Source: Psychrobacter sp. UBA3480
Lineage (GTDB): Bacteria; Pseudomonadota; Gammaproteobacteria; Pseudomonadales; Moraxellaceae
Reading direction: 5' to 3'
DNA: 64,000 nt
NCBI RefSeq assembly: GCF_002377945.1
Contig: NZ_DFQV01000017.1
Coordinates: 95,669-159,668 of the forward strand
Below the pieces are notes generated by a model. The model was not told where the DNA came from, did not search any database, and saw nothing but the letters and a program-made list of their open reading frames with translations. The position numbers and the translations under genes are program-made. Shown piece by piece: positions 1 through 64,000 of the stretch (position 1 is the first letter of the stretch; the number at the start of each line of letters is the position of its first letter).

Positions 1-1114
1 CGCCATAGCTGTCTTCGATATGACCACGGACAGCAGCAAGTGCGTCGCCTGATAAGAACGTCGAATCAGTACGCATATAAGTAATATGACCCGCTTCATA
101 TAGACGCTGCGCCAAAATCATGGTTTTCTTAACAGAGAATCCTAAGCGCGTGCTAGCAGCCTGTTGCAAGGTCGAAGTAATAAACGGTGCGCTTGGACGC
201 GATTGCGTTGGTTTCTCTTCACGCTCTTTGACGATAAAGTCGCTTGCTTTGAGCACCTCTAACACTTTATCGGTTTGCTCTTTATTACCAAGCTTTAAAG
301 TTTTTCCACCTTGTTTGGTCGCCTCTAAGCGGATACCGATTTGCTCAGCGTCTGAGGTTTTTTTGGCTTTACCATTAGCAATGTGCGTGTCCGCATGAAT
401 CTGCCAGTATTCTTCTGGAATGAATGCGCGAATTTCATGCTCACGCTCAACGACCAAACGCATAGCGACTGACTGTACACGGCCTGCCGACAGTCCACGG
501 GCAATCTTTTGCCATAATAGTGGCGATACCATAAAGCCAACGACACGGTCCAAGAAGCGACGGGCTTGCTGTGCGTTCACGCGGTCAATGTCTAATTTCG
601 AAGGCTGTTTAAACGCACTTTGGATAGCTGACTTGGTAATCTCGTTAAAGACCACACGTTGATACTTGCTATCAGGGCCACCGATGACTTCTTTTAAATG
701 CCAAGCGATCGCTTCCCCTTCTCTATCCATATCCGTTGCTAGATAGATTTTGTCAGCGTCTTTGGCTAGTGCTTTAAGCTCTTTGATGACTTTGGTTTTG
801 TTTGGTAATACTTCGTAGACTGCTGCCCAATCATGCTCTGGATCTACACCCATGCGGCGCACCAGTGCTTGCTGCGCTTTTTCTTCTTTGGTCAGACTGT
901 CATCTTTTTTAGCGGTCGTTGCTTTCTTTGCGCTTTTGCTCGCACTGACCGGCAAATCACGGACGTGACCGATACTTGAGCGTACGATAAAGTCATCACC
1001 AAGGTATTTATTAATCGTTTTTGCCTTGGCTGGTGATTCTACAATCACCAAAGACTTACCTTTTGGGCTGTCCGCAGCTGGTGCTGGACTTTTTTTGGTT
1101 GTGGTTTTTGCCAT
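1..1114 (-). CDS. topA: DNA topoisomerase I, 5' part (3' end outside window)
   Basis: Type IA topoisomerase that relaxes negatively supercoiled DNA. The 371 visible codons begin with a short Lys/Ala/Pro leader, then the TOPRIM domain with [14 protein letters not shown], the acidic motif [12 protein letters not shown], and [14 protein letters not shown]. The active-site tyrosine lies in HITYMRTDS near residue 352. A Lys/Ser/Thr-rich insertion follows RDLP, as in E. coli TopA. The frame is open to base 1, so the C-terminal domains are missing because of the window edge, not because of a break. The ATG at 1114 is followed directly by conserved-type sequence. Family identity is clear from near-continuous similarity to E. 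coli TopA recalled from knowledge. Confidence 0.97.
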
Positions 1115-1397
1115 GTTTGACGACACCATAATATAAGTAAATTAAAAGTAAGGTTAAATTCAGCAGCACGGCAATTTATGGAAGCGGATACTCATGGTTT
1201 GGCCATGGCTCAGCTATTTATAGTAATAATCGCTGCTGATAAAAAAGGTTATAAAACAAATAATAACCATAAAATAAAGATATAGTTATAAAGACGTTAC
1301 ACTGCTAAGCGTTAAACTGTCAACTTTAAATAATTTGAATATGACAAACCGCTTGCATATTGCCCTTTAATGGAGACGAAAAAACGCTTTACTAGGT

Positions 1398-1994
1398 TTA
1401 TGCTTGTTTTTGCATCTGTAGCGCCCACTTCTCAAGGTTTTCTTTGAGCACTAATAAGTCCGCTTCGATCCGTTTTTGATGATACGTTGGGTTAGATGCT
1501 GGACGTACATAAGCAATATCTTCCCAATAAATAATAATGCTATTGGCCTTGGTCAATAGACCTTTAACAAACGGCTCGATACTTACTGGCAAATCTAACG
1601 GCACTTGATCCAAGCTAAAATCAGTTTTTTTGACCGTCGGATTATTGCTGATTTGACTAGAACGAATCGCACTGGGAATAGTAAGCGTCTTATCATCTGT
1701 ACTGGTATCGACAAAACTGCTGTCTGGTCGCCACTGTCCATCAATCACTTGATAACGGGTATGCGGCAGTTTAGTGTCTTCAAATATCAGGCAGTACTGT
1801 CCAAGCATACCGCGGCCATACTCATTGTCACGGCCTTTGATCCAATCAGGGCACGAAACGAGTTTTGGATTGAGCTGTAGACGACGCGCGGTCATACGCA
1901 GCTTATCCAAACGCTGATCGATACCGTTCGGTTTGAGCGCCATCATACTCCCTAATACGAATAGTACAATGATAACGCCAATCAATGTTCCCAT
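1398..1994 (-). CDS. Small single-pass membrane protein, unknown function
   Basis: A 198-residue protein with one hydrophobic N-terminal segment (about residues 3-20, GTLIGVIIVLFVLGSMM), followed by a soluble domain probably facing the periplasm or membrane surface. It starts with a short basic stretch (DQRLDKLRMTARRLQLNP) and has two cysteines (SC near 48, YC near 68). No catalytic motif or named family is recognised. It lies downstream of and in the same direction as nothing close: topA is also on the minus strand but starts 283 bp away. The gene looks intact, with codon use like its neighbours. It is probably a conserved Moraxellaceae protein found beside topA, but that is a recollection, not shown here. 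Confidence 0.8.
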   Translation of the reverse strand: MGTLIGVIIVLFVLGSMMALKPNGIDQRLDKLRMTARRLQLNPKLVSCPDWIKGRDNEYGRGMLGQYCLIFEDTKLPHTRYQVIDGQWRPDSSFVDTSTDDKTLTIPSAIRSSQISNNPTVKKTDFSLDQVPLDLPVSIEPFVKGLLTKANSIIIYWEDIAYVRPASNPTYHQKRIEADLLVLKENLEKWALQMQKQA

Positions 1995-2351
1995 GATGGT
2001 CTGGCCTTTTGACTAAATGAAAAAGATACTAAGAGATATAGCGGTAAATATCGCTAATGAACCGTTATTTATAAATAGTACATATAGTTTTGCGATTAGT
2101 ACGATAATAAACAACGATATATAAGGGCTTATAATGAGCACGAACCATTAAAAATCAAGCGTTGTCGTCCAATCGCGGTGCAACAGGTGCTTTTAAAGCA
2201 TATGACAATTTAGCAAGTTACACTATTAAATCAGCTATTTAGCGTATACAAACTTACTGAGTACAGTACACTATAAAAACCAGATGCGAAAAGTGGTCAG
2301 TTCAAAAAAGTGCTATGATAAACCATAATTTTAAACGCGCGCAGGTTTATT
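1995..2351. other. Intergenic stretch between divergent genes
   Basis: 357 bp between two divergently transcribed genes, AT-rich, expected to hold both promoters. No RNA gene, repeat or convincing operator was seen. The 3' end, before the lipoprotein gene, lacks a strong Shine-Dalgarno sequence. Confidence 0.5.
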
Positions 2352-2891
2352 ATGAATTATCTTATTGAGTCAAACTCATCGGGCGCTTATCACGCTCGCA
2401 AGCTGATGAGTAAAGTCATGAGCAAAACAGGCATGAGCCTATCGCTACTTGGCGCGGTCGTACTGACATTATCAGGCTGTGCCACGACTCAGAGCCTAAC
2501 CCCGCAGCAGTGTCAAAGCAGCAACTGGCAAGAAGTCGGCTACACTGATGGCTCGCAAGGACGTTCTGGTGCCTACTTCGGTCACTATACCAATAGCTGC
2601 GCCAGTGTCGGCGGTGCTAGCCCTAACCGTATCCAATGGGAGCAAGGCCGTCAACAAGGTCTCAAAAACTACTGTACTGAATTGAATGCTTATAAGCTCG
2701 GTCGCGAAGGCTATGACTGGCAACCTGTCTGTCCGTTAGAAGGTATTGAGAAGTTAGAAGAAGCTTACTCTCAAGGGCGCTACTACTATATTCGCCAACG
2801 TGATCTCGACTACTTACGCTCACCTTACCCATTTGGCTACAGACATGCAGGTTTCGGTTACGGCTATCGTCCGTTTGGCTATGGCTGGTAA
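2352..2891 (+). CDS. DUF2799-type lipoprotein
   Basis: Probable outer-membrane lipoprotein. A hydrophobic segment (SLLGAVVLTLSGC) ends in a lipobox with Cys43. The mature part has short repeats of the type GYTDGSQGRSG..., WEQGRQQGLKNYC, GREGYDW and AYSQGRYYY, which is the pattern of DUF2799 proteins, and ends in an aromatic Gly-Tyr-Phe-rich tail (RHAGFGYGYRPFGYGW). As written the signal peptide has an unusually long n-region of about 27 residues; in-frame ATGs at 2406, 2418 and 2433 would give a normal lipoprotein signal. None has a clear ribosome binding site, so the start is uncertain. Function is unknown. Confidence 0.8.
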   Translation: MNYLIESNSSGAYHARKLMSKVMSKTGMSLSLLGAVVLTLSGCATTQSLTPQQCQSSNWQEVGYTDGSQGRSGAYFGHYTNSCASVGGASPNRIQWEQGRQQGLKNYCTELNAYKLGREGYDWQPVCPLEGIEKLEEAYSQGRYYYIRQRDLDYLRSPYPFGYRHAGFGYGYRPFGYGW

Positions 2892-2898
2892 AAAAAGA

Positions 2899-2928
2899 AA
2901 ACCTCACTAACGACTTAATTTGAGGTTT
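2899..2928 (+). terminator. Weak hairpin after the DUF2799 gene
   Basis: Inverted arms AAACCTCA and TGAGGTTT (8 bp) with a 14-nt loop, 8 bases after the stop codon. No long T-run follows, so termination is only a guess. Confidence 0.35.
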
Positions 2929-2957
2929 AAGTAGTTAATGAGGTTGGAGAAAATTTT

Positions 2958-3041
2958 ATTATTTTAATTGTTTTTATTATAGCGGTGCTGGTTGTATTAC
3001 TGGTCGGGCTATTGATTTATCTAGCCAGTTTTCTAATATAA
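2958..3041 (+). CDS. Possible single-helix microprotein with non-ATG start
   Basis: An open frame of about 27 codons encodes an almost pure transmembrane helix (IVFIIAVLVVLLVGLLIYLA) ending SFLI and TAA. A good Shine-Dalgarno-like GGAGA (2946-2950) stands 7 bases before ATT codons at 2958 and 2961, but there is no ATG, GTG or TTG at the right place. ATT starts are known but rare. It could be a small membrane protein with a rare start, a decayed gene, or chance. The composition is unlike the surrounding non-coding DNA, which is why it is listed. Confidence 0.25.
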   Translation: MILIVFIIAVLVVLLVGLLIYLASFLI

Positions 3042-3100
3042 AGTCAAAGCTACTAGCACTAACTCACTATTATTAAGCTCTTAGAGATTTAGCTACTAAG

Positions 3101-3502
3101 CTATTCATTCACAAATGCGATTTTGGTCAGTCCAGCATTACTTGCGGCTGCTAAGACTTGAGCAACCGTATCGTACTTGCCTTCTTTATCCGCACGTAAC
3201 TGTACCGCTGGATTCTTACCAGTCGCGCCTTGTTGCTGCAAGCGTGTCTCTAACTCTTCCATACTGATTGGGTCGCTATCCCAGAATATTCCCGCGTCCT
3301 TATCAATGCTGACTTGAATCGCTTCTGGCGGCGTTTCATTGAGCGCTGCACTAGTCTCTGGCAAATCTAAAGGCACCGTCGGATTCAGCACGGTCGCTGT
3401 CAATAAAAATATAATCATCAATACCAGCATGATATCGATCAGCGGAATGAGGTTCATCTCATCCATGCTTCGTACGTCATCATCACCCAATTGAAATGCC
3501 AT
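3101..3502 (-). CDS. exbD: ExbD, energy-transducing inner-membrane protein
   Basis: Component of the TonB-ExbB-ExbD motor that uses the proton gradient to power outer-membrane receptors. The 133-residue protein has one transmembrane helix (about 17-37) carrying the conserved functional Asp23 in LIDIMLVLMIIF, then a periplasmic domain (ExbD/TolR family) ending KIAFVNE. The ATG at 3502 is preceded by GAGAGTAACT; an upstream in-frame TTG at 3514 would place the ribosome binding site inside the gene and is rejected. It is the last of tonB-exbB-exbD, 156 bp after exbB. TolR is the alternative, but the tonB neighbour and the Fur-like box favour ExbD. Confidence 0.92.
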   Translation of the reverse strand: MAFQLGDDDVRSMDEMNLIPLIDIMLVLMIIFLLTATVLNPTVPLDLPETSAALNETPPEAIQVSIDKDAGIFWDSDPISMEELETRLQQQGATGKNPAVQLRADKEGKYDTVAQVLAAASNAGLTKIAFVNE

Positions 3503-3658
3503 AGTTACTCTCAATGCTTTTAGTTATTTTCACACAGCCAAGCCGTTTTTTGACGGTTTTTCGACTTGTCGTTTGAGCCTTTACAGACCTAGCGCTTGCA
3601 GCCTTAATGTTTACGGACCTAACGTTTACAAAATCAGTATCTGTAGAACTAGTACTAT

Positions 3659-4348
3659 CTATAGCTGCTTTGGCACAGAATTACTGTAGTTATTGGTATG
3701 CTGCGTCTCACTCGTCGTTGAACGACTGCTGGGTGCAGCATGCACTTGAGAGACGCTAGTAGCATGGCTCGCAGTTACCTTGGTAGTATCCACAAGACCC
3801 GTTGATTGCGCCAATAAATCATGCGCTCTGTCGTTGGCTTGATACATTATGCGTCGATTGATACGTACTGCAAGGTTGTAAAACACCACGGCTGGAATCG
3901 CTACTGCAATACCAAGACCTGTCATAATCAATGCTTCACCGACTGGTCCTGCAACCTGTCCCAATCCTGCCTGACCACTCATACCGATGTTGTGCAAGGC
4001 ATGGAAAATACCCCATACCGTACCAAACAAGCCAATGAACGGTGCAATCGCTGCCGTCGTGCCAAGAATTGGCAGACCGCGCTCACTAGCAAAACGATAG
4101 CGACCGATGTGCTTGAGTAAAGTTTGCTCAGTCACCAAACGGCGTGTGGCAGCATCAGTACCAACCAAATCAGACTGTCTGGCTTGTAATTGCTGACTCA
4201 AATCATCTGCTACATTGGTCGCCAGTTTGCGGCTTTGCAATACGCGGACGATACCTGTCACCCAAGAGAGAATAGATAACGCAAGCAACAAAAAGAACAA
4301 CGTTTTCGTCACCATGTCGCTGATCTGCCAGTATTGCATAAAGTCCAT
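3659..4348 (-). CDS. exbB: ExbB, proton-channel subunit of the TonB motor
   Basis: MotA/TolQ/ExbB-family inner-membrane protein of 229 residues with three predicted helices: about 10-32 (TKTLFFLLLALSILSWVTGI), about 105-125 (APFIGLFGTVWGIFHAL) and about 145-170 (ALIMTGLGIAVAIPAVVFYNLA). The C-terminal 50 residues are Ser/Thr-rich and poorly conserved. An AAGGAG 6 bases before the ATG at 4348 decides the start; an ATG at 4375 has no such site and is rejected. The gene follows tonB by 108 bp and precedes exbD on the same strand, giving a complete TonB energising set. Confidence 0.93.
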   Translation of the reverse strand: MDFMQYWQISDMVTKTLFFLLLALSILSWVTGIVRVLQSRKLATNVADDLSQQLQARQSDLVGTDAATRRLVTEQTLLKHIGRYRFASERGLPILGTTAAIAPFIGLFGTVWGIFHALHNIGMSGQAGLGQVAGPVGEALIMTGLGIAVAIPAVVFYNLAVRINRRIMYQANDRAHDLLAQSTGLVDTTKVTASHATSVSQVHAAPSSRSTTSETQHTNNYSNSVPKQL

Positions 4349-4456
4349 GTCAGACTCCTTAAGGTGTAATGCCATTACATGATACTGAGGTAAATATCAT
4401 GTTTAGTTTTATAATGAAAAGTGATTAATAGATACGTTGTTATAAAGTATGAGCTA

Positions 4457-5416
4457 TCAAGGAACCGCGTAACTGATCGGTAGGGTCACATCACCTACCA
4501 CAGGTACGCCATTCTTAGTAAAGGGTTTGAACTTGCCAGATCGCACTTGACGTCGGGCTTCTTTGTCTACTAGCGGATTACCTGATGATTGAGCAACGCG
4601 CACGTTATCGATACCGCCTTGCTTGTTGACTCGTAATACCAAGACAACGTTGAGCGTATCACCAGAACGGGCTCTACGTGCGGCGCGCTCAGGGAAACTA
4701 AAGTTTGGCGCAGATGCCCAGTTGGCTGAGCTGGCAGTAAAGCTCACAGGCTCATTACTCTGTGCTAAAGCAGCTGCTGCTTCTGCCTCAGCTCTTGCTT
4801 GTGCAGCGGCGGCCTCTGCGGCAGCCTTCGCTTGAGCGGCAGCTTTTGCATCAGCGACCCTCTTGGCCTCTTGCTCTGCCCTAGCTTGCGCCTCTTGCTC
4901 AGCTTTTCTGGCTTGACGCTCTGATTCAGCTTGGGCAGCTGCTTTGCGCTGTGCTTCAACTGCTGAGTTATCAACCTTTGGTTTCGGTAGCGGCTCTTTT
5001 GGGGCTACTTTTTGATTGGTATCAGGACGAGGCTTTTCTGACGCTATCACAGGCGTCACTTTCGGCTCTATATTTTTTACAACAGGCTCTTTTGGTTTTA
5101 CTGGTGTCTCTGTTGGTTGTTTAACCGCCTCTTTAGGCGTTGGTTCAGGTTGCGGCGCTGGCTGAACTTGTACCTCAGGCTGTACTTCTTTTTTTGCTGT
5201 GACTGTTTGTTTTTCTACTTCAGTTGAGACCGTTTTTGCCGGTAATGACACAAACTTTATCTCAAGTGGTGACATCTCTTTTTTTGGCTCAGGTTTGAGT
5301 TCAGGCGTTTTTATTGCCACTAGTGCAATTGCGGCAAGCACATGGAGTCCTAGTACTGCAACAATAGCTAGCAATAACGACTTAAGTGGTGGCGCGTCTA
5401 AATCCGTTGAACTCAT
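4457..5416 (-). CDS. tonB: TonB energy transducer
   Basis: TonB spans the periplasm and passes energy from ExbB-ExbD to receptors. The 319-residue protein has an N-terminal membrane anchor (about 12-35, SLLLAIVAVLGLHVLAAIAL), a Pro/Lys/Glu-rich rigid region (about 40-140), an Ala/Glu/Arg-rich stretch likely to form a coiled coil (about 150-220), and a C-terminal TonB domain (about 230-319) with PERAARRARSG, VNKQGGIDNVRVAQSSG and KEARRQVRSGKFKPF. TolA shares the Ala-rich coil, but the C-terminal domain is of TonB type. A Fur-like box lies 48-66 bp upstream. It is first of a probable tonB-exbB-exbD operon. Confidence 0.93.
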   Translation of the reverse strand: MSSTDLDAPPLKSLLLAIVAVLGLHVLAAIALVAIKTPELKPEPKKEMSPLEIKFVSLPAKTVSTEVEKQTVTAKKEVQPEVQVQPAPQPEPTPKEAVKQPTETPVKPKEPVVKNIEPKVTPVIASEKPRPDTNQKVAPKEPLPKPKVDNSAVEAQRKAAAQAESERQARKAEQEAQARAEQEAKRVADAKAAAQAKAAAEAAAAQARAEAEAAAALAQSNEPVSFTASSANWASAPNFSFPERAARRARSGDTLNVVLVLRVNKQGGIDNVRVAQSSGNPLVDKEARRQVRSGKFKPFTKNGVPVVGDVTLPISYAVP

Positions 5417-5463
5417 AACAGCCTAATGTTTATTACTCAGAGTAGAATGGCGTAGATAATAAT

Positions 5464-5482
5464 GCAAACGATAATTATTATC
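5464..5482 (-). promoter_or_regulatory. Fur-like box upstream of tonB
   Basis: GATAATTATTATC (5470-5482) is a near-match to the inner part of the Fur consensus GATAATGATAATCATTATC. It lies about 50 bp upstream of the tonB start, as expected for iron repression. Motif match by eye only. Confidence 0.6.
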
Positions 5483-5668
5483 AATAATAATTTACAATAT
5501 TTTCGCTATTTAATACATCTCTGACACATGGCATTGCTTAGTAGTTTTACCTCTCAGAACGCTCATTTCTATGAACGTTCCTTACTTCTATACTTCACTA
5601 CTATGAATCTTATCTTTACATCAAATGAGACGTTGCCTTTAATATAGCAAGTACTGTTAATAAAAACC

Positions 5669-5690
5669 ATTATCATTTATATTGATAATG
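5669..5690. promoter_or_regulatory. Possible Fur-type palindrome in the tonB/fatB intergenic region
   Basis: CATTATCA and TGATAATG face each other across 6 bases. GATAAT hexamers are the building block of Fur sites, but the spacing is not the classical 19-mer. The site would suit the plus-strand ABC importer genes, now separated from it by the 170-bp element at 5780-5949. Confidence 0.4.
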
Positions 5691-5779
5691 AGTCTCAACT
5701 ACTTTATTATAACGTCTGCCTTGTCTACTCATACTATTTTATAAAAACTATTCGTATAAAAAATTAGTGAGTGGTACTA

Positions 5780-5949
5780 GGGCGTGTCCTCATTTTAAAA
5801 ATGGTGATAAAAATGAGATAAATTGCCGTCAAACGAGGAAAATAGTGCAGATAATATCGAGATATTGACCAACTATTTGACGATGTTTGGCAAAATTTAG
5901 CTGTTTTTAGCCCATTTAGAGGATACTCGTTTGAATTGAGGACACGCCC
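5780..5949 (+). mobile_element. 170-bp TA-flanked miniature element, copy 1
   Basis: Non-coding element with 13-14 bp perfect inverted ends (GGGCGTGTCCTCA ... TGAGGACACGCCC), flanked on both sides by TA, which is consistent with a TA target duplication. A second copy at 26622-26791 lies in the opposite orientation and differs at only about 3 positions by eye. It encodes no transposase, so it is MITE-like, and would need a transposase supplied from elsewhere in the genome. TA duplication and ends beginning GGG suggest an IS5/IS427-like or IS630-like parent; this is inference. Confidence 0.85.
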
Positions 5950-6072
5950 TAAGTAGACTATTTATTTTATGCTTTTTATCTTAAGCATCTTTCAGATTTA
6001 ACATTTTAGCGTCATTCATTTGCAATTATTTTAGACAATTGCTTAAACATTTTTTGATAGACCGAGTTCATT

Positions 6073-7125
6073 ATGCTGACACCTTTATTATCTAGCAGAT
6101 CTACCGCCTCTTTTTTTAAACGTCCATTACTGACTGCTGCCATGACAGCGTTATTAGCTACGGTAGTGGCAGGATGTAGCTCGCCTGAATCTAATGACTC
6201 TGAGCCAGCAGACGCCAAAACCGAAAACCCAACGGCTGATGAATCACAGAACGTTGCCAATAATGACGCTGTATCTGCTGAGAAAATCATGGTCAATACC
6301 GTAAAAGGTGATGTTGAGCTGGCTATGAACCCATCGCCACTTGTCGTTTATGACATGACGTTGATGCAAGATTTGGCGGCGCTAGATGTGGCGGTCGATG
6401 GTATGCCTGGTGGTCTATTGCTAAAGAATCTACACTCAGAGACGCAACCTGATCCAAAATCGGTAGGTACTGTGTTTGAGCCGGATCTTGAAGCGTTAAA
6501 TGCAATGCAGCCGCAAGCTATTTTGGTCGGTTCACGTATGGCAGAAAAATACGACGAGCTATCAAGTATCGCGCCGACATTGGACATGAGTATTGATACA
6601 GCCAATATCTATGAATCAAGCAAGCAGCGCCTGCATGATTTAGGTGCATTATTTGGTAAAAGCGATCAAGCCGCTAAGCTACAACAGAACATCGATGGAC
6701 TCATCACTGAGACCAAGAGTCTAACAAAAGAAAATAAAGGCACTGGCCTAGTCGTCATGGTCAATGGCAATAAAATGTCAGCCTATGGTGACAAATCTCG
6801 CTATGGTTTTATCCATACTGTGTTAGGTGTGCCGATGGCAGATGACAAAATTGCTGATGCGCCTCATGGTCAGCCGATATCGTTTGAATACATCCAAAAA
6901 GCCAATCCAGATTGGTTATTTGTCATCGACCGTAGTGCTGCAATTGGTGAAGACGGTATTGGTGCCAAGGCCGTATTAGACAATCCATTGGTTGCCCAGA
7001 GCAATGCATGGAGTAAGCAGCAAGTGGTTTATCTGAGCCCAGACTCTTACTTAGCATTTGGCGGCTACTACCAGTGGATGCAAGATCTAACGACGATCAA
7101 AGATGCTTTTACTAACGCTAAATAA
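6073..7125 (+). CDS. Siderophore ABC importer, substrate-binding lipoprotein (FatB/VctP type)
   Basis: Captures a ferric siderophore in the periplasm for the permease encoded downstream. The 350-residue protein has a signal peptide with lipobox VVAGC (Cys35), an acidic Ser/Asn/Glu linker typical of lipoproteins, and a type III (helical-backbone) binding fold with NPSPLVVYDMTLMQDLAAL, PDLEALNAMQPQAILVG, SRYGFIHTVLGVP and NPDWLFVIDR. This matches the FatB/CeuE/VctP/YclQ group that binds catecholate-type or petrobactin-like siderophores. First of four co-directional importer genes. The upstream promoter region contains a miniature element. The exact siderophore cannot be read from the sequence. 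Confidence 0.87.
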   Translation: MLTPLLSSRSTASFFKRPLLTAAMTALLATVVAGCSSPESNDSEPADAKTENPTADESQNVANNDAVSAEKIMVNTVKGDVELAMNPSPLVVYDMTLMQDLAALDVAVDGMPGGLLLKNLHSETQPDPKSVGTVFEPDLEALNAMQPQAILVGSRMAEKYDELSSIAPTLDMSIDTANIYESSKQRLHDLGALFGKSDQAAKLQQNIDGLITETKSLTKENKGTGLVVMVNGNKMSAYGDKSRYGFIHTVLGVPMADDKIADAPHGQPISFEYIQKANPDWLFVIDRSAAIGEDGIGAKAVLDNPLVAQSNAWSKQQVVYLSPDSYLAFGGYYQWMQDLTTIKDAFTNAK

Positions 7126-7206
7126 TGTCGTTGCTTATAAAAACGATTATTGCACAAGTAGGTACTATTACCGTTAACCCTGCTCATTTTTCAGCCAGTA
7201 GAGATT

Positions 7207-8292
7207 ATGTCGTTATTTTCACACCGTACTCATGCTAGGCTCAAATCCAGTACTGCTCCATCAGCGTCAAGCTGGCAGAGCGGTACTGGCAATGCGTTAC
7301 ATCGACGTACTGTCATACCACCGTGGTTCATCAATACAGCAAGCCTCATTCTTATGGGGCTTTTGGTGTTATTGAGCTTATCTATTGGTGTGGCTGACTT
7401 TTCGTGGTCAGGTATCTTGCAGAGCCTGCTGACTCAGAGTGCCAACTCCGATAGCTCATTACTATTGGTTAGCCGTATACCGCGTACCATCGCCATTATT
7501 TTGACTGGTATTGCAATGGCAGTGGCTGGGATGATTATCCAAGTAGTGCTAAAAAACCGCTTTGTAGAGCCTTCTATGGTTGGTGCGACTCAGAGTGCTG
7601 CACTTGGTTTATTGGTGGTCAGTCTGCTGTTCCCTGCCAGTGCCCTTATTGTCAAAATGGGCGTGGCAACCATCGCTGCCGTCTTTGGCATGATGCTATT
7701 TATGCTGCTCATTCACCGCATTCCGCCTACTGATTTTTTGATGATTCCGCTGATTGGCATTGTCTTTGGCGGTATTATTGAAGCCGTCACTACCTTTATC
7801 GCCTATCAAACCGAATCGCTACAGATGCTCAGTGTTTGGCAGTTTGGGGATTTTTCAGGCGTATTAGCAGGGCGCTATGAGCTGCTGTGGCTCACGGGTG
7901 GACTGTGTGTATTGGCCTATATTATTGCTGACAAGCTGACAATCGTTGGTTTGGGTGACAATATCGCCTTAAACTTGGGTATCAGTAAGCGTCAAGTCAC
8001 TTGGATTGGTGTGGGCATGGTAGCCATGATGAGCGCTGTCGTGGTCCTGACCGTAGGCATGATTCCTTTTATTGGGCTGGTCGTGCCAAACATTGTGAGC
8101 CGTCTAATGGGAGATAAGTTGCGTCGCAGCTTGCCAGCAGTTGCCCTACTTGGTGCTTCAGCTGTGTTGCTATGCGATATTATCGGGCGCTCTATTCGCT
8201 ATCCATTTGAAGTGCCAGTCGCCACTATTTTTGGTGTGGTTGGTACAGTGCTGTTTTTATGGCTGTTATTACGTGCACCAGCTGAGCAGTAG
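7207..8292 (+). CDS. Siderophore ABC importer permease 1 (FecCD family, FatD/VctD type)
   Basis: Integral membrane half-permease of 361 residues, FecCD family (BtuC fold) with about nine hydrophobic segments from residue 48 on. Family marks are SRIPRTIAIILTGIAMAVAGMIIQ, the loop FVEPSMVGATQSAALG, GFNIGL-like GDNIALNLGIS and the C-terminal MIPFIGLVVPNIVSRLMGDK that contacts the ATPase. An extra N-terminal tail of about 40 polar residues (Ser/Ala/Thr-rich) is longer than usual; an internal start cannot be excluded but no better site was seen. It lies 81 bp after the binding-protein gene. Confidence 0.88.
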   Translation: MSLFSHRTHARLKSSTAPSASSWQSGTGNALHRRTVIPPWFINTASLILMGLLVLLSLSIGVADFSWSGILQSLLTQSANSDSSLLLVSRIPRTIAIILTGIAMAVAGMIIQVVLKNRFVEPSMVGATQSAALGLLVVSLLFPASALIVKMGVATIAAVFGMMLFMLLIHRIPPTDFLMIPLIGIVFGGIIEAVTTFIAYQTESLQMLSVWQFGDFSGVLAGRYELLWLTGGLCVLAYIIADKLTIVGLGDNIALNLGISKRQVTWIGVGMVAMMSAVVVLTVGMIPFIGLVVPNIVSRLMGDKLRRSLPAVALLGASAVLLCDIIGRSIRYPFEVPVATIFGVVGTVLFLWLLLRAPAEQ

Positions 8293-8388
8293 CACTATGT
8301 TTACTAACTGTGTATTAATTTTCAACACTCACTTACCGTCGTTCATTTTTTGCCTTATTAGATAAGCTTGGCACCATAGGATTTTTGT

Positions 8389-9474
8389 ATGTTCTCATCA
8401 ACTAAGCTTACTTCTACCAAGACTGGTGCTACCAAAACCAGCACAGCGATAGATAACTCATCTTCAGCAGATGGTCAGTATTCAGCCGCTGCACAAGGTC
8501 AGTTGGCAAAGCTTTGGGCATGGATAGCTGCCCATCCAAAATCCATAGCAGCTATTATTCTACTTATCTCGATGACCTTGTTTATGACACTCAATGTCAA
8601 TGGCTATTGGGACTTTGCGCTACCGTTACGCGGCAAAAAACTGCTGGCACTGATAGTGGTTGGCTATGCGATTGGCGTGTCGACGTTACTGTTTCAGACG
8701 TTGACTCACAATCCAATCCTAACGCCCTCCCTACTCGGGTTTGATTCACTCTATGTTCTGTTGCAGAGCTTACTGGTTTTCTTTTTAGGTGCGATTAGCT
8801 TTACCAGTCTCGATCCTATTGCCAAGTTCACGCTAGAGATTGTTCTGATGTTTGGGGCATCTTTATTATTGTTTAAGTTATTATTTTCTAAAAGCAGTCA
8901 GGATCTGACGCGGCTAATATTGGTGGGCGTTATCTTTGGTGTGTTGTTTCGCAGCTTATCAGCACTTATTGCACGGCTGATTAATCCTGATGATTTTGTG
9001 GTTGTACAGTCTGCTAGCTACGCGCAGTTCAACACAGTCAACCCTCAGCTACTAGGTATCAGCTTATTTATCTGTGTCATCACCGCGATATTTGTATGGC
9101 GCTGGCGTTACCAGTGCGATGTGTTGATGCTCGGACAAGCGCAGGCCGTCAACCTTGGTATCAACTATCAACGTTTAGCATTTGGTCTATTAACTGTCAT
9201 TGCTGTATTGGTTGCCACGGCCACTGCTCTGGTCGGTCCAGTGACTTTCTTTGGTCTATTGGTTTGCGCATTGACCAATCGTATCGCGCGACATATGTAT
9301 CACACTGAGCGGCTGATATTGGTCAGCTTGGTCGCTATGATTTGCTTAGTGCTGGGTCAGACTATCTTTGAGCAAGTGCTAGATATGGCAGGCGTATTGT
9401 CCGTCGTGATAGAGCTAGCAGGTGGATTGATGTTCTTAGCATTGATATTTATGTCTCAACGCCGTTCGTTATAA
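8389..9474 (+). CDS. Siderophore ABC importer permease 2 (FecCD family, FatC/VctG type)
   Basis: Second permease half of the importer, 361 residues. After a polar N-terminal tail of about 45 residues come repeated hydrophobic helices. Diagnostic parts are LPLRGKKLLALIVVGYAIGVSTLLFQTLTHN (read in two blocks), LTPSLLGFDSLYVLLQ, LLGQAQAVNLGI-like and ALVGPVTFFGLLVCALTNRIA near residue 285. A Shine-Dalgarno-like AGGA lies before the ATG. The two permeases are of different sequence, as in FatC/FatD and VctD/VctG pairs, and should form a heterodimer. The intergenic gap of 96 bp holds no evident terminator. Confidence 0.87.
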   Translation: MFSSTKLTSTKTGATKTSTAIDNSSSADGQYSAAAQGQLAKLWAWIAAHPKSIAAIILLISMTLFMTLNVNGYWDFALPLRGKKLLALIVVGYAIGVSTLLFQTLTHNPILTPSLLGFDSLYVLLQSLLVFFLGAISFTSLDPIAKFTLEIVLMFGASLLLFKLLFSKSSQDLTRLILVGVIFGVLFRSLSALIARLINPDDFVVVQSASYAQFNTVNPQLLGISLFICVITAIFVWRWRYQCDVLMLGQAQAVNLGINYQRLAFGLLTVIAVLVATATALVGPVTFFGLLVCALTNRIARHMYHTERLILVSLVAMICLVLGQTIFEQVLDMAGVLSVVIELAGGLMFLALIFMSQRRSL

Positions 9475-9551
9475 CTACTTAGCTGACATTGTTTATTTAG
9501 CTGATGCTGTTGATAGAGAAAACCCTAAGACTTTTTTAAATAAGACTGACT

Positions 9552-10322
9552 ATGATTAAACTGAATAATATCTCTCACCATATTGGCAAACAGCAAATCT
9601 TGCATGACATTACGTTGTCCCTCCCAACGGCGCAGGTGATTGCTTTGATTGGGCCTAACGGTGCTGGGAAGTCTACGTTGTTTTCTGTCATGGCCCGTTT
9701 GCAGCCGCTACAATCTGGGCAGGTGAGCTTCGCTGTAGATAATGAGGAACGTGATATTGTCAGCTGTCAGGCGCGGACGCTGGCCAAGACGGTCGCGATG
9801 CTCGGGCAAGACAACCATGTACAAGGACGCCTGCGCGTACATGAGCTACTGATGTTTGGTCGTTACCCTTATCATCAAGGACAACCGACCGCCGACGATC
9901 AGCAAAAAATACAGGAAATCCTCGAGCGCTTTGAGCTTGAGCCACTTGCCGAGCGCTTCTTGTCAACGCTATCGGGTGGACAGCGACAGCGCGTGCTAAT
10001 AGCCATGATTGTCTGCCAAGATACGCCCTATCTATTGCTCGATGAGCCACTGAACAACCTAGATATGTATCATGCTGGTCGACTCATGCGTGAGCTACGC
10101 CAGCTTAGCCATAATCAGCAAAAAACCGTGGTGATCGTCCTGCATGATATCAACCAAGCGGCACAGTTTGCAGATACTGTGGTTACGATGAAAGCAGGAG
10201 AAGTGACCGCTGTAGGTCGTCCTGCTGATGTTATTACTCAAGAGACGATGAAAGATTTATACAACGTCGATGTCACTGTCCTAAGTCATCAGGGTCGTCC
10301 AGTGATTGTTGATACGGTTTAA
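9552..10322 (+). CDS. Siderophore ABC importer ATPase (FatE/VctC type)
   Basis: Cytoplasmic ATPase of the iron-siderophore importer, 256 residues. Walker A GPNGAGKST (about 34-42), Q-loop AMLGQDNH, ABC signature LSGGQRQR (about 140-147), Walker B YLLLDEP, D-loop NNLDMY and H-loop VLHDINQAA are all intact. The sequence is of the FecE/FepC/YclP class used for siderophores, haem and cobalamin. It closes the four-gene importer set and converges on the PepSY gene. Confidence 0.9.
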   Translation: MIKLNNISHHIGKQQILHDITLSLPTAQVIALIGPNGAGKSTLFSVMARLQPLQSGQVSFAVDNEERDIVSCQARTLAKTVAMLGQDNHVQGRLRVHELLMFGRYPYHQGQPTADDQQKIQEILERFELEPLAERFLSTLSGGQRQRVLIAMIVCQDTPYLLLDEPLNNLDMYHAGRLMRELRQLSHNQQKTVVIVLHDINQAAQFADTVVTMKAGEVTAVGRPADVITQETMKDLYNVDVTVLSHQGRPVIVDTV

Positions 10323-10350
10323 TGACTGGTTATATTCAAGTACGCAATAA

Positions 10351-10400
10351 AAAACTCAATATATTATTAGCACATTGGTACTAGCAATATATTGAGCATA
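10351..10400 (-). terminator. Hairpin terminator between convergent genes
   Basis: Arms CTCAATATATT (10355-10365) and AATATATTGAG (10386-10396) are perfectly complementary over 11 bp. Read on the minus strand a run of T follows, so it suits the end of the PepSY gene; the stem is AT-rich and moderate in strength. Confidence 0.5.
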
Positions 10401-10420
10401 TTAATTTTATATCTTAATAT

Positions 10421-11755
10421 CTATTTAAGTTTTTGTGATGCTTTAAGTCGCTGCTGTCGACCTTTCCACCATAAATAGACGCCGGTAATGGACAACACTG
10501 TCACAGCCAAACCTACCAGTGCTAAAAATATTTGATACAGTAAGTGACCGATGCCATGGCCAATATGACCCATATGTAAAGTCATCAACCAATTGTTTGT
10601 TTTGCTACCAAATGATGAGTTTTGATAGCCAAAATTCACCTGTTCAACGCTACCCGTTTTTGCATTGACTGTGATGGATGATGCACCGCCTTTTTTACCA
10701 ATGTCCTTATCTGTCTTAAAGCGCAGCTGCCATTGACCCTCATCTTCAATCCAGCGTATGCCTAAAAACTCCCGTACTATCATGTCCTTGCTTTGGGCAG
10801 CGATGTTTGCCTGCTGACTTAAATAAGCAATGCTATTGGCTTTGTTGACCACATCAACAGCCTCGACATCGACATCTTCATTGTTTACAGCCTTAACCCT
10901 ATTCGCTGTTTCTGCACCAGACGCCTGCTCAGCTTTTTCTGATGGCTTTCTTGATTTCTCCTGTCTTTCACCTCTTTCCTCGAGTCCTACGACAGCGTAC
11001 ATCACAGGTTGATAGACCTCTCTTAGGTTAAAACCAACACTCGACCACGCGATGACAAACAAGATCCCCCAAAGCCATAGCCCAAAGGCATGGTGTAGAT
11101 CATAATTCAATTTAAACATATTACTTTTAGTACGGATTTTCCACACTGGTAACCAGCGTTTAAAAAATGAGGCACGTTTTTTAGGCGAGGTTTGGTTCTG
11201 TGCTTTTTTCTTGATCGCTCTAGGAAACGTTAAGTAAAAGCCAATAAAGCAATTAATCGTCCACACGAGCGCGACAATCCCTAGTAGCAATTTTCCAATA
11301 TCACCCAGTAATAAATCGCGATGCAACCAAAACACTTTCCACATGGTGTTGCGCCATGCCCACTCATCTCTATCACGAGTACCAATGATATCGCCAGTAT
11401 AAGGGTGGACATAAACTTGTTGAAACGGTGCTTTTGGTTGGTTTTGGGCGGCTTTTCCTCGTGCTCTATCTACCGAAAATACAGCCGACCTCTCTGCTGC
11501 TATCGAGGTTGGCATGCTAGAAAAAGCATATTGAGGGTACGCACTGATGACCTTGTCATGAAGCTCGGCAATAGGCAGATGTGATGCGCTTTGTTTCTCA
11601 ACCTGAGCCAGTTTATGGTTGAAGACATCGTCTAGCTCGTCATGAAATGCCAATAACGTGCCAGTAATACCAGTGATAATTAAAAAAGCTGCCATGGCAA
11701 GCCCAGTATAACGGTGAATCCATAGGCAAGCTTGACGAGGATTGAATGAAATCAT
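10421..11755 (-). CDS. PepSY-domain transmembrane protein (PiuB-like)
   Basis: Inner-membrane protein of 444 residues. It has a first helix after RYTGLAMAAFLIITGITGTLLAF with HDELDDVFN, a periplasmic PepSY region containing HPYTGDIIG and RDEWAWRNTMWKVFWLHRDLLLG, a second helix with LVWTINCFIGFYLTFPR, a cytoplasmic basic loop, LHHAFGLWLWGILFVIAWSS, and a last helix ending TGVYLWWKGRQQR. Paired histidines in the helices (LHRDL, LHHAFG, LHMGHIGHGIGH) suggest haem or metal handling. Such proteins accompany siderophore receptors and are suspected to reduce ferric siderophores; this role is inferred from the neighbouring receptor and importer. A charged low-complexity stretch (about 250-290) is unusual. 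Confidence 0.85.
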   Translation of the reverse strand: MISFNPRQACLWIHRYTGLAMAAFLIITGITGTLLAFHDELDDVFNHKLAQVEKQSASHLPIAELHDKVISAYPQYAFSSMPTSIAAERSAVFSVDRARGKAAQNQPKAPFQQVYVHPYTGDIIGTRDRDEWAWRNTMWKVFWLHRDLLLGDIGKLLLGIVALVWTINCFIGFYLTFPRAIKKKAQNQTSPKKRASFFKRWLPVWKIRTKSNMFKLNYDLHHAFGLWLWGILFVIAWSSVGFNLREVYQPVMYAVVGLEERGERQEKSRKPSEKAEQASGAETANRVKAVNNEDVDVEAVDVVNKANSIAYLSQQANIAAQSKDMIVREFLGIRWIEDEGQWQLRFKTDKDIGKKGGASSITVNAKTGSVEQVNFGYQNSSFGSKTNNWLMTLHMGHIGHGIGHLLYQIFLALVGLAVTVLSITGVYLWWKGRQQRLKASQKLK

Positions 11756-11845
11756 TAGTGTTGGTTCTTTGTCATATGTTGTTTTGGTAGGTACTTATCA
11801 GTTAATACATTATTATTGTTATAGCCAATGTAAAAGCTAATAGGC

Positions 11846-11881
11846 AATAAAAAGCCAGCTCCCGTGTAAGACAGCTGACTT
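11846..11881 (-). terminator. Terminator after the TonB-dependent receptor gene
   Basis: On the minus strand AGTCAGCT and AGCTGGCT pair around an 11-12-nt loop, followed by TTTTTATT. It lies 37 bp after the receptor stop, before the PepSY gene on the same strand. Confidence 0.6.
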
Positions 11882-11917
11882 TATAAGTACGATTAGACTT
11901 AAATTCGATAAGCTAGA

Positions 11918-13990
11918 TTAGAACTGATAAGTTAAAGACGTTTTGATATTACGTCCCATTTCAAAATCAGTATAGTCATCATCGATAGAGTTACGCGATG
12001 CATGGCTTGCATAAGTCTCATCAAAGATGTTGTATACACCTAATGTGGCTTTTAAACCTTCGATTTGAGTTGGCGTGTAAGTCATAAAGATATCGTGCAC
12101 GTCATAGCCTGGTTTTTCGTTGTCATCATCAGCAGTATTCGGTGTCACATCGGCGACATAAGTGCTGCGCCAGCCAAGTTCGGTAGTGTTGGTTGGAGAG
12201 TAACCCAAGTTGATCATATACTTGTCGCCAGACTCAGAGCCACTACCGCTGACAGAAGAGATATTGTAACCCGTATCCTCGCCTTTGCTACGTGCACGAG
12301 CATAGCTTAGACCCATGTTGAAGTTATCTGCTCGATAGTCGGCTGATAGCTCTACACCTTTGATTTTGAAATCTTCGTCATTATTAATGACACCTTGGCA
12401 GCTACCGTTTAATTGTCCAGTTGCACAATCTAAACCAACTCTACCATTGCCTGCACGTACAAACTCAATATAGTTTTCGATATTGGTTTCAAAGTACTTA
12501 GCACTTAATTTTAAAGAGTCATCAGCCATAGTCAGACCACGCAGCGTTGTAGCAATACCGACTTCTGCATTGTCACCTTCTTCTGCTTTTAGGTCATTGT
12601 TCACATACGTATCAGCGCCATCGGTGTTAAAAATCGTTTGGCTAAGATCTGGACCATTAAATAACTGAGTATAGCTTGCAAATAGCTGGGTGCGCGGTGC
12701 AATCTCATAGCTAGCAGCCAATGCGCCAACGACATTGTCATAAGTCTTGCCAGCCGATACATACTCTGGAGACTCATAACGGTCATAACGGACGCCTGGC
12801 GTTAAGCTAAGCTTACCCATTTGCCATTGGTCTTCTAGATACACAGAAGTATTGGTTGCCTCATCAGTGCTCGCATTACCAAAGTCACGTGTCATCTCAG
12901 ATTCTTTTTTGTAATGCTCAATCCCAGCGATTAACTTATGAACCCCTGGCACACCATTGATGATACTGCTATCGATGATACTGGTGTTTTGTACTTTTGC
13001 GCCTGTGGTTTGGACTTCTGCATCAAACTCAAACCCGGGTACGCCATCAGAGTTACGCAAAATCTGCGTGCTGGTCTGATATACATTGGCGTCTACATTG
13101 ACCAATTGGTTGGTAGGATTGTAAGCATAGTCAAGCGCATAGGTACCGCGTTTGACTTCCTGCGGGATGATTGGGTTCCAGCCACCAGCAGGAAAATCTG
13201 GACGTAATGGGAACTTGCCTTTGTTTTCGGTACGGCTAAAGCTAGCGCCTACATGATGATCACTACCGACATAAGCACCAGCTTTTAATAGGATGTTTTC
13301 GCCTTCGCTGTCTTCCGTTTGGATTTTACGGCCTTTACCGTCTTCACCAGCATCCGCATTGCGTTTGCCATAATAAGCCAGTAAATCAATATTTTCTGTT
13401 GGCGCACCATATACAGTGGCAGAAGTTAGCAGTTCATCATTGTTGCTAGCATAACCTGTATGCAGCTTAGCACCTACCTTTTGACCTGGCTTGAGTAAAT
13501 CTGCCGCGTCGACTGTCTCAAAAGCAACCGCACCGCCGATAGCATCATTGCCTAGCGTCACTGAGTTATTGCCCACTGATACTTCTGCTTGTTTTAACAG
13601 ATCTGGATCAATAGTGACGTCACCCATATGGTAGAACAACGCGCCTTCTTGACGTGCGCCATCAATCGTTACTTTTAGATTGGTATCATCAAGACCACGT
13701 ACACGAATACGTTGGTTGACCGATGAGGTACCGCCTACGCTTACCCCTGGCACAACGTCCAGAAAATCGCTCAAATGGCTGGCTTGTGCAGCTGGGGTGT
13801 AGTCATCTATGTAGACAGAGTCTTCTTGTACAGCGTCACGTACTGAGCTATTTGCTGTTACAGTGATAGTCTGCAATGTCGTGTTTGGCGTATCTGCTGC
13901 CGTTGCAGCGCTGGCAGCTTGCGTCCACAATACAGCAGCGACACCGATAGACAATACTGTCAATTGACTAGATAACTTTACTTCGCGCAT
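11918..13990 (-). CDS. TonB-dependent outer-membrane receptor, FetA/FrpB-like
   Basis: Outer-membrane gated channel of 690 residues for a ferric siderophore. After a signal peptide ending ASA come the TonB-box region (LQTITVTA), a plug domain with LDVVPGVSVGG, QRIRVRGLDDTNLKVTIDG, LFYHMGDVTIDPDLLKQ and GGAVAFETVDAADLLK, and a 22-strand-type barrel ending in SLTYQF with C-terminal Phe. The LYHxGxxxxDPxLLK and TVDAxDLLK blocks match neisserial FetA/FrpB, a catecholate receptor, better than haem receptors. ATG 13990 is chosen; an in-frame GTG at 14005 is the alternative. A Fur-like box lies about 150 bp upstream. Substrate is inferred, not shown. Confidence 0.87.
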   Translation of the reverse strand: MREVKLSSQLTVLSIGVAAVLWTQAASAATAADTPNTTLQTITVTANSSVRDAVQEDSVYIDDYTPAAQASHLSDFLDVVPGVSVGGTSSVNQRIRVRGLDDTNLKVTIDGARQEGALFYHMGDVTIDPDLLKQAEVSVGNNSVTLGNDAIGGAVAFETVDAADLLKPGQKVGAKLHTGYASNNDELLTSATVYGAPTENIDLLAYYGKRNADAGEDGKGRKIQTEDSEGENILLKAGAYVGSDHHVGASFSRTENKGKFPLRPDFPAGGWNPIIPQEVKRGTYALDYAYNPTNQLVNVDANVYQTSTQILRNSDGVPGFEFDAEVQTTGAKVQNTSIIDSSIINGVPGVHKLIAGIEHYKKESEMTRDFGNASTDEATNTSVYLEDQWQMGKLSLTPGVRYDRYESPEYVSAGKTYDNVVGALAASYEIAPRTQLFASYTQLFNGPDLSQTIFNTDGADTYVNNDLKAEEGDNAEVGIATTLRGLTMADDSLKLSAKYFETNIENYIEFVRAGNGRVGLDCATGQLNGSCQGVINNDEDFKIKGVELSADYRADNFNMGLSYARARSKGEDTGYNISSVSGSGSESGDKYMINLGYSPTNTTELGWRSTYVADVTPNTADDDNEKPGYDVHDIFMTYTPTQIEGLKATLGVYNIFDETYASHASRNSIDDDYTDFEMGRNIKTSLTYQF

Positions 13991-14134
13991 AACACATTTA
14001 CTCACTTTGTTTACTGTCAGAAATTAGAATTTTTAGAATTATTTTTAAAAGTTATCGTCAAACAACCCTTAAAATAGTGCCTACCAGAAGATGGAATATC
14101 TTGAAAACACTTAACTCATCGTGCGAATAACATG

Positions 14135-14157
14135 ATTAATGTTAATGATAATGATTA
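14135..14157 (-). promoter_or_regulatory. Fur-like box upstream of the siderophore receptor
   Basis: ATTAATGTTAATGATAATGA and the next three bases overlap the Fur consensus; the core AATGATAATGATTA matches AATGATAATCATTA at all but one position. Expected to repress the receptor in iron-rich cells. Seen by eye. Confidence 0.6.
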
Positions 14158-14397
14158 GCGTTTAAATAATGAGAGGCATAATAACGAAGTATTAACACTT
14201 TGGCAATAATTAATATAACAAATTCTCAGTTTTAGCTTTTAATATACTAATAAAGTGCAAAAATGCTTCGATACTAGTTATAAACTTATCATTCAATATA
14301 ATTCTGGCTATGTATTAAGGCTATATATAGTCAGGCGTAGGCGCTTATCACTTCTATAGTAGTCTGATATTAACTTAGCTCATCACTTGTTTTTCTT

Positions 14398-14415
14398 GTA
14401 CTACTGTACTAGAAT
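14398..14415. promoter_or_regulatory. Possible TrpR operator
   Basis: GTACTACTGTACTAGAAT aligns with the E. coli trp operator GTACTAGTTAACTAGTAC at about 13 of 18 positions, including one full ACTAG half-site. It lies 78 bp upstream of a trpR gene, the place expected for autoregulation. Confidence 0.4.
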
Positions 14416-14492
14416 ACTGAAACAAGACAGTTCTCAGCGAAAAATCGCTCAACAAGCGACCTATCTATTTTCTTTGGCTAAGATGACCTATT

Positions 14493-14768
14493 ATGACTAC
14501 CGATCCTTATCAAAGCTTAGTGAAACATTTGACCAACTGTACTGATAGCGCAGATATCGAAAAGCTGCTCAGTGCCTTGCTGACCGATAAGGAACAGCAC
14601 GACATTGCCAATCGTATTCGAATTTTTGACTTGCTAGATCGTGGTAACACCCAGCGTGATATCTCTGAGCAGCTAGGTGTTGGTATCGCCACTGTCTCTC
14701 GCGGTGCCAAGGCCAAGCAAAGCCATGATGTCAGCGCGTTATTGGCCACTCATAGAGACTGCTCTTAA
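14493..14768 (+). CDS. trpR: Trp repressor family regulator
   Basis: Small all-helical DNA-binding protein of 91 residues, the usual TrpR size (about 100). The helix-turn-helix NTQRDISEQLGVGIATVSRG lies at about 53-72, preceded by the helix LLTDKEQHDIANRIRIFDLL. With bound tryptophan such proteins repress tryptophan genes. Its position just upstream of trpE and trpG on the same strand, and an operator-like palindrome before it, fit an autoregulated trpR-trpE-trpG operon. The TrpR/YerC family also contains proteins not tied to tryptophan; the context argues for true TrpR. Confidence 0.88.
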   Translation: MTTDPYQSLVKHLTNCTDSADIEKLLSALLTDKEQHDIANRIRIFDLLDRGNTQRDISEQLGVGIATVSRGAKAKQSHDVSALLATHRDCS

Positions 14769-14853
14769 CCCTTTGAACGACAGTATTTAGCTTTTTACTG
14801 ACGAAACTTATACTTATTAATCAACACATATTTGAACCATTTCGGACTTTGTT

Positions 14854-16272
14854 ATGACCTCTAGTACTCGCACACAGACCAAACCTGCTCCTATCGATAT
14901 CCCGAGCAAACCACAACGTATCAAACTGACGCAAGATATCGATTTTTTTGCATTATTCAAACGTATCGAAAGCGCGTTTGATACCTGTTACTTACTCGAA
15001 TCATTGGGCGAAGACAGCCATATCTCGCGCCATCATGCGATCGGCTTTGACCCTGTGACGACTATCGCCGCATTAGATCGCAAAACGCTTGCGATTACCG
15101 ATAATAAAACCGCTGAGACAAGCCATTATCAAACCGACAATCCTTATCAGCTACTGCGCGACATAACGCCGCAGCATGTCATCGCCCGTGACCAAAGCGG
15201 CGGTCTGGTCGGGTATTTGGGTTATGACTGCGTGAACTTCTTTGAACCTAGTCTCAATGCAAAAGCCAGCGAAGACTTTGAACCATTTAAGTTTGGCGTG
15301 TATCTAGATGGGTTGACCCTAGATAAGATGACTGGGGAAATCTTTTATTTTTATTACCCAACTGCTCAGCAAGAAAACCGTATCGAGCAAATCAAAGCCC
15401 TACTCGATGAGCCAACGCCTAGCTATGAAGCGCCTAAAGTTGAATTTTTAGGTGATGGCATGAGCCAAGAAGAGCATGCCAATGTCGTCATGCAAGTCAA
15501 AGAAGACATCATCGCTGGGCGTATCTTTCAGTGCGAAGTAGGCTTTAAATCTAAGTATCGCATTACCGGTGACAAGATGCCGATTTATGAAAAGCTGCGC
15601 GCTGTCAATCCATCACCGCATATGTATTTTATGAAATTTGCCCAGCAGTGCATCATTGGTGCTTCGCCTGAGCTGTTATTCCGCTTGCGTCAAGGTGAAA
15701 TGGAAACCTATCCGCTCGCAGGAACGGCTAAACGCGGCGTCGATGTGATAGAGGATCGTAAGCTTGCCCGCGCCTTGCTCAACGATGACAAAGAGATTGC
15801 CGAGCACAATATGCTGGTCGATTTACATCGCAATGATATTGGCCGTGTGGCACGATTTGGTACGGTAAAAGTCCGTAGCCTGATGGATATCAAGCGCTTC
15901 TCTCACGTACAGCACATTTCTTCTGAAATCGTTGGTATCTTGCATCCTAACGAAGACATGTTTAGTGCCCTTGCTAGCAATTTCCCTGCTGGGACGCTAT
16001 CAGGCGCACCTAAAGTAGAAGCCATTAAAGTGATTAATGAGCTAGAGCCAGATGGTCGCGGGGCTTACGGCGGTGCATTAGGCTCGTTCAATTTTAATGG
16101 TGATTGTATCTTCGCCATTCCTATTCGCAGCCTCTTTATCAGTGGCGAGTCTGCCTATGCTCAAACTTGCGGCGGTAACGTTTATGACTCAAACCCAGCC
16201 GATGAATACTTAGAGATTCAGCGTAAACTGTCGGCGATGAAAGTCGTGTTAGACAGCTTTATGCAATCATAA
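14854..16272 (+). CDS. trpE: Anthranilate synthase component I
   Basis: Converts chorismate to anthranilate with ammonia from TrpG, the first step of tryptophan synthesis. The 472-residue protein has an N-terminal regulatory domain with CYLLESLGED, the LLES motif of tryptophan feedback, and a catalytic chorismate-binding domain with IIGASPELLFRL, TYPLAGTAKRG, LVDLHRNDIGRVA, HVQHISSEIVG and FPAGTLSGAPKVEA. The Ala in PLAGT marks TrpE; PabB has Lys there (PIKGT). It starts 85 bp after trpR and is followed 72 bp later by trpG. A para-aminobenzoate role is the less likely alternative. Confidence 0.88.
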   Translation: MTSSTRTQTKPAPIDIPSKPQRIKLTQDIDFFALFKRIESAFDTCYLLESLGEDSHISRHHAIGFDPVTTIAALDRKTLAITDNKTAETSHYQTDNPYQLLRDITPQHVIARDQSGGLVGYLGYDCVNFFEPSLNAKASEDFEPFKFGVYLDGLTLDKMTGEIFYFYYPTAQQENRIEQIKALLDEPTPSYEAPKVEFLGDGMSQEEHANVVMQVKEDIIAGRIFQCEVGFKSKYRITGDKMPIYEKLRAVNPSPHMYFMKFAQQCIIGASPELLFRLRQGEMETYPLAGTAKRGVDVIEDRKLARALLNDDKEIAEHNMLVDLHRNDIGRVARFGTVKVRSLMDIKRFSHVQHISSEIVGILHPNEDMFSALASNFPAGTLSGAPKVEAIKVINELEPDGRGAYGGALGSFNFNGDCIFAIPIRSLFISGESAYAQTCGGNVYDSNPADEYLEIQRKLSAMKVVLDSFMQS

Positions 16273-16344
16273 CGGATACCAAACGTACTGCATAAATTGA
16301 CCATATTTTACCTAGCACTATTTTTACAAAAGAGTTTATGACCC

Positions 16345-16992
16345 ATGAATGTTTTAATTATCGATAACTACGACTCGTTTACCTTCAATCTCTACCAATA
16401 CGTGGGCGAGATTCTCCAAACCTTAGACAGTGATGAAGAAACCAGCGTCATCGTTAAACGCAATAATGAGATTACTTTAGCAGACGTAGAAGCGATGAAT
16501 CTTGATAGAATCATCATTTCACCTGGCCCTGGCTCCCCTGATGATCCGGCGTACTTTGGTATCTGTAGCGAGGTCATTGAAACACTAGGCAAAACTGTGC
16601 CGCTATTAGGTGTCTGCTTGGGTATGCAAGGCATTGCTCATGTATTTGGCGGTGACGTGGTACGCGCCAGTGTGCCGATGCATGGTAAGGTCTCATCAAT
16701 TCGCCATGATAATTCAGGTATTTATCAAGGCTTACCACAAGAGCTTGAGATCATGCGCTATCACTCACTGGTGGTAAAAGCCGACACCATCCCAAGCTGT
16801 CTGACAATTACCTCGGTAGTCGCTAATGACAGCCGTTCTGAATTAAGCTTTGCTGAGTCAGCATTGACTGGTGATGAAATTATGGGACTAGCGCACAAAG
16901 AGTACCCAATACAAGGCGTACAGTTTCACCCTGAATCGTTTGCTACTGAAGGTGCTAAACGATTGCTGAGTAACTTTTTGCTGCAGGTATAA
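16345..16992 (+). CDS. trpG: Anthranilate synthase component II (glutamine amidotransferase)
   Basis: Class I glutamine amidotransferase of 215 residues that feeds ammonia to TrpE, and in many bacteria also to PabB. It has NYDSFTFNL at the N-terminus, the oxyanion region SPGPGSPDD, nucleophile Cys91 in GVCLGMQ, and the His/Glu pair in VQFHPESFATEGA. The order trpR-trpE-trpG is unbroken on one strand. An ATG seven bases upstream is out of frame. A 206-codon gene of unknown function begins only 6 bp after its stop, so the transcript probably continues. Confidence 0.92.
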   Translation: MNVLIIDNYDSFTFNLYQYVGEILQTLDSDEETSVIVKRNNEITLADVEAMNLDRIIISPGPGSPDDPAYFGICSEVIETLGKTVPLLGVCLGMQGIAHVFGGDVVRASVPMHGKVSSIRHDNSGIYQGLPQELEIMRYHSLVVKADTIPSCLTITSVVANDSRSELSFAESALTGDEIMGLAHKEYPIQGVQFHPESFATEGAKRLLSNFLLQV

Positions 16993-16998
16993 ACCTAT

Positions 16999-17619
16999 AT
17001 GTCCGTCTCCATGTCTAGCTCAAGCCTAAATACATCCAGCTTATTCGGACGTACTGCGTTGCTCCTGAGCTTAACGCTAATGACATCTGTCAGTTCGGCT
17101 GTAGTACCTACACAGGCAAACTTTACAATGGGCATGGACATCCAAGGTCAACGTCTTAACCTTTATGAGAGCTGTGCAGAAGGGAGCGTCACTTGCAACA
17201 ATATGCTGCTAGTCGCTCCCGATTTAGGACGACTATTGCAGACAACACCAGAACCTAGTAAATCGCCCTATTCTGTCAAATACTACTCTGCGCAAACCAA
17301 GCATAGCTTATGTAAAGATGGCGTGACCCCGTGTCGATTTCAGAGTTATACCTTTGAGGGCGAAGATTTTGACGGGTTTATAGATACATCAAACCATGAG
17401 ATATCTATAAGAAGTAAATGGACAGTCGATACCTATAGTGCCGCCTACAAAGAAAACGCGACTTATCTACCATTAGCATCACAAGCTGCTCTGATTGATC
17501 AGATATATAACACGTCTGATAAAGCATTGAATGAAAGCTATAGAGTAACGCGAAATGAAGTCAGACGCCTGTACGGTGAGGATATGGCGGCGGCTCTTAA
17601 AAAAGAGCAGACTCAGTGA
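16999..17619 (+). CDS. Secreted protein of unknown function
   Basis: A 206-residue protein with a Sec signal peptide (LLLSLTLMTSVSSA, cleavage likely after about residue 35). The mature part has four or more cysteines (YESCAEGSVTCNN, SLCKDGVTPCRF), probably disulphide-bonded in the periplasm, and an acidic segment FEGEDFDGF. No known family is recognised. It starts 6 bp after trpG and its stop overlaps a GTG start of the next frame (GTGA), so it is probably co-transcribed with the trp genes by position rather than function. The ribosome binding site is weak. Confidence 0.7.
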   Translation: MSVSMSSSSLNTSSLFGRTALLLSLTLMTSVSSAVVPTQANFTMGMDIQGQRLNLYESCAEGSVTCNNMLLVAPDLGRLLQTTPEPSKSPYSVKYYSAQTKHSLCKDGVTPCRFQSYTFEGEDFDGFIDTSNHEISIRSKWTVDTYSAAYKENATYLPLASQAALIDQIYNTSDKALNESYRVTRNEVRRLYGEDMAAALKKEQTQ

Positions 17620-17869
17620 ATAAAGCAGCGATCAAAAAATTGCGGAGCTGATACGGATCATCTACCAAGAACCCAAGTGGAAAAAGTGTGCTTTATTCAG
17701 CGAAATGCTCTCCGAGAGCAAACATTCTTTTTATGGATTGATTAACAGAGACTGTAGAAATAAAAAAGTGATGCGAACAAGAATCAGATATGAGTTAATG
17801 ATTCGATATTGTTTAGGTTATTTAGCAAACGCTAGCCATTTTTTAGCCATTTTAATAACTATTGATTGA
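17616..17869 (+). pseudogene. Small ORF that appears frameshifted at an A-run
   Basis: A GTG overlapping the stop of the preceding gene (GTGA) opens a frame reading VNKAAIKK that stops at 17651. After the A6 run at 17634-17639, the +2 frame is open to 17869 and reads protein-like: IAELIRIIYQEPKWKKCALF, then SEMLSESKHSFYGLINRD and RYELMIRYCLGYLANASH. One extra A would join both into a basic, Cys-containing protein of about 84 residues. An intact shorter alternative begins at ATG 17705. It may be a real frameshift, a sequencing error in a homopolymer, or programmed slippage. No family recognised. Confidence 0.4.
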
Positions 17870-18044
17870 ATTTAGCATACGCCCTAGTAGCCACTTATTA
17901 TCTTTTAGTGATAGACTCAAAAGAACAAACAAAAGACAGCCTTTAATAAGGTTGTCTTTTCTTATTTCAGTATTGCTTGGAGAGATTGTATCAATAGCAA
18001 TCTTACAACATCTTGTGTCACTTAGATCGTAAGAAGAAAACAGT
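17620..18044. other. Stretch without an intact gene
   Basis: 425 bp after the secreted-protein gene. Its first 250 bp hold the frameshifted ORF described at 17616-17869; the remainder holds a hairpin terminator (17931-17961) and the promoter region of the EamA transporter. Confidence 0.55.
17931..17961 (+). terminator. Rho-independent terminator after the trp-linked genes
   Basis: AAAGACAGCCT and AGGTTGTCTTT pair (one G-U) around a short loop and are followed by TTCTTATTT. It ends the plus-strand transcript before the EamA gene. Confidence 0.65.
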
Positions 18045-18998
18045 ATGGCAAACATCGACAACGGAATGACGAACCACTCTCATCAATCATGGCTAGGCAC
18101 CATTCAAATCATCACGGCTGCTATTTGTTGGGGTACGTTGGGTATATTCTCGACCTATCTCAACCAAATTGGGTTTAGTGGTTGGCAAGTAACGATATTA
18201 CGCATTGTCACGGCGGCCTTTATCATCTTAGCCATGCTACCAAAACTGTGGCCACACCTTATCAAATTACAGCCAAAGCAGTGGCTTGGTTTGGCGATGC
18301 AGTCGTTGATAGGTGTCCTTGGTATGTCTGTCTGCTACTTTTTTGCGGTCAGTTATGTTGGCGCTGGCCCTGCCGTCGCCTTACTCTATACCGCGCCCGT
18401 ATTTAGCTTATTGTTCTCAAAATTCTTACTGAGTGAGTCCATCACTCGTAAATCAGTTTTGCTAGCACTAATGGCGGTGTTTGGTGTTGGATTGACGATG
18501 TTAGGTGAGCAAGCGAAAGTTAACTGGGGGATTTTACTCGGTCTATCAGCAGGGATGTGTTATTCGTTATATGGCGTATTGGGCAAGCGCGCAATGCATT
18601 ACGCTCACCCTGCCCCTCTGGTATTTTTCACTTCCATTATCATTAGTGCTGGCGTACTACTGCTCTTGCCTGAGACCTATAACACTTATGAGCAGCTATT
18701 AGATCTGCCCTTGATGACTTGGGGCTATGTTTTGGGATTGTCACTGCTGGGAACCGTCGTGCCATTTGGGCTATATATGAAGGCATTGGAAAAGCTGCCC
18801 GCCACTCGTGCATCGGTATTTACGATTTTTGAGCCATTGACTGCGATTGCGCTCGCGATGCTATTACTGCATCAATCTTTGTCTTGGATTCAATATCTGG
18901 GCGTGGCGCTTATTTTGCTGGCGGCTTTATTAAATGCTGTGTTGAACGGTACTGCCACTCGCATACCTCGCTGGTTAAAACAACGACAAAAAATATAG
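18045..18998 (+). CDS. EamA-family (DMT) transporter
   Basis: Inner-membrane drug/metabolite transporter superfamily protein of 317 residues, with ten predicted helices formed by two EamA repeats. The first repeat begins near residue 20 (IITAAICWGTLGIFSTYL), the second near 160 (VNWGILLGLSAGMCYSLYGVLGKRA). FEPLTAIALAMLLLHQSLS near the C-terminus is the typical EamA signature. The tail is basic (RWLKQRQKI). Substrate is unknown; family members export amino acids or metabolites. An AAGAAG-type ribosome binding site lies before the ATG. It is a single-gene unit between two terminators. Confidence 0.85.
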   Translation: MANIDNGMTNHSHQSWLGTIQIITAAICWGTLGIFSTYLNQIGFSGWQVTILRIVTAAFIILAMLPKLWPHLIKLQPKQWLGLAMQSLIGVLGMSVCYFFAVSYVGAGPAVALLYTAPVFSLLFSKFLLSESITRKSVLLALMAVFGVGLTMLGEQAKVNWGILLGLSAGMCYSLYGVLGKRAMHYAHPAPLVFFTSIIISAGVLLLLPETYNTYEQLLDLPLMTWGYVLGLSLLGTVVPFGLYMKALEKLPATRASVFTIFEPLTAIALAMLLLHQSLSWIQYLGVALILLAALLNAVLNGTATRIPRWLKQRQKI

Positions 18999-19018
18999 TA
19001 TTACTGTCTATTCAGTTA

Positions 19019-19283
19019 GGGTCTGTTGAACATTCAAATATTAGGGCTGCTGATTGCTAAAATTGCACCAAATTAGGCGCAAGCCGACGATAATGTCGAG
19101 ACCTTAACTAGGATTGCAACAACGTTTGGGGTGATTTTAGCATCAGCCTTTCAGGGCAGTACTATTTTCTGCCAATATATGGCGAAATTATTTAACCTAG
19201 AATGACTAGGTGTCAAAAATTTCACTGCATATTGTCTAAAAAATAGTGACTGCCAGCACCACATTTGAATGTTCAACAGACCC
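19019..19283. mobile_element. 265-bp TA-flanked miniature element with 21-bp inverted ends
   Basis: Perfect 21-bp terminal inverted repeats (19019-19039 and 19263-19283; ends begin GGGTCTGTTGAACATTC) with TA on both flanks. No transposase gene is present inside. The left half contains a second inverted structure (CTAAAATTGCACC near 19052 against GGTGATTTTAGC near 19130). It is unrelated in sequence to the 170-bp elements but shares the TA flanks and the GGG ends. Confidence 0.8.
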
Positions 19284-19308
19284 TAAAATACGTCCCATTT
19301 ATTTCGAT

Positions 19309-19349
19309 AAAAAAAGCCCCAACCATAGCATCATGATTGGGGCTTTTTT
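19309..19349. terminator. Bidirectional rho-independent terminator
   Basis: A-run, GCCCCAA, loop, TTGGGGC, T-run. Symmetric A and T runs allow it to end both the plus-strand transcript and the minus-strand cystine importer operon, whose last gene stops at 19380. Confidence 0.85.
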
Positions 19350-19379
19350 GTTTGATTACTTACGCAAAAACAAACGTTT

Positions 19380-20123
19380 TTACTGCTCAATACGTTGTAA
19401 AAATGCCTGCGTACGAGGATGCTTTGAGTCTTCAAACAGCTGCTTGGCACTGCCTTCTTCAACCACATGACCATCCTCAATCAGTACAACATGATCGGCA
19501 ACGTCACGAGCAAAGTTGATTTCGTGAGTCACTACGACCATCGTCCAACCTTCAGAGGCGAGCTGCTTCATTGTCTCTAGCACATCTTGTACCAACTCTG
19601 GATCAAGTGCAGAGGTTGGCTCATCAAACAGTAATAATGACGGCTCAATAGCAAGCGCACGGGCAATACCAATACGCTGCTGCTGACCACCAGATAACTG
19701 GAACGGATAGAGATCCGCTTTGTCCGACAGTCCAACTTTCTCAAGTAGTACCAATGCCTGCTCACGGGCTTGCGCTTTGCTTTGCCCCTGTACTACCGTA
19801 GGCCCAAGCATCAAGTTTTCAATGGCTGTCTTATGTGGAAACAAGTTATAAGACTGAAATACCATACCTGATTTACGCTGTAAGGCTAGTAGCGTTTTTT
19901 TGCTTGGCTTAGTCGCAAAGTCGACGCTCAAGCTATCGTCATCAAAAGCAATCACACCTTGATCAGGAATCTCTAGCGCATTCAAACAACGCAAAAAGGT
20001 GGTTTTACCCGATCCTGAAGGTCCTAATATTACGACCACTTTGCCTTTATTGATAGTCAAGTCGATGCCTTTTAGCACCTGATTGCCACCAAAGGCTTTA
20101 TGAATATTAGTGACTTTGATCAT
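19380..20123 (-). CDS. tcyN: Polar amino acid ABC importer ATPase, cystine type
   Basis: ATPase of 247 residues powering the importer encoded just upstream. Walker A GPSGSGKTT (about 34-42), Q-loop MVFQSYNLFPH, signature LSGGQQQR, Walker B LLLFDEPTSALDPE and H-loop VVVTHEINFARDVAD are intact. Overall it resembles E. coli TcyN and GlnQ/HisP types; the TcyN assignment rests mainly on its partners. It follows the permease by 124 bp and ends before a strong terminator. Confidence 0.82.
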   Translation of the reverse strand: MIKVTNIHKAFGGNQVLKGIDLTINKGKVVVILGPSGSGKTTFLRCLNALEIPDQGVIAFDDDSLSVDFATKPSKKTLLALQRKSGMVFQSYNLFPHKTAIENLMLGPTVVQGQSKAQAREQALVLLEKVGLSDKADLYPFQLSGGQQQRIGIARALAIEPSLLLFDEPTSALDPELVQDVLETMKQLASEGWTMVVVTHEINFARDVADHVVLIEDGHVVEEGSAKQLFEDSKHPRTQAFLQRIEQ

Positions 20124-20247
20124 AAAAATTCCTGTTGTACTGGTCTTTATTTGCGACTGTTTATTCTTGCGTGCTTGTTCTTAAGCGCTTGTATGACTAA
20201 TGGCTACGGAGCTAATAAAATCTGGCTAATAATTATCCAACCATCAA

Positions 20248-21006
20248 TTATTTTGCCACATAGCGATCTAACCTAGTTTCAAGCTTGCCTTGGATAAAGG
20301 TCAAGAACAGACAGATACCCCAATAAATAATTGCCGCTTCTGTATAGACCAGCATAAACTCATAGTTACGAGCTGTGATAATCTGCGCCTGTTTGAACAG
20401 CTCAGTGACCAGTACCAATGAAGCAAGTGAGGTATCTTTTACCAGACTGATAAAGGTATTGGACAACGGCGGCACCGATACTCTAAGCGCCTGCGGTAAA
20501 ATCACATGACGAAAAGTCTGTAGATACGTCAAACCAACCGTCGAGCCTGCTTCCCACTGTCCTTTTGGTATCGATAAAATCGAAGCACGCACTGTCTCCG
20601 ATGCATACGCACCGATGTTCAGTGAGAACGCAATAATCGCTGAAGGAAAGGGATCGAGCTTCACCCCGACACTTGGCAGACCATAAAAAATAATAAACAG
20701 CTGAACCAGCATCGGTGTACCGCGAATGGCGGACACATAGACACGAGCGAGCCGATAAATGATTTCATGGAACCAAGTGGCACGCGGAATAATACGAATC
20801 AATGCCACTGTCAGTGCAATGGCCATACCAATCGCAAATGAGATCAATGCCAGCGGTATCGAATAATATATACCGCCTTTGAGCATTGGCCAAAACGACG
20901 AGATGACAATCTGCGCTCGATCAGGACTCATAAATGGCAATACTGCCAATAAGTCCGCGAACCATGATGTAGACATTACAGAAGCTGACATGATAGAAAC
21001 TGACAT
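20248..21006 (-). CDS. tcyL: Polar amino acid ABC importer permease, cystine type
   Basis: HisM/GlnP-type permease of 252 residues with about five helices. The block [49 protein letters not shown] and [23 protein letters not shown] ([19 protein letters not shown]) is very close to E. coli TcyL (YecS). The EAA loop that contacts the ATPase is [21 protein letters not shown]. Its ATG overlaps the TAA of the preceding gene by one base (TAATG), which implies translational coupling. The N-terminal 20 residues are Met/Ser-rich and several internal Met codons could serve instead. Confidence 0.85.
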
Positions 21007-21842
21007 TATTTTTGTTGACTTATATCAGCACCAAAGAACTGTTCGCTAAGCTTGGTAAGTGTGCCTTCAGCTGCCAATTCAGCCATTGCTTCATCCAGTT
21101 TTGCTACGACTTCATCATCACCTTTGATAAGCACTAGACCTGAACCAGTTTGTTCACTAGCAGGTGCAGTTAATTTAATCTCAAGATCAGAATCCGGGAA
21201 TTTTTTGAGATAATCCAATACCGCTAGATTGTCATTCATCGTAAAGTCAGCACGGTCCTGCTTCACTAATTGAATCGCTTGCGCCATACCATCGACAGGA
21301 ACGATCTCTGCACCATAACGCTCTGCAAGCTCACCGTAGTTACTGCTAAGTGATTGCGCCGTACGTAGGCCTTTTAGACCTTCCCACGAGCTGTAACGGT
21401 TGTCATCAGTAGGTGCCAATACAACTGCACCTGACCAGCTATAAGCCATCGCTTTGTCATATTTTGCTTTACGCTCAGGCGTGGTCAAACTAACTTGGTT
21501 AGCCACCATATCAAAGCGTTTTGAATCCAAACCAGCCAGCATCGCATCCCATTGAGTTTCTTTAAACTCAACGTCTACGCCTAGTTTATCCGCGACTGCA
21601 CGCGTTACTTCAACATCATAACCCGTTAGTTTGCCGCTCTCATCATGATACGTGAACGGAGGATAAGTCCCCTCTGTACCGACGTTGATGGTGCCGCCGT
21701 TGTTGATACGTTGTAGCAAATCAGAACCGCCTGTTGCAGCGCTGTCAGTTGCACTGGTATCGGCTTCGTTGGTAGTAGATTGACCACAAGCGGCAAGGAA
21801 CATAGTACTGGCGGCAAGGGCTAAGAGAGTACGACGTTTCAT
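21006..21842 (-). CDS. tcyJ: Cystine/polar amino acid binding lipoprotein of the ABC importer
   Basis: Periplasmic binding protein of 278 residues, bacterial extracellular solute-binding family 3. The signal peptide ends in a lipobox LAAC with Cys19, so it is membrane-anchored. [56 protein letters not shown] and [11 protein letters not shown] match the FliY/TcyJ group of E. coli, which binds cystine and related compounds. First gene of a tcyJ-tcyL-tcyN order. Its 5' leader region contains two neighbouring hairpins. Another polar amino acid is possible as substrate. Confidence 0.85.
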
Positions 21843-21920
21843 AAGACGTCCTTATAAGAGTGAATGAATAAAGTAAAAACGCATAATGCTAATAAAATAT
21901 ATGGTGCTAATAAATAGGAC

Positions 21921-21995
21921 AAGCCGACACAGAAGAACAATATAAGCTCTTCTATGATATTCGGCTTTGGTTGCCCGATTTGAGGCTATTCGGGC
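21921..21995 (-). promoter_or_regulatory. Two tandem stem-loops in the tcyJ upstream region
   Basis: Outer arms AAGCCGA and TCGGCTT (21921-21927, 21961-21967) enclose inner arms AGAAGA and TCTTCT. Next to them GCCCGA (21973-21978) pairs with TCGGGC (21990-21995). If transcribed with tcyJ they would form a structured leader. No named riboswitch is recognised. Confidence 0.35.
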
Positions 21996-22160
21996 TATTT
22001 TTCAATACTGTTTCTATATTATATTTTAATTTTTAACGATTGTTCAAATATTCTGATGACTTTAATTAACGCCAATTGCTATCTTATTAAATAGCAGCTT
22101 ATGGATATAGTATCTCACTTTAGACAGAAAAACGTACACAATCAGTGAGCATACGTAAGC

Positions 22161-22267
22161 TATAGTCAGTTCAATATAATTTCGATACACGGAAACCGAG
22201 TGCAAGTTATACATGAGTACGCTTAGCGAAGATGACGATGTAGCGGATTTATATAGGCTTGACTATA
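22161..22267 (+). repeat. Dispersed palindromic repeat, copy A
   Basis: About 107 bp beginning TATAGTCAGTTCAATATAA and ending GGCTTGACTATA, with the internal mark GGAAACCGAGTG and CTTAGCGAAGATGACGATG. It matches copy D (33728-33834, inverted) at most positions, and copies B, C and E more loosely. Ends are imperfect inverted repeats. Confidence 0.8.
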
Positions 22268-22271
22268 TCTA

Positions 22272-23027
22272 CTACAACTCGCCTGAGAACTGATAGCGAT
22301 CACCCGCGTGCCACATTTTTACAAAGGTAACGACTTGGCCAGCCGAATAGGTCTGTCGACGCAACACAAGCGTTGGTGACTGCGGCGCAATTTGCAAAAA
22401 CTCAGCAATCTCATCAGGGGCTGCCAATGCTCGAATGGTATAGCTGCCACTCTCTAGAGGGCTTTTAGCGATTAAATAATCACTGGTATTGACCACACTA
22501 AAATCCTGATCGATAAACTTCGGCACTTTTTTGGCATCGACCCAACGTTCTTCAAACTGTATAGGCTGACCATCAGCAAAATGAATAATTTTTACTTCAT
22601 ACAGGACAGCTTCATCACTAGCGTCTGTCTGAGCGTTTGTGTTAACAGGCACAGACCCTTCATTAATACCAAACTTACGACGCAGCTCATTATCGAGCAT
22701 ATCAGCCGTAATAGCACGCTTACTCACGACCTGTGCCTCATAATCACGATTGGCAGACTTTAAATCCTGTGCAATATTGCGCACTTCTACAAAGGTATGA
22801 TTGAACTGCTGCTGCGCGACAAACGTGCCCGACCCTTGCCGACGCTCCAGTACCCGCTCCTCGCTCAGCTCTTTTAGCGCACGGTTGACCGTCATTCTTG
22901 ACACACCAAACTCTTCAGCCAGTGCCATTTCTGTCGAAATCGCATTGCCTGCCTGCCACTTACCAGAATGAATGTTGTCTAGTATGGCGTTTTTTATGCG
23001 TTGATACGCCGGAATTGTCTTTGTCAT
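22272..23027 (-). CDS. hutC: Histidine utilisation repressor, GntR family
   Basis: Transcription factor of 251 residues that represses hut genes and is released by urocanate in known cases. The N-terminal winged helix-turn-helix (AGNAISTEMALAEEFGVSRM, TVNRALKELSEERVLERRQG) is followed by a UTRA ligand-binding domain (about 85-245) containing VLYEVKIIHFADGQPIQFEE and PTLVLRRQTYS. It is divergent from hutU; the 367-bp gap carries the palindrome TTGTATATACAA. The gene ends right beside repeat copy A. Confidence 0.92.
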   Translation of the reverse strand: MTKTIPAYQRIKNAILDNIHSGKWQAGNAISTEMALAEEFGVSRMTVNRALKELSEERVLERRQGSGTFVAQQQFNHTFVEVRNIAQDLKSANRDYEAQVVSKRAITADMLDNELRRKFGINEGSVPVNTNAQTDASDEAVLYEVKIIHFADGQPIQFEERWVDAKKVPKFIDQDFSVVNTSDYLIAKSPLESGSYTIRALAAPDEIAEFLQIAPQSPTLVLRRQTYSAGQVVTFVKMWHAGDRYQFSGEL

Positions 23028-23394
23028 ATCCGCCTTTGACCGTCAGTTTTGCTAATAGGAATGACCACATAATATCACGAGACCACCGTGCAAGCCTTAG
23101 TCAAAATGTCTGAGCGTTCAGTATTGACTAGGGCGCTTTTCAACTCACTCGATGTTGTCTAAATCGGCTGAGTTAATCACAAAAATAATCAGCTCATGAA
23201 AAAAATCCTTGCATGAAAAAAGTATCTTTGATAATTTGTATATACAACTTTACAGCGGTGCTAGAAAATTTGCTTTATCGATTCGATATTTTTATAAATT
23301 TAGATAAATACTTAGTAAATGAATATCTAGGCTGACTGTAAGACACTTACTTTGATGACTTTATCGCCCTATTCGCTATCACAAGGATATGATC
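23028..23394. promoter_or_regulatory. hutC-hutU divergent control region
   Basis: 367 bp holding the hut promoters and the HutC operator candidate at 23236-23247. No gene or repeat copy was seen. Confidence 0.6.
23236..23247. promoter_or_regulatory. HutC operator candidate
   Basis: TTGTATATACAA is a perfect 12-bp palindrome and matches the TGTATATACA core known for HutC/GntR-family operators in Pseudomonas and relatives. It lies between hutC and hutU, 147 bp before the hutU start. Confidence 0.7.
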
Positions 23395-25113
23395 ATGACT
23401 ACTGACAATGGAACCAACAAAGAAACTAAGCTGACTCGCCGCGATGAGAGCCGTAATATTACTGCGCCTACCGGTAGCACGCTACATTGCAAAAGCTGGC
23501 TGACCGAAGCACCTTATCGTATGCTGCAAAACAACCTGCATCCTGATGTGGCAGAAAACCCAAAAAGCCTGGTCGTCTACGGTGGTATTGGGCGCGCAGC
23601 CCGTAACTGGGAAAGCTATGATCAAATCTTAGAATCACTAAAAGAATTAGAGGATGATGAGACGTTATTGGTGCAATCTGGTAAACCAGTAGGCGTGTTT
23701 CAAACACACGAAAACGCACCACGCGTATTGATTGCTAACTCCAACCTTGTACCGCGCTGGGCAACATGGGAGCACTTCAACGAGCTCGATCGCAAAGACC
23801 TGTTTATGTACGGTCAGATGACTGCAGGTAGCTGGGTTTATATTGGCACGCAAGGCATCGTCCAAGGTACGTATGAGACTTTTGTGGAAGCAGGTCGTCA
23901 GCATTATGACGGTAGCTGGGCGGGTCGTTGGATTTTGACCGCCGGTCTGGGCGGTATGGGCGGCGCGCAGCCATTAGCTGCGACTTTTGCTGGTGCGACT
24001 TCGTTAAACATTGAGTGTCAGCAGTCTAGTATCGATTTCCGTTTGCGCACGGGTTATGTCGATAAGCAAGCGGACAATCTTGATCACGCTTATGAATTGA
24101 TTAAACAACATACGGACGCTGGCGAAGCTGTCTCTATCGCCCTACTTGGTAATGCCGCAGACATCTTACCTGAGATGGTCAAGCGTGCTAACGCTGGTGG
24201 CATGAAGCCTGATCTGGTCACCGATCAAACCTCAGCACATGACTTGATCAATGGCTATCTACCAAGCGGCTGGACAGTAGAGGAATGGAAAGCCGCCCAA
24301 GAAGATCCAGAGCAACATGCAGCACTGACTAAAGCAGCTGCTCAGTCTTGTGCGGTACATGTACAAGCGATTTTAGACTTGCAAGCGATGGACATTCCCG
24401 CGACTGATTACGGTAATAATATCCGTCAGGTTGCCTTTGACGAAGGGGTCAAAGATGCCTTTAACTTCCCAGGTTTTGTCCCCGCTTATATTCGTCCGCT
24501 ATTTTGCCAAGGTAAAGGCCCATTCCGCTGGGTAGCGTTATCAGGTGATCCAGAAGATATCTATAAGACTGATCAAAAAATTAAAGAACTATTCCCTGAA
24601 AACAAACATATTCATCGCTGGTTAGATATGGCAAAAGAGCGTATTCAGTTCCAAGGCTTGCCTGCCCGTATCTGTTGGTTAGGGCTTGGTGAACGTGACA
24701 AAGCAGGTTTGGCATTTAATGAAATGGTCAAGAATGGTGAGCTAAAAGGCCCAATCGTCATTGGTCGTGACCACTTAGATACGGGTTCTGTTGCCAGTCC
24801 AAACCGCGAAACAGAAAGCATGAAAGACGGCTCAGACGCGGTATCTGATTGGGCACTATTGAACGGCATGCTGAACGTGGCAGGCGGCGCAACTTGGGTA
24901 TCACTACATCATGGCGGCGGTGTTGGCATGGGCTACTCGCAGCACTCAGGTATGGTCATCGTCGCAGACGGTACGGACGCTGCAGCCAAACGCTTATCGC
25001 GAGTACTTGTCAATGATTGCGGCTCAGGCGTCATGCGCCATGCCGATGCAGGTTATGAGTTGGCGATTAAAACAGCGAAAGACTATGGTCTAAATTTGCC
25101 AATGATTAAATAG
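23395..25113 (+). CDS. hutU: Urocanate hydratase
   Basis: Second enzyme of histidine degradation: converts urocanate to imidazolonepropionate using tightly bound NAD+. The 572-residue length is normal. Family blocks are [51 protein letters not shown] (NAD site), [32 protein letters not shown] and the catalytic-region Cys in [16 protein letters not shown]. An AAGGA 7 bases before the ATG at 23395 decides the start over the ATG at 23389, which lies too close. First gene of the hut operon. Confidence 0.97.
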
Positions 25114-25125
25114 TTTGCCCCTTGT

Positions 25126-25159
25126 CCTTATACGCTGTAACTGAGTATAAGGATATTTT
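25126..25159 (+). terminator. Hairpin between hutU and yjiH
   Basis: CCTTATAC and GTATAAGG are perfectly complementary (8 bp) and are followed by ATATTTTC. Inside the operon it may attenuate or stabilise rather than end the transcript. Confidence 0.4.
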
Positions 25160-25183
25160 CGGCGTTTTATCAAGGAGGATAAT

Positions 25184-26548
25184 ATGATTGAGCAAAATAC
25201 AACATCTGATCTGCACGATGAAAATCCAACGACATCGTCAAAAAAACTGCTATCAACCCCTATTGCTTTAATACAGCTTATCGTATTCAGTGCCATCGGT
25301 TTGGTGATGTTCTTCGTACCATTTACCATTGGTGAAAAAAGCACGATTTTGTTCGATCATGGCGCAACCTATCTGGTCACTCAGCAGCACACCTTGTCCG
25401 TGACGCTATTGTTTTTACTCATGCTCTATGGCGTGAGTAAGCCATTTATCGATGGCTCATGGCGTAAAAATATCACCCATATGATTATGACTGCTTTTAA
25501 AATCATGGGTCTGATACTAGCAGTGATGTATGTGGCTGACATAGCGCCTGCCTTTATGATGGAAAAGGACATGTTGCCGTTTCTGTTTGAAAAACTGGCC
25601 TTACCAGTCGGTATGATTGTACCGCTTGGCGCGCTTATTTTGGCCTTCTTGGTTGGTTTTGGCTTACTAGAAATGGTTGGTGTGCTCATGCAGCCAATTA
25701 TGAAACCTATTTGGAAAACCCCAGGCTCATCAGCGATTGATGCTGTTGCTTCCTTTGTCGGTAGCTACTCTATTGGTTTGCTCATCACCAATCGCGTGTA
25801 TTTACAAAAGCAATATTCAGCGCGTGAAGCCATTATCATTGCGACTGGGTTTTCGACTGTATCAGCGGCGTTTATGGTTATTGTTGCCAAAACGCTTGGT
25901 CTGATGGAGTTCTGGAATGTGTTCTTTTGGTCTACGCTAGTAATTACCTTTATTGTCACTGCAATTACTGCTCGTATTCCACCTATCAGTCTCTTTGATG
26001 ATAGCGTTGAACGTCCCGCTTTAGATCATAAAGGTGGTACACGGCTAGCAGCTGCGTTTGATTTAGGTTTATCCACTTCGCGCCGTGCCACTGACCTCAA
26101 ACAAATCTTGTGGTCTAACTTTCGCGACGGTCTAACGATGGCCGCTGCTATCGTTCCGTCTATCATCGCTGTCGGCTTAACAGGATTGCTATTAGCAAAA
26201 TATACGCCCGTATTCGATGCGTTGGGTTTGCTTCTTTATCCCTTTACATGGCTTGGCGGTCTACCAGAACCGCTTGTCGCGGCCAAAGGCATGTCAGCAG
26301 GACTGGCTGAGATGTTCTTGCCAGCATTACTACTAAGTGAGGCAGATATTCTGACACGCTATGTCGCAGGGGTCATCTCCATCAGCAGCGTGCTGTTCTT
26401 CTCAGCCATGATTCCGTGTGTGCTTGCGACCGAGATTCCAGTCTCTGTTGGCAAAATGGTCATCATTTGGTTCGAGCGCGTGGTACTCAGTATTTTACTG
26501 GCTGCGGCATTCGGACATCTGGCTATGTACCTCAATTGGATTGGCTAA
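25184..26548 (+). CDS. YjiH-family membrane protein, candidate histidine/urocanate importer
   Basis: Polytopic inner-membrane protein of 454 residues with about ten helices, belonging to the YjiH group with nucleoside-recognition (Gate) domains: VPFTIGEKSTILFDHG near the start, GFGLLEMVGVLMQPIMKPIW and DAVASFVGSYSIGLLITNRVY in the middle, and FFSAMIPCVLATEIPVSVGK near the end. AAGGAGG five bases before the ATG is the strongest ribosome binding site in this operon. Its place between hutU and hutH suggests transport of histidine or urocanate, an inference from position only. Biochemical function of YjiH proteins is unclear. Confidence 0.8.
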   Translation: MIEQNTTSDLHDENPTTSSKKLLSTPIALIQLIVFSAIGLVMFFVPFTIGEKSTILFDHGATYLVTQQHTLSVTLLFLLMLYGVSKPFIDGSWRKNITHMIMTAFKIMGLILAVMYVADIAPAFMMEKDMLPFLFEKLALPVGMIVPLGALILAFLVGFGLLEMVGVLMQPIMKPIWKTPGSSAIDAVASFVGSYSIGLLITNRVYLQKQYSAREAIIIATGFSTVSAAFMVIVAKTLGLMEFWNVFFWSTLVITFIVTAITARIPPISLFDDSVERPALDHKGGTRLAAAFDLGLSTSRRATDLKQILWSNFRDGLTMAAAIVPSIIAVGLTGLLLAKYTPVFDALGLLLYPFTWLGGLPEPLVAAKGMSAGLAEMFLPALLLSEADILTRYVAGVISISSVLFFSAMIPCVLATEIPVSVGKMVIIWFERVVLSILLAAAFGHLAMYLNWIG

Positions 26549-26621
26549 AAAACTCAAACTCAATAATAGATATTTCGTTGATTAAAAACCTTTCAACAAC
26601 TTCATTTTAGTAAAGATACTA

Positions 26622-26791
26622 GGGCGTGTCCTCAATTCAAACGAGTGTCCTCTAAATGGGCTAAAAACAGCTAAATTTTGCCAAACCTCGTCAAATAGTT
26701 GGTCAATATCTCGATATTATCTGCACTATTTTCCTTGTTTGACGGCAATTTATCTCATTTTTATCACCATTTTTAAAATGAGGACACGCCC
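26622..26791 (-). mobile_element. 170-bp TA-flanked miniature element, copy 2 (inverted)
   Basis: Same element as 5780-5949 in reverse orientation and of identical length, with about 3 mismatches by eye (about 98% identity). Perfect inverted ends GGGCGTGTCCTCA/TGAGGACACGCCC and TA on both flanks. Non-coding. Confidence 0.85.
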
Positions 26792-26814
26792 TAAACAAAA
26801 ATAATATAACCCAC

Positions 26815-26919
26815 ATAGTCGATTCAATTTAAAAGTAGTACAAGGCAACCGAGTGTAGATGTATATGTAATACTTCAAGCGAGGTTAACGCTGTAATACT
26901 TTTAAATTGAATCGACTAT
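26815..26919 (+). repeat. Dispersed palindromic repeat, copy B
   Basis: 105 bp with 23-bp perfect inverted arms (26815-26837 and 26897-26919, starting ATAGTCGATTCAATTTAAAA) around a loop that keeps CAAGGCAACCGAGTG and CAAGCGAGG. Most symmetrical copy of the family. The last base abuts an in-frame ATG that is probably not the real hutH start. Confidence 0.85.
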
Positions 26920-26946
26920 ATGACTTACAATACTAGGATTACCCCT

Positions 26947-28509
26947 ATGAACGACATCAAACAACTAACCCTACATCCTCGCCAGCTTAGCTTTGAAATG
27001 CTACGTGATATCTACGAGCAGCCTGTCATATTGACACTACCCGAAAGTGATTATGAGGCGATAGATGCCTCGCACGAAGATGTACGTACCATCATTGCAC
27101 GAGACAAAAGCGCATACGGTATCAACACCGGTTTTGGCCTGTTAGCAAAGACACGTATCAGTGATGATCAGCTTGAGCTACTTCAGCGTAACCTGATCGT
27201 TTCTCACTCAGTGGGTACTGGTGACGCGCTACCAGATGGCGTGGTACGACTGATTATGGTGATGAAAGTTGCCAGTCTGGCGCAAGGTGTCTCTGGTGTA
27301 CGCCGCGAGGTAGTTGATAGCTTACTTGGCTTAATCAATAATCAAATCACACCCAATATCCCAGCCAAAGGTTCAGTTGGTGCATCTGGTGACCTAGCAC
27401 CATTATCACATATGACGCTTGCGATGATGGGTGAAGGTGATGTGTTTGTCGCTGGCAAAAAAGTACTTGCTGCTGATGCTCTAGCGCAGCATGGACTTAA
27501 GCCAATCACATTGGCAGCCAAAGAAGGCCTTGCACTAATCAACGGTACGCAAGTATCAACTGCACTGGCATTACGTGGTTATTTTTTAGCGCGTGATTTG
27601 CTTGAGACCGCCACTATTGTTGGCTCGATGTCGATTGATGCTGCAAAAGGATCCGATTCACCATTTGATGCGCGTATTCATGAAGTACGTGGCCATCATG
27701 GTCAAATCGAAATCGCCAAAGCACATCGTCAACTAATCAAAGGCAGTGCTATCCGTGCCTCACATGACGGCGAGCAAGACGATAGAGTGCAAGACCCTTA
27801 CTGCCTACGCTGTCAGCCACAGGTCATGGGTGCCTGTCTTGATATCATCAACCAAGCAGGGAAAACTCTGCTAATAGAATCCAATGCCGTAACTGACAAT
27901 CCACTTATCTTTAATAACGAAGATGGCCCTGTCGCTATCTCAGGTGGTAACTTCCATGCTGAGCCTGTGGCTTTTGCCGCGGATATTTTAGCCTTAGCAA
28001 TCGCTGAGATTGGCTCGATGTCTGAGCGCCGTGTCGCTTTGCTAATTGATGCCACTTTATCAGGTGGTCTGCCGCCATTCTTGGTCGATAATGCTGGGGT
28101 CAACTCAGGCTTTATGATTGCGCATGTGACGGCCGCAGCGCTGGCCTCAGAAAACAAATCTATCGCCCATCCAGGCAGTGTCGATAGTATCCCGACCTCT
28201 GCTAATCAAGAAGACCATGTGTCTATGGCCACCTATTGCGCACGACGCCTATACGAGATGGCACAAAACACTGCCACTATCATCGGTATTGAGTTATTGG
28301 CTGCTGGTCAAGGTATCGACTTCCATCGTGGACTAGATACGTCAGAGCCGCTGACTGTGGCACATCAGAAACTACGTGAGAAAGTGACTTTCTATGATAA
28401 AGATCGCTACCTCGCCCCAGATATCGAAGCAGCCAAGCAGCTGATATTAGACGGTACGCTTGCTGAACATTGGCAGTCACTACGCAGCGATTGGTACGAG
28501 TCTAAATAA
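26947..28509 (+). CDS. hutH: Histidine ammonia-lyase
   Basis: First enzyme of histidine degradation: eliminates ammonia from histidine to give urocanate, using a self-formed MIO group from Ala-Ser-Gly. The triad is in [14 protein letters not shown] near residue 142. Other family blocks: [48 protein letters not shown] and [10 protein letters not shown]. 520 residues is normal. AGGA 7-8 bases before the ATG at 26947 supports this start; the ATG at 26920 directly abuts repeat copy B and lacks a site. Part of the hut operon, but separated from yjiH by 398 bp of repeats. Confidence 0.96.
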
Positions 28510-28532
28510 AGATTAATGGGCGGAGAGCAGTG

Positions 28533-29591
28533 ATGACAATAACGAGAACAACAGCACCGAATACCACTCACATTAGCCATACACCTGCTGATATGACCCA
28601 GTGGATAGGACGTACAGAGCCATTTGAGACTGCGCGTGCCCGCTATTGGTATCAGCTTGCTCAGCCTTACGAGGATCAAAATATTGGGCTAATTGGCTTT
28701 GCCTGTGATCAAGGCGTCAGACGCAATCAAGGCCGCATAGGTGCTAGAGCTGCTCCACCATTGATTCGTCGAGCTTTGGCTACGCTGCCAGTCATCGCTG
28801 AATTGCAACAACGTTTTGATGGTCAATTATCAACCTTATTGGGTGATGCTGGTGACATTCATTGTGATGATAATGATGGCCTTGCCGAGAGCACCCTTGA
28901 GCAAGCTCAGATTAAATATGCTGATGCAGTGAGCACTATTGTCAAGCAAGGTGGTCTACCCATCGGACTTGGCGGTGGTCATGCCATCGCTTATGGTAGT
29001 TTTTTGGGATTATGGCAGGCCTTAGAAAATACTAGCGAAACAACTATCAGCACAAACACAGCGCCTACTATTGGGATTATTAATTTTGATGCTCATCTTG
29101 ATATTCGTCAGTCGGATGTAGCGACTTCTGGGACACCATTTCGCCAGATTGCCGAGCATCTTGACGCACATGGTCAACCCTTTCATTATTGCTGTATTGG
29201 CGTCAGTCGCTTTTCTAATACGGCAGCTCTCTTTGATCGTGCTGAGCAATTGGGCGTACAGGTCATTAGTGATGAAGACTGTCACTATCAGCCTTGGGAT
29301 ACACTTGCTGAGCGGGTCAAAAGCTTTGTAGATCAGGTCGATATTGTGTATCTAACCATCGATATGGACTGCTTACCATCTAGTGTCGTCCCAGGTGTGA
29401 GCGCACCTGCCGCCTTTGGCATTGAGCTGGGTTTCGTTGAGCGTATGGTCAAAACCATCATGGCATCAGGCAAAGTAAAAATGGCAGACCTTGCTGAGAT
29501 TAACCCTACCTTTGATATTGACAGTCGTAGCTGCAAAGTCGCTGCTCGCTTACTGGCCACTATTGTAGAGCAGCACTTACTTAGCGCCTAG
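28533..29591 (+). CDS. hutG: Formimidoylglutamase
   Basis: Hydrolyses N-formimidoyl-glutamate to glutamate and formamide, the last step of the direct Hut route. Arginase-family fold of 352 residues with manganese-binding motifs GGGHAIAYGSF, NFDAHLDIR and TIDMDCLPSSVVPGVSAP. GGAGAG 7 bases before the ATG at 28533 sets the start; the GTG immediately before it (28530) is rejected. The arrangement implies the four-enzyme pathway without HutF. It lies 23 bp after hutH. Confidence 0.93.
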   Translation: MTITRTTAPNTTHISHTPADMTQWIGRTEPFETARARYWYQLAQPYEDQNIGLIGFACDQGVRRNQGRIGARAAPPLIRRALATLPVIAELQQRFDGQLSTLLGDAGDIHCDDNDGLAESTLEQAQIKYADAVSTIVKQGGLPIGLGGGHAIAYGSFLGLWQALENTSETTISTNTAPTIGIINFDAHLDIRQSDVATSGTPFRQIAEHLDAHGQPFHYCCIGVSRFSNTAALFDRAEQLGVQVISDEDCHYQPWDTLAERVKSFVDQVDIVYLTIDMDCLPSSVVPGVSAPAAFGIELGFVERMVKTIMASGKVKMADLAEINPTFDIDSRSCKVAARLLATIVEQHLLSA

Positions 29592-29653
29592 GTCTTACAA
29601 ACAAAGATCTTAAGACAAAAGATCACTCGCCTCCCAATAATTAGGAGCCTATT

Positions 29654-30967
29654 ATGAATGAATCAGAAAATTTTAAAGAGCAGACGCTCGACGAATCTAC
29701 TATGACATCGTTTGATCAACTCATTATCAATGCCAACATTGCGACGTTTTCAGCGAACTATGGTTTCGATATTTACGATAATTCAGATGCTAATAATATC
29801 CCATACGGTCAGTTAGAGAACGCGGCTATTGGTATCAAAAGTGGCAAAATCGCTTGGATTGGGGCACATGACCAAATCGATACTCATCTGCCTAAATATC
29901 AAGATAGCCAAATCACAGACGTGGATGGTAAATGGATAACCCCAGGGCTTATTGACTGTCATACGCATATCGTCTATGGCGGCAACCGTAGCAATGAGTT
30001 TGAAGCACGATTACAAGGCGCTAGTTATCAAGACATTGCCGCACAAGGCGGCGGTATTGTCGCGACGGTCAGTGCCACTCGCGCTGCCAGTATTGAAGCG
30101 CTATTTGCACAAAGTGAAAAACGCTTAATCGCACTTATGAAAGAAGGCGTTACCAGTATCGAAATTAAATCTGGTTATGGCTTGAACTTAGACACTGAAC
30201 GCAAAATGCTTACGGTCGCTCGCCAGCTTGGTGAAAAGTACGACATTCATGTAAGTACCACGTATTTGGCGGCTCATGCCTTGCCACCTGAGTATAAAAA
30301 TCGTGCAGATGACTATATTGAGCAAGTCTGCGAATGGCTGCCGATTCTGCATTCAGAGGACTTGGTCGATGCGGTCGATGGATTTTGTGAAAACATCGCA
30401 TTTAGTACAGAGCAAATCAGGCGAGTCTTTGAGGTCGCACGATCTTTAGATTTACCAGTCAAACTGCACTCTGAGCAGCTGTCCGATATAGGTGGTAGTG
30501 CCTTAGTTGCTGAATATAAAGGACTGTCGAGCGATCATCTAGAGCACTTGTCAGAAGAAGACATCAAGAAAATGGCGGCTAGCAATACCGTTGCCGTGAT
30601 ATTGCCAGGGGCATTTTATACGCTACGTGACACCAAGTTGCCACCGATTGAGGCATTACGTAAACATCAAGTCCCTATGGCTATTTCAACCGACTGTAAT
30701 CCTGGCACCTCACCGTTGACGTCGCTGTTATTGGCGATGAACATGGGCTGTACACTGTTTTACCTGACACCCGAAGAAGTACTGGCAGGCTCGACTGTTT
30801 ATGCAGCACAGGCTTTAGGACTATCTAATAAGGGTAGAATAGAAGTGGGCTGTGATGCTGATTTAGCGCTATGGGATATCGCTCGTCCCGCTGACTTGGC
30901 CTATCAGATGGGCTTAAACCCTATCCAAGGTATCATGGTTCAAGGACAATGGCGCGACACAATGTAA
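29654..30967 (+). CDS. hutI: Imidazolonepropionase
   Basis: Hydrolyses imidazolonepropionate to N-formimidoyl-glutamate. Amidohydrolase-superfamily protein of 437 residues with metal ligands in [51 protein letters not shown] and [16 protein letters not shown] before the ATG supports the start. The first 17 residues form an acidic extension; ATG at 29702 is a possible alternative. It is the last hut gene, 62 bp after hutG, followed by a strong terminator. Confidence 0.95.
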
Positions 30968-30992
30968 TCAACCTACCTTCACTTATTATCAT

Positions 30993-31030
30993 TAAAAAAG
31001 CCCCAGTCATTTAATGATTGGGGCTTTTTT
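30993..31030 (+). terminator. Rho-independent terminator of the hut operon
   Basis: A-run, GCCCCAGTCA, short loop, TGATTGGGGC, T6. It begins 26 bp after the hutI stop. Confidence 0.88.
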
Positions 31031-31211
31031 AATAACAATGTTGCAAATTTTATGAAATTGAAGAAAAAAACCTTAATAACCTTACTTTAAATAGGGATTT
31101 ACTATATCAATATTATTAGTAAGGATTTATAATACCCTTTTTTAAACAGGGTTATTTTTGGCTAACTATAGTTCATAAATAAAAATTAACAAACAGTATA
31201 GAGAAAGCGAT

Positions 31212-31574
31212 ATGCGTACAGATTCATTTCAGCAGATATTGGAAGACTTAAACAGTTCATCAGCAGATGTTGAAGCATCTGCGCTAATCTCTAACGATGG
31301 TCTTATGATTGCTTCAGCTCTACCAACCGGCGTGGATGAAGATCGCGTGGGTGCTATGTCAGCAGCATTATTATCATTGGGTGATCGTGCAGGACGCGAG
31401 TTGGCACGCGGTAGTATTGATCGCATTATGATTCAAGGCGAGAAAGGCTACGTCATCATGACCTCATCAGGCGATGAAGCGGTACTCACCATCATGGCAA
31501 AACCCAATGCCAAGCTTGGCTTAATATTCCTAGATATTAAGCGCGCCTCAGAAGCATTGGCAAAGCTTATTTGA
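31212..31574 (+). CDS. Roadblock/LC7-domain protein
   Basis: A 120-residue single-domain protein of the roadblock/LC7 (MglB-like) fold: helix FQQILEDLNSSSADVEAS, strand ALISNDGLMIASALP, helix DRVGAMSAALLSLGDRAGRE, then strands SIDRIMIQGEKGYVIMTSSG and AVLTIMAKPNAKLGLIFLDI and final helix RASEALAKLI. Such proteins dimerise and often regulate small GTPases (MglA) or cell polarity. No MglA-type GTPase is encoded in the window. First gene of a five-gene co-directional cluster. It is preceded by about 180 bp with AT-rich imperfect hairpins after the hut terminator. Confidence 0.88.
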   Translation: MRTDSFQQILEDLNSSSADVEASALISNDGLMIASALPTGVDEDRVGAMSAALLSLGDRAGRELARGSIDRIMIQGEKGYVIMTSSGDEAVLTIMAKPNAKLGLIFLDIKRASEALAKLI

Positions 31575-31618
31575 TTGGCGACTGCTTATCGAATTTATTA
31601 GCTTTTAATTACTATAAA

Positions 31619-31726
31619 TATAGTCGGTTCAATATAGTTTGAATACAAGGAAGCCGAGTGAGAGTACTACAAGTAGTAGGCTAAGCAAGGCTGACACCGT
31701 ATCCAATTTATAGAGGATTGACTACA
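31619..31726 (+). repeat. Dispersed palindromic repeat, copy C
   Basis: 108 bp beginning TATAGTCGGTTCAATATAGT and ending GGATTGACTACA, with internal ACAAGGAAGCCGAGTG and GGCTAAGCAAGGCTGAC. It fills most of the gap between the roadblock gene and the PAS gene. Confidence 0.8.
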
Positions 31727-31750
31727 TAACGATCAACGAAGGAGATGACC

Positions 31751-32245
31751 ATGGGTTCTCCAATCCCTGATGCACACAAACCCGATATGCCTGCTGAGCA
31801 AATCACGATGACTTATCATGATGGCACATCACGGACTGTCTATGATACTGGTATAGAGCGCCCCTACCCAGACGGTAAGCTGATTGTCTCGCGTACCAAT
31901 CTCGACGGTATCATCACTCACGTCAACGACGCCTTTGTCGAAATCAGTGGCTATCATATAGATGAATTGATTGGCCAACAGCACTATATTTTGCGTCATC
32001 CTGATATGCCAAAAGCCGCCTATAAAGACTTATGGAGTACTGCTGAGTCTGGACAAAAATGGCATGGCTATGTCAAAAACTTATGCAAAGACGGCAGTCA
32101 TTATTGGGTCTATGCCACTGTGGTGCCTAACGTGCGTCGCGGCGAAATCGTCGGCTACACCTCGGTACGACGCAAACCATCACGCAGCAAAATTGAAGCG
32201 GCGATGACTCAATATGCCCAAATGAAACAAGATGAGGAAGGCTAA
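31751..32245 (+). CDS. Aer-type PAS-domain protein, stand-alone
   Basis: A 164-residue protein that is essentially one PAS domain of the Aer chemoreceptor type: IVSRTNLDGIITHVNDAFVE, ISGYHIDELIGQQHYILRHP, DMPKAAYKDLW, KWHGYVKNLCKDGSHYWVYA and GEIVGYTSVRRKP. In Aer this region binds FAD and senses redox or oxygen; the key Trp and KNxxKDGxHYWV block are kept. There is no methyl-accepting, kinase or GGDEF output domain, so the signal must pass by protein contact. AAGGAG 6 bases before ATG 31751 decides the start over the ATG at 31745. It precedes the next gene by 3 bp. Confidence 0.88.
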   Translation: MGSPIPDAHKPDMPAEQITMTYHDGTSRTVYDTGIERPYPDGKLIVSRTNLDGIITHVNDAFVEISGYHIDELIGQQHYILRHPDMPKAAYKDLWSTAESGQKWHGYVKNLCKDGSHYWVYATVVPNVRRGEIVGYTSVRRKPSRSKIEAAMTQYAQMKQDEEG

Positions 32246-32248
32246 GTC

Positions 32249-32998
32249 ATGACGACACACAATATGTTAATCGCCCCTGATTTCTCGCCTGATCGCTTTG
32301 CAGGCTGGCACATGTTCAACACCTTGATTCAAAAACGTGCCAACTTAAACATGCATCTCAATATCCCTGCCTCTCACGCTGAGCAAGAGCAGGTCATTGA
32401 TGCTGGTGACATTCAAATCATTTATGCCAACCCTTTTGATGCAGCCACTCTCATTCGAGAGCAAGGCTATCGAGCCATTGCCCGACCTATCGGCAAATCT
32501 GATGAGATGGTCATTGCAGCCGCAGCCAATAGCGCTATTAGCCGTTTGGAAGACATTCAAGTAGGGGCTACTGTCGCGATGGCTGACAACCGAGATGTCA
32601 AACTGATTGGTTTGCGATTGCTAGAAGCCGTCGATATAGAAGCCTCTGATCTCAACTGGGATGTGACCGAGACCTATCAAGCGGCTGCCCGCAAAGTCAT
32701 CAAAGGTGAAGCCCAAGTCGCGTTCTTTTTGGCAGAGATATTTCATAGCTTCTCACGCTTGACCAAGACTCAGCTGTCAGTACTTATCGAAAGTGACTTG
32801 GCTGATATCAGTCATGTGTTACTAGTCAAAGAAGACTTTCCCGATGCACAAATCTTTCTAGAAGCCATCCTCAATTTGCACAACGATGACGATGGTAAAG
32901 AAGCATTGGCTGAGCTTGGCATGCCTCAAGGATTTGAGCCAATGAGCGAAGAAGATGCCGAATTTATGATTGATTTGATGCAGACATTATTGGATTAG
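32249..32998 (+). CDS. PhnD-like periplasmic-binding-protein fold without signal peptide
   Basis: A 249-residue type 2 periplasmic-binding-protein fold resembling phosphate/phosphonate-binding PhnD: domain 1 LIAPDFSPDRFAGWHMFNTL, QIIYANPFDAATLIREQGY, hinge GKSDEMVIAAAA, domain 2 LEDIQVGATVAMADNRDVKL and AAARKVIKGEAQVAFFLAE. There is no signal peptide or lipobox, so it should be cytoplasmic, and no ABC permease or ATPase is nearby. A sensing role is more likely than transport. It ends in an acidic helix (SEEDAEFMIDLMQTLLD). Translation is probably coupled to the PAS gene. Confidence 0.82.
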   Translation: MTTHNMLIAPDFSPDRFAGWHMFNTLIQKRANLNMHLNIPASHAEQEQVIDAGDIQIIYANPFDAATLIREQGYRAIARPIGKSDEMVIAAAANSAISRLEDIQVGATVAMADNRDVKLIGLRLLEAVDIEASDLNWDVTETYQAAARKVIKGEAQVAFFLAEIFHSFSRLTKTQLSVLIESDLADISHVLLVKEDFPDAQIFLEAILNLHNDDDGKEALAELGMPQGFEPMSEEDAEFMIDLMQTLLD

Positions 32999-33122
32999 TC
33001 GCTCAATCATTGTATTGATATCAAGCGCTATTTCTCTGGATTACATCATCGCTTGTCGTATGACATCATTACCACTGAAGCAAGCACCGTCGTAATAATA
33101 GCGATGATAGAAGGGTATTATT

Positions 33123-33746
33123 ATGTCTGATTCAGACCTTATTAAAGAAAATGAAAGAGTCGCACACCGAGTATTTCGGTTTTACTCTCGTAAAGTATTT
33201 TTGGCACCCAACAACCGTCACTTTCATGAGCAGCGCATCAATGCAGCTTTGCTATTGACGGAGAAAGAGCCGTTACAAGGTGCTGTAGCGGACTTTTTTT
33301 ATGGGTGCTGGTTTGATATCCCATATGATGTAAACAATCTATTTACTCGTATCAAAGATCGTTTGTATCCTCATGTCCAGCAAGGCTTTCGCGAGTGCAT
33401 TGATAAAAAAAGATACATTCAGCGCAATAGTATGTTGGCCACTCGTTGGAGTGTGCTGATATCTCCTTCTCTCAATGAGCAAAAGCAACGGCTGCGTATC
33501 AGCAGCGATGATGCCCGAGAAATCGCTAAAGACATCACCACTGAGCTGATGCAAGCGCGTGAGGACAAAGACTGGGGTACGATTGAGCAAATCGAAAATG
33601 AGTTTTTTGCCCATTGTACTGCGCGCAATGATCGCCTTGCGTTTTCGCTGGTATGGTTTCGCTTGGGTAGAAGTGACTGGCAGTTCGATGCGCGCTGGGA
33701 CAACTGCCAACAACATCTCGATCAAACTATAGTCAAATCCATATAA
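33123..33746 (+). CDS. Unknown cytoplasmic protein of the roadblock cluster
   Basis: A 207-residue, charged, mostly helical protein with no signal peptide or membrane segment and no recognised family. Notable parts are VAHRVFRFYSRKVFLAPNNR, LTEKEPLQGAVADFFYGCWF, ISSDDAREIAKDITTELMQA and RLAFSLVWFRLGRSDWQFDA. It starts 124 bp after the PhnD-like gene. Its last codons (TIVKSI and the stop) lie inside repeat copy D, so insertion of the repeat has apparently set the C-terminus. Confidence 0.75.
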   Translation: MSDSDLIKENERVAHRVFRFYSRKVFLAPNNRHFHEQRINAALLLTEKEPLQGAVADFFYGCWFDIPYDVNNLFTRIKDRLYPHVQQGFRECIDKKRYIQRNSMLATRWSVLISPSLNEQKQRLRISSDDAREIAKDITTELMQAREDKDWGTIEQIENEFFAHCTARNDRLAFSLVWFRLGRSDWQFDARWDNCQQHLDQTIVKSI

Positions 33747-33834
33747 ATCCGCTACGTCGTCATCCTCGCTAAGCATACTAATGTATAACTTACGCTCGGT
33801 TTCCTTGTATCAAAATTATTTGAACTCAACGATC
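33728..33834 (-). repeat. Dispersed palindromic repeat, copy D (inverted), overlapping a gene end
   Basis: About 107 bp. Its reverse complement matches copy A closely: ACAAGGAAACCGAGCGTAAG, GCTTAGCGAGGATGACGACG and TAGCGGATTTATATGGATTT all have counterparts there. The first 19 bp are the 3' end of the coding region at 33123-33746. Confidence 0.85.
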
Positions 33835-33886
33835 TGAAAGCCTAATTTGTCACTTATCAATCACTTTTATCATAATGGTAGTTACT

Positions 33887-34501
33887 ATGTCCTCTTACTT
33901 AAATGCTGATAAAACCTATCTTACCCTGACGCCAGCTGGTATTTTTGAGGCGTTTTCACAGAACGAACCGACTGATGAGCAGCTAGCATTACAGAATTTG
34001 CTATCTTATGATCAGACACTGCTCGCCGCTGACTGGCTTCAGCGCTATTCTGAACAATGGCTACAGAGCTTTATCGAAAAAGGTTGGATTGAAAAGCTGT
34101 CACTGTTTTTACCAGCGCCTAACTTGCCATTAGACCAGTTTTTGCCTTATGTCGTGGCGAGCTTATCTGGTAAACGCCGAGCCGCGATCGGCTCTGATGA
34201 AGGATTTTGTTTAGCGCGAGTTGGCTATAGTCAAGAAGAAGCGGACATGCTCAGTGTCGCCGCCGCTGATTTTTCAGGCTTTATGCTCCGCCAAAAGCAA
34301 CGTGGGTGGGCAGTAGAGAGTCAGGCAATCTCGTTTTTTCAACAGGTCGACCTACTCATTCCTGAGACCAGCTTTGTGTTTTTATGGATAGATAATGCAG
34401 GCTACGTTCTCATCATCGATGGCGAACCTCTGACCAACAGTCGTGCCTTTGTCGAGCTAGTATGGGCCCTTAAAACCTCTGGATTGAGATTTCTTAACTA
34501 A
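33887..34501 (+). CDS. Unknown protein with a probable divergent roadblock-like domain
   Basis: A 204-residue cytoplasmic protein. The N-terminal half is helical. The C-terminal half has the order helix (FLPYVVASLSGKRRA), strand (AIGSDEGFCLARVG), helix (QEEADMLSVAAADFSGFMLR), strand (SQAISFFQQVDLLIP), strand pair (SFVFLWIDNAGYVLIIDGEP) and helix (SRAFVELVWALKTSG), which follows the roadblock/LC7 fold order. This is an inference from pattern, not a database match. The start is uncertain: ATG 33887 is preferred, ATG 33875 is possible. It is the last gene of the cluster and is followed by a 20-bp-stem hairpin. Confidence 0.7.
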   Translation: MSSYLNADKTYLTLTPAGIFEAFSQNEPTDEQLALQNLLSYDQTLLAADWLQRYSEQWLQSFIEKGWIEKLSLFLPAPNLPLDQFLPYVVASLSGKRRAAIGSDEGFCLARVGYSQEEADMLSVAAADFSGFMLRQKQRGWAVESQAISFFQQVDLLIPETSFVFLWIDNAGYVLIIDGEPLTNSRAFVELVWALKTSGLRFLN

Positions 34502-34920
34502 GGAGGTTTCTTAACTGATTTAATTCGCTTAATTCATTCCACTGTATCGTCTGATTTGTTGCTTAAGCTCGATCTTTTACGCGAGAATAAACAGTGCGCT
34601 TAGCTAAAGTTAAGCGTACTGTTTATTCTCATATAAGTATTTTTCGTATCATTCTTACCTATATCACTCTCTAGTATCGGCTAACTCTACGCAGCAATAA
34701 CAATACTCTCAGAATTAACAATAACTTGTCAGAATTTAGGTCATACTCTTCTCATACACTTAAGTATTTTCTTGCCACAACTTAAGTTGCCACAAATCTC
34801 TAACCATTCAAACATCTATACAGCTTCCAATATTTTCATCATCTTTTCCAATGTTGTACCCTACCGAAATCGGCAACCCCTGCCAAACCTTGCATTCTTG
34901 CTTATTTTTTAGGACAGTTT
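34502..34920. other. 419-bp stretch without a gene
   Basis: Contains the long hairpin at 34583-34630 and an AT-rich promoter region for the methyltransferase gene. CTTAAG repeats (34768-34790) form a weak inverted repeat. No ORF with a credible start is seen. Confidence 0.5.
34583..34630 (+). terminator. Long hairpin closing the roadblock cluster
   Basis: Two 20-nt arms (34583-34602 and 34611-34630, GAGAATAAACAGTGCGCTTA against its complement) pair with one G-U and an 8-nt loop. The T-run is poor, so it may protect the 3' end as well as terminate. Confidence 0.6.
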
Positions 34921-35601
34921 ATGACTTCGCTGACCACTGTGCGCGTGCGTTATCAAACGATTGAAATTGGCAATACCGACATTCATATTTGCACACTACG
35001 TGACAATCAACAATTTAGTGACCCTGATGACGAAGCGTTAAATCTGGGTATCTGCTCCGCTTCTTGGCCGATGTTTGGGGTGATATGGCCTTCAAGCTTG
35101 GTGCTGGCCAATCATATGCTCGATTACGATATTACAGGCAAACGTATTTTGGAAGTTGGCTGCGGTATGGCGCTCTCTAGTCTGCTACTGAATCATAGAC
35201 ATGCGGACATCACAGCGACTGACTATCATCCAACGGTTGAGTATTTCCTTGATAGGAATACCACGCTGAATAATAATAAAGAGATTAATTTTGAGCGTTT
35301 AGATTGGGCAGAAGACAATAGCCATCTTGGCAAGTTTGATATGATTATCGGCAGTGACTTGCTCTATGAAGACCAACACATTGATATATTAGCTGAGTTC
35401 ATTGACCGTCATGCTATGCCGACTTGCGAGGTCATCGTGGTCGATCCTGGTCGCGGTCGCAAAAACAAACTAACCAATAAGATGACTGAATTTGGCTTTA
35501 GTAGTAAGCATGTAAAACCTGAAAATACGACTTATCTAGACTTGCCGTTTAAAGGGCATATTCTGACGTTTTCGCGAGATAATAGTAGCCAAACAGAGTA
35601 A
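34921..35601 (+). CDS. SAM-dependent methyltransferase, METTL21-like
   Basis: Class I methyltransferase of 226 residues. ICSASWPMFGVIWPSSLVLA precedes the SAM-binding motif ILEVGCGMALSSLLL (about 77-91), followed by ITATDYHPTVEYFL, RLDWAED and the post-II motif MIIGSDLLYED. The GVIWPSS and SDLLYE blocks are those of the METTL21 / lysine-methyltransferase group, which suggests a protein lysine as substrate, but this is uncertain in bacteria. AGGA lies before the ATG. It stands alone on the plus strand and converges on a GNAT gene. Confidence 0.82.
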   Translation: MTSLTTVRVRYQTIEIGNTDIHICTLRDNQQFSDPDDEALNLGICSASWPMFGVIWPSSLVLANHMLDYDITGKRILEVGCGMALSSLLLNHRHADITATDYHPTVEYFLDRNTTLNNNKEINFERLDWAEDNSHLGKFDMIIGSDLLYEDQHIDILAEFIDRHAMPTCEVIVVDPGRGRKNKLTNKMTEFGFSSKHVKPENTTYLDLPFKGHILTFSRDNSSQTE

Positions 35602-35638
35602 AAGACAACCATCAATGCAATTAAGTGAGCACAGTATC

Positions 35639-36196
35639 CTACCATTGCTGCCGAGTAATTTTGTACAGCACATGCTCAGCGAGCCGATGATTAGACTCAA
35701 GCATAGGGTGAAAAAAATCCTCCTGTGTATTGGTCATACCAAGGCGCTCCATAACCAATTGTGAGCGCTTATTGATAACGGCAGTAAAGGCAACGACTTC
35801 ATCTAGTCCTAATGTATCGAATGCAAAATTCAATGAAGCCCTTGCCGCCTCTGTCGCATACCCTAATCCCCAATAATCATTGTGCAATCGCCAAGCAATC
35901 TCGACAGCAGGAGAGAACGGCATATCGGCATGCGCATGATTTAACCCAACCATACCGATAAAAGCATCTGTTTCTTTTAGACTCACTGCCCAAAAACCCC
36001 ACCCATTATCATCAATCAGCGACTGGCATTTCTTGGCGATAGTATTACTCATGGAAGTAGTTAATAGCTTAGGAAAGTATTCCATTACTTCAGGGTCAGC
36101 ATTAATCTCAGCGAATGGCGCAAAGTCGCTCGCTTGCCACTGTCGTAGGTACAGTCGTTCGGTTTCTATCGTATTTATAATTTTATTCTCTCGCAT
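35639..36196 (-). CDS. GNAT-family N-acetyltransferase (RimJ-like)
   Basis: A 185-residue acetyltransferase of the RimJ/RimL-like subgroup: IETERLYLRQWQASDFAPFA at the start, VSLKETDAFIGMVGLNH, VEIAWRLHNDYWGLGYATEA (acetyl-CoA loop, WGLGYATEA) and VINKRSQLVMERLGM. It transfers acetyl from acetyl-CoA to an unknown amine. ATG 36196 is chosen; an in-frame TTG at 36208 has no better site. It lies 48 bp after the MocA gene on the same strand, which may be chance. Confidence 0.85.
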   Translation of the reverse strand: MRENKIINTIETERLYLRQWQASDFAPFAEINADPEVMEYFPKLLTTSMSNTIAKKCQSLIDDNGWGFWAVSLKETDAFIGMVGLNHAHADMPFSPAVEIAWRLHNDYWGLGYATEAARASLNFAFDTLGLDEVVAFTAVINKRSQLVMERLGMTNTQEDFFHPMLESNHRLAEHVLYKITRQQW

Positions 36197-36244
36197 TTCG
36201 TTGTTCAAAATGAATACTGTTCAAAACCAATTAAATTAATCGGG

Positions 36245-36967
36245 CTAGCTATTAAGCCAGCCTTGTTGTTTGGCAAATACTAGGTGCTCAGGTGTATCAA
36301 TATCGTAGCTAAGTTGGTCATTATCGACCTCACCTATTTGATCAGCGGGCAATCCTCTAATGAGGTGACGAAGCCCTTTATCTCCTATCAATTCTGACTG
36401 CCACTGTCTCAGCAGTTTATAGTTAATTGCTAAAGGCAGACCTATGATATCAGATACCGTTTCATCTCGATTTTGATGTTTCGCTAAATCTTGCCAACTG
36501 TGATAGCGACTGGCCACTACCGTCTGCTTGCCCGCTAGCAAAGCGGTTAGATGTAGCTTATCTAACAATACTTGATCTATTCCCATGATTAGCACTCGAT
36601 CGATTGAAGTCGATTCAAAAGCAACAATTGTCTCAATACCTAAACTCAAACTATACGCCATACCAGTATCAGCTTGTGAGTTCACCACTATCTGAACCGT
36701 TGGATATTGATTGGCCAACGCTGTAATCGCACTAGCAATCAAACGATGGTTATCAGGAATGACAACGGCGATGGCTTGCGGATTGGTCGTTATTGCCAAT
36801 CGATTCATATAAGTAATCAATGGCTCGCCATTCTTAACGAGTAGCTGCTTAGGTTGACCGAGACGCTGACTGAGGCCGCTTGCTAAGATAATGACCGCAT
36901 GGTTTTGGCTCTGCTGTTCAGTACTCTCTGTATGCTCAGCACCTTCTGTAAATGCACGCTTACTCAT
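36245..36967 (-). CDS. MocA-like molybdenum cofactor cytidylyltransferase
   Basis: Nucleotidyltransferase of 240 residues that is expected to add CMP to molybdopterin for xanthine-oxidase-family enzymes. The signature is VIILASGLSQRLGQPKQLL (about 26-44), followed by NSQADTGMAYSLSLGI and a GIDQVLL metal site. Its ATG overlaps the TGA of the XdhC gene (ATGA), so translation is coupled. It belongs with the PaoABC-type hydroxylase genes upstream on the same strand. Confidence 0.85.
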   Translation of the reverse strand: MSKRAFTEGAEHTESTEQQSQNHAVIILASGLSQRLGQPKQLLVKNGEPLITYMNRLAITTNPQAIAVVIPDNHRLIASAITALANQYPTVQIVVNSQADTGMAYSLSLGIETIVAFESTSIDRVLIMGIDQVLLDKLHLTALLAGKQTVVASRYHSWQDLAKHQNRDETVSDIIGLPLAINYKLLRQWQSELIGDKGLRHLIRGLPADQIGEVDNDQLSYDIDTPEHLVFAKQQGWLNS

Positions 36968-38277
36968 ACGCCACTCTGGACAGTATTGGCATCCGTATCA
37001 CTACTCACCGCTGAGATATTTGAGAAACTACTGTGTGAGCCACTTATTGAGGCAGTTTGATTGTGCATGACCGTATTTATTTCTGCCATGATGCCAAGCG
37101 CGAGTGCCTCAGGGCCGTCTCCGCCCAGCTTATAACCAATCGGATAATGCAATTTATGAATACCAGCTTCTAACATAGTAGGATTGCTAAGGTTTATGCT
37201 AATCTCATTAATTAAGCGTTCGGTACGATAGCGCGGCCCTAACTGTCCTAAGTATTTATAATTGTCTGGATGCTTGAGTAGTATTGCTAGGCGAGCACGA
37301 TCTTGACTCAAGCTGTGTGACATCAAAGCAACTGCTGCGTTACTACTAAGCTTAAGCAAAGTCTCACTGTCGTCTAAAGATAGCGACATCACAACGTCTG
37401 CTTGAGGAAACCGCATACGCGTCGCATATTGCGCGCGGCTATCTATAACTGTCACATGCCAATCTTGTAGCTTGGCCATGGTCACCAGTGGCATCACATC
37501 ATTACCTGCGCCGCAAATCAATAGACGCACTTGTGGTTGCAAATGTTGCACAAGCCACTCTGTATTTACGTCGTCATTTTCCACCATCACATATTCGGCG
37601 TTTTTATCAGATAGCTTATATTGTGCTAACTCTTCTACAGTATTGGCAAGTATGCTTGAAAGAGCTGTTTTCCCTTGTGCAAAAACGCTTCCCAACCTGC
37701 GATATTCATCTAAATTAATACGCATTCCAGTTTGCAAATTATCACTGTTTTGCGATATAGAATCTTGATGCTGATAGTCGTCAGCACGAATCAAAGTCGC
37801 TACAGTAATCGGCTGCTGAGTATGTCGAACATTACGGATTGTCTCTAGCAATGGCGTTGCTGTCGTTAGTCGCTCAAATAATACATGCACTTGCCCATTA
37901 CAGCCCAATCCAAAATTTAGCTCATCAAAGTCCGCGTCATCTAAGTCGCTATCTGGCTCATCATATATATCAGACTCAGTTTGCTTCACACCTGCTTGCG
38001 CTTGGCCATCGTCAGCATATTTAATGTCATCACCCGTCTGATAAACTTGCACATTGGCACCGTTACGAGTAAGCCAAAAGGCACGTTTGATAATGTGCGG
38101 CTCCAAGCAACCCCCACTAATCATCCCAACTGAGCGACCATCCTCACAGATAAGCATCATGGCGCCAGCACGGCGATACGCTGAGCCTTCAGTACGTACG
38201 ACCGTTGCCAATACAGCGTCAATACCTTGTTGCTTAGCTTTGATTGCCAGATTAAGAATGTCAGCGACCTGATTCAT
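36964..38277 (-). CDS. XdhC/CoxI-family molybdenum hydroxylase maturation factor
   Basis: Chaperone of 437 residues that delivers and sulphurates the molybdenum cofactor for the hydroxylase upstream, as PaoD or XdhC do. It has TVVRTEGSAYRRAGAMMLICEDG (two blocks), GMISGGCLEPHI, FGLGCNGQVHVLFE, and a Rossmann-like C-terminal part with LLICGAGNDVMPLV, VIDSRAQYAT and YLGQLGPRYRTE. It is longer than E. coli PaoD and carries an acidic insertion (about 95-125, SDLDDADFDELN) and a Ser-rich tail. AAGAGG precedes the ATG. A hairpin lies between it and paoC. Confidence 0.88.
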   Translation of the reverse strand: MNQVADILNLAIKAKQQGIDAVLATVVRTEGSAYRRAGAMMLICEDGRSVGMISGGCLEPHIIKRAFWLTRNGANVQVYQTGDDIKYADDGQAQAGVKQTESDIYDEPDSDLDDADFDELNFGLGCNGQVHVLFERLTTATPLLETIRNVRHTQQPITVATLIRADDYQHQDSISQNSDNLQTGMRINLDEYRRLGSVFAQGKTALSSILANTVEELAQYKLSDKNAEYVMVENDDVNTEWLVQHLQPQVRLLICGAGNDVMPLVTMAKLQDWHVTVIDSRAQYATRMRFPQADVVMSLSLDDSETLLKLSSNAAVALMSHSLSQDRARLAILLKHPDNYKYLGQLGPRYRTERLINEISINLSNPTMLEAGIHKLHYPIGYKLGGDGPEALALGIMAEINTVMHNQTASISGSHSSFSNISAVSSDTDANTVQSGV

Positions 38278-38337
38278 AACGCCTCTTATTTGGTAGTTAT
38301 TTTCTTGATAATGACGAAATATACTGCTGATTGAGTT

Positions 38338-38363
38338 ATAAAAACCCGCTCATTAAGCGGGTT
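38338..38363 (-). terminator. Terminator after the hydroxylase genes
   Basis: AACCCGCT, loop, AGCGGGTT with TTTT following on the minus strand. It lies 26 bp after the paoC-type gene and before the XdhC gene, so maturation genes may have separate or read-through transcription. Confidence 0.7.
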
Positions 38364-38388
38364 CCTGTCGTACATATGGCTTAAAAAA

Positions 38389-40827
38389 TTACTCTGGCAT
38401 CTCGTAAAGCAGCTTATCAAGCGTAATCGGAAAATCATAAACGCGTACGCCGACGGCATTGTAAACAGCGTTAGCAATTGCAGCGGCAGCACCAGCAATA
38501 GCAGTCTCACCAATACCTTTGATATGCATTGGGTTGGTATAAGGATCATCCTCTTCGACCAATATCACATCTAACTGCGGTACGTCGGCATTGACTGGCA
38601 CATGATACTCAGCGAGGTCATGGTTACACAGGCGACCATCACGTTTATCATGGATGACCTCTTCCATTAACGCTGAACCAATACCAAATACCATACCGCC
38701 ATAGCATTGCGAAGTCGCTGTTTTATGGTTAAGAATACGACCTGCGGCAAATGCGCCCGTCATACGTTTCACTCGAATCTCACCCGTCACCTTATGCACG
38801 GCTACTTCAGCAAAGTTCACACCAAAAGAGGACTGACGATACTTCTTACCATTTTTACCTGGCTTTATCTGACCTTTGGCACTGACTTTTTGCTCCTCAT
38901 AGCCTGCGATCACGTCAGCAAGCGCATATGATTCTGTATTGTCAAAATCATATTTTTCTGATGCTGTCTGTTCTTCTAATACATTCTCTGAAAATGAGAC
39001 TCCTGTGGTTTCAGATATTTTATCAATCGTGCTATCAGCAAACGCTTGACCATTCTCTTTGGCTGTCTCTACCGCTGTCAAATCGTGCTTGCCTACTTGC
39101 TTAATTTGACCATTATCTAACTGAATCGTATCAGGATATAGGCCGACTTTTTCTGCTAGCATTTCACGCAGCTGCTCACAAGCGAGGTAGACACCACTAC
39201 CTGCACTCGCAGCGCCCCAACTACCACCTGAACCTGATGCAGGTGGTAAGGCACTATCACCTAATTTCATCTCGATATGGTCAATGGGCAACCCTAATAA
39301 ATCTGCAGCTACCTGAGAAAAAACAGTATAAGACCCTGTACCAATATCTGTCATATCTGTCTCAATAACCGCTTTGACACCGAGCGCTTTTGACTTATCG
39401 ATTTGCAAAGTTGCACGCGCTTCAGAAGACTGTAACTGATTACCACGTGCGGCTGCAGCCATGCCCGTGCCTATCCACCAGTCGCCTTCTAATTGACTGG
39501 CAGGCTTTGTGTTGCGCTGACTCCAACCAAACTGCTCAGCACCTTGCTCCATACAGGCAATTAGCTGGCGCGTCGAAAATGGAATGTCCTTACTAGGGTC
39601 TTTTTCGGGTTCATTACGGCGACGTAGCTCTATAGGATCAAGGTCCAATTGCGCAGCCAATTCATCCATTGCACACTCAACAGCAATCATACCGACCGCT
39701 TCACCAGGTGCACGCATCGAACCTGACAAGACTTGGTTCATGTCAACCATTTCATAGTTTACACGGCGGTTTTTACCACTGTATAGATAGTGCGTAGACA
39801 AAGCAGTTGGCTCAAAGAATGCCTCGTCTGGCAAATTACTAGAAATAGTATCGTGAATTAACGTATCGATAACGCCATTTTTATCACAGCCAATTGCAAT
39901 GCGCTGACGAGTGTTCGAGCGTCTGACCGTTGCTTCCATCACCTGTGGACGCGTCATGGTAATCAATACTGGACGACCAAGATCTTTTGACGCAATAGCA
40001 GCGGCAATAGATTCGGGGGCAATACCAAGCTTGCTACCAAACCCACCACCGACATAGTGTGCAATTAATTGAACTTGATCTTTGTTTAAGTTTAGCGCAT
40101 CCATGACTTGTTGCTTACAAGACGCAAGCATTTGATTAGCCGTATAAAGAACGAGTTTCTCACCTTCCCAATGTGCCAATGTCGCATGTGGCTCCATCGC
40201 CGAGCTGTTTTGACTTGGCGTATGATAGAAACGATCAAGCGTCACCTCAGCATCAGCCAATCCTTGCTCAGGATCGCCTTGGACATAATTTTTGTCAGAG
40301 CCTTTTTTCTCATCAACTTCATGGGCGTTAGACAACTCTTTAGTAAAATTTAATGCTGCTTGGTCAGTCTCATCTTTATAAGTGACTTTAAGCGCATTTG
40401 CCCCTTCTGTTGCTGCTTCAAAGGTTTCAGCGATGACCACCGCAATAGGCTGACCATGATAAAAAATCTCAGTCGCTCCCTGCTTTGGCGCTTTTTTCAA
40501 TCCGCCTTGCTGAGAATTACGCAAAAAGTGCTTGGGATCCGTCACGACCTTGATAATATTAGGAATGCCGTCTAAAGAACTGCTATCGATATTTTCGACT
40601 TGTCCTTTGGCAATGGTCGCACCGACCAAGACACCGTACGCTTTATTATCCAAATGAATTTCGGCACTGTAAGGCGCTTGACCACTAACCTTCAGCGAGC
40701 CGTCAACACGGTTAATTGGCTTACCGACCAGTTTGCTCGCTGTTGTGCTAAATAAAGACTCAACAGGCTCATCCATAGTCATTTTTTTGGTCGGTTCTGA
40801 CTGAGTGATTGATTCAAATAATGACAT
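38389..40827 (-). CDS. PaoC-type molybdenum-binding subunit of aldehyde oxidoreductase
   Basis: Catalytic subunit of 812 residues binding molybdopterin cytosine dinucleotide. After about 30 leader residues comes the ald_Xan_dh_C domain with GKPINRVDGSLKVSGQAPYS, then GQPIAVVIAETFEAA, HYVGGGFGSKLG, SGSMRAPGEAVGM, GSGGSWGAASAGSGVYLA and the catalytic Glu in KGIGETAIAGAAAAIANAV near residue 780. It resembles E. coli PaoC (YagR) more than XdhB. An insertion rich in Glu and Asp lies near 595-660. It follows paoB by 2 bp. The oxidised substrate is probably an aldehyde, inferred from family. Confidence 0.87.
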   Translation of the reverse strand: MSLFESITQSEPTKKMTMDEPVESLFSTTASKLVGKPINRVDGSLKVSGQAPYSAEIHLDNKAYGVLVGATIAKGQVENIDSSSLDGIPNIIKVVTDPKHFLRNSQQGGLKKAPKQGATEIFYHGQPIAVVIAETFEAATEGANALKVTYKDETDQAALNFTKELSNAHEVDEKKGSDKNYVQGDPEQGLADAEVTLDRFYHTPSQNSSAMEPHATLAHWEGEKLVLYTANQMLASCKQQVMDALNLNKDQVQLIAHYVGGGFGSKLGIAPESIAAAIASKDLGRPVLITMTRPQVMEATVRRSNTRQRIAIGCDKNGVIDTLIHDTISSNLPDEAFFEPTALSTHYLYSGKNRRVNYEMVDMNQVLSGSMRAPGEAVGMIAVECAMDELAAQLDLDPIELRRRNEPEKDPSKDIPFSTRQLIACMEQGAEQFGWSQRNTKPASQLEGDWWIGTGMAAAARGNQLQSSEARATLQIDKSKALGVKAVIETDMTDIGTGSYTVFSQVAADLLGLPIDHIEMKLGDSALPPASGSGGSWGAASAGSGVYLACEQLREMLAEKVGLYPDTIQLDNGQIKQVGKHDLTAVETAKENGQAFADSTIDKISETTGVSFSENVLEEQTASEKYDFDNTESYALADVIAGYEEQKVSAKGQIKPGKNGKKYRQSSFGVNFAEVAVHKVTGEIRVKRMTGAFAAGRILNHKTATSQCYGGMVFGIGSALMEEVIHDKRDGRLCNHDLAEYHVPVNADVPQLDVILVEEDDPYTNPMHIKGIGETAIAGAAAAIANAVYNAVGVRVYDFPITLDKLLYEMPE

Positions 40828-40829
40828 GA

Positions 40830-41822
40830 TTATGCTCCCTCGCCCGCTAGTGCGCGCTGAATGACTTGTTTTAGTAGGCGACGCGTAAGCGGTATTTTAA
40901 AGTCGTTTTGACCCTTACCTTTGGCATCATTCAATAACAGATTGGCGGCTTGCGCGATAACATCATTATTGCCATCAGTACCCATTAACAACGTTTCAAC
41001 TTCCTCGTTACGCCATGGCTCCGTACCGATACCACCAAATGCCAATCGTACCGTTTTTAGATTACCGTTATCATCAGCGTCTATCACTGCGGCACAGGAC
41101 ACGAGCGCAAACGCATATGAGGCGCGATCTCGCACTTTGTCATAAGTATGCATACCTTTGACAGGTGCAGGTAATACAACGTGAGTAATCAGCTCACCTG
41201 CTTCCAATACGTTTTCGATATGCGGCGTATCTTTTGGTAAGCAATAAAAGTCCTTCACATTGATAGAACGAGTCGATCCGTCAGCTTTAACTGTCTCGAT
41301 AGTGGCATCCAGCAAGCGCATCGCCACTGCCATGTCAGATGGATGCTGAGCAATACAGGCATCGCTCGTGCCTAAAATAGCTAGCGTACGGTTCTCGCCA
41401 TTGATAGCTGGACAACCTGTTCCCGGTTCACGCTTGTTGCAAGCGCTGTCTGTCTGGTAAAAATAATAACAACGTGTGCGCTGCAAGAAATTACCGCCAG
41501 TCGTTGCTTTATTACGCAACTGACCAGTCGCTCCTGCCAAAATCGCTCGGGATAATACTGGATAATTGGCAATAACCTCAGGATGCGCTGCCAAGTCGCT
41601 ATTGGTCACAAGCGTACCGATACGCAAACCACCGTCGGCAGTGGTTTCAACTTTCTCTAACTCTAGACGAGTAATATCGACCAATTTGATTGGCGTCTCA
41701 ATCTCCAATTTCATCAAGTCTAATAAGTTGGTACCGCCTGCGATAAAAGACGTATCCTCAGTACTGGCAGATGTTGCCGCTTGCTCTGGTGCATCAGCAC
41801 GACTGTATTCAAAGCGTTTCAT
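40830..41822 (-). CDS. PaoB-type FAD/4Fe-4S subunit of aldehyde oxidoreductase
   Basis: A 330-residue subunit that passes electrons through FAD. It has FIAGGTNLLDLMKLEIETP (FAD loop), LRNKATTGGNFLQRTRC and the cysteine set RCYYFYQTDSACNKREPGTG with CPA, the extra [4Fe-4S] segment known in E. coli PaoB. The C-terminal CO dehydrogenase flavoprotein domain has RDRASYAFALVSCAAV. Its ATG overlaps the stop of the iron-sulphur subunit gene (ATGA). This cysteine set separates it from ordinary XdhA-type subunits. Confidence 0.88.
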   Translation of the reverse strand: MKRFEYSRADAPEQAATSASTEDTSFIAGGTNLLDLMKLEIETPIKLVDITRLELEKVETTADGGLRIGTLVTNSDLAAHPEVIANYPVLSRAILAGATGQLRNKATTGGNFLQRTRCYYFYQTDSACNKREPGTGCPAINGENRTLAILGTSDACIAQHPSDMAVAMRLLDATIETVKADGSTRSINVKDFYCLPKDTPHIENVLEAGELITHVVLPAPVKGMHTYDKVRDRASYAFALVSCAAVIDADDNGNLKTVRLAFGGIGTEPWRNEEVETLLMGTDGNNDVIAQAANLLLNDAKGKGQNDFKIPLTRRLLKQVIQRALAGEGA

Positions 41823-42490
41823 GAGCGGCCTCCTGTTGTAGCAGTTGCTGTCTTGGTATTCGCTGAGGTTTTGCCAAGTTGCGCCTCGCTCGGTGGCGGT
41901 GACCAGATACCTGTCACGCTTGAGTTTTGCACTGTGTTGTCTGCTTTTTGAGTACTAGGCTCTTGTGTTTGACTATTTGATACCTGGCTTTCAAGCACTT
42001 GTGAAATGGCTTTGATAATATTTGGATAAGCTGAGCAGCGGCAGATATTACCGCTCATGCGCTCAGCAATCTCTTGTACAAGGCGACCATCAGGATTTTT
42101 TAAGTCGGTGCTCACATGGCTTGGCCAGTTTTGTTTCACTTCTTCTATCAATGCGGTCGCTGAACAAATCTGACCAGGCGTACAATACCCGCATTGAAAT
42201 GCATCATTGTCCTTAAAAGCTTGCTGCAATGCCGATAGTGACTCTGGCATTCCAATGCCTTCAATCGTTGTAATGTCATCACCATCATGCATAACGGCGA
42301 GTGTCAGACAAGAGTTAACCCGTCGTCCATTGATGAGCATGGTACAAGCCCCGCATTGACCGTGGTCGCAGCCCTTTTTGGGTCCAGTAATTTGTAAATG
42401 CTGACGACAGACGTCGAGCAGTGTCGTACGGGCGTCAAGATTCTCGAGCTGATAATCTTGCTTATTGATTGTTAAGGTCAAAGTAGACAT
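41819..42490 (-). CDS. PaoA-type 2Fe-2S subunit of aldehyde oxidoreductase
   Basis: A 223-residue subunit with two [2Fe-2S] clusters: plant-ferredoxin type GCDHGQCGACTMLINGRRV with a later NSC, and the C-terminal type QCGYCTPGQIC and GNICRCSAYPNI. Unlike E. coli PaoA, which has a TAT signal, this protein starts MSTLTLTINKQDYQLE and has none, so the enzyme should be cytoplasmic. The last 60 residues are a Ser/Thr/Gln-rich tail containing GIWSPPPSEAQLG. ATG 42490 with GAGAAG upstream is chosen over ATG 42517. First gene of the hydroxylase operon. Confidence 0.88.
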   Translation of the reverse strand: MSTLTLTINKQDYQLENLDARTTLLDVCRQHLQITGPKKGCDHGQCGACTMLINGRRVNSCLTLAVMHDGDDITTIEGIGMPESLSALQQAFKDNDAFQCGYCTPGQICSATALIEEVKQNWPSHVSTDLKNPDGRLVQEIAERMSGNICRCSAYPNIIKAISQVLESQVSNSQTQEPSTQKADNTVQNSSVTGIWSPPPSEAQLGKTSANTKTATATTGGRS

Positions 42491-42643
42491 GCTGGCTTCT
42501 CGCTGGCAGATGAACATAATAAAATGGTGAAATACGCTTCAGAATGACAGCGTCAATAAATTTATTATGACGTACGGAAACAGTTGTTTTGTTTTTACTT
42601 TGTAGGGTTTCCAGTGTAGTTTCTAATCTGCGGGAGTATCGAA

Positions 42644-42691
42644 ATGTTAGCGCTGCTAATAGGTGGTATATTTTTTATCCTCAGTTTTTAA
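42644..42691 (+). CDS. Possible 15-residue membrane microprotein
   Basis: ATG-initiated frame reading MLALLIGGIFFILSF and TAA, with GGGAG seven bases before the ATG. A hydrophobic peptide of this size could be a real small membrane protein or chance; nothing else supports it. Confidence 0.2.
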   Translation: MLALLIGGIFFILSF

Positions 42692-42714
42692 CGTTATTTC
42701 AAAGTAAATCTCGA

Positions 42715-42750
42715 TAAAAAAAGCCCCATAAACAGTCAGTTTATGAGGCT
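42715..42750 (-). terminator. Terminator of the nitroreductase gene
   Basis: On the minus strand AGCCTCATAAAC, loop, GTTTATGGGGCT and a T7 run. It lies 76 bp after the nitroreductase stop. Confidence 0.8.
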
Positions 42751-42825
42751 CTTGAATAGACTTTTTACATATAATATTTAGTAGATATGTCTATTAAAAA
42801 TGTTCTTTGCTTAGCTAATAACTGG

Positions 42826-43482
42826 CTATGCTTTCGTAATAATTGTTTCTTCATCAAAACGTGATTTTGGTAACTCAGCGTTAAAATCATCTTTACTACG
42901 ATAACCAAGCGACACGACCGCCACAGCCGTATAGCCCTTGCTACGTAAATCAAACTCTTCATCGAGTGCTTTCAAATCCGCCCCTTCCATCGGCACCGCA
43001 TCAATACCTAGGGTAGCCGCTCCTAGTAGTAGAGCACCCATATTGAGATACAATTGCTCTATCAACCAATGTGGCTCGTCCTTTTGCTCATAACGACGAA
43101 TGTCTAAAAACATTTTACGCGTCTGATGCATTTGCTCTTTAAATTTTGGCTCTGCGAAACGACCATCTGCATCTTCTTTTTCTAAGATGTCATCCAAAAA
43201 CTCATCATCAGCATAGACACGGCTACAGAATACAATGACGTGCGAGGCACTTTTTACTTTGGCATCGTTGAACTCATACATGCCCTCAGTACCTTTTGCG
43301 ATTCGGGCTTTACCAGCTTCATCATCAGCAATCACAAAATGCCAAGGCTGAATATTGGTACTCGAAGGACTGAGGCGCAAAATATCCTTTAGACTTTGGA
43401 AATCTTCTGCTGAGATTTTCTTATCGGTATCAAACTCTTTTGTGCTGTAGCGCCAGTTCATTGCTTCAGTGATATTTTTCAT
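42826..43482 (-). CDS. NfsB-like nitroreductase
   Basis: FMN-dependent NAD(P)H nitroreductase-family protein of 218 residues, the NfsB length. AMNWRYSTKEFDTDKKI at the start, LRLSPSSTNIQPWHFVIADD (FMN-binding Ser and Asn), LNMGALLLGAATLGIDAVPM-like and VAVVSLGYRSKDDFN near the end. It reduces nitroaromatics or quinones; the physiological substrate is unknown. GGAG six bases before ATG 43482 decides the start; an ATG at 43560 upstream would add a basic, non-conserved tail. Transcribed alone, with its own terminator. Confidence 0.88.
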   Translation of the reverse strand: MKNITEAMNWRYSTKEFDTDKKISAEDFQSLKDILRLSPSSTNIQPWHFVIADDEAGKARIAKGTEGMYEFNDAKVKSASHVIVFCSRVYADDEFLDDILEKEDADGRFAEPKFKEQMHQTRKMFLDIRRYEQKDEPHWLIEQLYLNMGALLLGAATLGIDAVPMEGADLKALDEEFDLRSKGYTAVAVVSLGYRSKDDFNAELPKSRFDEETIITKA

Positions 43483-43873
43483 CTGTGACTCCATTATTGA
43501 TATTAATTTTTTATTCTTTCTTAGAATTTTTATTCTTCGATTGCCATTTAACGAAGCCACTTTAAATAAAAAGCTATTTTATGACCATGCCTGCTTGGTT
43601 AAGTATTCGTAGGTTTTGTTATGACTGAGTCAGCGTATTGCAAAAACGCCTACTTTCTTATTAGTAATGGTTACAATTACGCTACCGAATTGGCGACGCC
43701 GACTGCGCAGACTACATTGTAATCACTTAGTCATTCTCTTAGTATGAACTGACTTGATATATGGTAACTAGTTATAGTTGTCTGATAACTAGGTATATCT
43801 GCTTGATTCCAACTGATATGCCACTATCTATATATCCCAAACAAAACATACATAATAATACCCGTGAGGAAAT
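43483..43873. other. 391-bp region between divergent nitroreductase and DsbA-family genes
   Basis: Expected to hold both promoters. CTAGTTAT (43768-43775) and ATAACTAG (43785-43792) form a perfect 8-bp inverted repeat about 85 bp before the plus-strand gene, a possible operator. No gene was seen. Confidence 0.5.
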
Positions 43874-44527
43874 ATGAGCACATCAGAAAAACCACTCCGA
43901 ATAGATATCGTCTCAGACGTCGTCTGCCCTTGGTGCGTCATCGGTTATCGCCAATTGGCAGCAGCGCTTGAGCAAACCAATACTGCTCACACTATCCACT
44001 GGCATCCGTTTGAGCTAAACCCAAATATGCCAAGCGAAGGTCAAAATCTACGTGAGCATATTATTGAAAAGTACGGCTCTACTAAACAAGAATCAGATGC
44101 TAGCCGAGTCAGAATGACTGAAGCTGGACAAGAAGTTGGCTTTAAATTTAACTTCAATGATGATACACGCATGCACAACACCTTCAATTTGCATCAGCTG
44201 CTACATTTCGCTGATCAACAAGGCCGCATGCATGAGCTAAAGCAAGCCTTGTTTGCTGCGCATTTCACCAATAACAGAGATATCTCAGATATCAATGTGC
44301 TTGCCGATATTGCAGCAGAGACTGGGCTTGATCGTAGTGAATCATTGGCAGTGTTGGAAGGTCAGTTCTTTGCGAAAGAAGTACGAGCAGAAGAGCAGCA
44401 TTGGCAACAGCAAGGCATCCAAAGTGTACCAGCGATTATCTTTAATGAGCGTCATCTGGTCAGCGGTGCCCAAGGGGTCGAGAACTACATCAGTATTTTA
44501 GAGCAATTGGCCAACATGACTGAGTAA
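43874..44527 (+). CDS. DsbA-family oxidoreductase, FrnE-like
   Basis: A 217-residue thioredoxin-fold protein with an inserted helical domain and the active-site motif CPWC (Cys18, Cys21) in SDVVCPWCVIGYRQL. Other marks are WHPFELNPNMPSEG, RMHNTFNLHQLLHFA and the cis-Pro region IQSVPAIIFNERHLVSGAQ. There is no signal peptide, so it acts in the cytoplasm, unlike DsbA proper. FrnE-type proteins are linked to oxidative stress in other bacteria. It lies 44 bp before a dehalogenase gene. Confidence 0.88.
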   Translation: MSTSEKPLRIDIVSDVVCPWCVIGYRQLAAALEQTNTAHTIHWHPFELNPNMPSEGQNLREHIIEKYGSTKQESDASRVRMTEAGQEVGFKFNFNDDTRMHNTFNLHQLLHFADQQGRMHELKQALFAAHFTNNRDISDINVLADIAAETGLDRSESLAVLEGQFFAKEVRAEEQHWQQQGIQSVPAIIFNERHLVSGAQGVENYISILEQLANMTE

Positions 44528-44571
44528 ACCACCTGACGTTATAAAAATGTCATTCTATAAAAGGATACTTT

Positions 44572-45267
44572 ATGTCTTCTGAACGCTTTCCCTCGATTAT
44601 TGTGTTCGACGTCAACGAAACATTGCTCGATATCGACACGCTAACGCCTTTATTCACCCGTGTCTTTGGCAAGCAAAGAGTACTGCGAGAATGGTTCGCT
44701 CAGCTGGTACTGTACTCGCAGACCATGACGTTATCCGGTCTCTATACGCCTTTTGGCGAGCTCGGCGTTGGTGCATTGCAAATGGTTGCTGATATCAGAC
44801 AAGTGGCTTTGACAGACGACGATATCAATGAGTTCAAAGAAAGAATGAACGCGTTGCCGGCGCATCCTGATGCAGCGCCAGCACTGACTCGTTTGCGTGA
44901 TGCAGGGTTTCGACTGGTCACGCTGACCAATTCAGCAAGCAGTGCGTCCCCAACGCCATTAGAAAAAGCAGGTCTCAGTCAGTACTTTGAGCAGCACTTT
45001 AGTATTGAGACTGTTGGCAAATTCAAGCCAGCACCTGATACTTATCAATTGGTAGCTGATACGCTAGCCGTTGATACGTCAGACTTATGTCTTGTTGCCT
45101 GTCACCTCTGGGATACTATAGGTGCACAAGCGACAGGTTGTCGCGGTGCATTTTTGACCCGTCCCTATAATGCGATGCTAAATGCGCCCAATGTACCAGT
45201 TCCAGATTTGACCGCATCAGATTTATCGACACTAGCGGATCTAATCATTAGCAAAAAGAGTGCTTGA
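44572..45267 (+). CDS. Haloacid dehalogenase type II-like hydrolase
   Basis: HAD-superfamily hydrolase of 231 residues. Nucleophile Asp13 lies in IIVFDVNETLLDID, motif II Ser/Thr in LVTLTNSASSASPT, motif III Lys in IETVGKFKPAPDTY, and motif IV in LVACHLWDTIGAQATGC. The pattern is that of (S)-2-haloacid dehalogenases, but many of these are general phosphatase-like hydrolases, so dehalogenation is unproven. AGGA lies before the ATG. It is probably co-transcribed with the FrnE-like gene. Confidence 0.86.
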   Translation: MSSERFPSIIVFDVNETLLDIDTLTPLFTRVFGKQRVLREWFAQLVLYSQTMTLSGLYTPFGELGVGALQMVADIRQVALTDDDINEFKERMNALPAHPDAAPALTRLRDAGFRLVTLTNSASSASPTPLEKAGLSQYFEQHFSIETVGKFKPAPDTYQLVADTLAVDTSDLCLVACHLWDTIGAQATGCRGAFLTRPYNAMLNAPNVPVPDLTASDLSTLADLIISKKSA

Positions 45268-45303
45268 GACTTTCAATCACTAAGCTATGTGTGGAAATAA
45301 TAT

Positions 45304-45340
45304 TAAAAAAAGGCTGCTTCAATATTGAAGCAGCCTTTTT
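45304..45340. terminator. Bidirectional rho-independent terminator
   Basis: A-run, AGGCTGCTTCAA, TTGAAGCAGCCT, T-run, with a very short loop. It separates the convergent dehalogenase and formaldehyde dehydrogenase genes. Confidence 0.9.
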
Positions 45341-45391
45341 ATTTTTAACAAAGCATTTCTAAGACAATAACGTCGTTGCTGTCTTTGTTGA

Positions 45392-46606
<1,215 letters not shown>

Positions 46607-46778
46607 CTAGCACATCTTATGAATTTTGGCGGTCACTATATCTACAGTTAAAACAAATAAAGATAGACTGAGCTTATCTTGCCTGCCCTCTATAGGCAAG
46701 CATCGATGACAGTAAAACACCATCTGTTTACATTGATACTAACCATTATATTTATTTCTGAGCGGATAACAATATGCT

Positions 46779-46792
46779 ATATTTGCAAATAT
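46779..46792. promoter_or_regulatory. Palindrome in the frmA-LysR divergent region
   Basis: ATATTTGCAAATAT is a perfect 14-bp palindrome 22 bp before the LysR start. LysR regulators usually bind such dyads next to their own gene, so it is an operator candidate. Confidence 0.4.
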
Positions 46793-46814
46793 CTTTTACA
46801 TATTGGTAATAATC

Positions 46815-47735
46815 ATGCACTGGGAAGGAATTAGTGAGTTTGTCTATGTCGCAGAATTCGAGAGCTTTACGCGTGGTGCAAAAGAGCTGGGTATCTCGAC
46901 TGCACAAGTCAGCCGCCAGATCAGCGCGTTAGAGAAACGCTTAAATATAAAACTGCTATATCGAACCACGCGCAAGGTCTCATTAACCGAAGAAGGCCGC
47001 GTATTCTATCAGCACTGCCGCAGTGTACTCGATGGTTTGGATGCCGCTGAGCAAGCCGTAAGCAACTTACAATCAAAGCCCCAAGGCAGGATAAAACTAA
47101 CAGCGCCCGTTACTTATGGTGAGCAGCAGTTATTACCACTCATCAATGATTTTATGATGCAGTATCACGATATCGAAGTGACTGCCTTTTTAAGTAATCA
47201 GAAAATTGATTTGATTGAAGGGGGTTATGATTTGGCCATTCGTATTGGCAAATTGCATGACTCGACGATGATGGCAAAGAAACTTAGCCTGCGTACTAAC
47301 TTTGTCTGCGCTGCACCTTCTTATCTAAAAAAACACGGTATACCGCATCATTTAAGTGATTTAAGTCAACATAACTGCCTATTGGGTACTCGTGACTACT
47401 GGCATTTTATAGATACCACTAAAGCAAAAGAGAACAGTAATACTCATGGTAAGACGGACAACCAACAAACGAGCGTAGAAAGGAATCTGCGTGTCTCTGG
47501 TACGGTGCAATATAACAGCGGCTATAGTCTGGTCGATGCTGCGCTAAAAGGTCTGGGTATCGTACAGCTGCCTGATTATTATGTGCAAAAGTATTTAGCA
47601 TCCGGCGAGTTGGTCAGTTTACTTGATGATTATAGAGAGCCCGAAGAAAGCATTTGGGCCATCTATCCGCATAACCGTCATTTATCACCAAAGATTAGAC
47701 TGCTCGTAGATTATTTGGCAGAACATTTGGTTTAA
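46815..47735 (+). CDS. LysR-family transcriptional regulator
   Basis: A 306-residue regulator. The N-terminal helix-turn-helix (FESFTRGAKELGISTAQVSR, QISALEKRLNIKLLYRTTRK) is followed by a LysR substrate-binding domain with INDFMMQYHDIEVTAFLSNQ, DLAIRIGKLHDSTM and LVDAALKGLGIVQLPDYYV. It is divergent from frmA, so control of formaldehyde oxidation is a reasonable inference. ATG 46815 is chosen; an in-frame TTG at 46803 is the alternative. A low-complexity insert (about 203-222) is unusual in the effector domain. Confidence 0.9.
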   Translation: MHWEGISEFVYVAEFESFTRGAKELGISTAQVSRQISALEKRLNIKLLYRTTRKVSLTEEGRVFYQHCRSVLDGLDAAEQAVSNLQSKPQGRIKLTAPVTYGEQQLLPLINDFMMQYHDIEVTAFLSNQKIDLIEGGYDLAIRIGKLHDSTMMAKKLSLRTNFVCAAPSYLKKHGIPHHLSDLSQHNCLLGTRDYWHFIDTTKAKENSNTHGKTDNQQTSVERNLRVSGTVQYNSGYSLVDAALKGLGIVQLPDYYVQKYLASGELVSLLDDYREPEESIWAIYPHNRHLSPKIRLLVDYLAEHLV

Positions 47736-47846
47736 CGTTCTGTTAAGACGTATTGCAATCACAGACCTGATTACGCACAATGAATATTCGATGTTGCTCA
47801 TTATAGTTAGGACTGACCATACTACAGACAACTTATAGGTGTAATT

Positions 47847-48365
47847 ATGATTAAAATCGTCTCTATCGCTGCCCTAGCAGTGGCCGTTTCCTCTTGTGCC
47901 AGTATCGATACGCTGTTGGATAAAACCAATAGCACTGGTGCTATGACAAACACAACAACCTCTATTAATGCCGAAAAAGGCTTGGTGACCATGCAAAGTA
48001 ATCACTCCGTCCAAGATACCGCAGACAATCTGGTTTCAGTTATCGAAAGCAAGGGTATGAAAGTATTTGCGCGAGTCGATCATCAGAAAAATGCACAGAG
48101 TGTCGACTTATCATTGAGACCAACGCAAGTCGTTATGTTTGGTAACCCTAAAGCAGGTACGCCATTAATGAACTGTGAGCAAACCGTTGCCATTGATTTG
48201 CCGCAAAAAATCTTAATTAGCGAAGATGCCGATAAAAAAGTATGGCTGTCATACAACAACCCTGACTACCTCAAGATACGCCACAATATAAAAGGTTGCG
48301 ATACCGAGATTGCTAATATCTCAAAAGCGCTTAACGCTATCAGTACTGCAGCAATAGCAAAATAA
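47847..48365 (+). CDS. DUF302-domain lipoprotein
   Basis: A 172-residue secreted protein with a short signal peptide and lipobox-like VSSC (Cys17). The DUF302 domain spans about 45-145: SVQDTADNLVSVIESKGMKV, FARVDHQKNA, PTQVVMFGNPKAGTPLMNC and ALDLPQK-like AIDLPQKILISEDADKKVWL with YNNPDYL. DUF302 proteins occur in the cell envelope and their function is unclear. It is followed by a convergent DUF4031 gene. Confidence 0.88.
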   Translation: MIKIVSIAALAVAVSSCASIDTLLDKTNSTGAMTNTTTSINAEKGLVTMQSNHSVQDTADNLVSVIESKGMKVFARVDHQKNAQSVDLSLRPTQVVMFGNPKAGTPLMNCEQTVAIDLPQKILISEDADKKVWLSYNNPDYLKIRHNIKGCDTEIANISKALNAISTAAIAK

Positions 48366-48455
48366 TGTGCTGGATATAGTTGAATAAATATATAGTTTAG
48401 TACATAAGTGAACAGGCAATTGAAACATTACTTATTTACTTGAAAATCCCTCATA

Positions 48456-48743
48456 TCAAGAATGACTAGATTGCTCTATCTGGTCATTCAACTCTACTTT
48501 CAATTTCTTTGCGCACTCAATAATCTTTTTTCTATCGGCAGGAATAGCACCTTGTGCAATAGCGATTTCACGCATTTGAACCGTGATATCATAATGAGGA
48601 TAGCTGGCGTTACGGTGGAACAAACGCTCATCTAATTCAATGAACGCCGCAAAGTCATGCAGCTCTTGCAAGCTATCCGCCAGCATATGACACCATTTAT
48701 GGCCTTTGAATTTTATTTGCACAAAATCTACATATATTGCCAT
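48456..48743 (-). CDS. DUF4031-domain protein
   Basis: A 95-residue protein matching the DUF4031 pattern: IYVDFVQIKFKGHKWCHMLA at the start, LQELHDFAAFIEL, RNASYPHYDI and a basic end AIPADRKKIIECAKKLK. It is small, soluble and of unknown function. Single gene between convergent and co-directional neighbours. Confidence 0.82.
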   Translation of the reverse strand: MAIYVDFVQIKFKGHKWCHMLADSLQELHDFAAFIELDERLFHRNASYPHYDITVQMREIAIAQGAIPADRKKIIECAKKLKVELNDQIEQSSHS

Positions 48744-48838
48744 ATAACCGCCTCTCTACTTATTCACTAATTCGCTTATCTGTTTTTTAATTAGCTCAGA
48801 ACACCTTAGCAACTTAATAACACTGTTATCAAAAACCT

Positions 48839-51103
48839 TTATAACAATGCGCGCACATCTTTTTTAAGTTGTTTGAGTCGTTCTTGATACTTGCTATGAC
48901 TACTATCAAATGTACTCAGTCGTCCGTAGCGTAACTGACGGTAGTTTTGTCTAATTTCAATAAGCTTTGTCTGAATAACGATTGGGTCACTACTATCTGT
49001 TAGCTGACTCGTAGCAGAATGAGCATCGTCACCCTGACGGCTATCAATAGCCGATGCCAGACGTTCCAGCCAAGCTAGCTGCCCTTCGTTATCATTGCGA
49101 GCTAATAATTTATCATGCTTGGCAACACGTTTTGAAAGCTGAGCAAGAGGCAAGTCTGCTGGGTGCCAGCGTTTGCGGCGACGATACCAAATGACAAATA
49201 CTAAGATAGCCATAACGGAAACCGCACTGGTGGCTAACCAAATGATTTGCTGCATGATTGAGCTGATATTGAACCATTTGAGTAGCGAGTCGGCCTGTTT
49301 GTCTTGGTCATAGCCAACTACGTCTTTTTGCCAGTAGTAGCTCGCTTGGTCTGATAGTCGGCGTAGCGTTTGTAGCATTTGATACTGCTGATAGCTGATT
49401 TGTGCACTGGCACCATTGCCAAACATAGCTGCCCCTTGCTGCTGGGTCATCGTATTCATGCCTTGCTCTACTCGCTCAGGCGCCACAAAGGCTGTCGGAT
49501 CCACACGTACCCAGCCTTGACCTTCAAGCCAAACCTCAGTCCATGCGTGTGCATCCATTTGCCGCACTTCCCATACGTTACCATTACGACTCGGCTCACC
49601 GCCTTGATAGCCCGCTACTACTCGTGCAGGAATACCAGCGGCGCGTAGCATAAAGGTAAAGCTTGACGAATAATGCTCACAGAACCCTGCTTTGGTTTCA
49701 AATAAAAATTCGTCAATGCGATTGGTATTGAGCCGTGGTGGCGACAGCGTATAGCGAAACTCTGTTCGATTAATCCATTGCTCGATAGCCGCTATGTAGC
49801 GCACAGGGTCTGAACCTGACTGCTCAAATAACTGCTTAGCAAGCGCGCGCGATTGAGGGTTACCTTCGTTGGGCAAAGCAAGGTTCTCACGTCTTGATGC
49901 CTCTGTTAGAACCGGATCAATACGCATCTGTGCAAACTGCAATACATCATAGCGAAGCTGCTGCGTAACAGGTTGATCCTTTGATAAGGTAAATTCAGAG
50001 GTAGTATTGATATCTGACTGCTGGGAGAACGGATAATCAAGACCAAATAGCCAGTTTTGCTGAGTAGGTTCTAAGATAACCTTGTAATTGACAGGTGCCG
50101 CCCTTGATTCATCAGGTACAGTAGCAAAGGCATTCTGAATCCATGCAGGTGCTTGCAATCTCGACGACCATTGACCCTTTTGGGAAGCCGGACGCCATGT
50201 AACACCATCGAAATCACTAAATACCAAACCGCGCCAATACAACTGCTGTTGCGGCGGGCGCTCATCAGCAAACTCTACCCGAAAGGCTAGCTCAGTTGAC
50301 TGCCCTAAATTGGCAAAATCACCAGGAGACATGCTATCAGACACACCTGTGGTTGCTTGCTGACCGGAGAGCTGTACGGACCACAGCGGTGGCAGTCTCG
50401 GAAAAAACAAAAATAGTACCACCAATAATGGCAATGCACCAACCCCTAACACGCCCAATGTACGCAAGCGTCCATCACCGTTAGCATTGCTATCATCATT
50501 AAGCGCAATGAATGCTAGCAATACAATGACTGCGCCAACGATCACTTCTAAAGTAGTCAGTAAACCTTGGTCCATCAAAAACAATGCCGCAAGCACGAAC
50601 AATGATAGATTCAACACTACATAAGCATCACGGCGCTTATATAGCTCCCACAGTTTGCTAACTAGGCATAGCACCAAAAATGCCACACCCATATCGAGCC
50701 CAAATGCTGTATTGTAGGTCAGCCACAGACCTAATAGCCCCAGCAGAAAGCCTAGCATTTGTACACTTTGATAAATACGCTTTAGGTGCGATAGTTTTTT
50801 GAATTTAGCTTTGATATAAGGCAATTGAGCGGCGATACTGACGGCGGCAAATCCTATCAACCATAATGGTAAATGTGCGGCATGCGGTAACACAACGACG
50901 ACTTGAGCAATTAACACCCAATAATAAGCTGGCAGTGCAAATAACTTACGATACCATTTAGCGCCATTTCGCTCAGGTCGAGTTGAGACTTTTTGACCCA
51001 AAGCCAACTGCTCAAAGCTGGCCGTTTTTGTAGCATCGGCCGTAGAATACTCTGTGGACAGTACATCAACATCAGTGGAAGATAAGCGTTTAGAATTGGT
51101 CAT
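48839..51103 (-). CDS. TgpA-like membrane transglutaminase-family protein
   Basis: A 754-residue inner-membrane protein. An N-terminal set of about six helices (DUF3488 region, residues about 45-240) is followed by a periplasmic transglutaminase-like domain with catalytic Cys in AGFCEHYSSSFTFMLRAAG, His in QMDAHAWTEVWL and Asp in WVRVDPTAF. A further helix (WLATSAVSVMAILVFVIWY) and a cytoplasmic tail follow. P. aeruginosa TgpA has this layout and is essential there. ATG 51103 overlaps the TGA of the DUF58 gene (ATGA), so translation is coupled. Confidence 0.9.
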   Translation of the reverse strand: MTNSKRLSSTDVDVLSTEYSTADATKTASFEQLALGQKVSTRPERNGAKWYRKLFALPAYYWVLIAQVVVVLPHAAHLPLWLIGFAAVSIAAQLPYIKAKFKKLSHLKRIYQSVQMLGFLLGLLGLWLTYNTAFGLDMGVAFLVLCLVSKLWELYKRRDAYVVLNLSLFVLAALFLMDQGLLTTLEVIVGAVIVLLAFIALNDDSNANGDGRLRTLGVLGVGALPLLVVLFLFFPRLPPLWSVQLSGQQATTGVSDSMSPGDFANLGQSTELAFRVEFADERPPQQQLYWRGLVFSDFDGVTWRPASQKGQWSSRLQAPAWIQNAFATVPDESRAAPVNYKVILEPTQQNWLFGLDYPFSQQSDINTTSEFTLSKDQPVTQQLRYDVLQFAQMRIDPVLTEASRRENLALPNEGNPQSRALAKQLFEQSGSDPVRYIAAIEQWINRTEFRYTLSPPRLNTNRIDEFLFETKAGFCEHYSSSFTFMLRAAGIPARVVAGYQGGEPSRNGNVWEVRQMDAHAWTEVWLEGQGWVRVDPTAFVAPERVEQGMNTMTQQQGAAMFGNGASAQISYQQYQMLQTLRRLSDQASYYWQKDVVGYDQDKQADSLLKWFNISSIMQQIIWLATSAVSVMAILVFVIWYRRRKRWHPADLPLAQLSKRVAKHDKLLARNDNEGQLAWLERLASAIDSRQGDDAHSATSQLTDSSDPIVIQTKLIEIRQNYRQLRYGRLSTFDSSHSKYQERLKQLKKDVRALL

Positions 51104-52116
51104 GGTGCTTTCGCAAGCCTTAGCAAGCATGCTTGCGCAAAGGATTCCCCGTTACCCATCTCCGCAGTAGCAGGAGTATCACTAGGTAAACGCATTTGAA
51201 ACGGCACGCCTAGCTGACCCAGCGTCAATGCCCCATAAGCCAATTGTGCAAGTTTTTGCTCGTGATGTGCAGCTGGCATATCTGCATAATCAAGCGTTTG
51301 TTCGTGACCAACCGGATCAGCGAAGTGCTTGGTCAGCATACCTTGTCCCCGCGCTACATGCCCCCAAGAGACTCGGGCCAATGACTCACCCTCGACATAA
51401 TTATCTAATCGCTCAAAGTCGTCCTGACCCTGTCTATACTGCCCACCTGTTGGTAAATCCTCTAAGCTTGCGATTGCATATTTTGCTTGCCAATCAAATA
51501 CTTCAGGTTTTGGATATACCCAAGCTGTACGCGCAAAGTAGACATAAGACCATGCACGCATGATACCTAGAGGATAAACTGTTTTTATCTTTAACCGCGG
51601 TAGTTCAAGTTGACCACGGTTGTAAGTCTGGACAGGAAGTCGAATGATTTGTTCGCCTTGTAATCGCGTGATAAGCACTGAGTGTGGTGCGTTGGTGCCA
51701 TTTCTGGTTTTCTTATTGGCTAGCTGCTCAAATTCAAATAGCAACTGACGCCGTGGTTGGCGACTATCACTATTTAACTGCAGCGTAATCCAAACAGGCA
51801 AGCCAGCTTCTGTCATAGTGACTTCTAGCAGACGCACTTGCAGACCAGATATATGAGCAAAAGTAACATGAAAACTAATTAGCCAAACACTAACCAGATA
51901 GAAGCACAAACCAAGCACTAAGTTGTTGCCATAGTTGATACCCGCGATAAAGGTAATTACTAACAATACGGCGAATAGCATTCCTTCTCGACTAAAGAAA
52001 ATATAGATATTACGCAAATTAAGCGTAGCACTATCATTCTTAGGTGCGCGCGAGGCAAACCAGCGGCTCAGAGCTGATTTTATTGGTGCGGTTAAGGCCT
52101 TTGGTAACAAGCTCAT
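51100..52116 (-). CDS. DUF58-domain membrane protein
   Basis: A 338-residue protein with two N-terminal helices (MLFAVLLVITFIAGINYGNN and LVLGLCFYLVSVWLISFHVT) and a C-terminal DUF58 domain of von Willebrand A-like type: VYPKPEVFDW, GQYRQGQDDFERLDNYVEGE, LARVSWGHVARGQGMLTKHF. It is the usual middle partner of MoxR ATPases and transglutaminase proteins; the joint function is poorly known but probably envelope-related. AGGGTAG before ATG 52116 supports this start over one at 52182. Confidence 0.88.
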   Translation of the reverse strand: MSLLPKALTAPIKSALSRWFASRAPKNDSATLNLRNIYIFFSREGMLFAVLLVITFIAGINYGNNLVLGLCFYLVSVWLISFHVTFAHISGLQVRLLEVTMTEAGLPVWITLQLNSDSRQPRRQLLFEFEQLANKKTRNGTNAPHSVLITRLQGEQIIRLPVQTYNRGQLELPRLKIKTVYPLGIMRAWSYVYFARTAWVYPKPEVFDWQAKYAIASLEDLPTGGQYRQGQDDFERLDNYVEGESLARVSWGHVARGQGMLTKHFADPVGHEQTLDYADMPAAHHEQKLAQLAYGALTLGQLGVPFQMRLPSDTPATAEMGNGESFAQACLLRLAKAP

Positions 52117-52192
52117 GACTACCCTATTATTACCATCTGATTGACAATGCTGTCGGTATTTATATCTGACAAACAAACTCACGAATAGAACG

Positions 52193-52299
52193 ATACAGTT
52201 GATTCAGGACAATTTGAATACAAGAAAAGCGGGTGAAAATACCGTAAATAGGAACTGAGTGACTTTGATACTTTCTCTAAGTTATATAGCGTTGACTAT
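52193..52299 (+). repeat. Dispersed palindromic repeat, copy E (divergent)
   Basis: About 107 bp. TTGATTCAGGACAATTTGAA and TACAAGAAAAGCGGGTG at the left, GCGTTGACTATGTG at the right match the family loosely. It sits between the moxR-type gene and its DUF58 partner. Confidence 0.6.
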
Positions 52300-52358
52300 G
52301 TGTAGAACTACGTTTCACCAATGCAGTTAATCAATACGGTCAAACAGCATATCAGCTG

Positions 52359-53384
52359 CTAGGCGACGACTGACACTTCTGCTAGAATGCGTTGGGCGAT
52401 GGTTTTTGTTGCTTGACCACCAGTCACATGCGCAGGTACAAATCGCTGACCAAGGCGATGATCAGTAACCGCAGCAAATACCGCTTGGATATCTTCAGGG
52501 GTTACTTCCATATATCCCGATACATAGGCATGCGCTTGGGCAGCACGTTGTAGCGACAACACGCCGCGAGGTGATAAGCCATGATACTCTTGGCTTGCAC
52601 GGGTTTTTGCAACCAGTCTCTGCAAGTAATCCAATACTGTATCTGCCACATAAATTTGCCTAACACCCTGCTGAGCCACTAGTACAGCCTCAGTATCAAG
52701 TACCGTATCCAAATCCTTGAGTAGCTCGCGACGGTCTTTACCTTTTAGCAGCTCACGCTCTGCGGCAGGCGATGGATAACCCAATGATAAGCATAATAAA
52801 AATCTGTCTAACTGCGACTCTGGGAGCGGATAGACACCTGCTTGTTGCAATGGATTTTGGGTGGCAATGACAAAGAACGGTTGCGGCAAAGGATAAGTCT
52901 GGCCATCTTGCGTGACTTGTCGCTCCTCCATCGCTTCAAGTAGAGCACTCTGCGTTTTAGGACTAGAACGGTTGATTTCATCAGCAAGTAATAACTGAGT
53001 AAAGATAGGGCCCGGACGAAACTCAAATTGCTGTTTACTTTGGTCATAGATGCTCATACCTAAAATATCAGCAGGCAACATATCATTGGTAAATTGCACT
53101 CGGCTAAAGCTCAAACCTAACAACTGTGCCAAGCCCTGTGCCAAAGTCGTCTTACCCATACCAGGCAAGTCCTGCAATAATAAATGACCGCCTGCTAAGA
53201 TACAACTGAGTGCTAGCCTAACTGCTTGCGGCTTGTCCAATACAATCTGATTTAATTGCGCTAACAGCTGTGTAATTTTCTGCTGATTGTGTTGAAAATC
53301 AGCAGTACTAGGGATGGACTGGCTAAGCGGATTCGCTGTTCTCTGAGAGATGGATAATGATCTATCGTTAGCTGCATGGGTCAT
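52359..53384 (-). CDS. MoxR-family AAA+ ATPase
   Basis: A 341-residue AAA+ ATPase of the MoxR family. Walker A LPGMGKTTLAQGLAQ (about 74-80), Walker B LLLADEINRSSPKTQSALLE, ALLEAMEERQVT, sensor 1 FVIATQNPLQQAGVYPLPES and sensor-2 region GLSPRGVLSLQRAAQA are present. MoxR proteins act as chaperones for DUF58/VWA partners, encoded here just downstream, though repeat copy E intervenes in the 242-bp gap. Confidence 0.92.
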   Translation of the reverse strand: MTHAANDRSLSISQRTANPLSQSIPSTADFQHNQQKITQLLAQLNQIVLDKPQAVRLALSCILAGGHLLLQDLPGMGKTTLAQGLAQLLGLSFSRVQFTNDMLPADILGMSIYDQSKQQFEFRPGPIFTQLLLADEINRSSPKTQSALLEAMEERQVTQDGQTYPLPQPFFVIATQNPLQQAGVYPLPESQLDRFLLCLSLGYPSPAAERELLKGKDRRELLKDLDTVLDTEAVLVAQQGVRQIYVADTVLDYLQRLVAKTRASQEYHGLSPRGVLSLQRAAQAHAYVSGYMEVTPEDIQAVFAAVTDHRLGQRFVPAHVTGGQATKTIAQRILAEVSVVA

Positions 53385-53426
53385 AGTAGGTTATTGGCTC
53401 ATTTTTTAGGTCATAACGATGATAAG

Positions 53427-53885
53427 TCAGTTCACATCATCTGTAACGGTTGGTGCAGCGGCACGGAGCGTAGATAAATAAGCAATGATATCGGCACGCT
53501 CTTTCGCATCTGGCATCGGGTCAGACAGCATTTTAGAATCTGGCATGGCTTTTTGTGCATCTGCAATATATGGATCGAGTGTCTCTGCATCCCATACCCA
53601 ACCTGAATTTTCTAGCCCTTCGCTATAGGTATAGTCTTTTAACTCAGCAGCAGGCGCACCATATATATTCATTAATTGTGGGCCCTTTTTATTCAGACCT
53701 GCATTACGTTGATGGCATTGACCGCAAGCATCTTTATAAATTATCGAACCGTTGTCCGCATCTCCGTCGGTATATAAGGGCAGAGTCACAGGAGCACGGT
53801 GGTCAGGTGGCGTTTTCTCACAAGCTGCAAGCAACAAAACAGCAGCCAAAAGACTGCTCATTTGATATTTATTAATAAGTGTCAT
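53427..53885 (-). CDS. Mono-haem c-type cytochrome, lipoprotein
   Basis: A 152-residue class I cytochrome c with one haem motif CGQCH (Cys54, Cys57, His58) and a likely axial Met in AQKAMPDSKM or LSDPMPDAKE. The signal peptide ends in a lipobox LLAAC (Cys21), so it is anchored at the periplasmic face. The layout resembles the c552/c550-type electron carriers that take electrons from quinol oxidoreductases. The start is uncertain: ATGs at 53921, 53885 and 53861 are in frame without a strong ribosome binding site; 53885 gives the most normal signal peptide. Confidence 0.85.
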   Translation of the reverse strand: MTLINKYQMSSLLAAVLLLAACEKTPPDHRAPVTLPLYTDGDADNGSIIYKDACGQCHQRNAGLNKKGPQLMNIYGAPAAELKDYTYSEGLENSGWVWDAETLDPYIADAQKAMPDSKMLSDPMPDAKERADIIAYLSTLRAAAPTVTDDVN

Positions 53886-53949
53886 TTTTAGCAATCTTTG
53901 GTTGAGGAATATTATCGCCATGACATAAACGATATGACATATTGGCCCT

Positions 53950-56037
53950 TTAACTCGCTACCTTTATTGTGCTACTAGGCTCTTCTAAATAATACCCCTG
54001 CAAATAGCGTGCGCCTACACTCCAAGCAACCGACATCGTTGCTGCATCTTCGATATAAGGCATGAGCACGTCGACTTTGATATCATTAGTGCGCATGATA
54101 ATAGACTTGACCGTCTCTAAATTTTCTGCTGAACCAATGTCTTGAATATAACTACGTGCCAAGCGCACCATATCAGGTTGGACAAAATTGGCAATTTCAA
54201 TAGATTTGGCAGACGAGCCAAAGTTATTGACACCGATTTGACAATTAACATCGTTGAGCGCGGAAAATTGGGATTTGGCGACGGTTAAATGATCAGAGAT
54301 ATCTATTTCATTGAACTGTAGTGTTAATACACCAGCTGTACCACCTACTGCCTTTATCAATTGACTGGCAACAATCGGCAATTTTTTATCAACTAATGAA
54401 GCACTGGTTAACTGTACTAACAATCTGGCTTCAGGATGCACTTTACGTACGTCATTAATTTTTTTGCAGGCATTGATAAGTACCCATCGATCGATCTTTT
54501 CTAATAGTTGATGCGTTTTAGCCACTGCCATAAACTGATCAGGGGTCAATACAGTATTGTCCGCATCGGACAATGGTAGCCTTAGATACACTTCAAAGAA
54601 ATCGCTACGATCGTTGTTGATATCGTATATTGATTGGAATGATAGCTCAAAGCGGTTGTTAGTAATGGCATCAACCAACGATTCGGCAAGTGCATGATCG
54701 TCACTATTAGCATGTTCGCTTGGATCATATATATGATAAGATCCACCGCTATTAGAAGTTTCTACCATGATTTGACTCATAGCATCCATAGCACGTTCTA
54801 GTATGACAGTAGGCTCTGCTGTGTTCTTTTCAATTTTGACAATAGCAGTGCTAACCGTTGTATTCGTCGTACGTTTATCTACCTCGATAAACATATCCTT
54901 AATAGAGGAACCGATATGCACAGCCAGTTCTTCAAGTTCACTTGCAGTCTTATTTTTGACAAGTATCGTAAACGCGGTATCACTAAAACGGCTCACATGA
55001 CCATCAGGTACTAGCTCATCTAACGTATAGGCAACTTGTTTGACAGTCGTATCTATTCCTTGTAGACCTAAGCTACTTCTTATTCTACCTACATTGTCAA
55101 GCTGCACATATAGCAGTGCTGCTGTCAACAACCCTTGTACTGCCTGCTGATGTATTATTGCCATCTGCTCTTCAAAACCGCGACGATTATCAAGGCCTGT
55201 TAAATTGTCTTTGCGCTCAGCGGCAGCCAAGCGTTTAGCTACCTCTGCACTATTATTACTATTTTGTTGAATAATAATCTGAGTGACTGGCTCACCTTCT
55301 AATGTTGCCGATGCCAATTGTAACTTTGCTTCAAAAGTGCTGCCATCTGTCCGCACACTTTCAAAATTAAACTCAACGTCTTGGCGATTGCCTTTGTCAA
55401 ACTGACGTAAAAACTGTTTAAATCCTTTGACACTATCACCACCCGAAATCAGATCAATAATAGGCACGCCTACCGCTTCATTCATTGATTTGAAACCGAA
55501 TAATTGGAGATAGGGATCATTAGCAAAGATATGAATCCCTTCATCAATATAAGCAACCGCGCTCTTGGAGTTCTTAATCAGCACATTAGCACGTTGTTCT
55601 GCTTCAGACAGTACTTGACGTAAAGTTTTTAGCTCACGACGACTGCGCAAACTACTATGCTGTAGACAAATAGCCATGACGACAGGCATTTCTTGATCGA
55701 TGGTGAGCGCTTTGACCATTGTGCCACTAATAACAGTAGGTAGTCCTTCCTCATTACAAGCTGTCGTCGCTATCTCTTCGTTCACTAGACAAATCATCGG
55801 CAGATCAATACTTTGCTCTTGTACTAGGCTCACTACATCCGTAAAGCTCATATCATAAGCCTTACCAAATACCAAGATATCCCACGGTTGGCGTAAGAGT
55901 TTCAATAGCTCTTCTTTATCGTCCAAAAACCCTAAATTTACATTATCGTAATAAGGACTCAATAACTGCACAAGACGTTCAGCGTAGAGCTGATCATCAT
56001 TGATTACCAATAAATTCAAAAGAGATTGAGAGCGCAT
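53950..56037 (-). CDS. fimX: FimX-like REC-PAS-GGDEF-EAL protein with degenerate active sites
   Basis: A 695-residue c-di-GMP signalling protein, close to the 691 residues of P. aeruginosa FimX. Order: receiver-like domain (about 8-125), PAS (about 155-265), GGDEF (about 280-440), EAL (about 455-690). The GGDEF motif is replaced by FSDTAF (in SRFSDTAFTIL, near 350) and EAL by EVY (in FFEVYLRLP, near 480); the late catalytic Glu and Asp-Asp regions are also altered (DMVRLARS, MPYIEDAATMS). It should therefore bind rather than make or break c-di-GMP. FimX controls type IV pilus assembly; that role is inferred here. Confidence 0.8.
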   Translation of the reverse strand: MRSQSLLNLLVINDDQLYAERLVQLLSPYYDNVNLGFLDDKEELLKLLRQPWDILVFGKAYDMSFTDVVSLVQEQSIDLPMICLVNEEIATTACNEEGLPTVISGTMVKALTIDQEMPVVMAICLQHSSLRSRRELKTLRQVLSEAEQRANVLIKNSKSAVAYIDEGIHIFANDPYLQLFGFKSMNEAVGVPIIDLISGGDSVKGFKQFLRQFDKGNRQDVEFNFESVRTDGSTFEAKLQLASATLEGEPVTQIIIQQNSNNSAEVAKRLAAAERKDNLTGLDNRRGFEEQMAIIHQQAVQGLLTAALLYVQLDNVGRIRSSLGLQGIDTTVKQVAYTLDELVPDGHVSRFSDTAFTILVKNKTASELEELAVHIGSSIKDMFIEVDKRTTNTTVSTAIVKIEKNTAEPTVILERAMDAMSQIMVETSNSGGSYHIYDPSEHANSDDHALAESLVDAITNNRFELSFQSIYDINNDRSDFFEVYLRLPLSDADNTVLTPDQFMAVAKTHQLLEKIDRWVLINACKKINDVRKVHPEARLLVQLTSASLVDKKLPIVASQLIKAVGGTAGVLTLQFNEIDISDHLTVAKSQFSALNDVNCQIGVNNFGSSAKSIEIANFVQPDMVRLARSYIQDIGSAENLETVKSIIMRTNDIKVDVLMPYIEDAATMSVAWSVGARYLQGYYLEEPSSTIKVAS

Positions 56038-56347
56038 AGGGAGCCTTTTAATCGTATTTTTATCTTGATACCTTACACCTTTCCTTCAGACTAGCCTAAC
56101 ATGAAAGAAGCACTAGGATGAAGTTCAGAAAATCTTATCGTATTGACTGAGTTTTTGGTTTAGGTTGTTTTTTTATTGTTAGGGGTATCATAGAAGTCAG
56201 AGTAACAACATCCGTCATTATAGACAATAATTCAGCCCGCTGCAGATTAACTTATGCCCCTTGTTGTCCACTATATTTTTGTTAAAAACCTGTATGGCTT
56301 CGCTGCTACCAACCTATCTATCTGCGTTTTGGGAACAAAGGTAAGGC
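56038..56347. other. 310-bp intergenic stretch
   Basis: AT-rich region between two minus-strand genes, containing the presumed promoter of the FimX-like gene. No repeat copy, hairpin of note or ORF was seen. Confidence 0.5.
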
Positions 56348-58105
56348 CTAGAGTTGCGCTACCTCATATTGACTAAACTCATCAGTCATCATCAGCCTAC
56401 GCCCTAATCGTAAAGAGGTTTGTTTATTGCCGATACGCATGACGACTCTATCATCAATTTGAAAATAAGAAGGTGGCACTATCAACGTGCCAGTAGTGTT
56501 CAGCTTTTCATCTTTTCCAAGGATAAATGCTGGTACAAAATGGCGGCTTCTCGTTTTGCTGCCCTCCAAACGTAACCCACACGCTACAAGCTTATGTCCG
56601 AGTACCTGCCATTCTACTTCTAGATTTTTGGTATCTAGGTTGAGCCAGCGTACCACGCCTATTGACCAGTCAGGTTGAACCGTGTCAACAGAGCGGCAGA
56701 TTAGAAGCAAATTCATGATATGTAAGGGCTTTGGTGCCGTTGTAGAAAAGTCAGGGTCAGCTTTTTCTACACTGAGCCCACCTTTATTGAGAACAGCTTC
56801 ATCAATAGAATCCTTATCTAGCTCACTATCTTTCGGTAACAGATGCAGTGTGCGATATGGTGAAAAATTGTCATGATCATCAAACAACTCTATGGTTGCA
56901 CTGTCGTAAACGCGTCTTTTGTCGAATGTATTGTATAAAGGGCGCTCTTCTTCTCTCAGATCTTTTATAGAAATTAGGTTAGCAAAGCTTTGTGAATGAC
57001 TAGCATGATAGTGTATATCGCTGAAGTTAGTAATTAGTTTCGCATGCTGGGTGGTACTATATTTGGTTGGCAAGGTTAGTGGCGGCTGTAAGTAACGATA
57101 GCTAATAGTCATTGAAATAGTATTGAGTAAACTATACTCTACTCCTACACCACCTTCTTCTATAAAAGCTTGCTTACGTGAATTGAAATATAGAACCATC
57201 GGCGTAAGCTCTATAAATAGACAATCATGACGATCTTCATACGGATTAATATTAGAGTTGGCAGTTAAATAACTGGGTGGGCTATTACTATGAAGATCAA
57301 CAAAAACCCGTGTCTCAGTGGTTGGCTCCATTGTTGCAACCATATACTTAGCCCACTCAGGCAGTAATCGTTGTACCAGTAAGATTGTGGGGCGTCTCAT
57401 AGCACGCACGTTCAATAAATGTTGTAAACAGATTTGGCAATATAATTGATGGATATTATTTGCCTGATGTGTGGCAGTATGTATGCTCAGGTCAATATCA
57501 GTCACTTTTTGCTCATGCGCTAAATAGTACAACTGATTGATTCTAGACCATAGGTAATTTGATGGCTTTCGATAACATAGCGCCTCTTCACCTAATAGTT
57601 TTTGGTATCTTAATAGTGACTGATACGTCGCAATAGCGAGTGTGCTAGAAGGCTTTTTCTCAGTACTAAAATAGCGCTGCCAACCTTTGCTAGAAGAAAA
57701 CTTCAACGGATCATTTGAAGATAAAACTTCACGACGTATAACTCTATCGTAGACCATAATAATCAAATAATGTAGTGATTGTATTTGAGCAACACACAAC
57801 ATTTGAGACTGATTAAGCGCACCTGTCTCATATATATAATGCTGCCTCAGAGTCGCTATCAATCGATCTGAAGCATCGACTACTGTAGCCGTAAGTTTAA
57901 GGCGTTGTTGGTCATCTATATTGGCTTCACGTAGTACTATTAGTACACTTTCTAGATGTTCTGCTTGCTGCTCCTGAGTTTGTGAAGGTAGCGTTGTCAA
58001 TAGCTTGAGTAAGTATCGCTCTTGACCGTTTACTGAACGATTTGATGACAGAGGTAGTGGCGCTGTAGAATTTAAATGCTCTTGAAACATTGATAACGTT
58101 ATCAT
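56348..58105 (-). CDS. Large cytoplasmic protein of unknown function next to fimX
   Basis: A 585-residue protein with no signal peptide or membrane helix. The first 270 residues are helical (for example QRLKLTATVVDASDRLIATL and HQLYCQICLQHLLNVRAMRR). The C-terminal 150 residues look strand-rich and barrel-like: WSIGVVRWLNLDTKNLEVEW, HKLVACGLRLEG, TLIVPPSYFQIDDRVVMRIG and LGRRLMMTDEFSQYEV. This could be a divergent PilZ-like or similar beta-barrel, which would suit a partner of the FimX-like protein, but the RxxxR and DxSxxG motifs are not seen. No family is firmly recognised. Start at 58105 or 58090 is open. Confidence 0.7.
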   Translation of the reverse strand: MITLSMFQEHLNSTAPLPLSSNRSVNGQERYLLKLLTTLPSQTQEQQAEHLESVLIVLREANIDDQQRLKLTATVVDASDRLIATLRQHYIYETGALNQSQMLCVAQIQSLHYLIIMVYDRVIRREVLSSNDPLKFSSSKGWQRYFSTEKKPSSTLAIATYQSLLRYQKLLGEEALCYRKPSNYLWSRINQLYYLAHEQKVTDIDLSIHTATHQANNIHQLYCQICLQHLLNVRAMRRPTILLVQRLLPEWAKYMVATMEPTTETRVFVDLHSNSPPSYLTANSNINPYEDRHDCLFIELTPMVLYFNSRKQAFIEEGGVGVEYSLLNTISMTISYRYLQPPLTLPTKYSTTQHAKLITNFSDIHYHASHSQSFANLISIKDLREEERPLYNTFDKRRVYDSATIELFDDHDNFSPYRTLHLLPKDSELDKDSIDEAVLNKGGLSVEKADPDFSTTAPKPLHIMNLLLICRSVDTVQPDWSIGVVRWLNLDTKNLEVEWQVLGHKLVACGLRLEGSKTRSRHFVPAFILGKDEKLNTTGTLIVPPSYFQIDDRVVMRIGNKQTSLRLGRRLMMTDEFSQYEVAQL

Positions 58106-58473
58106 CAGTATCTTTACTCTCTATTAGTCACTCTGAAGCAATCAGTAATATGCAGCAGTACAAATACATGTATGGCATAAAAAATGTTTGTTAAGCTCGA
58201 CTATAGAAAAGTGATGATATCTATTTATTGTGAGCCTAAATCTAGCAGTACGCTCTGACAATACCTATATACTGGCAAAGTTTTGTATTTAACGTTATAT
58301 GCTTTTTAGGTAGATTACATACTGACAGTTTATATTCTGTTCCAATCATATATCTATTTATACTTATAAAAAAGCATAAATCCTAGATTTTAGTTTCTAA
58401 AGATACTATCCGCATCTTTTTTAAGAGCCACTCTTTGTTTACTAATTCTCCTAAATTGATATAGTGCCCTACA
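58106..58473. other. 368-bp intergenic stretch
   Basis: AT-rich DNA between two minus-strand genes. It should hold the promoter of the 585-residue protein gene. No repeat copy, RNA gene or ORF with a credible start was seen. Confidence 0.5.
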
Positions 58474-59481
58474 TTAGCCATTGCTGTAAATATCAATCGG
58501 CACTTTAAAAGGTTTATTAGGTAACTCTCTGACCAACTTAGGAACAAGATAACCTGGCAATGATGCTAGCAATGACCAATAAAGCTCAATCGCTGCTTGC
58601 TCACTACTATCGAAATGCGCCGCACCAGCCACTTTGTCCAACACATGTAAATAATATGGTAGCACGCCAGAAGTAAACAAACGCTGACTAAGCTGCACTT
58701 GCCCTTCAAGAGTATCGTTGATACCTTTTAACAACACGGCTTGGTTTAATAGCGTAATTCCAGCTGCTCTAACACGTTGCAAATGCTCAGCGGTTGGCGC
58801 ATCTAGCTCATTGGCATGATTACAATGAATCACCATGACAATATGACAGCGACTTTGAGATAACCTCTCTAACAATGCAGCGTCCAAGCGTGCGGGTATC
58901 ACCAATGGCAAACGCGTATGCAGCCGAATGGTAGTAATCTGCGGAAGAGACTCCAAAGTATCTAACCATGCAAACAATCGTCTATTGGTCACATTTAGTG
59001 GGTCACCACCACTCAAAATCACCTCATTGATCTCAGGATTTGCATTAATATAGTTGATGATATTTTCTTTTGCATCAGCAGTCGGCATATTGGCACTATA
59101 GTCAAAATGCTGACGAAAGCAGTAACGGCAATGAATAGCGCACGCGCCTGTAATCGTTAACAATACTCTTGACTGATATTTATGGAGCAAGCCTTTCACA
59201 GGGTTTTGAGTGTTTTCGCTTAGCGGATCTGCCACGTACCCTGTGACGTTGATTTGCTCTTGCTGGTCTGGCAACACTTGTTTAAGCAGGGGATCATTAC
59301 GGTCGCCAATAGCCATTTTTGCCACAAAGCCACGCGGCACACGCAGTTCAAAATGCTTAGGTACGTAAACTTCTGCACGCATTGATTCAAGCTGTAGGAT
59401 ACTTAATAGCTCATCAACAGATGTAATAGCTTCCGATAATTGCGTTTGCCAGTTTTTTTGTGTGATTAAATGGTTTATCAT
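58474..59481 (-). CDS. epmB: EF-P beta-lysylation radical-SAM enzyme
   Basis: Lysine 2,3-aminomutase-type radical-SAM enzyme of 335 residues that makes (R)-beta-lysine for attachment to EF-P by EpmA. The iron-sulphur motif CAIHCRYCFRQHF (CxxxCxxC, near residue 116-123) is followed by EVILSGGDPLNVTNRRLF, RLHTRLPLVIPARL and the PLP-binding region YYLHVLDKVAGAAHF. It is divergent from efp across 160 bp, a typical arrangement that supports the assignment over a catabolic aminomutase. epmA is not in the window. Confidence 0.93.
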   Translation of the reverse strand: MINHLITQKNWQTQLSEAITSVDELLSILQLESMRAEVYVPKHFELRVPRGFVAKMAIGDRNDPLLKQVLPDQQEQINVTGYVADPLSENTQNPVKGLLHKYQSRVLLTITGACAIHCRYCFRQHFDYSANMPTADAKENIINYINANPEINEVILSGGDPLNVTNRRLFAWLDTLESLPQITTIRLHTRLPLVIPARLDAALLERLSQSRCHIVMVIHCNHANELDAPTAEHLQRVRAAGITLLNQAVLLKGINDTLEGQVQLSQRLFTSGVLPYYLHVLDKVAGAAHFDSSEQAAIELYWSLLASLPGYLVPKLVRELPNKPFKVPIDIYSNG

Positions 59482-59641
59482 GACAGCCTATTACCTGTGC
59501 CCAAAATCCGATATTATACGCCCTTAGTGTCTAGCCTATCAAAGTATCCTCGTTAATCCGTAAATACTTGGCATAACAGAAAATTTTGGTACAGTCAGCC
59601 CTATGTCTTACTATTATATTTACAACCCCTAGGAGTTTCTT

Positions 59642-60214
59642 GTGGCAAGTTTTTCTACTAATGAATTTAAAGCTGGTCTAAAAGTGATGCTTGATGGCAA
59701 CCCTTGTGCCATTCTTGAAAACGAGTTTGTTAAGCCTGGTAAAGGTCAAGCCTTTAACCGTGTTAAGTTGCGCAATCTTCGTAGTGGCAAAGTACTGGAA
59801 CAAACTTTCAAATCAGGTGACAGCTTAGAAGCTGCTGATGTGATGGATACTGAAATGAACTATCTATACAACGATGGCGAGTTTTGGCATTTTATGCATC
59901 CTGAGAGCTTTGAGCAGATTCAAGCGGACAAAAACGCAATGAGTGACTCAATCAAGTGGTTAAAAGAAAACAGCAATGCTCTATGTACCATTACGTTATT
60001 TAATGGCGCTCCTCTGTCAGTCACGCCGCCTAACTTCGTTGAGTTAGAAATTGTAGAAACAGATCCTGGCGTACGTGGTGATACTTCAGGCGGTGGAGGT
60101 AAACCTGCTAAATTAGAGACAGGTGCCGTTGTACGTGTACCATTATTTGTGCAACAAGGGGAAGTGGTACGTGTCGATACGCGTACTGGCGACTACCAAA
60201 CTCGCGTAAACTAA
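59642..60214 (+). CDS. efp: Translation elongation factor P
   Basis: Three-barrel protein of 190 residues that relieves ribosome stalling at polyproline. Domain I carries the modifiable Lys34 in [10 protein letters not shown], the site of beta-lysylation by EpmA/EpmB; domains II and III follow, ending [14 protein letters not shown]. The start codon is GTG, preceded by AGGAG; no ATG lies in a suitable place. It is divergent from epmB and has its own terminator. Confidence 0.97.
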
Positions 60215-60268
60215 TATCGCTCTAAACATGACTGGTAGTTGATATTTACTAATACCTCTATCATCAAG

Positions 60269-60307
60269 AAAAAAGCTTAACCACCATATAGGCGGTTAAG
60301 CTTTTTT
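60269..60307 (+). terminator. Terminator after efp
   Basis: A-run, AGCTTAACCACC, loop ATATA, GGCGGTTAAGCT, T7, with one mismatch in the stem. A-run and T-run on both sides allow use in both directions for the convergent kinase gene. Confidence 0.85.
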
Positions 60308-60372
60308 TATATTTATCAATCATAGTTTTATCGAAATGCTAATCAATAGTGCTAACAATAATATCTAGTAAG

Positions 60373-62175
60373 TTACTCCTCCTCCAATGATTGCTTCTGT
60401 ATCAGCCAATACTGTACTAAGGCATTTAGCTGCTCTTGCTTAAAAGGTTTGGTACAATAGTCCTGCATACCAACTTTTAGATATTTCTCACGCTCGCCGT
60501 CCATTGCATTTGCAGTCAGGGCAATAATAGGCGGTAGTACTCGGGGATCATATAATTCATGCAATTTAATAGTTGCCTGCACCCCATCCATAATCGGCAT
60601 ATGATGATCCATCAATATCACATCATAACGGTCCGGGAATAAAGCGAAAGCCTCAATTGCTTGCTGACCATCCGTAACATGGGTAACGGTATGACCACTG
60701 CTGGTTAGTGATTTTTTGGCTATGATCGCATTGACAGCATCATCTTCGACCAACAATATATGACCAGACCGCTCATGCGTAGGTTCAATCATGGTCGTAT
60801 CGTTAGAGTCTTGCCATGTCTCATACTTGTCTTCATCAATAGTAGTCAACGGTAATAAAACACTAAATGTCGTACCAACCCCTACTTCACTATTTACGTA
60901 AATGTGACCACCCATCAAATCGACTAGGGACTTACAAACAGACAGTCCAAGTCCAGTACCACCGTAAATACGATGGGTAAACTTATTTGCTTGATCGTAA
61001 GCGTCAAATATCGCCTCTAACGACTCTTCTTTGATACCAACACCAGTATCTTTCACTTCTATACACAAAGTCATGTTCTGACCGTTTTTATCGCACTCTA
61101 TTTTGCTCGCTTCTTTTTCTTGACTCGTACTCACGAATTTTTCGTCAATGTTATTTGGACAGTAGCAATTGTCCATATGTTTAACATCGATACTTACTTG
61201 ACCACCTTCACGCGTGAATTTAATCGCGTTATTGACCAAGTTTGCAATAATCTGTTTTAGACGTACAGGATCACCGTTTACATAAGGTGATAGTGTTTCA
61301 GTATAGTGATAATCTAAGGTTACGCCTCTTTGACGTGCCTTAATCGCAAATAAACTGACGACTTCATTGCATAAACTAGATAAATTCAATGGAATAGAGT
61401 CAATCGTCATTTTTCCAGACTCAACCTTCGATAAGTCTAAAATCCCATTAATAATGACCATCAAATGTTCATTAGAAACTTTAATGTTATCAACATAGTC
61501 ACGCTGTTCGCTACTGAGTTCGGTATCGCCTAACATCTCTACCATACCGATAATACCGTTCATCGGTGTGCGAATCTCATGACTCATATTGGCCAAAAAG
61601 CTCGATTTCATCTCATTAGCACGCTTAGCATCACGTTGTTTATCTTGTAATTTCAACGCATCTGCGGCCATCATTGCAAACTGCGCCAATATCTTTTCTT
61701 GTTGACTGCTAAAACTCTGATGTGGCTCAGTATCCATAAGGCATAAGGTGCCTAGACGATACCTTTTGTTGTCTTCATTCAAGATAATAGGTGCACCAAC
61801 ATAAAATCGTAAATATGGAGCACCTGTGACCATGGGACTTTGGCTAAAACGGCTATCCTTAAAGGTGTCTAGCACGATTAATACATCATCAGACAGTATC
61901 GTATAATTACAAAAAGCCGTGTTACGTGGTCCTTTACTTACAGCCTCATCTTCACTACCAAATTGGCAGGCTGGCTTTAAATATTGAGTTTCCTCATCCA
62001 TAAAAGTGATCGTGACTACAGGCACATCAAAAAACAGCTTTACGAGTTCAACAAGCCGATCAAACGCAGGCTCCTCATCTTCATTGAGTACCTGATATTT
62101 CTTTAGCTTGTTGATACGCTCTATTTCATCTACCGCGACAGGGTAGCTCTGCTGAGGTGAGTTAGATATAGACAA
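60373..62175 (-). CDS. Hybrid sensor histidine kinase (GAF-HisKA-HATPase-REC)
   Basis: A 600-residue cytoplasmic kinase without membrane helices. The GAF domain covers about 25-170, the HisKA domain has the phospho-acceptor His near 198 in [18 protein letters not shown], the ATPase domain has N-box [24 protein letters not shown] and [12 protein letters not shown], and a receiver domain has [19 protein letters not shown], phospho-acceptor Asp near 521 in [13 protein letters not shown], and [10 protein letters not shown]. The signal and the downstream phosphotransfer partner are unknown; no Hpt domain is seen. GAF resembles those in other stand-alone cytosolic hybrid kinases. Confidence 0.93.
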
Positions 62176-62205
62176 GGTAAACTCCGTTAAATAATATCAG
62201 ACGTA

Positions 62206-63066
62206 TTAGTTACGACTCGTCTGTCTTATTAATAATTGTAATGCTTCACTCACCATAATCATCGCCACCACCGACGTAACGACCACTGCTGAGCCATAAC
62301 CACCACACTGTAAACCGCCTGTTTGACAGCTTTTATCTACAATTGGCGGCTCTGTCGAATAGACACATTTAATGCCAAATTTTTCTTTTAAAGCACTATT
62401 AATGCCTTTCTCGTGGCGTAACTTGTTGCGTAACTTTGCAAGTAGTGGGTCTTGATAACAATCACGCAAATCACTTACTCTAATCTGACTTGGATCTATC
62501 TTACCACCTGCACCGCCTGCACAGACCAACTTTAGTTTATTAAAACGACAGTGTAAAGCGATTGCTAGTTTCGCATTCATATCGTCTACACAGTCTAAAA
62601 TAACAATCGGTTTACCTTGAGTATTGGCAAATTTGACTGCTTCACGACTTGGTAGAAGTGTGGCGACATTATCTACTGTCAAAAAATCATCGACTAAATT
62701 TAAGGTTACTGTGGGATTAATCTCTCTAATACGAGTTGCCATTGCTTCAATTTTACTTTGACCAAATGTGCTGTCCAATGCAGGCAATTGGCGATTGACA
62801 TTAGACGCAACCAATACATCCAAATCAATCAACGTAATCGTTCCCACTGCTGTCCGAGCCAGTGCCTCTGCTGCCCAAGAGCCCACCCCTCCTACACCAA
62901 TAATGTAGACATGAGCTGCCGAAAAAGTATCAACCGCAGAGGTACCATATAGTGTCCGTGTACCTTGAAAACGACGATCGTACTGCTCATCTTGTTGGCG
63001 CGATTCGTCTTGTGCAAGACTGTCTGCGACGGATTCTGGTTGTTCAAATTGTCGCGTGTCACTCAT
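62206..63066 (-). CDS. tcdA: tRNA threonylcarbamoyladenosine dehydratase
   Basis: E1-like enzyme of 286 residues (YgdL/CsdL) that cyclises t6A37 of tRNA to ct6A using ATP. The ATP-binding region is YIIGVGGVGSWAAEALARTA with LIDLDVLVASNVNRQ, followed by VILDCVDDMNAKLALA-like VDDMNAKLAIALHCRF, CAGGAGGKIDPSQIRV and the C-terminal Cys region SCQTGGLQCGGYGSA. A Gln/Asp/Ser-rich N-terminal extension of about 35 residues precedes the domain. It lies 30 bp upstream of the kinase gene on the same strand. Confidence 0.9.
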   Translation of the reverse strand: MSDTRQFEQPESVADSLAQDESRQQDEQYDRRFQGTRTLYGTSAVDTFSAAHVYIIGVGGVGSWAAEALARTAVGTITLIDLDVLVASNVNRQLPALDSTFGQSKIEAMATRIREINPTVTLNLVDDFLTVDNVATLLPSREAVKFANTQGKPIVILDCVDDMNAKLAIALHCRFNKLKLVCAGGAGGKIDPSQIRVSDLRDCYQDPLLAKLRNKLRHEKGINSALKEKFGIKCVYSTEPPIVDKSCQTGGLQCGGYGSAVVVTSVVAMIMVSEALQLLIRQTSRN

Positions 63067-63166
63067 AACAGATCAAATTCTCTTTTCAAATATTTTGGTT
63101 ATCATTTATTTGGCTAGTACTTCTTAGCTTCTAATTACAACGATGCTTTTCTTATAAATGGCATCA

Positions 63167-64000
63167 TTAAACTGGATAAGCCCAGTCTACTTTCAGAGCA
63201 TTACAGCTATTTTGCCACAATTGCTTAGCAAGTTTATCATGTGGTATTTCTAATAGCTCACTCAAGCTTGCTAATACCCACGGCAGGTTAGCTGGTATAT
63301 TTCTATCATGTGAATGGGTGTCATCCGTTATTTGACAAATAATAGGTGTCATATCTGGACAATCCGTCTCAATGACCAAGCATTCGATGCCATGACTCTC
63401 AACTGCTACTTGAATAGCACGGCGCAGTTTTTTGGCATTCGGATTGGTTATCTGACCAGTAACACCCAGCTTAAACCCTAATTTTACAAAAGCCTTTGCC
63501 TCTTGCTCACCCCCGCTAAAGCTATGGGCAATACCGCCTAATTTATGCGCATCGTATTTATGCGCTTTTAATATTGCGAGTGCTTCAGCATGCGCCTTAC
63601 GAATATGCAGCATCACTGGCAGACTATGAGCCACGGCTATATCCAACTGCGCCGCAAAGAATCTTTTTTGTTGACCAAACACATCAGGCTGCTTCATTAC
63701 ATCGGTAAAGGTATCTAATCCAATCTCACCAATGGCTAATGGACGACGCTTTATCACCATTTGCTCAAGTTGTATTAAATGGTCATCGGTATGTTGCTCA
63801 ATATAAAAAGGATGCAAGCCAAGCGCGATATGGACTTGAACATTGCACTTATCTTGGTTGTTTTCCTTCGTCGCAGACGATTGCGATAGTTCATTGATGA
63901 AGTCTTGAGTATCATACATTCGATCAAAATACTCATATAGATAACCTACTAGCACTAAGTGACGGATACCTTGACTATAAGCCTGCTCTACCTGTTGTCT
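63167..64000 (-). CDS. TatD-family metal-dependent hydrolase, 3' part (5' end outside window)
   Basis: TatD-type hydrolase, probably a 3'-5' DNA exonuclease or deoxyribonuclease-like enzyme. Visible metal and active-site motifs are IALGLHPFYI, AIGEIGLDTF, LPVMLHIRKAHAEAL, GIAHSFSGGEQEA, and ETDCPDMTP; the N-terminal DxHxH lies beyond base 64000. The frame is open to the window edge (…VEQAYSQGIRHLVLVGY reads as normal TatD), so an internal GTG at 63955 is not the start. It has an Asn/Gln-rich insertion near SQSSATKENNQDK. It is 100 bp upstream of tcdA on the same strand. Confidence 0.9.
   Translation of the reverse strand, partial: RQQVEQAYSQGIRHLVLVGYLYEYFDRMYDTQDFINELSQSSATKENNQDKCNVQVHIALGLHPFYIEQHTDDHLIQLEQMVIKRRPLAIGEIGLDTFTDVMKQPDVFGQQKRFFAAQLDIAVAHSLPVMLHIRKAHAEALAILKAHKYDAHKLGGIAHSFSGGEQEAKAFVKLGFKLGVTGQITNPNAKKLRRAIQVAVESHGIECLVIETDCPDMTPIICQITDDTHSHDRNIPANLPWVLASLSELLEIPHDKLAKQLWQNSCNALKVDWAYPV

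Follow-up and report, generated by a model that had tools for sequence, protein, structure and literature searches.

A five-gene roadblock and sensor cluster of Psychrobacter as a candidate GTPase-less form of the Group 3 MglA operon

Roadblock proteins are known regulators of Ras-like GTPases. In beta- and gamma-Proteobacteria, the Group 3 MglA system has been described as a core of a REC-like/wHTH protein, an MglA GTPase and one or two MglB proteins (Wuichet and Søgaard-Andersen, 2014; PMC4316618, here and below in the sections of that account used). Group 3 GTPases carry the motif GTPGQ, a Thr-Thr pair in G2 and DAR in G5, and their G4 motif is often without lysine. No orphan MglB had been characterised as of that 2014 survey (PMC4316618). 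Roadblocks are also coupled to a Ras-like GTPase in the Group 1 system of Myxococcus xanthus, where MglA and MglB control pili and polarity. Group 1 MglA has an intrinsic arginine finger and the motif TVPGQ (PMC4316618). The mgl locus of Snodgrassella includes a Group 3 mglA and three mglB genes, of which mglB-3 is an orphan encoding a 121-aa roadblock protein; sensor genes are not reported in the sections of that paper used here (PMC11112851). Streptomyces conservons (CvnA-D) encode a small GTPase, a roadblock protein and a sensor together.

We analysed a stretch of 64,000 nucleotides from Psychrobacter sp. UBA3480 (the window). The initial annotation had described five genes at 31212-34501, all on the + strand, encoding a roadblock protein, a PAS protein, a PhnD-like protein and two unknowns. 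Our analysis confirmed this set, whose members we call A to E. Gene A (31212..31574) encodes an MglB-type roadblock/LC7 protein of 120 aa (Pfam E 2.4e-18) with profile matches to the roadblock structure 7f8m (2.2e-31), CvnB5 (3leq, 2.2e-13) and MglB (6h5b, 2e-4). It is similar in length to Snodgrassella MglB-3, with no orthology implied. An Asp-Gly pair (D29-G30), found in MglB proteins whose partner is a Group 2-5 MglA, is invariant in 11/11 aligned A sequences.

Gene B (31745..32245) encodes a stand-alone Aer-type PAS protein of 166 aa, and its best match among solved structures is Escherichia coli Aer (8dik, E 4.8e-44). Residues R84, W97, N112 and R142 align with the Aer FAD contacts R57, W70, N85 and R115 (PMC9668731, in the part used here) and are invariant in 10/10 aligned B sequences, which bears out the FAD signature originally proposed. 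The equivalent of Aer M69 is leucine in all 10. B differs from Aer in having no HAMP, membrane or signalling domain; Pfam detects the PAS domain only, with HAMP and MCP signalling domains absent.

Gene C (32249..32998) encodes a PhnD-like protein (PF12974, Pfam E 9.2e-35, residues 7-236) with weak matches to the solved structures of ArrX (4.5e-5) and PtxB (1e-4). This fold raises the question of whether C is a remnant of a phosphonate-type transporter in a cluster assembled by chance, a reading to which we give almost no credence. Unlike a PhnD-type ABC transporter protein, C has neither a secretion signal nor a linked permease or ATPase: inspection of the sequence start reveals no signal peptide, with the fold match beginning at residue 7, and the genes flanking the window locus encode an amidohydrolase and a methyltransferase by Pfam, with no permease or ATPase among them. 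Moreover, the B-C pair and its order are conserved across Gammaproteobacteria, far beyond the family.

Gene D (33123..33746) encodes a protein predicted to be all-helical in a structure model. By profile comparison D is homologous to H, which opens a gammaproteobacterial operon described below (hhalign probability 97.5, E 7.7e-12, 191 columns, with one template). Foldseek returned no match to the D model at E<=0.001. One D homologue is annotated in its source as HEPN (AbiU2-like). We take the hallmark of HEPN proteins to be a conserved R-x4-6-H motif; the commonest such column pair occurs in just 11/43 D sequences, and we rejected this assignment. Gene E (33875..34501) is modelled with an N-terminus whose secondary structure suggests a winged helix, followed by a predicted roadblock domain at about residues 83-207, consistent with the earlier proposal of a second roadblock fold. 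D and E are separated by 128 bp (33747..33874). Pfam detects no histidine kinase among A-E, which distinguishes them from conservons, whose sensor in Streptomyces is a histidine kinase. A promoter scan found 11 sites, compared with 9.2 (sd 2.7) in shuffled sequence, which is not above chance.

The five genes stay together in Psychrobacter and in Moraxella-like genera. Their separation in relatives would, by the initial annotation, have refuted its proposal, which thus survived this check. Across Gammaproteobacteria we identified an operon with the order H-F-G-E-A, often followed by B-C. The exact order H-F-G-E-A-B-C occurs in 49/80 loci from named genomes, and the Moraxella order, A-B-C-H-F-G-E, in 2/80. 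G encodes an MglA-like GTPase of about 182 aa and is found between D and E in 14 of the 36 family genomes that have both; a Thiodiazotropha locus (L229) also carries it. F (about 420 aa) accompanies G in all six mapped loci (L152, L153, L156, L158, L171, L377). This slot can hold sensors other than B and C: a protoglobin adjoins A in 12/118 loci (11 genomes), FIST follows A in 2 loci, and CZB is found in 1 locus. The genes beside A thus appear to be swappable redox and ligand sensors. A PADLOC search for anti-phage defence (E<=0.01) was empty for A-E and F and gave only a P-loop match for G (BrxF, E 0.001); this candidate function was rejected.

The G proteins have the motifs of Group 3. In the ten from the operon, the P-loop, GTPGQ and the Thr-Thr pair in G2 are each present in 10/10 and DAR in 9/10. 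When two paralogues (L162 and L166) were included in a 12-sequence alignment, GTPGQ was found in 11/12 (L162 has GAPGQ), Thr-Thr in 12/12 and DAR in 10/12 (L230 and L166 being the exceptions). G4, read by eye, is TKxD in L228 and L231 and is without lysine in the other 10/12. The Thr-Thr pair and GTPGQ set these proteins apart from Group 1 MglA, with its arginine finger and TVPGQ. E and A supply two MglB-type proteins, and F, which we equate by position, occupies the place of the receiver-like/wHTH protein. F-G-E-A therefore matches the Group 3 MglA system, which has been published but little studied, so the initial annotation's statement that no system of this make-up had been described does not hold for the core. 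The published account, in the sections used, makes no mention of H/D, B, C, protoglobin, FIST or CZB, nor of any link between sensors and Group 3 MglA systems (PMC4316618). What is new here is the whole operon, the swappable sensors beside A and the loss of the GTPase with the roadblocks retained. Group 3 MglA systems thereby gain a likely input: oxygen, redox state or a small ligand, received through exchangeable sensors.

The window locus differs from these operons, and from the Group 1 system, in lacking a GTPase. Neither F nor an MglA-family GTPase is present, and ORF maps and G coordinates place the F and G site of Moraxella-type relatives in the 128-bp D-E gap; A and E, the two roadblock proteins, are present. 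The earlier observation that the cluster has no GTPase partner is thus correct for this locus, but the absence is a loss within this lineage and not the basic design of the system. For GTPase loss, parsimony places 5 changes on the tree, 3 of them forced by well-supported branches. This tree excludes L267, whose apparent lack of a GTPase reflects a contig end; with L267 in the tree, 4 changes rather than 3 had been well supported. In loci without the GTPase, 30-143 bp separate F or D from E.

Could the Psychrobacter complex still depend on a second MglA-like GTPase acting in trans? We regard this as unlikely. A retains the Asp-Gly pair of GTPase-coupled MglB proteins, and another MglA-like GTPase is encoded elsewhere in 10/18 Psychrobacter genomes with A-E, where action in trans is therefore possible; the copy in genome G000 lies at C12:26635-27090 (36% identity), and that of genome G070 has an internal stop. 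However, the other 8/18 (G051, G074, G077, G091, G096, G099, G114 and G116) have no match to a related GTPase at E<=1e-6. Furthermore, in the 6 of 10 loci that were read (L173, L371-L375), this other GTPase adjoins its own roadblock gene in 6/6 and so looks like part of a separate system.

A-E are under strong purifying selection in Psychrobacter. Median dN/dS across 18 species is 0.012 for A, 0.058 for B, 0.051 for C, 0.027 for D and 0.035 for E, and in 15/18 (the window's genome counted) A shares 98-100% identity with the window protein. These values, together with the retention of the remaining genes in other GTPase-less lineages, make it very improbable that A-E represent the degenerating remains of a GTPase system that has been lost. 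Decay would fit the loss of F and G and the further erosion in two genomes: G023 and G033 have no matches to B or C; G023 also lacks A and has an N-terminally truncated D, and G033 has a truncated A. Species that have the GTPase and species that lack it form a natural series in which the rest of the set is under strong selection, and this makes the role of a roadblock protein without its GTPase directly testable.

Two observations make a type IV pilus output of the module plausible, as a motility effect. First, among 119 sampled family genomes, all 35 that carry A have a pilT-grade match (cut-off 1e-145, chosen after the values were known). Within Psychrobacter such matches occur in 18/18 genomes with A versus 4/8 without (Fisher p 0.0047, kinship between genomes ignored). 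Second, mutation of an orphan mglB in Snodgrassella alters spreading on soft agar, which its authors read as pilus-dependent (PMC11112851, sections used). In a class-wide sample, pilT is near-universal (346/369 genomes at E<=1e-50). The class-wide test therefore does not discriminate and was dropped, which leaves the pattern within the family as the only informative one. Genus g15 has a pilT-grade match in 24/25 genomes and A-E in just 1. No pilus genes were seen within or beside the window locus. Some genomes of genus g7 have pilT-pilU close to the operon; in genome G042 E and the nearer pil gene are about 6.6 kb apart, with other genes in the interval, and we therefore gave this proximity no weight.

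The output might instead be transcriptional, with E binding DNA, the sensors and A tuning that binding, and pili not the main target. The winged-helix-like N-terminus modelled for E fits such an output, as does the published fold prediction for the Group 3 protein that F matches by position (receiver-like and wHTH-like), for which a role in transcription has been suggested (PMC4316618, sections used). Both the pilT distribution and the spreading phenotype of Snodgrassella point to a different output, and we consider transcription control rather improbable.

We favour, at about even odds, the reading of A-E as a lineage-specific, GTPase-less form of the Group 3 MglA operon that senses for the pilus machine. 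The initial annotation likewise proposed a cytoplasmic set joining redox sensing and a ligand-type fold to a polarity-type roadblock switch, and our results support it. B would bind FAD and, like Aer, report the redox or respiratory state, and C would bind a small ligand in the cytoplasm. Both signals would enter A, which may form a complex with E and with D (or its homologue H). In most relatives, this complex would set the nucleotide state of G, with F as a partner or effector. In Psychrobacter, where F and G are missing, the A-D-E complex would relay the sensor state directly, with the type IV pilus machine, or the polar proteins that regulate it, as the most likely target. More tentatively, and with less than even confidence, we suggest that the A-E-D assembly, driven by redox state and ligand, regulates the pilus or polarity machine alone and that the GTPase forms an optional layer. 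Several separate lineages (five by parsimony, three forced by support) would have lost this layer while keeping roadblocks and sensors. If true, a roadblock complex rather than a Ras-like GTPase would be the signalling core.

Among the genes flanking the operon, no family is present in more than five groups of loci. MCP genes occur in 8 loci (one checked with Pfam), protoglobin genes in 7, and bactofilin genes in 4 loci of a single Thiotrichaceae-like clade. In locus L303, Pfam identifies genes for response-regulator, CheW and MCP proteins that diverge from the operon; they may be pilG, pilI and pilJ.

The window locus at 31212-34501 (+ strand) contains five open reading frames: A, a roadblock/LC7 (MglB-type) gene; B, a stand-alone PAS gene; C, a PhnD-like gene (Pfam accession PF12974); D, a gene for a helical protein; and E, which encodes a winged-helix-like region and a second roadblock domain. 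The initial annotation described this five-gene arrangement correctly, and A, B and C match Pfam families far above cut-offs. D and E have no Pfam match above any cut-off. Coordinates place 170 bp between A and B, 3 bp between B and C, 124 bp between C and D, and 128 bp between D and E. By Pfam, the set is flanked by an amidohydrolase gene on its upstream side and a methyltransferase gene on its downstream side. Close homologues carry Psychrobacter names, which places the genome in that genus. Within the D-E gap, a 24-base sequence (33768-33791, - strand) has a second copy with two mismatches at 22204-22227 (+ strand), where shuffles expect 0. The A-B gap (about 31620-31735) appears repeat-like by eye; a 24-mer tested from it is single-copy in the window.

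We identified A matches in 47 of 119 Moraxellaceae genomes (E<=0.001), of which 35 are of the A type (E<=2e-37) and 12 are weaker relatives. Genus counts for A are 18/26 in Psychrobacter, 6/6 in g7 (cut in G033), 10/22 in g10 and 1/25 in g15. C is present in 34 of the 119 genomes, D in 36 and E in the identical 36. B matches 39 at E<=1e-20, 33 at the locus and 6 as PAS parts of long frames. Natural deletions in G023 (locus L154) and G033 (L155) retain D and E and have lost B and C; A is missing and D is cut at its N-terminus in G023, and A is cut in G033. The genes are under purifying selection across 18 Psychrobacter genomes, with median dN/dS values of 0.012 (A), 0.058 (B), 0.051 (C), 0.027 (D) and 0.035 (E), taken only from pairs with dS of 0.05-1.0 (52, 39, 23, 26 and 24 of 153, respectively). 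Given these values, Psychrobacter A-E look like working genes.

ORF maps of five Moraxella-type loci and L377 reveal two extra genes, F then G, in the D-E interval. F (about 420 aa) has no Pfam match. G (about 182 aa) encodes a small GTPase, with a P-loop, a match to PF03029 and weak small-GTPase matches. In 14 of the 36 family genomes that have D and E, a genome search with G finds the gene between these two. The 22 genomes in which it was not found there are the 18 Psychrobacter genomes with A to E, G023, and the g7 genomes G006, G033 and G042. No related GTPase was found anywhere in the genome (E<=1e-6) in 8 of these 18 Psychrobacter; the other 10 encode one elsewhere, adjoined by its own roadblock gene in all six Psychrobacter loci read. 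The window genome carries a second MglA-like GTPase outside the window (contig C12:26635-27090; L172, L173), with its own 137-aa roadblock neighbour; the contig end cuts it. Genes of 119 aa and 242-251 aa precede the second GTPase in relatives (L371, L372, L375). In a related GTPase/roadblock cluster of genus g5 (L162; 7519-8676 and 8664-9050), one gene encodes a fusion of 2Fe-2S ferredoxin and globin, and there is an additional roadblock gene.

C homologues occur in 18 of 368 other gammaproteobacterial genomes, all with an A match; A and C share a locus in 15, and the C-like gene lies away from A in G143, G289 and G397. A scan of named genomes recovered at least 481 relatives, and gene profiles were built from the best 80 loci, whose organisms include Methylotuvimicrobium, Methylomonas, Methylobacter, Thiothrix, Amphritea and Neptunomonas. 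Among these best 80 of at least 481, 49 read exactly H-F-G-E-A-B-C (H being a D homologue), 7 H-F-E-A-B-C, 2 A-B-C-H-F-G-E and 6 B-C only; 16 are variants or contig ends. The position of H in the A-B-C-H-F-G-E order, together with a profile comparison (one template; probability 97.5, E 7.7e-12, 191 columns), indicates that D is the counterpart of H.

We also picked 20 class loci with A but no C match at the locus. These comprise 14 H-F-G-E-A, 2 H-F-E-A and 2 F-G-E-A (at an edge) arrangements, L369 (F-G-A, no E found) and L358 (A then F); neither B nor C was found within the fetched stretches. Because H-F-G-E-A persists without B-C, we take it to be the core, with B-C as an add-on cassette. B and C stand without core genes in view in L275, L281 and L305 (only 0.7-2.3 kb of sequence upstream of C) and in L286, L298 and L301 (about 10 kb). 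L264, L268 and L224 have a second, diverged C-type gene between E and A. In L303, from a Methylophilaceae MAG, response-regulator, CheW-like and MCP genes (6560-8935, - strand) are divergent to an A-B-C-H-F-G-E operon, and in a Thiotrichaceae-like clade the operon is preceded by bactofilin genes (L312, 4507-4890; L235, 13759-14121).

A and E occur together with H or D in 104 of the 130 loci examined; G is present in 86 and F in 96 of these, counts that are not frequencies because loci were mostly retrieved via C and some genomes appear twice. The 18 loci without G are 6 from Moraxellaceae, 7 of Amphritea/Neptunomonas type, 2 from Halothiobacillus (L224 and L268, whose A and E are identical), 2 from genus g119 (L362, L363) and L267, where the contig ends. 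G is absent from the 17 loci other than L267, as their F-E or D-E gaps of 30-143 bp are too short for it. On a tree of A and E (81 rows, L267 left out, Methylococcales thinned), G presence or absence needs five changes, three forced by well-supported branches. Removing the long-branched Halothiobacillus rows as well leaves four changes, three forced; including L267 gives six, four well-supported. The tree indicates that the GTPase-less form at the operon locus evolved more than once.

Group 3 MglA systems of beta- and gamma-Proteobacteria are described as an unknown protein with receiver-like and wHTH-like parts, an MglA and one or two MglB (Wuichet and Sogaard-Andersen, 2014; PMC4316618). Ten aligned operon G proteins resemble Group 3 MglA in the P-loop (10/10), GTPGQ (10/10), Thr-Thr (10/10) and DAR (9/10) motifs, whereas G of L228 and L231 keeps the G4 Lys that Group 3 MglA often lacks. 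A-E is a GTPase-less variant of this known, little-tested kind, with candidate sensors, rather than a new kind of system; the repeated GTPase-less form and its candidate sensors make the observation more interesting than originally stated. A search of open-access full text, with subscription literature mostly outside its reach, found no paper on the A-E/H-F-G-E-A gene set.

The best solved match of a B-family profile (10 sequences) is the Escherichia coli Aer PAS domain (E 4.8e-44), followed by a second Aer entry (8.8e-44) and then the first other molecule, a sensor protein (2.4e-28). The FAD contacts of Aer include R57, W70, N85 and R115 (PMC9668731). By printed alignment with a numbering offset of 7, their counterparts in B are R84, W97, N112 and R142, which do not vary across the 10 aligned B proteins; the match is incomplete, since the Aer M69 position is Leu in all 10. 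B probably binds FAD.

Other sensor genes in A's neighbourhood, together with the ferredoxin-globin fusion of the related L162 cluster, are the main reason for reading B and C as inputs. Of 118 loci, 12 have a protoglobin gene adjoining A, either between E and A or directly downstream of A; they represent 11 genomes, as L230 and L310 are one genome, and 5 of the 12 were checked with Pfam. FIST genes (L360, L361), a CZB gene (L358) and a GAF histidine kinase (L362, L363) also occur after A. B may report redox state through FAD and C a small ligand, both acting on A. A would pair with E, and D would join them; in relatives this complex would act on G together with F, and in Psychrobacter it would act without G.

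The complex would most likely act on type IV pili or on their polar regulators. Mutation of an orphan mglB in the Group 3 species Snodgrassella alters soft-agar spreading, which the authors consider pilus-dependent (PMC11112851). A pilT-grade match (TIGR01420 at E<=1e-145, a cut-off picked after values were seen) is present in all 35 family genomes with A. A simple A-pilT link is weakened by g15, where 24 of 25 genomes have such a match and one has A-E, and pilT is too common in the class sample for a class-wide test to be informative. With relatedness uncontrolled, pilT-grade matches accompany A in Psychrobacter (18/18 with A, 4/8 without; Fisher p 0.0047) and in g10 (10/10 with A, 0/12 without; p 1.5e-6).
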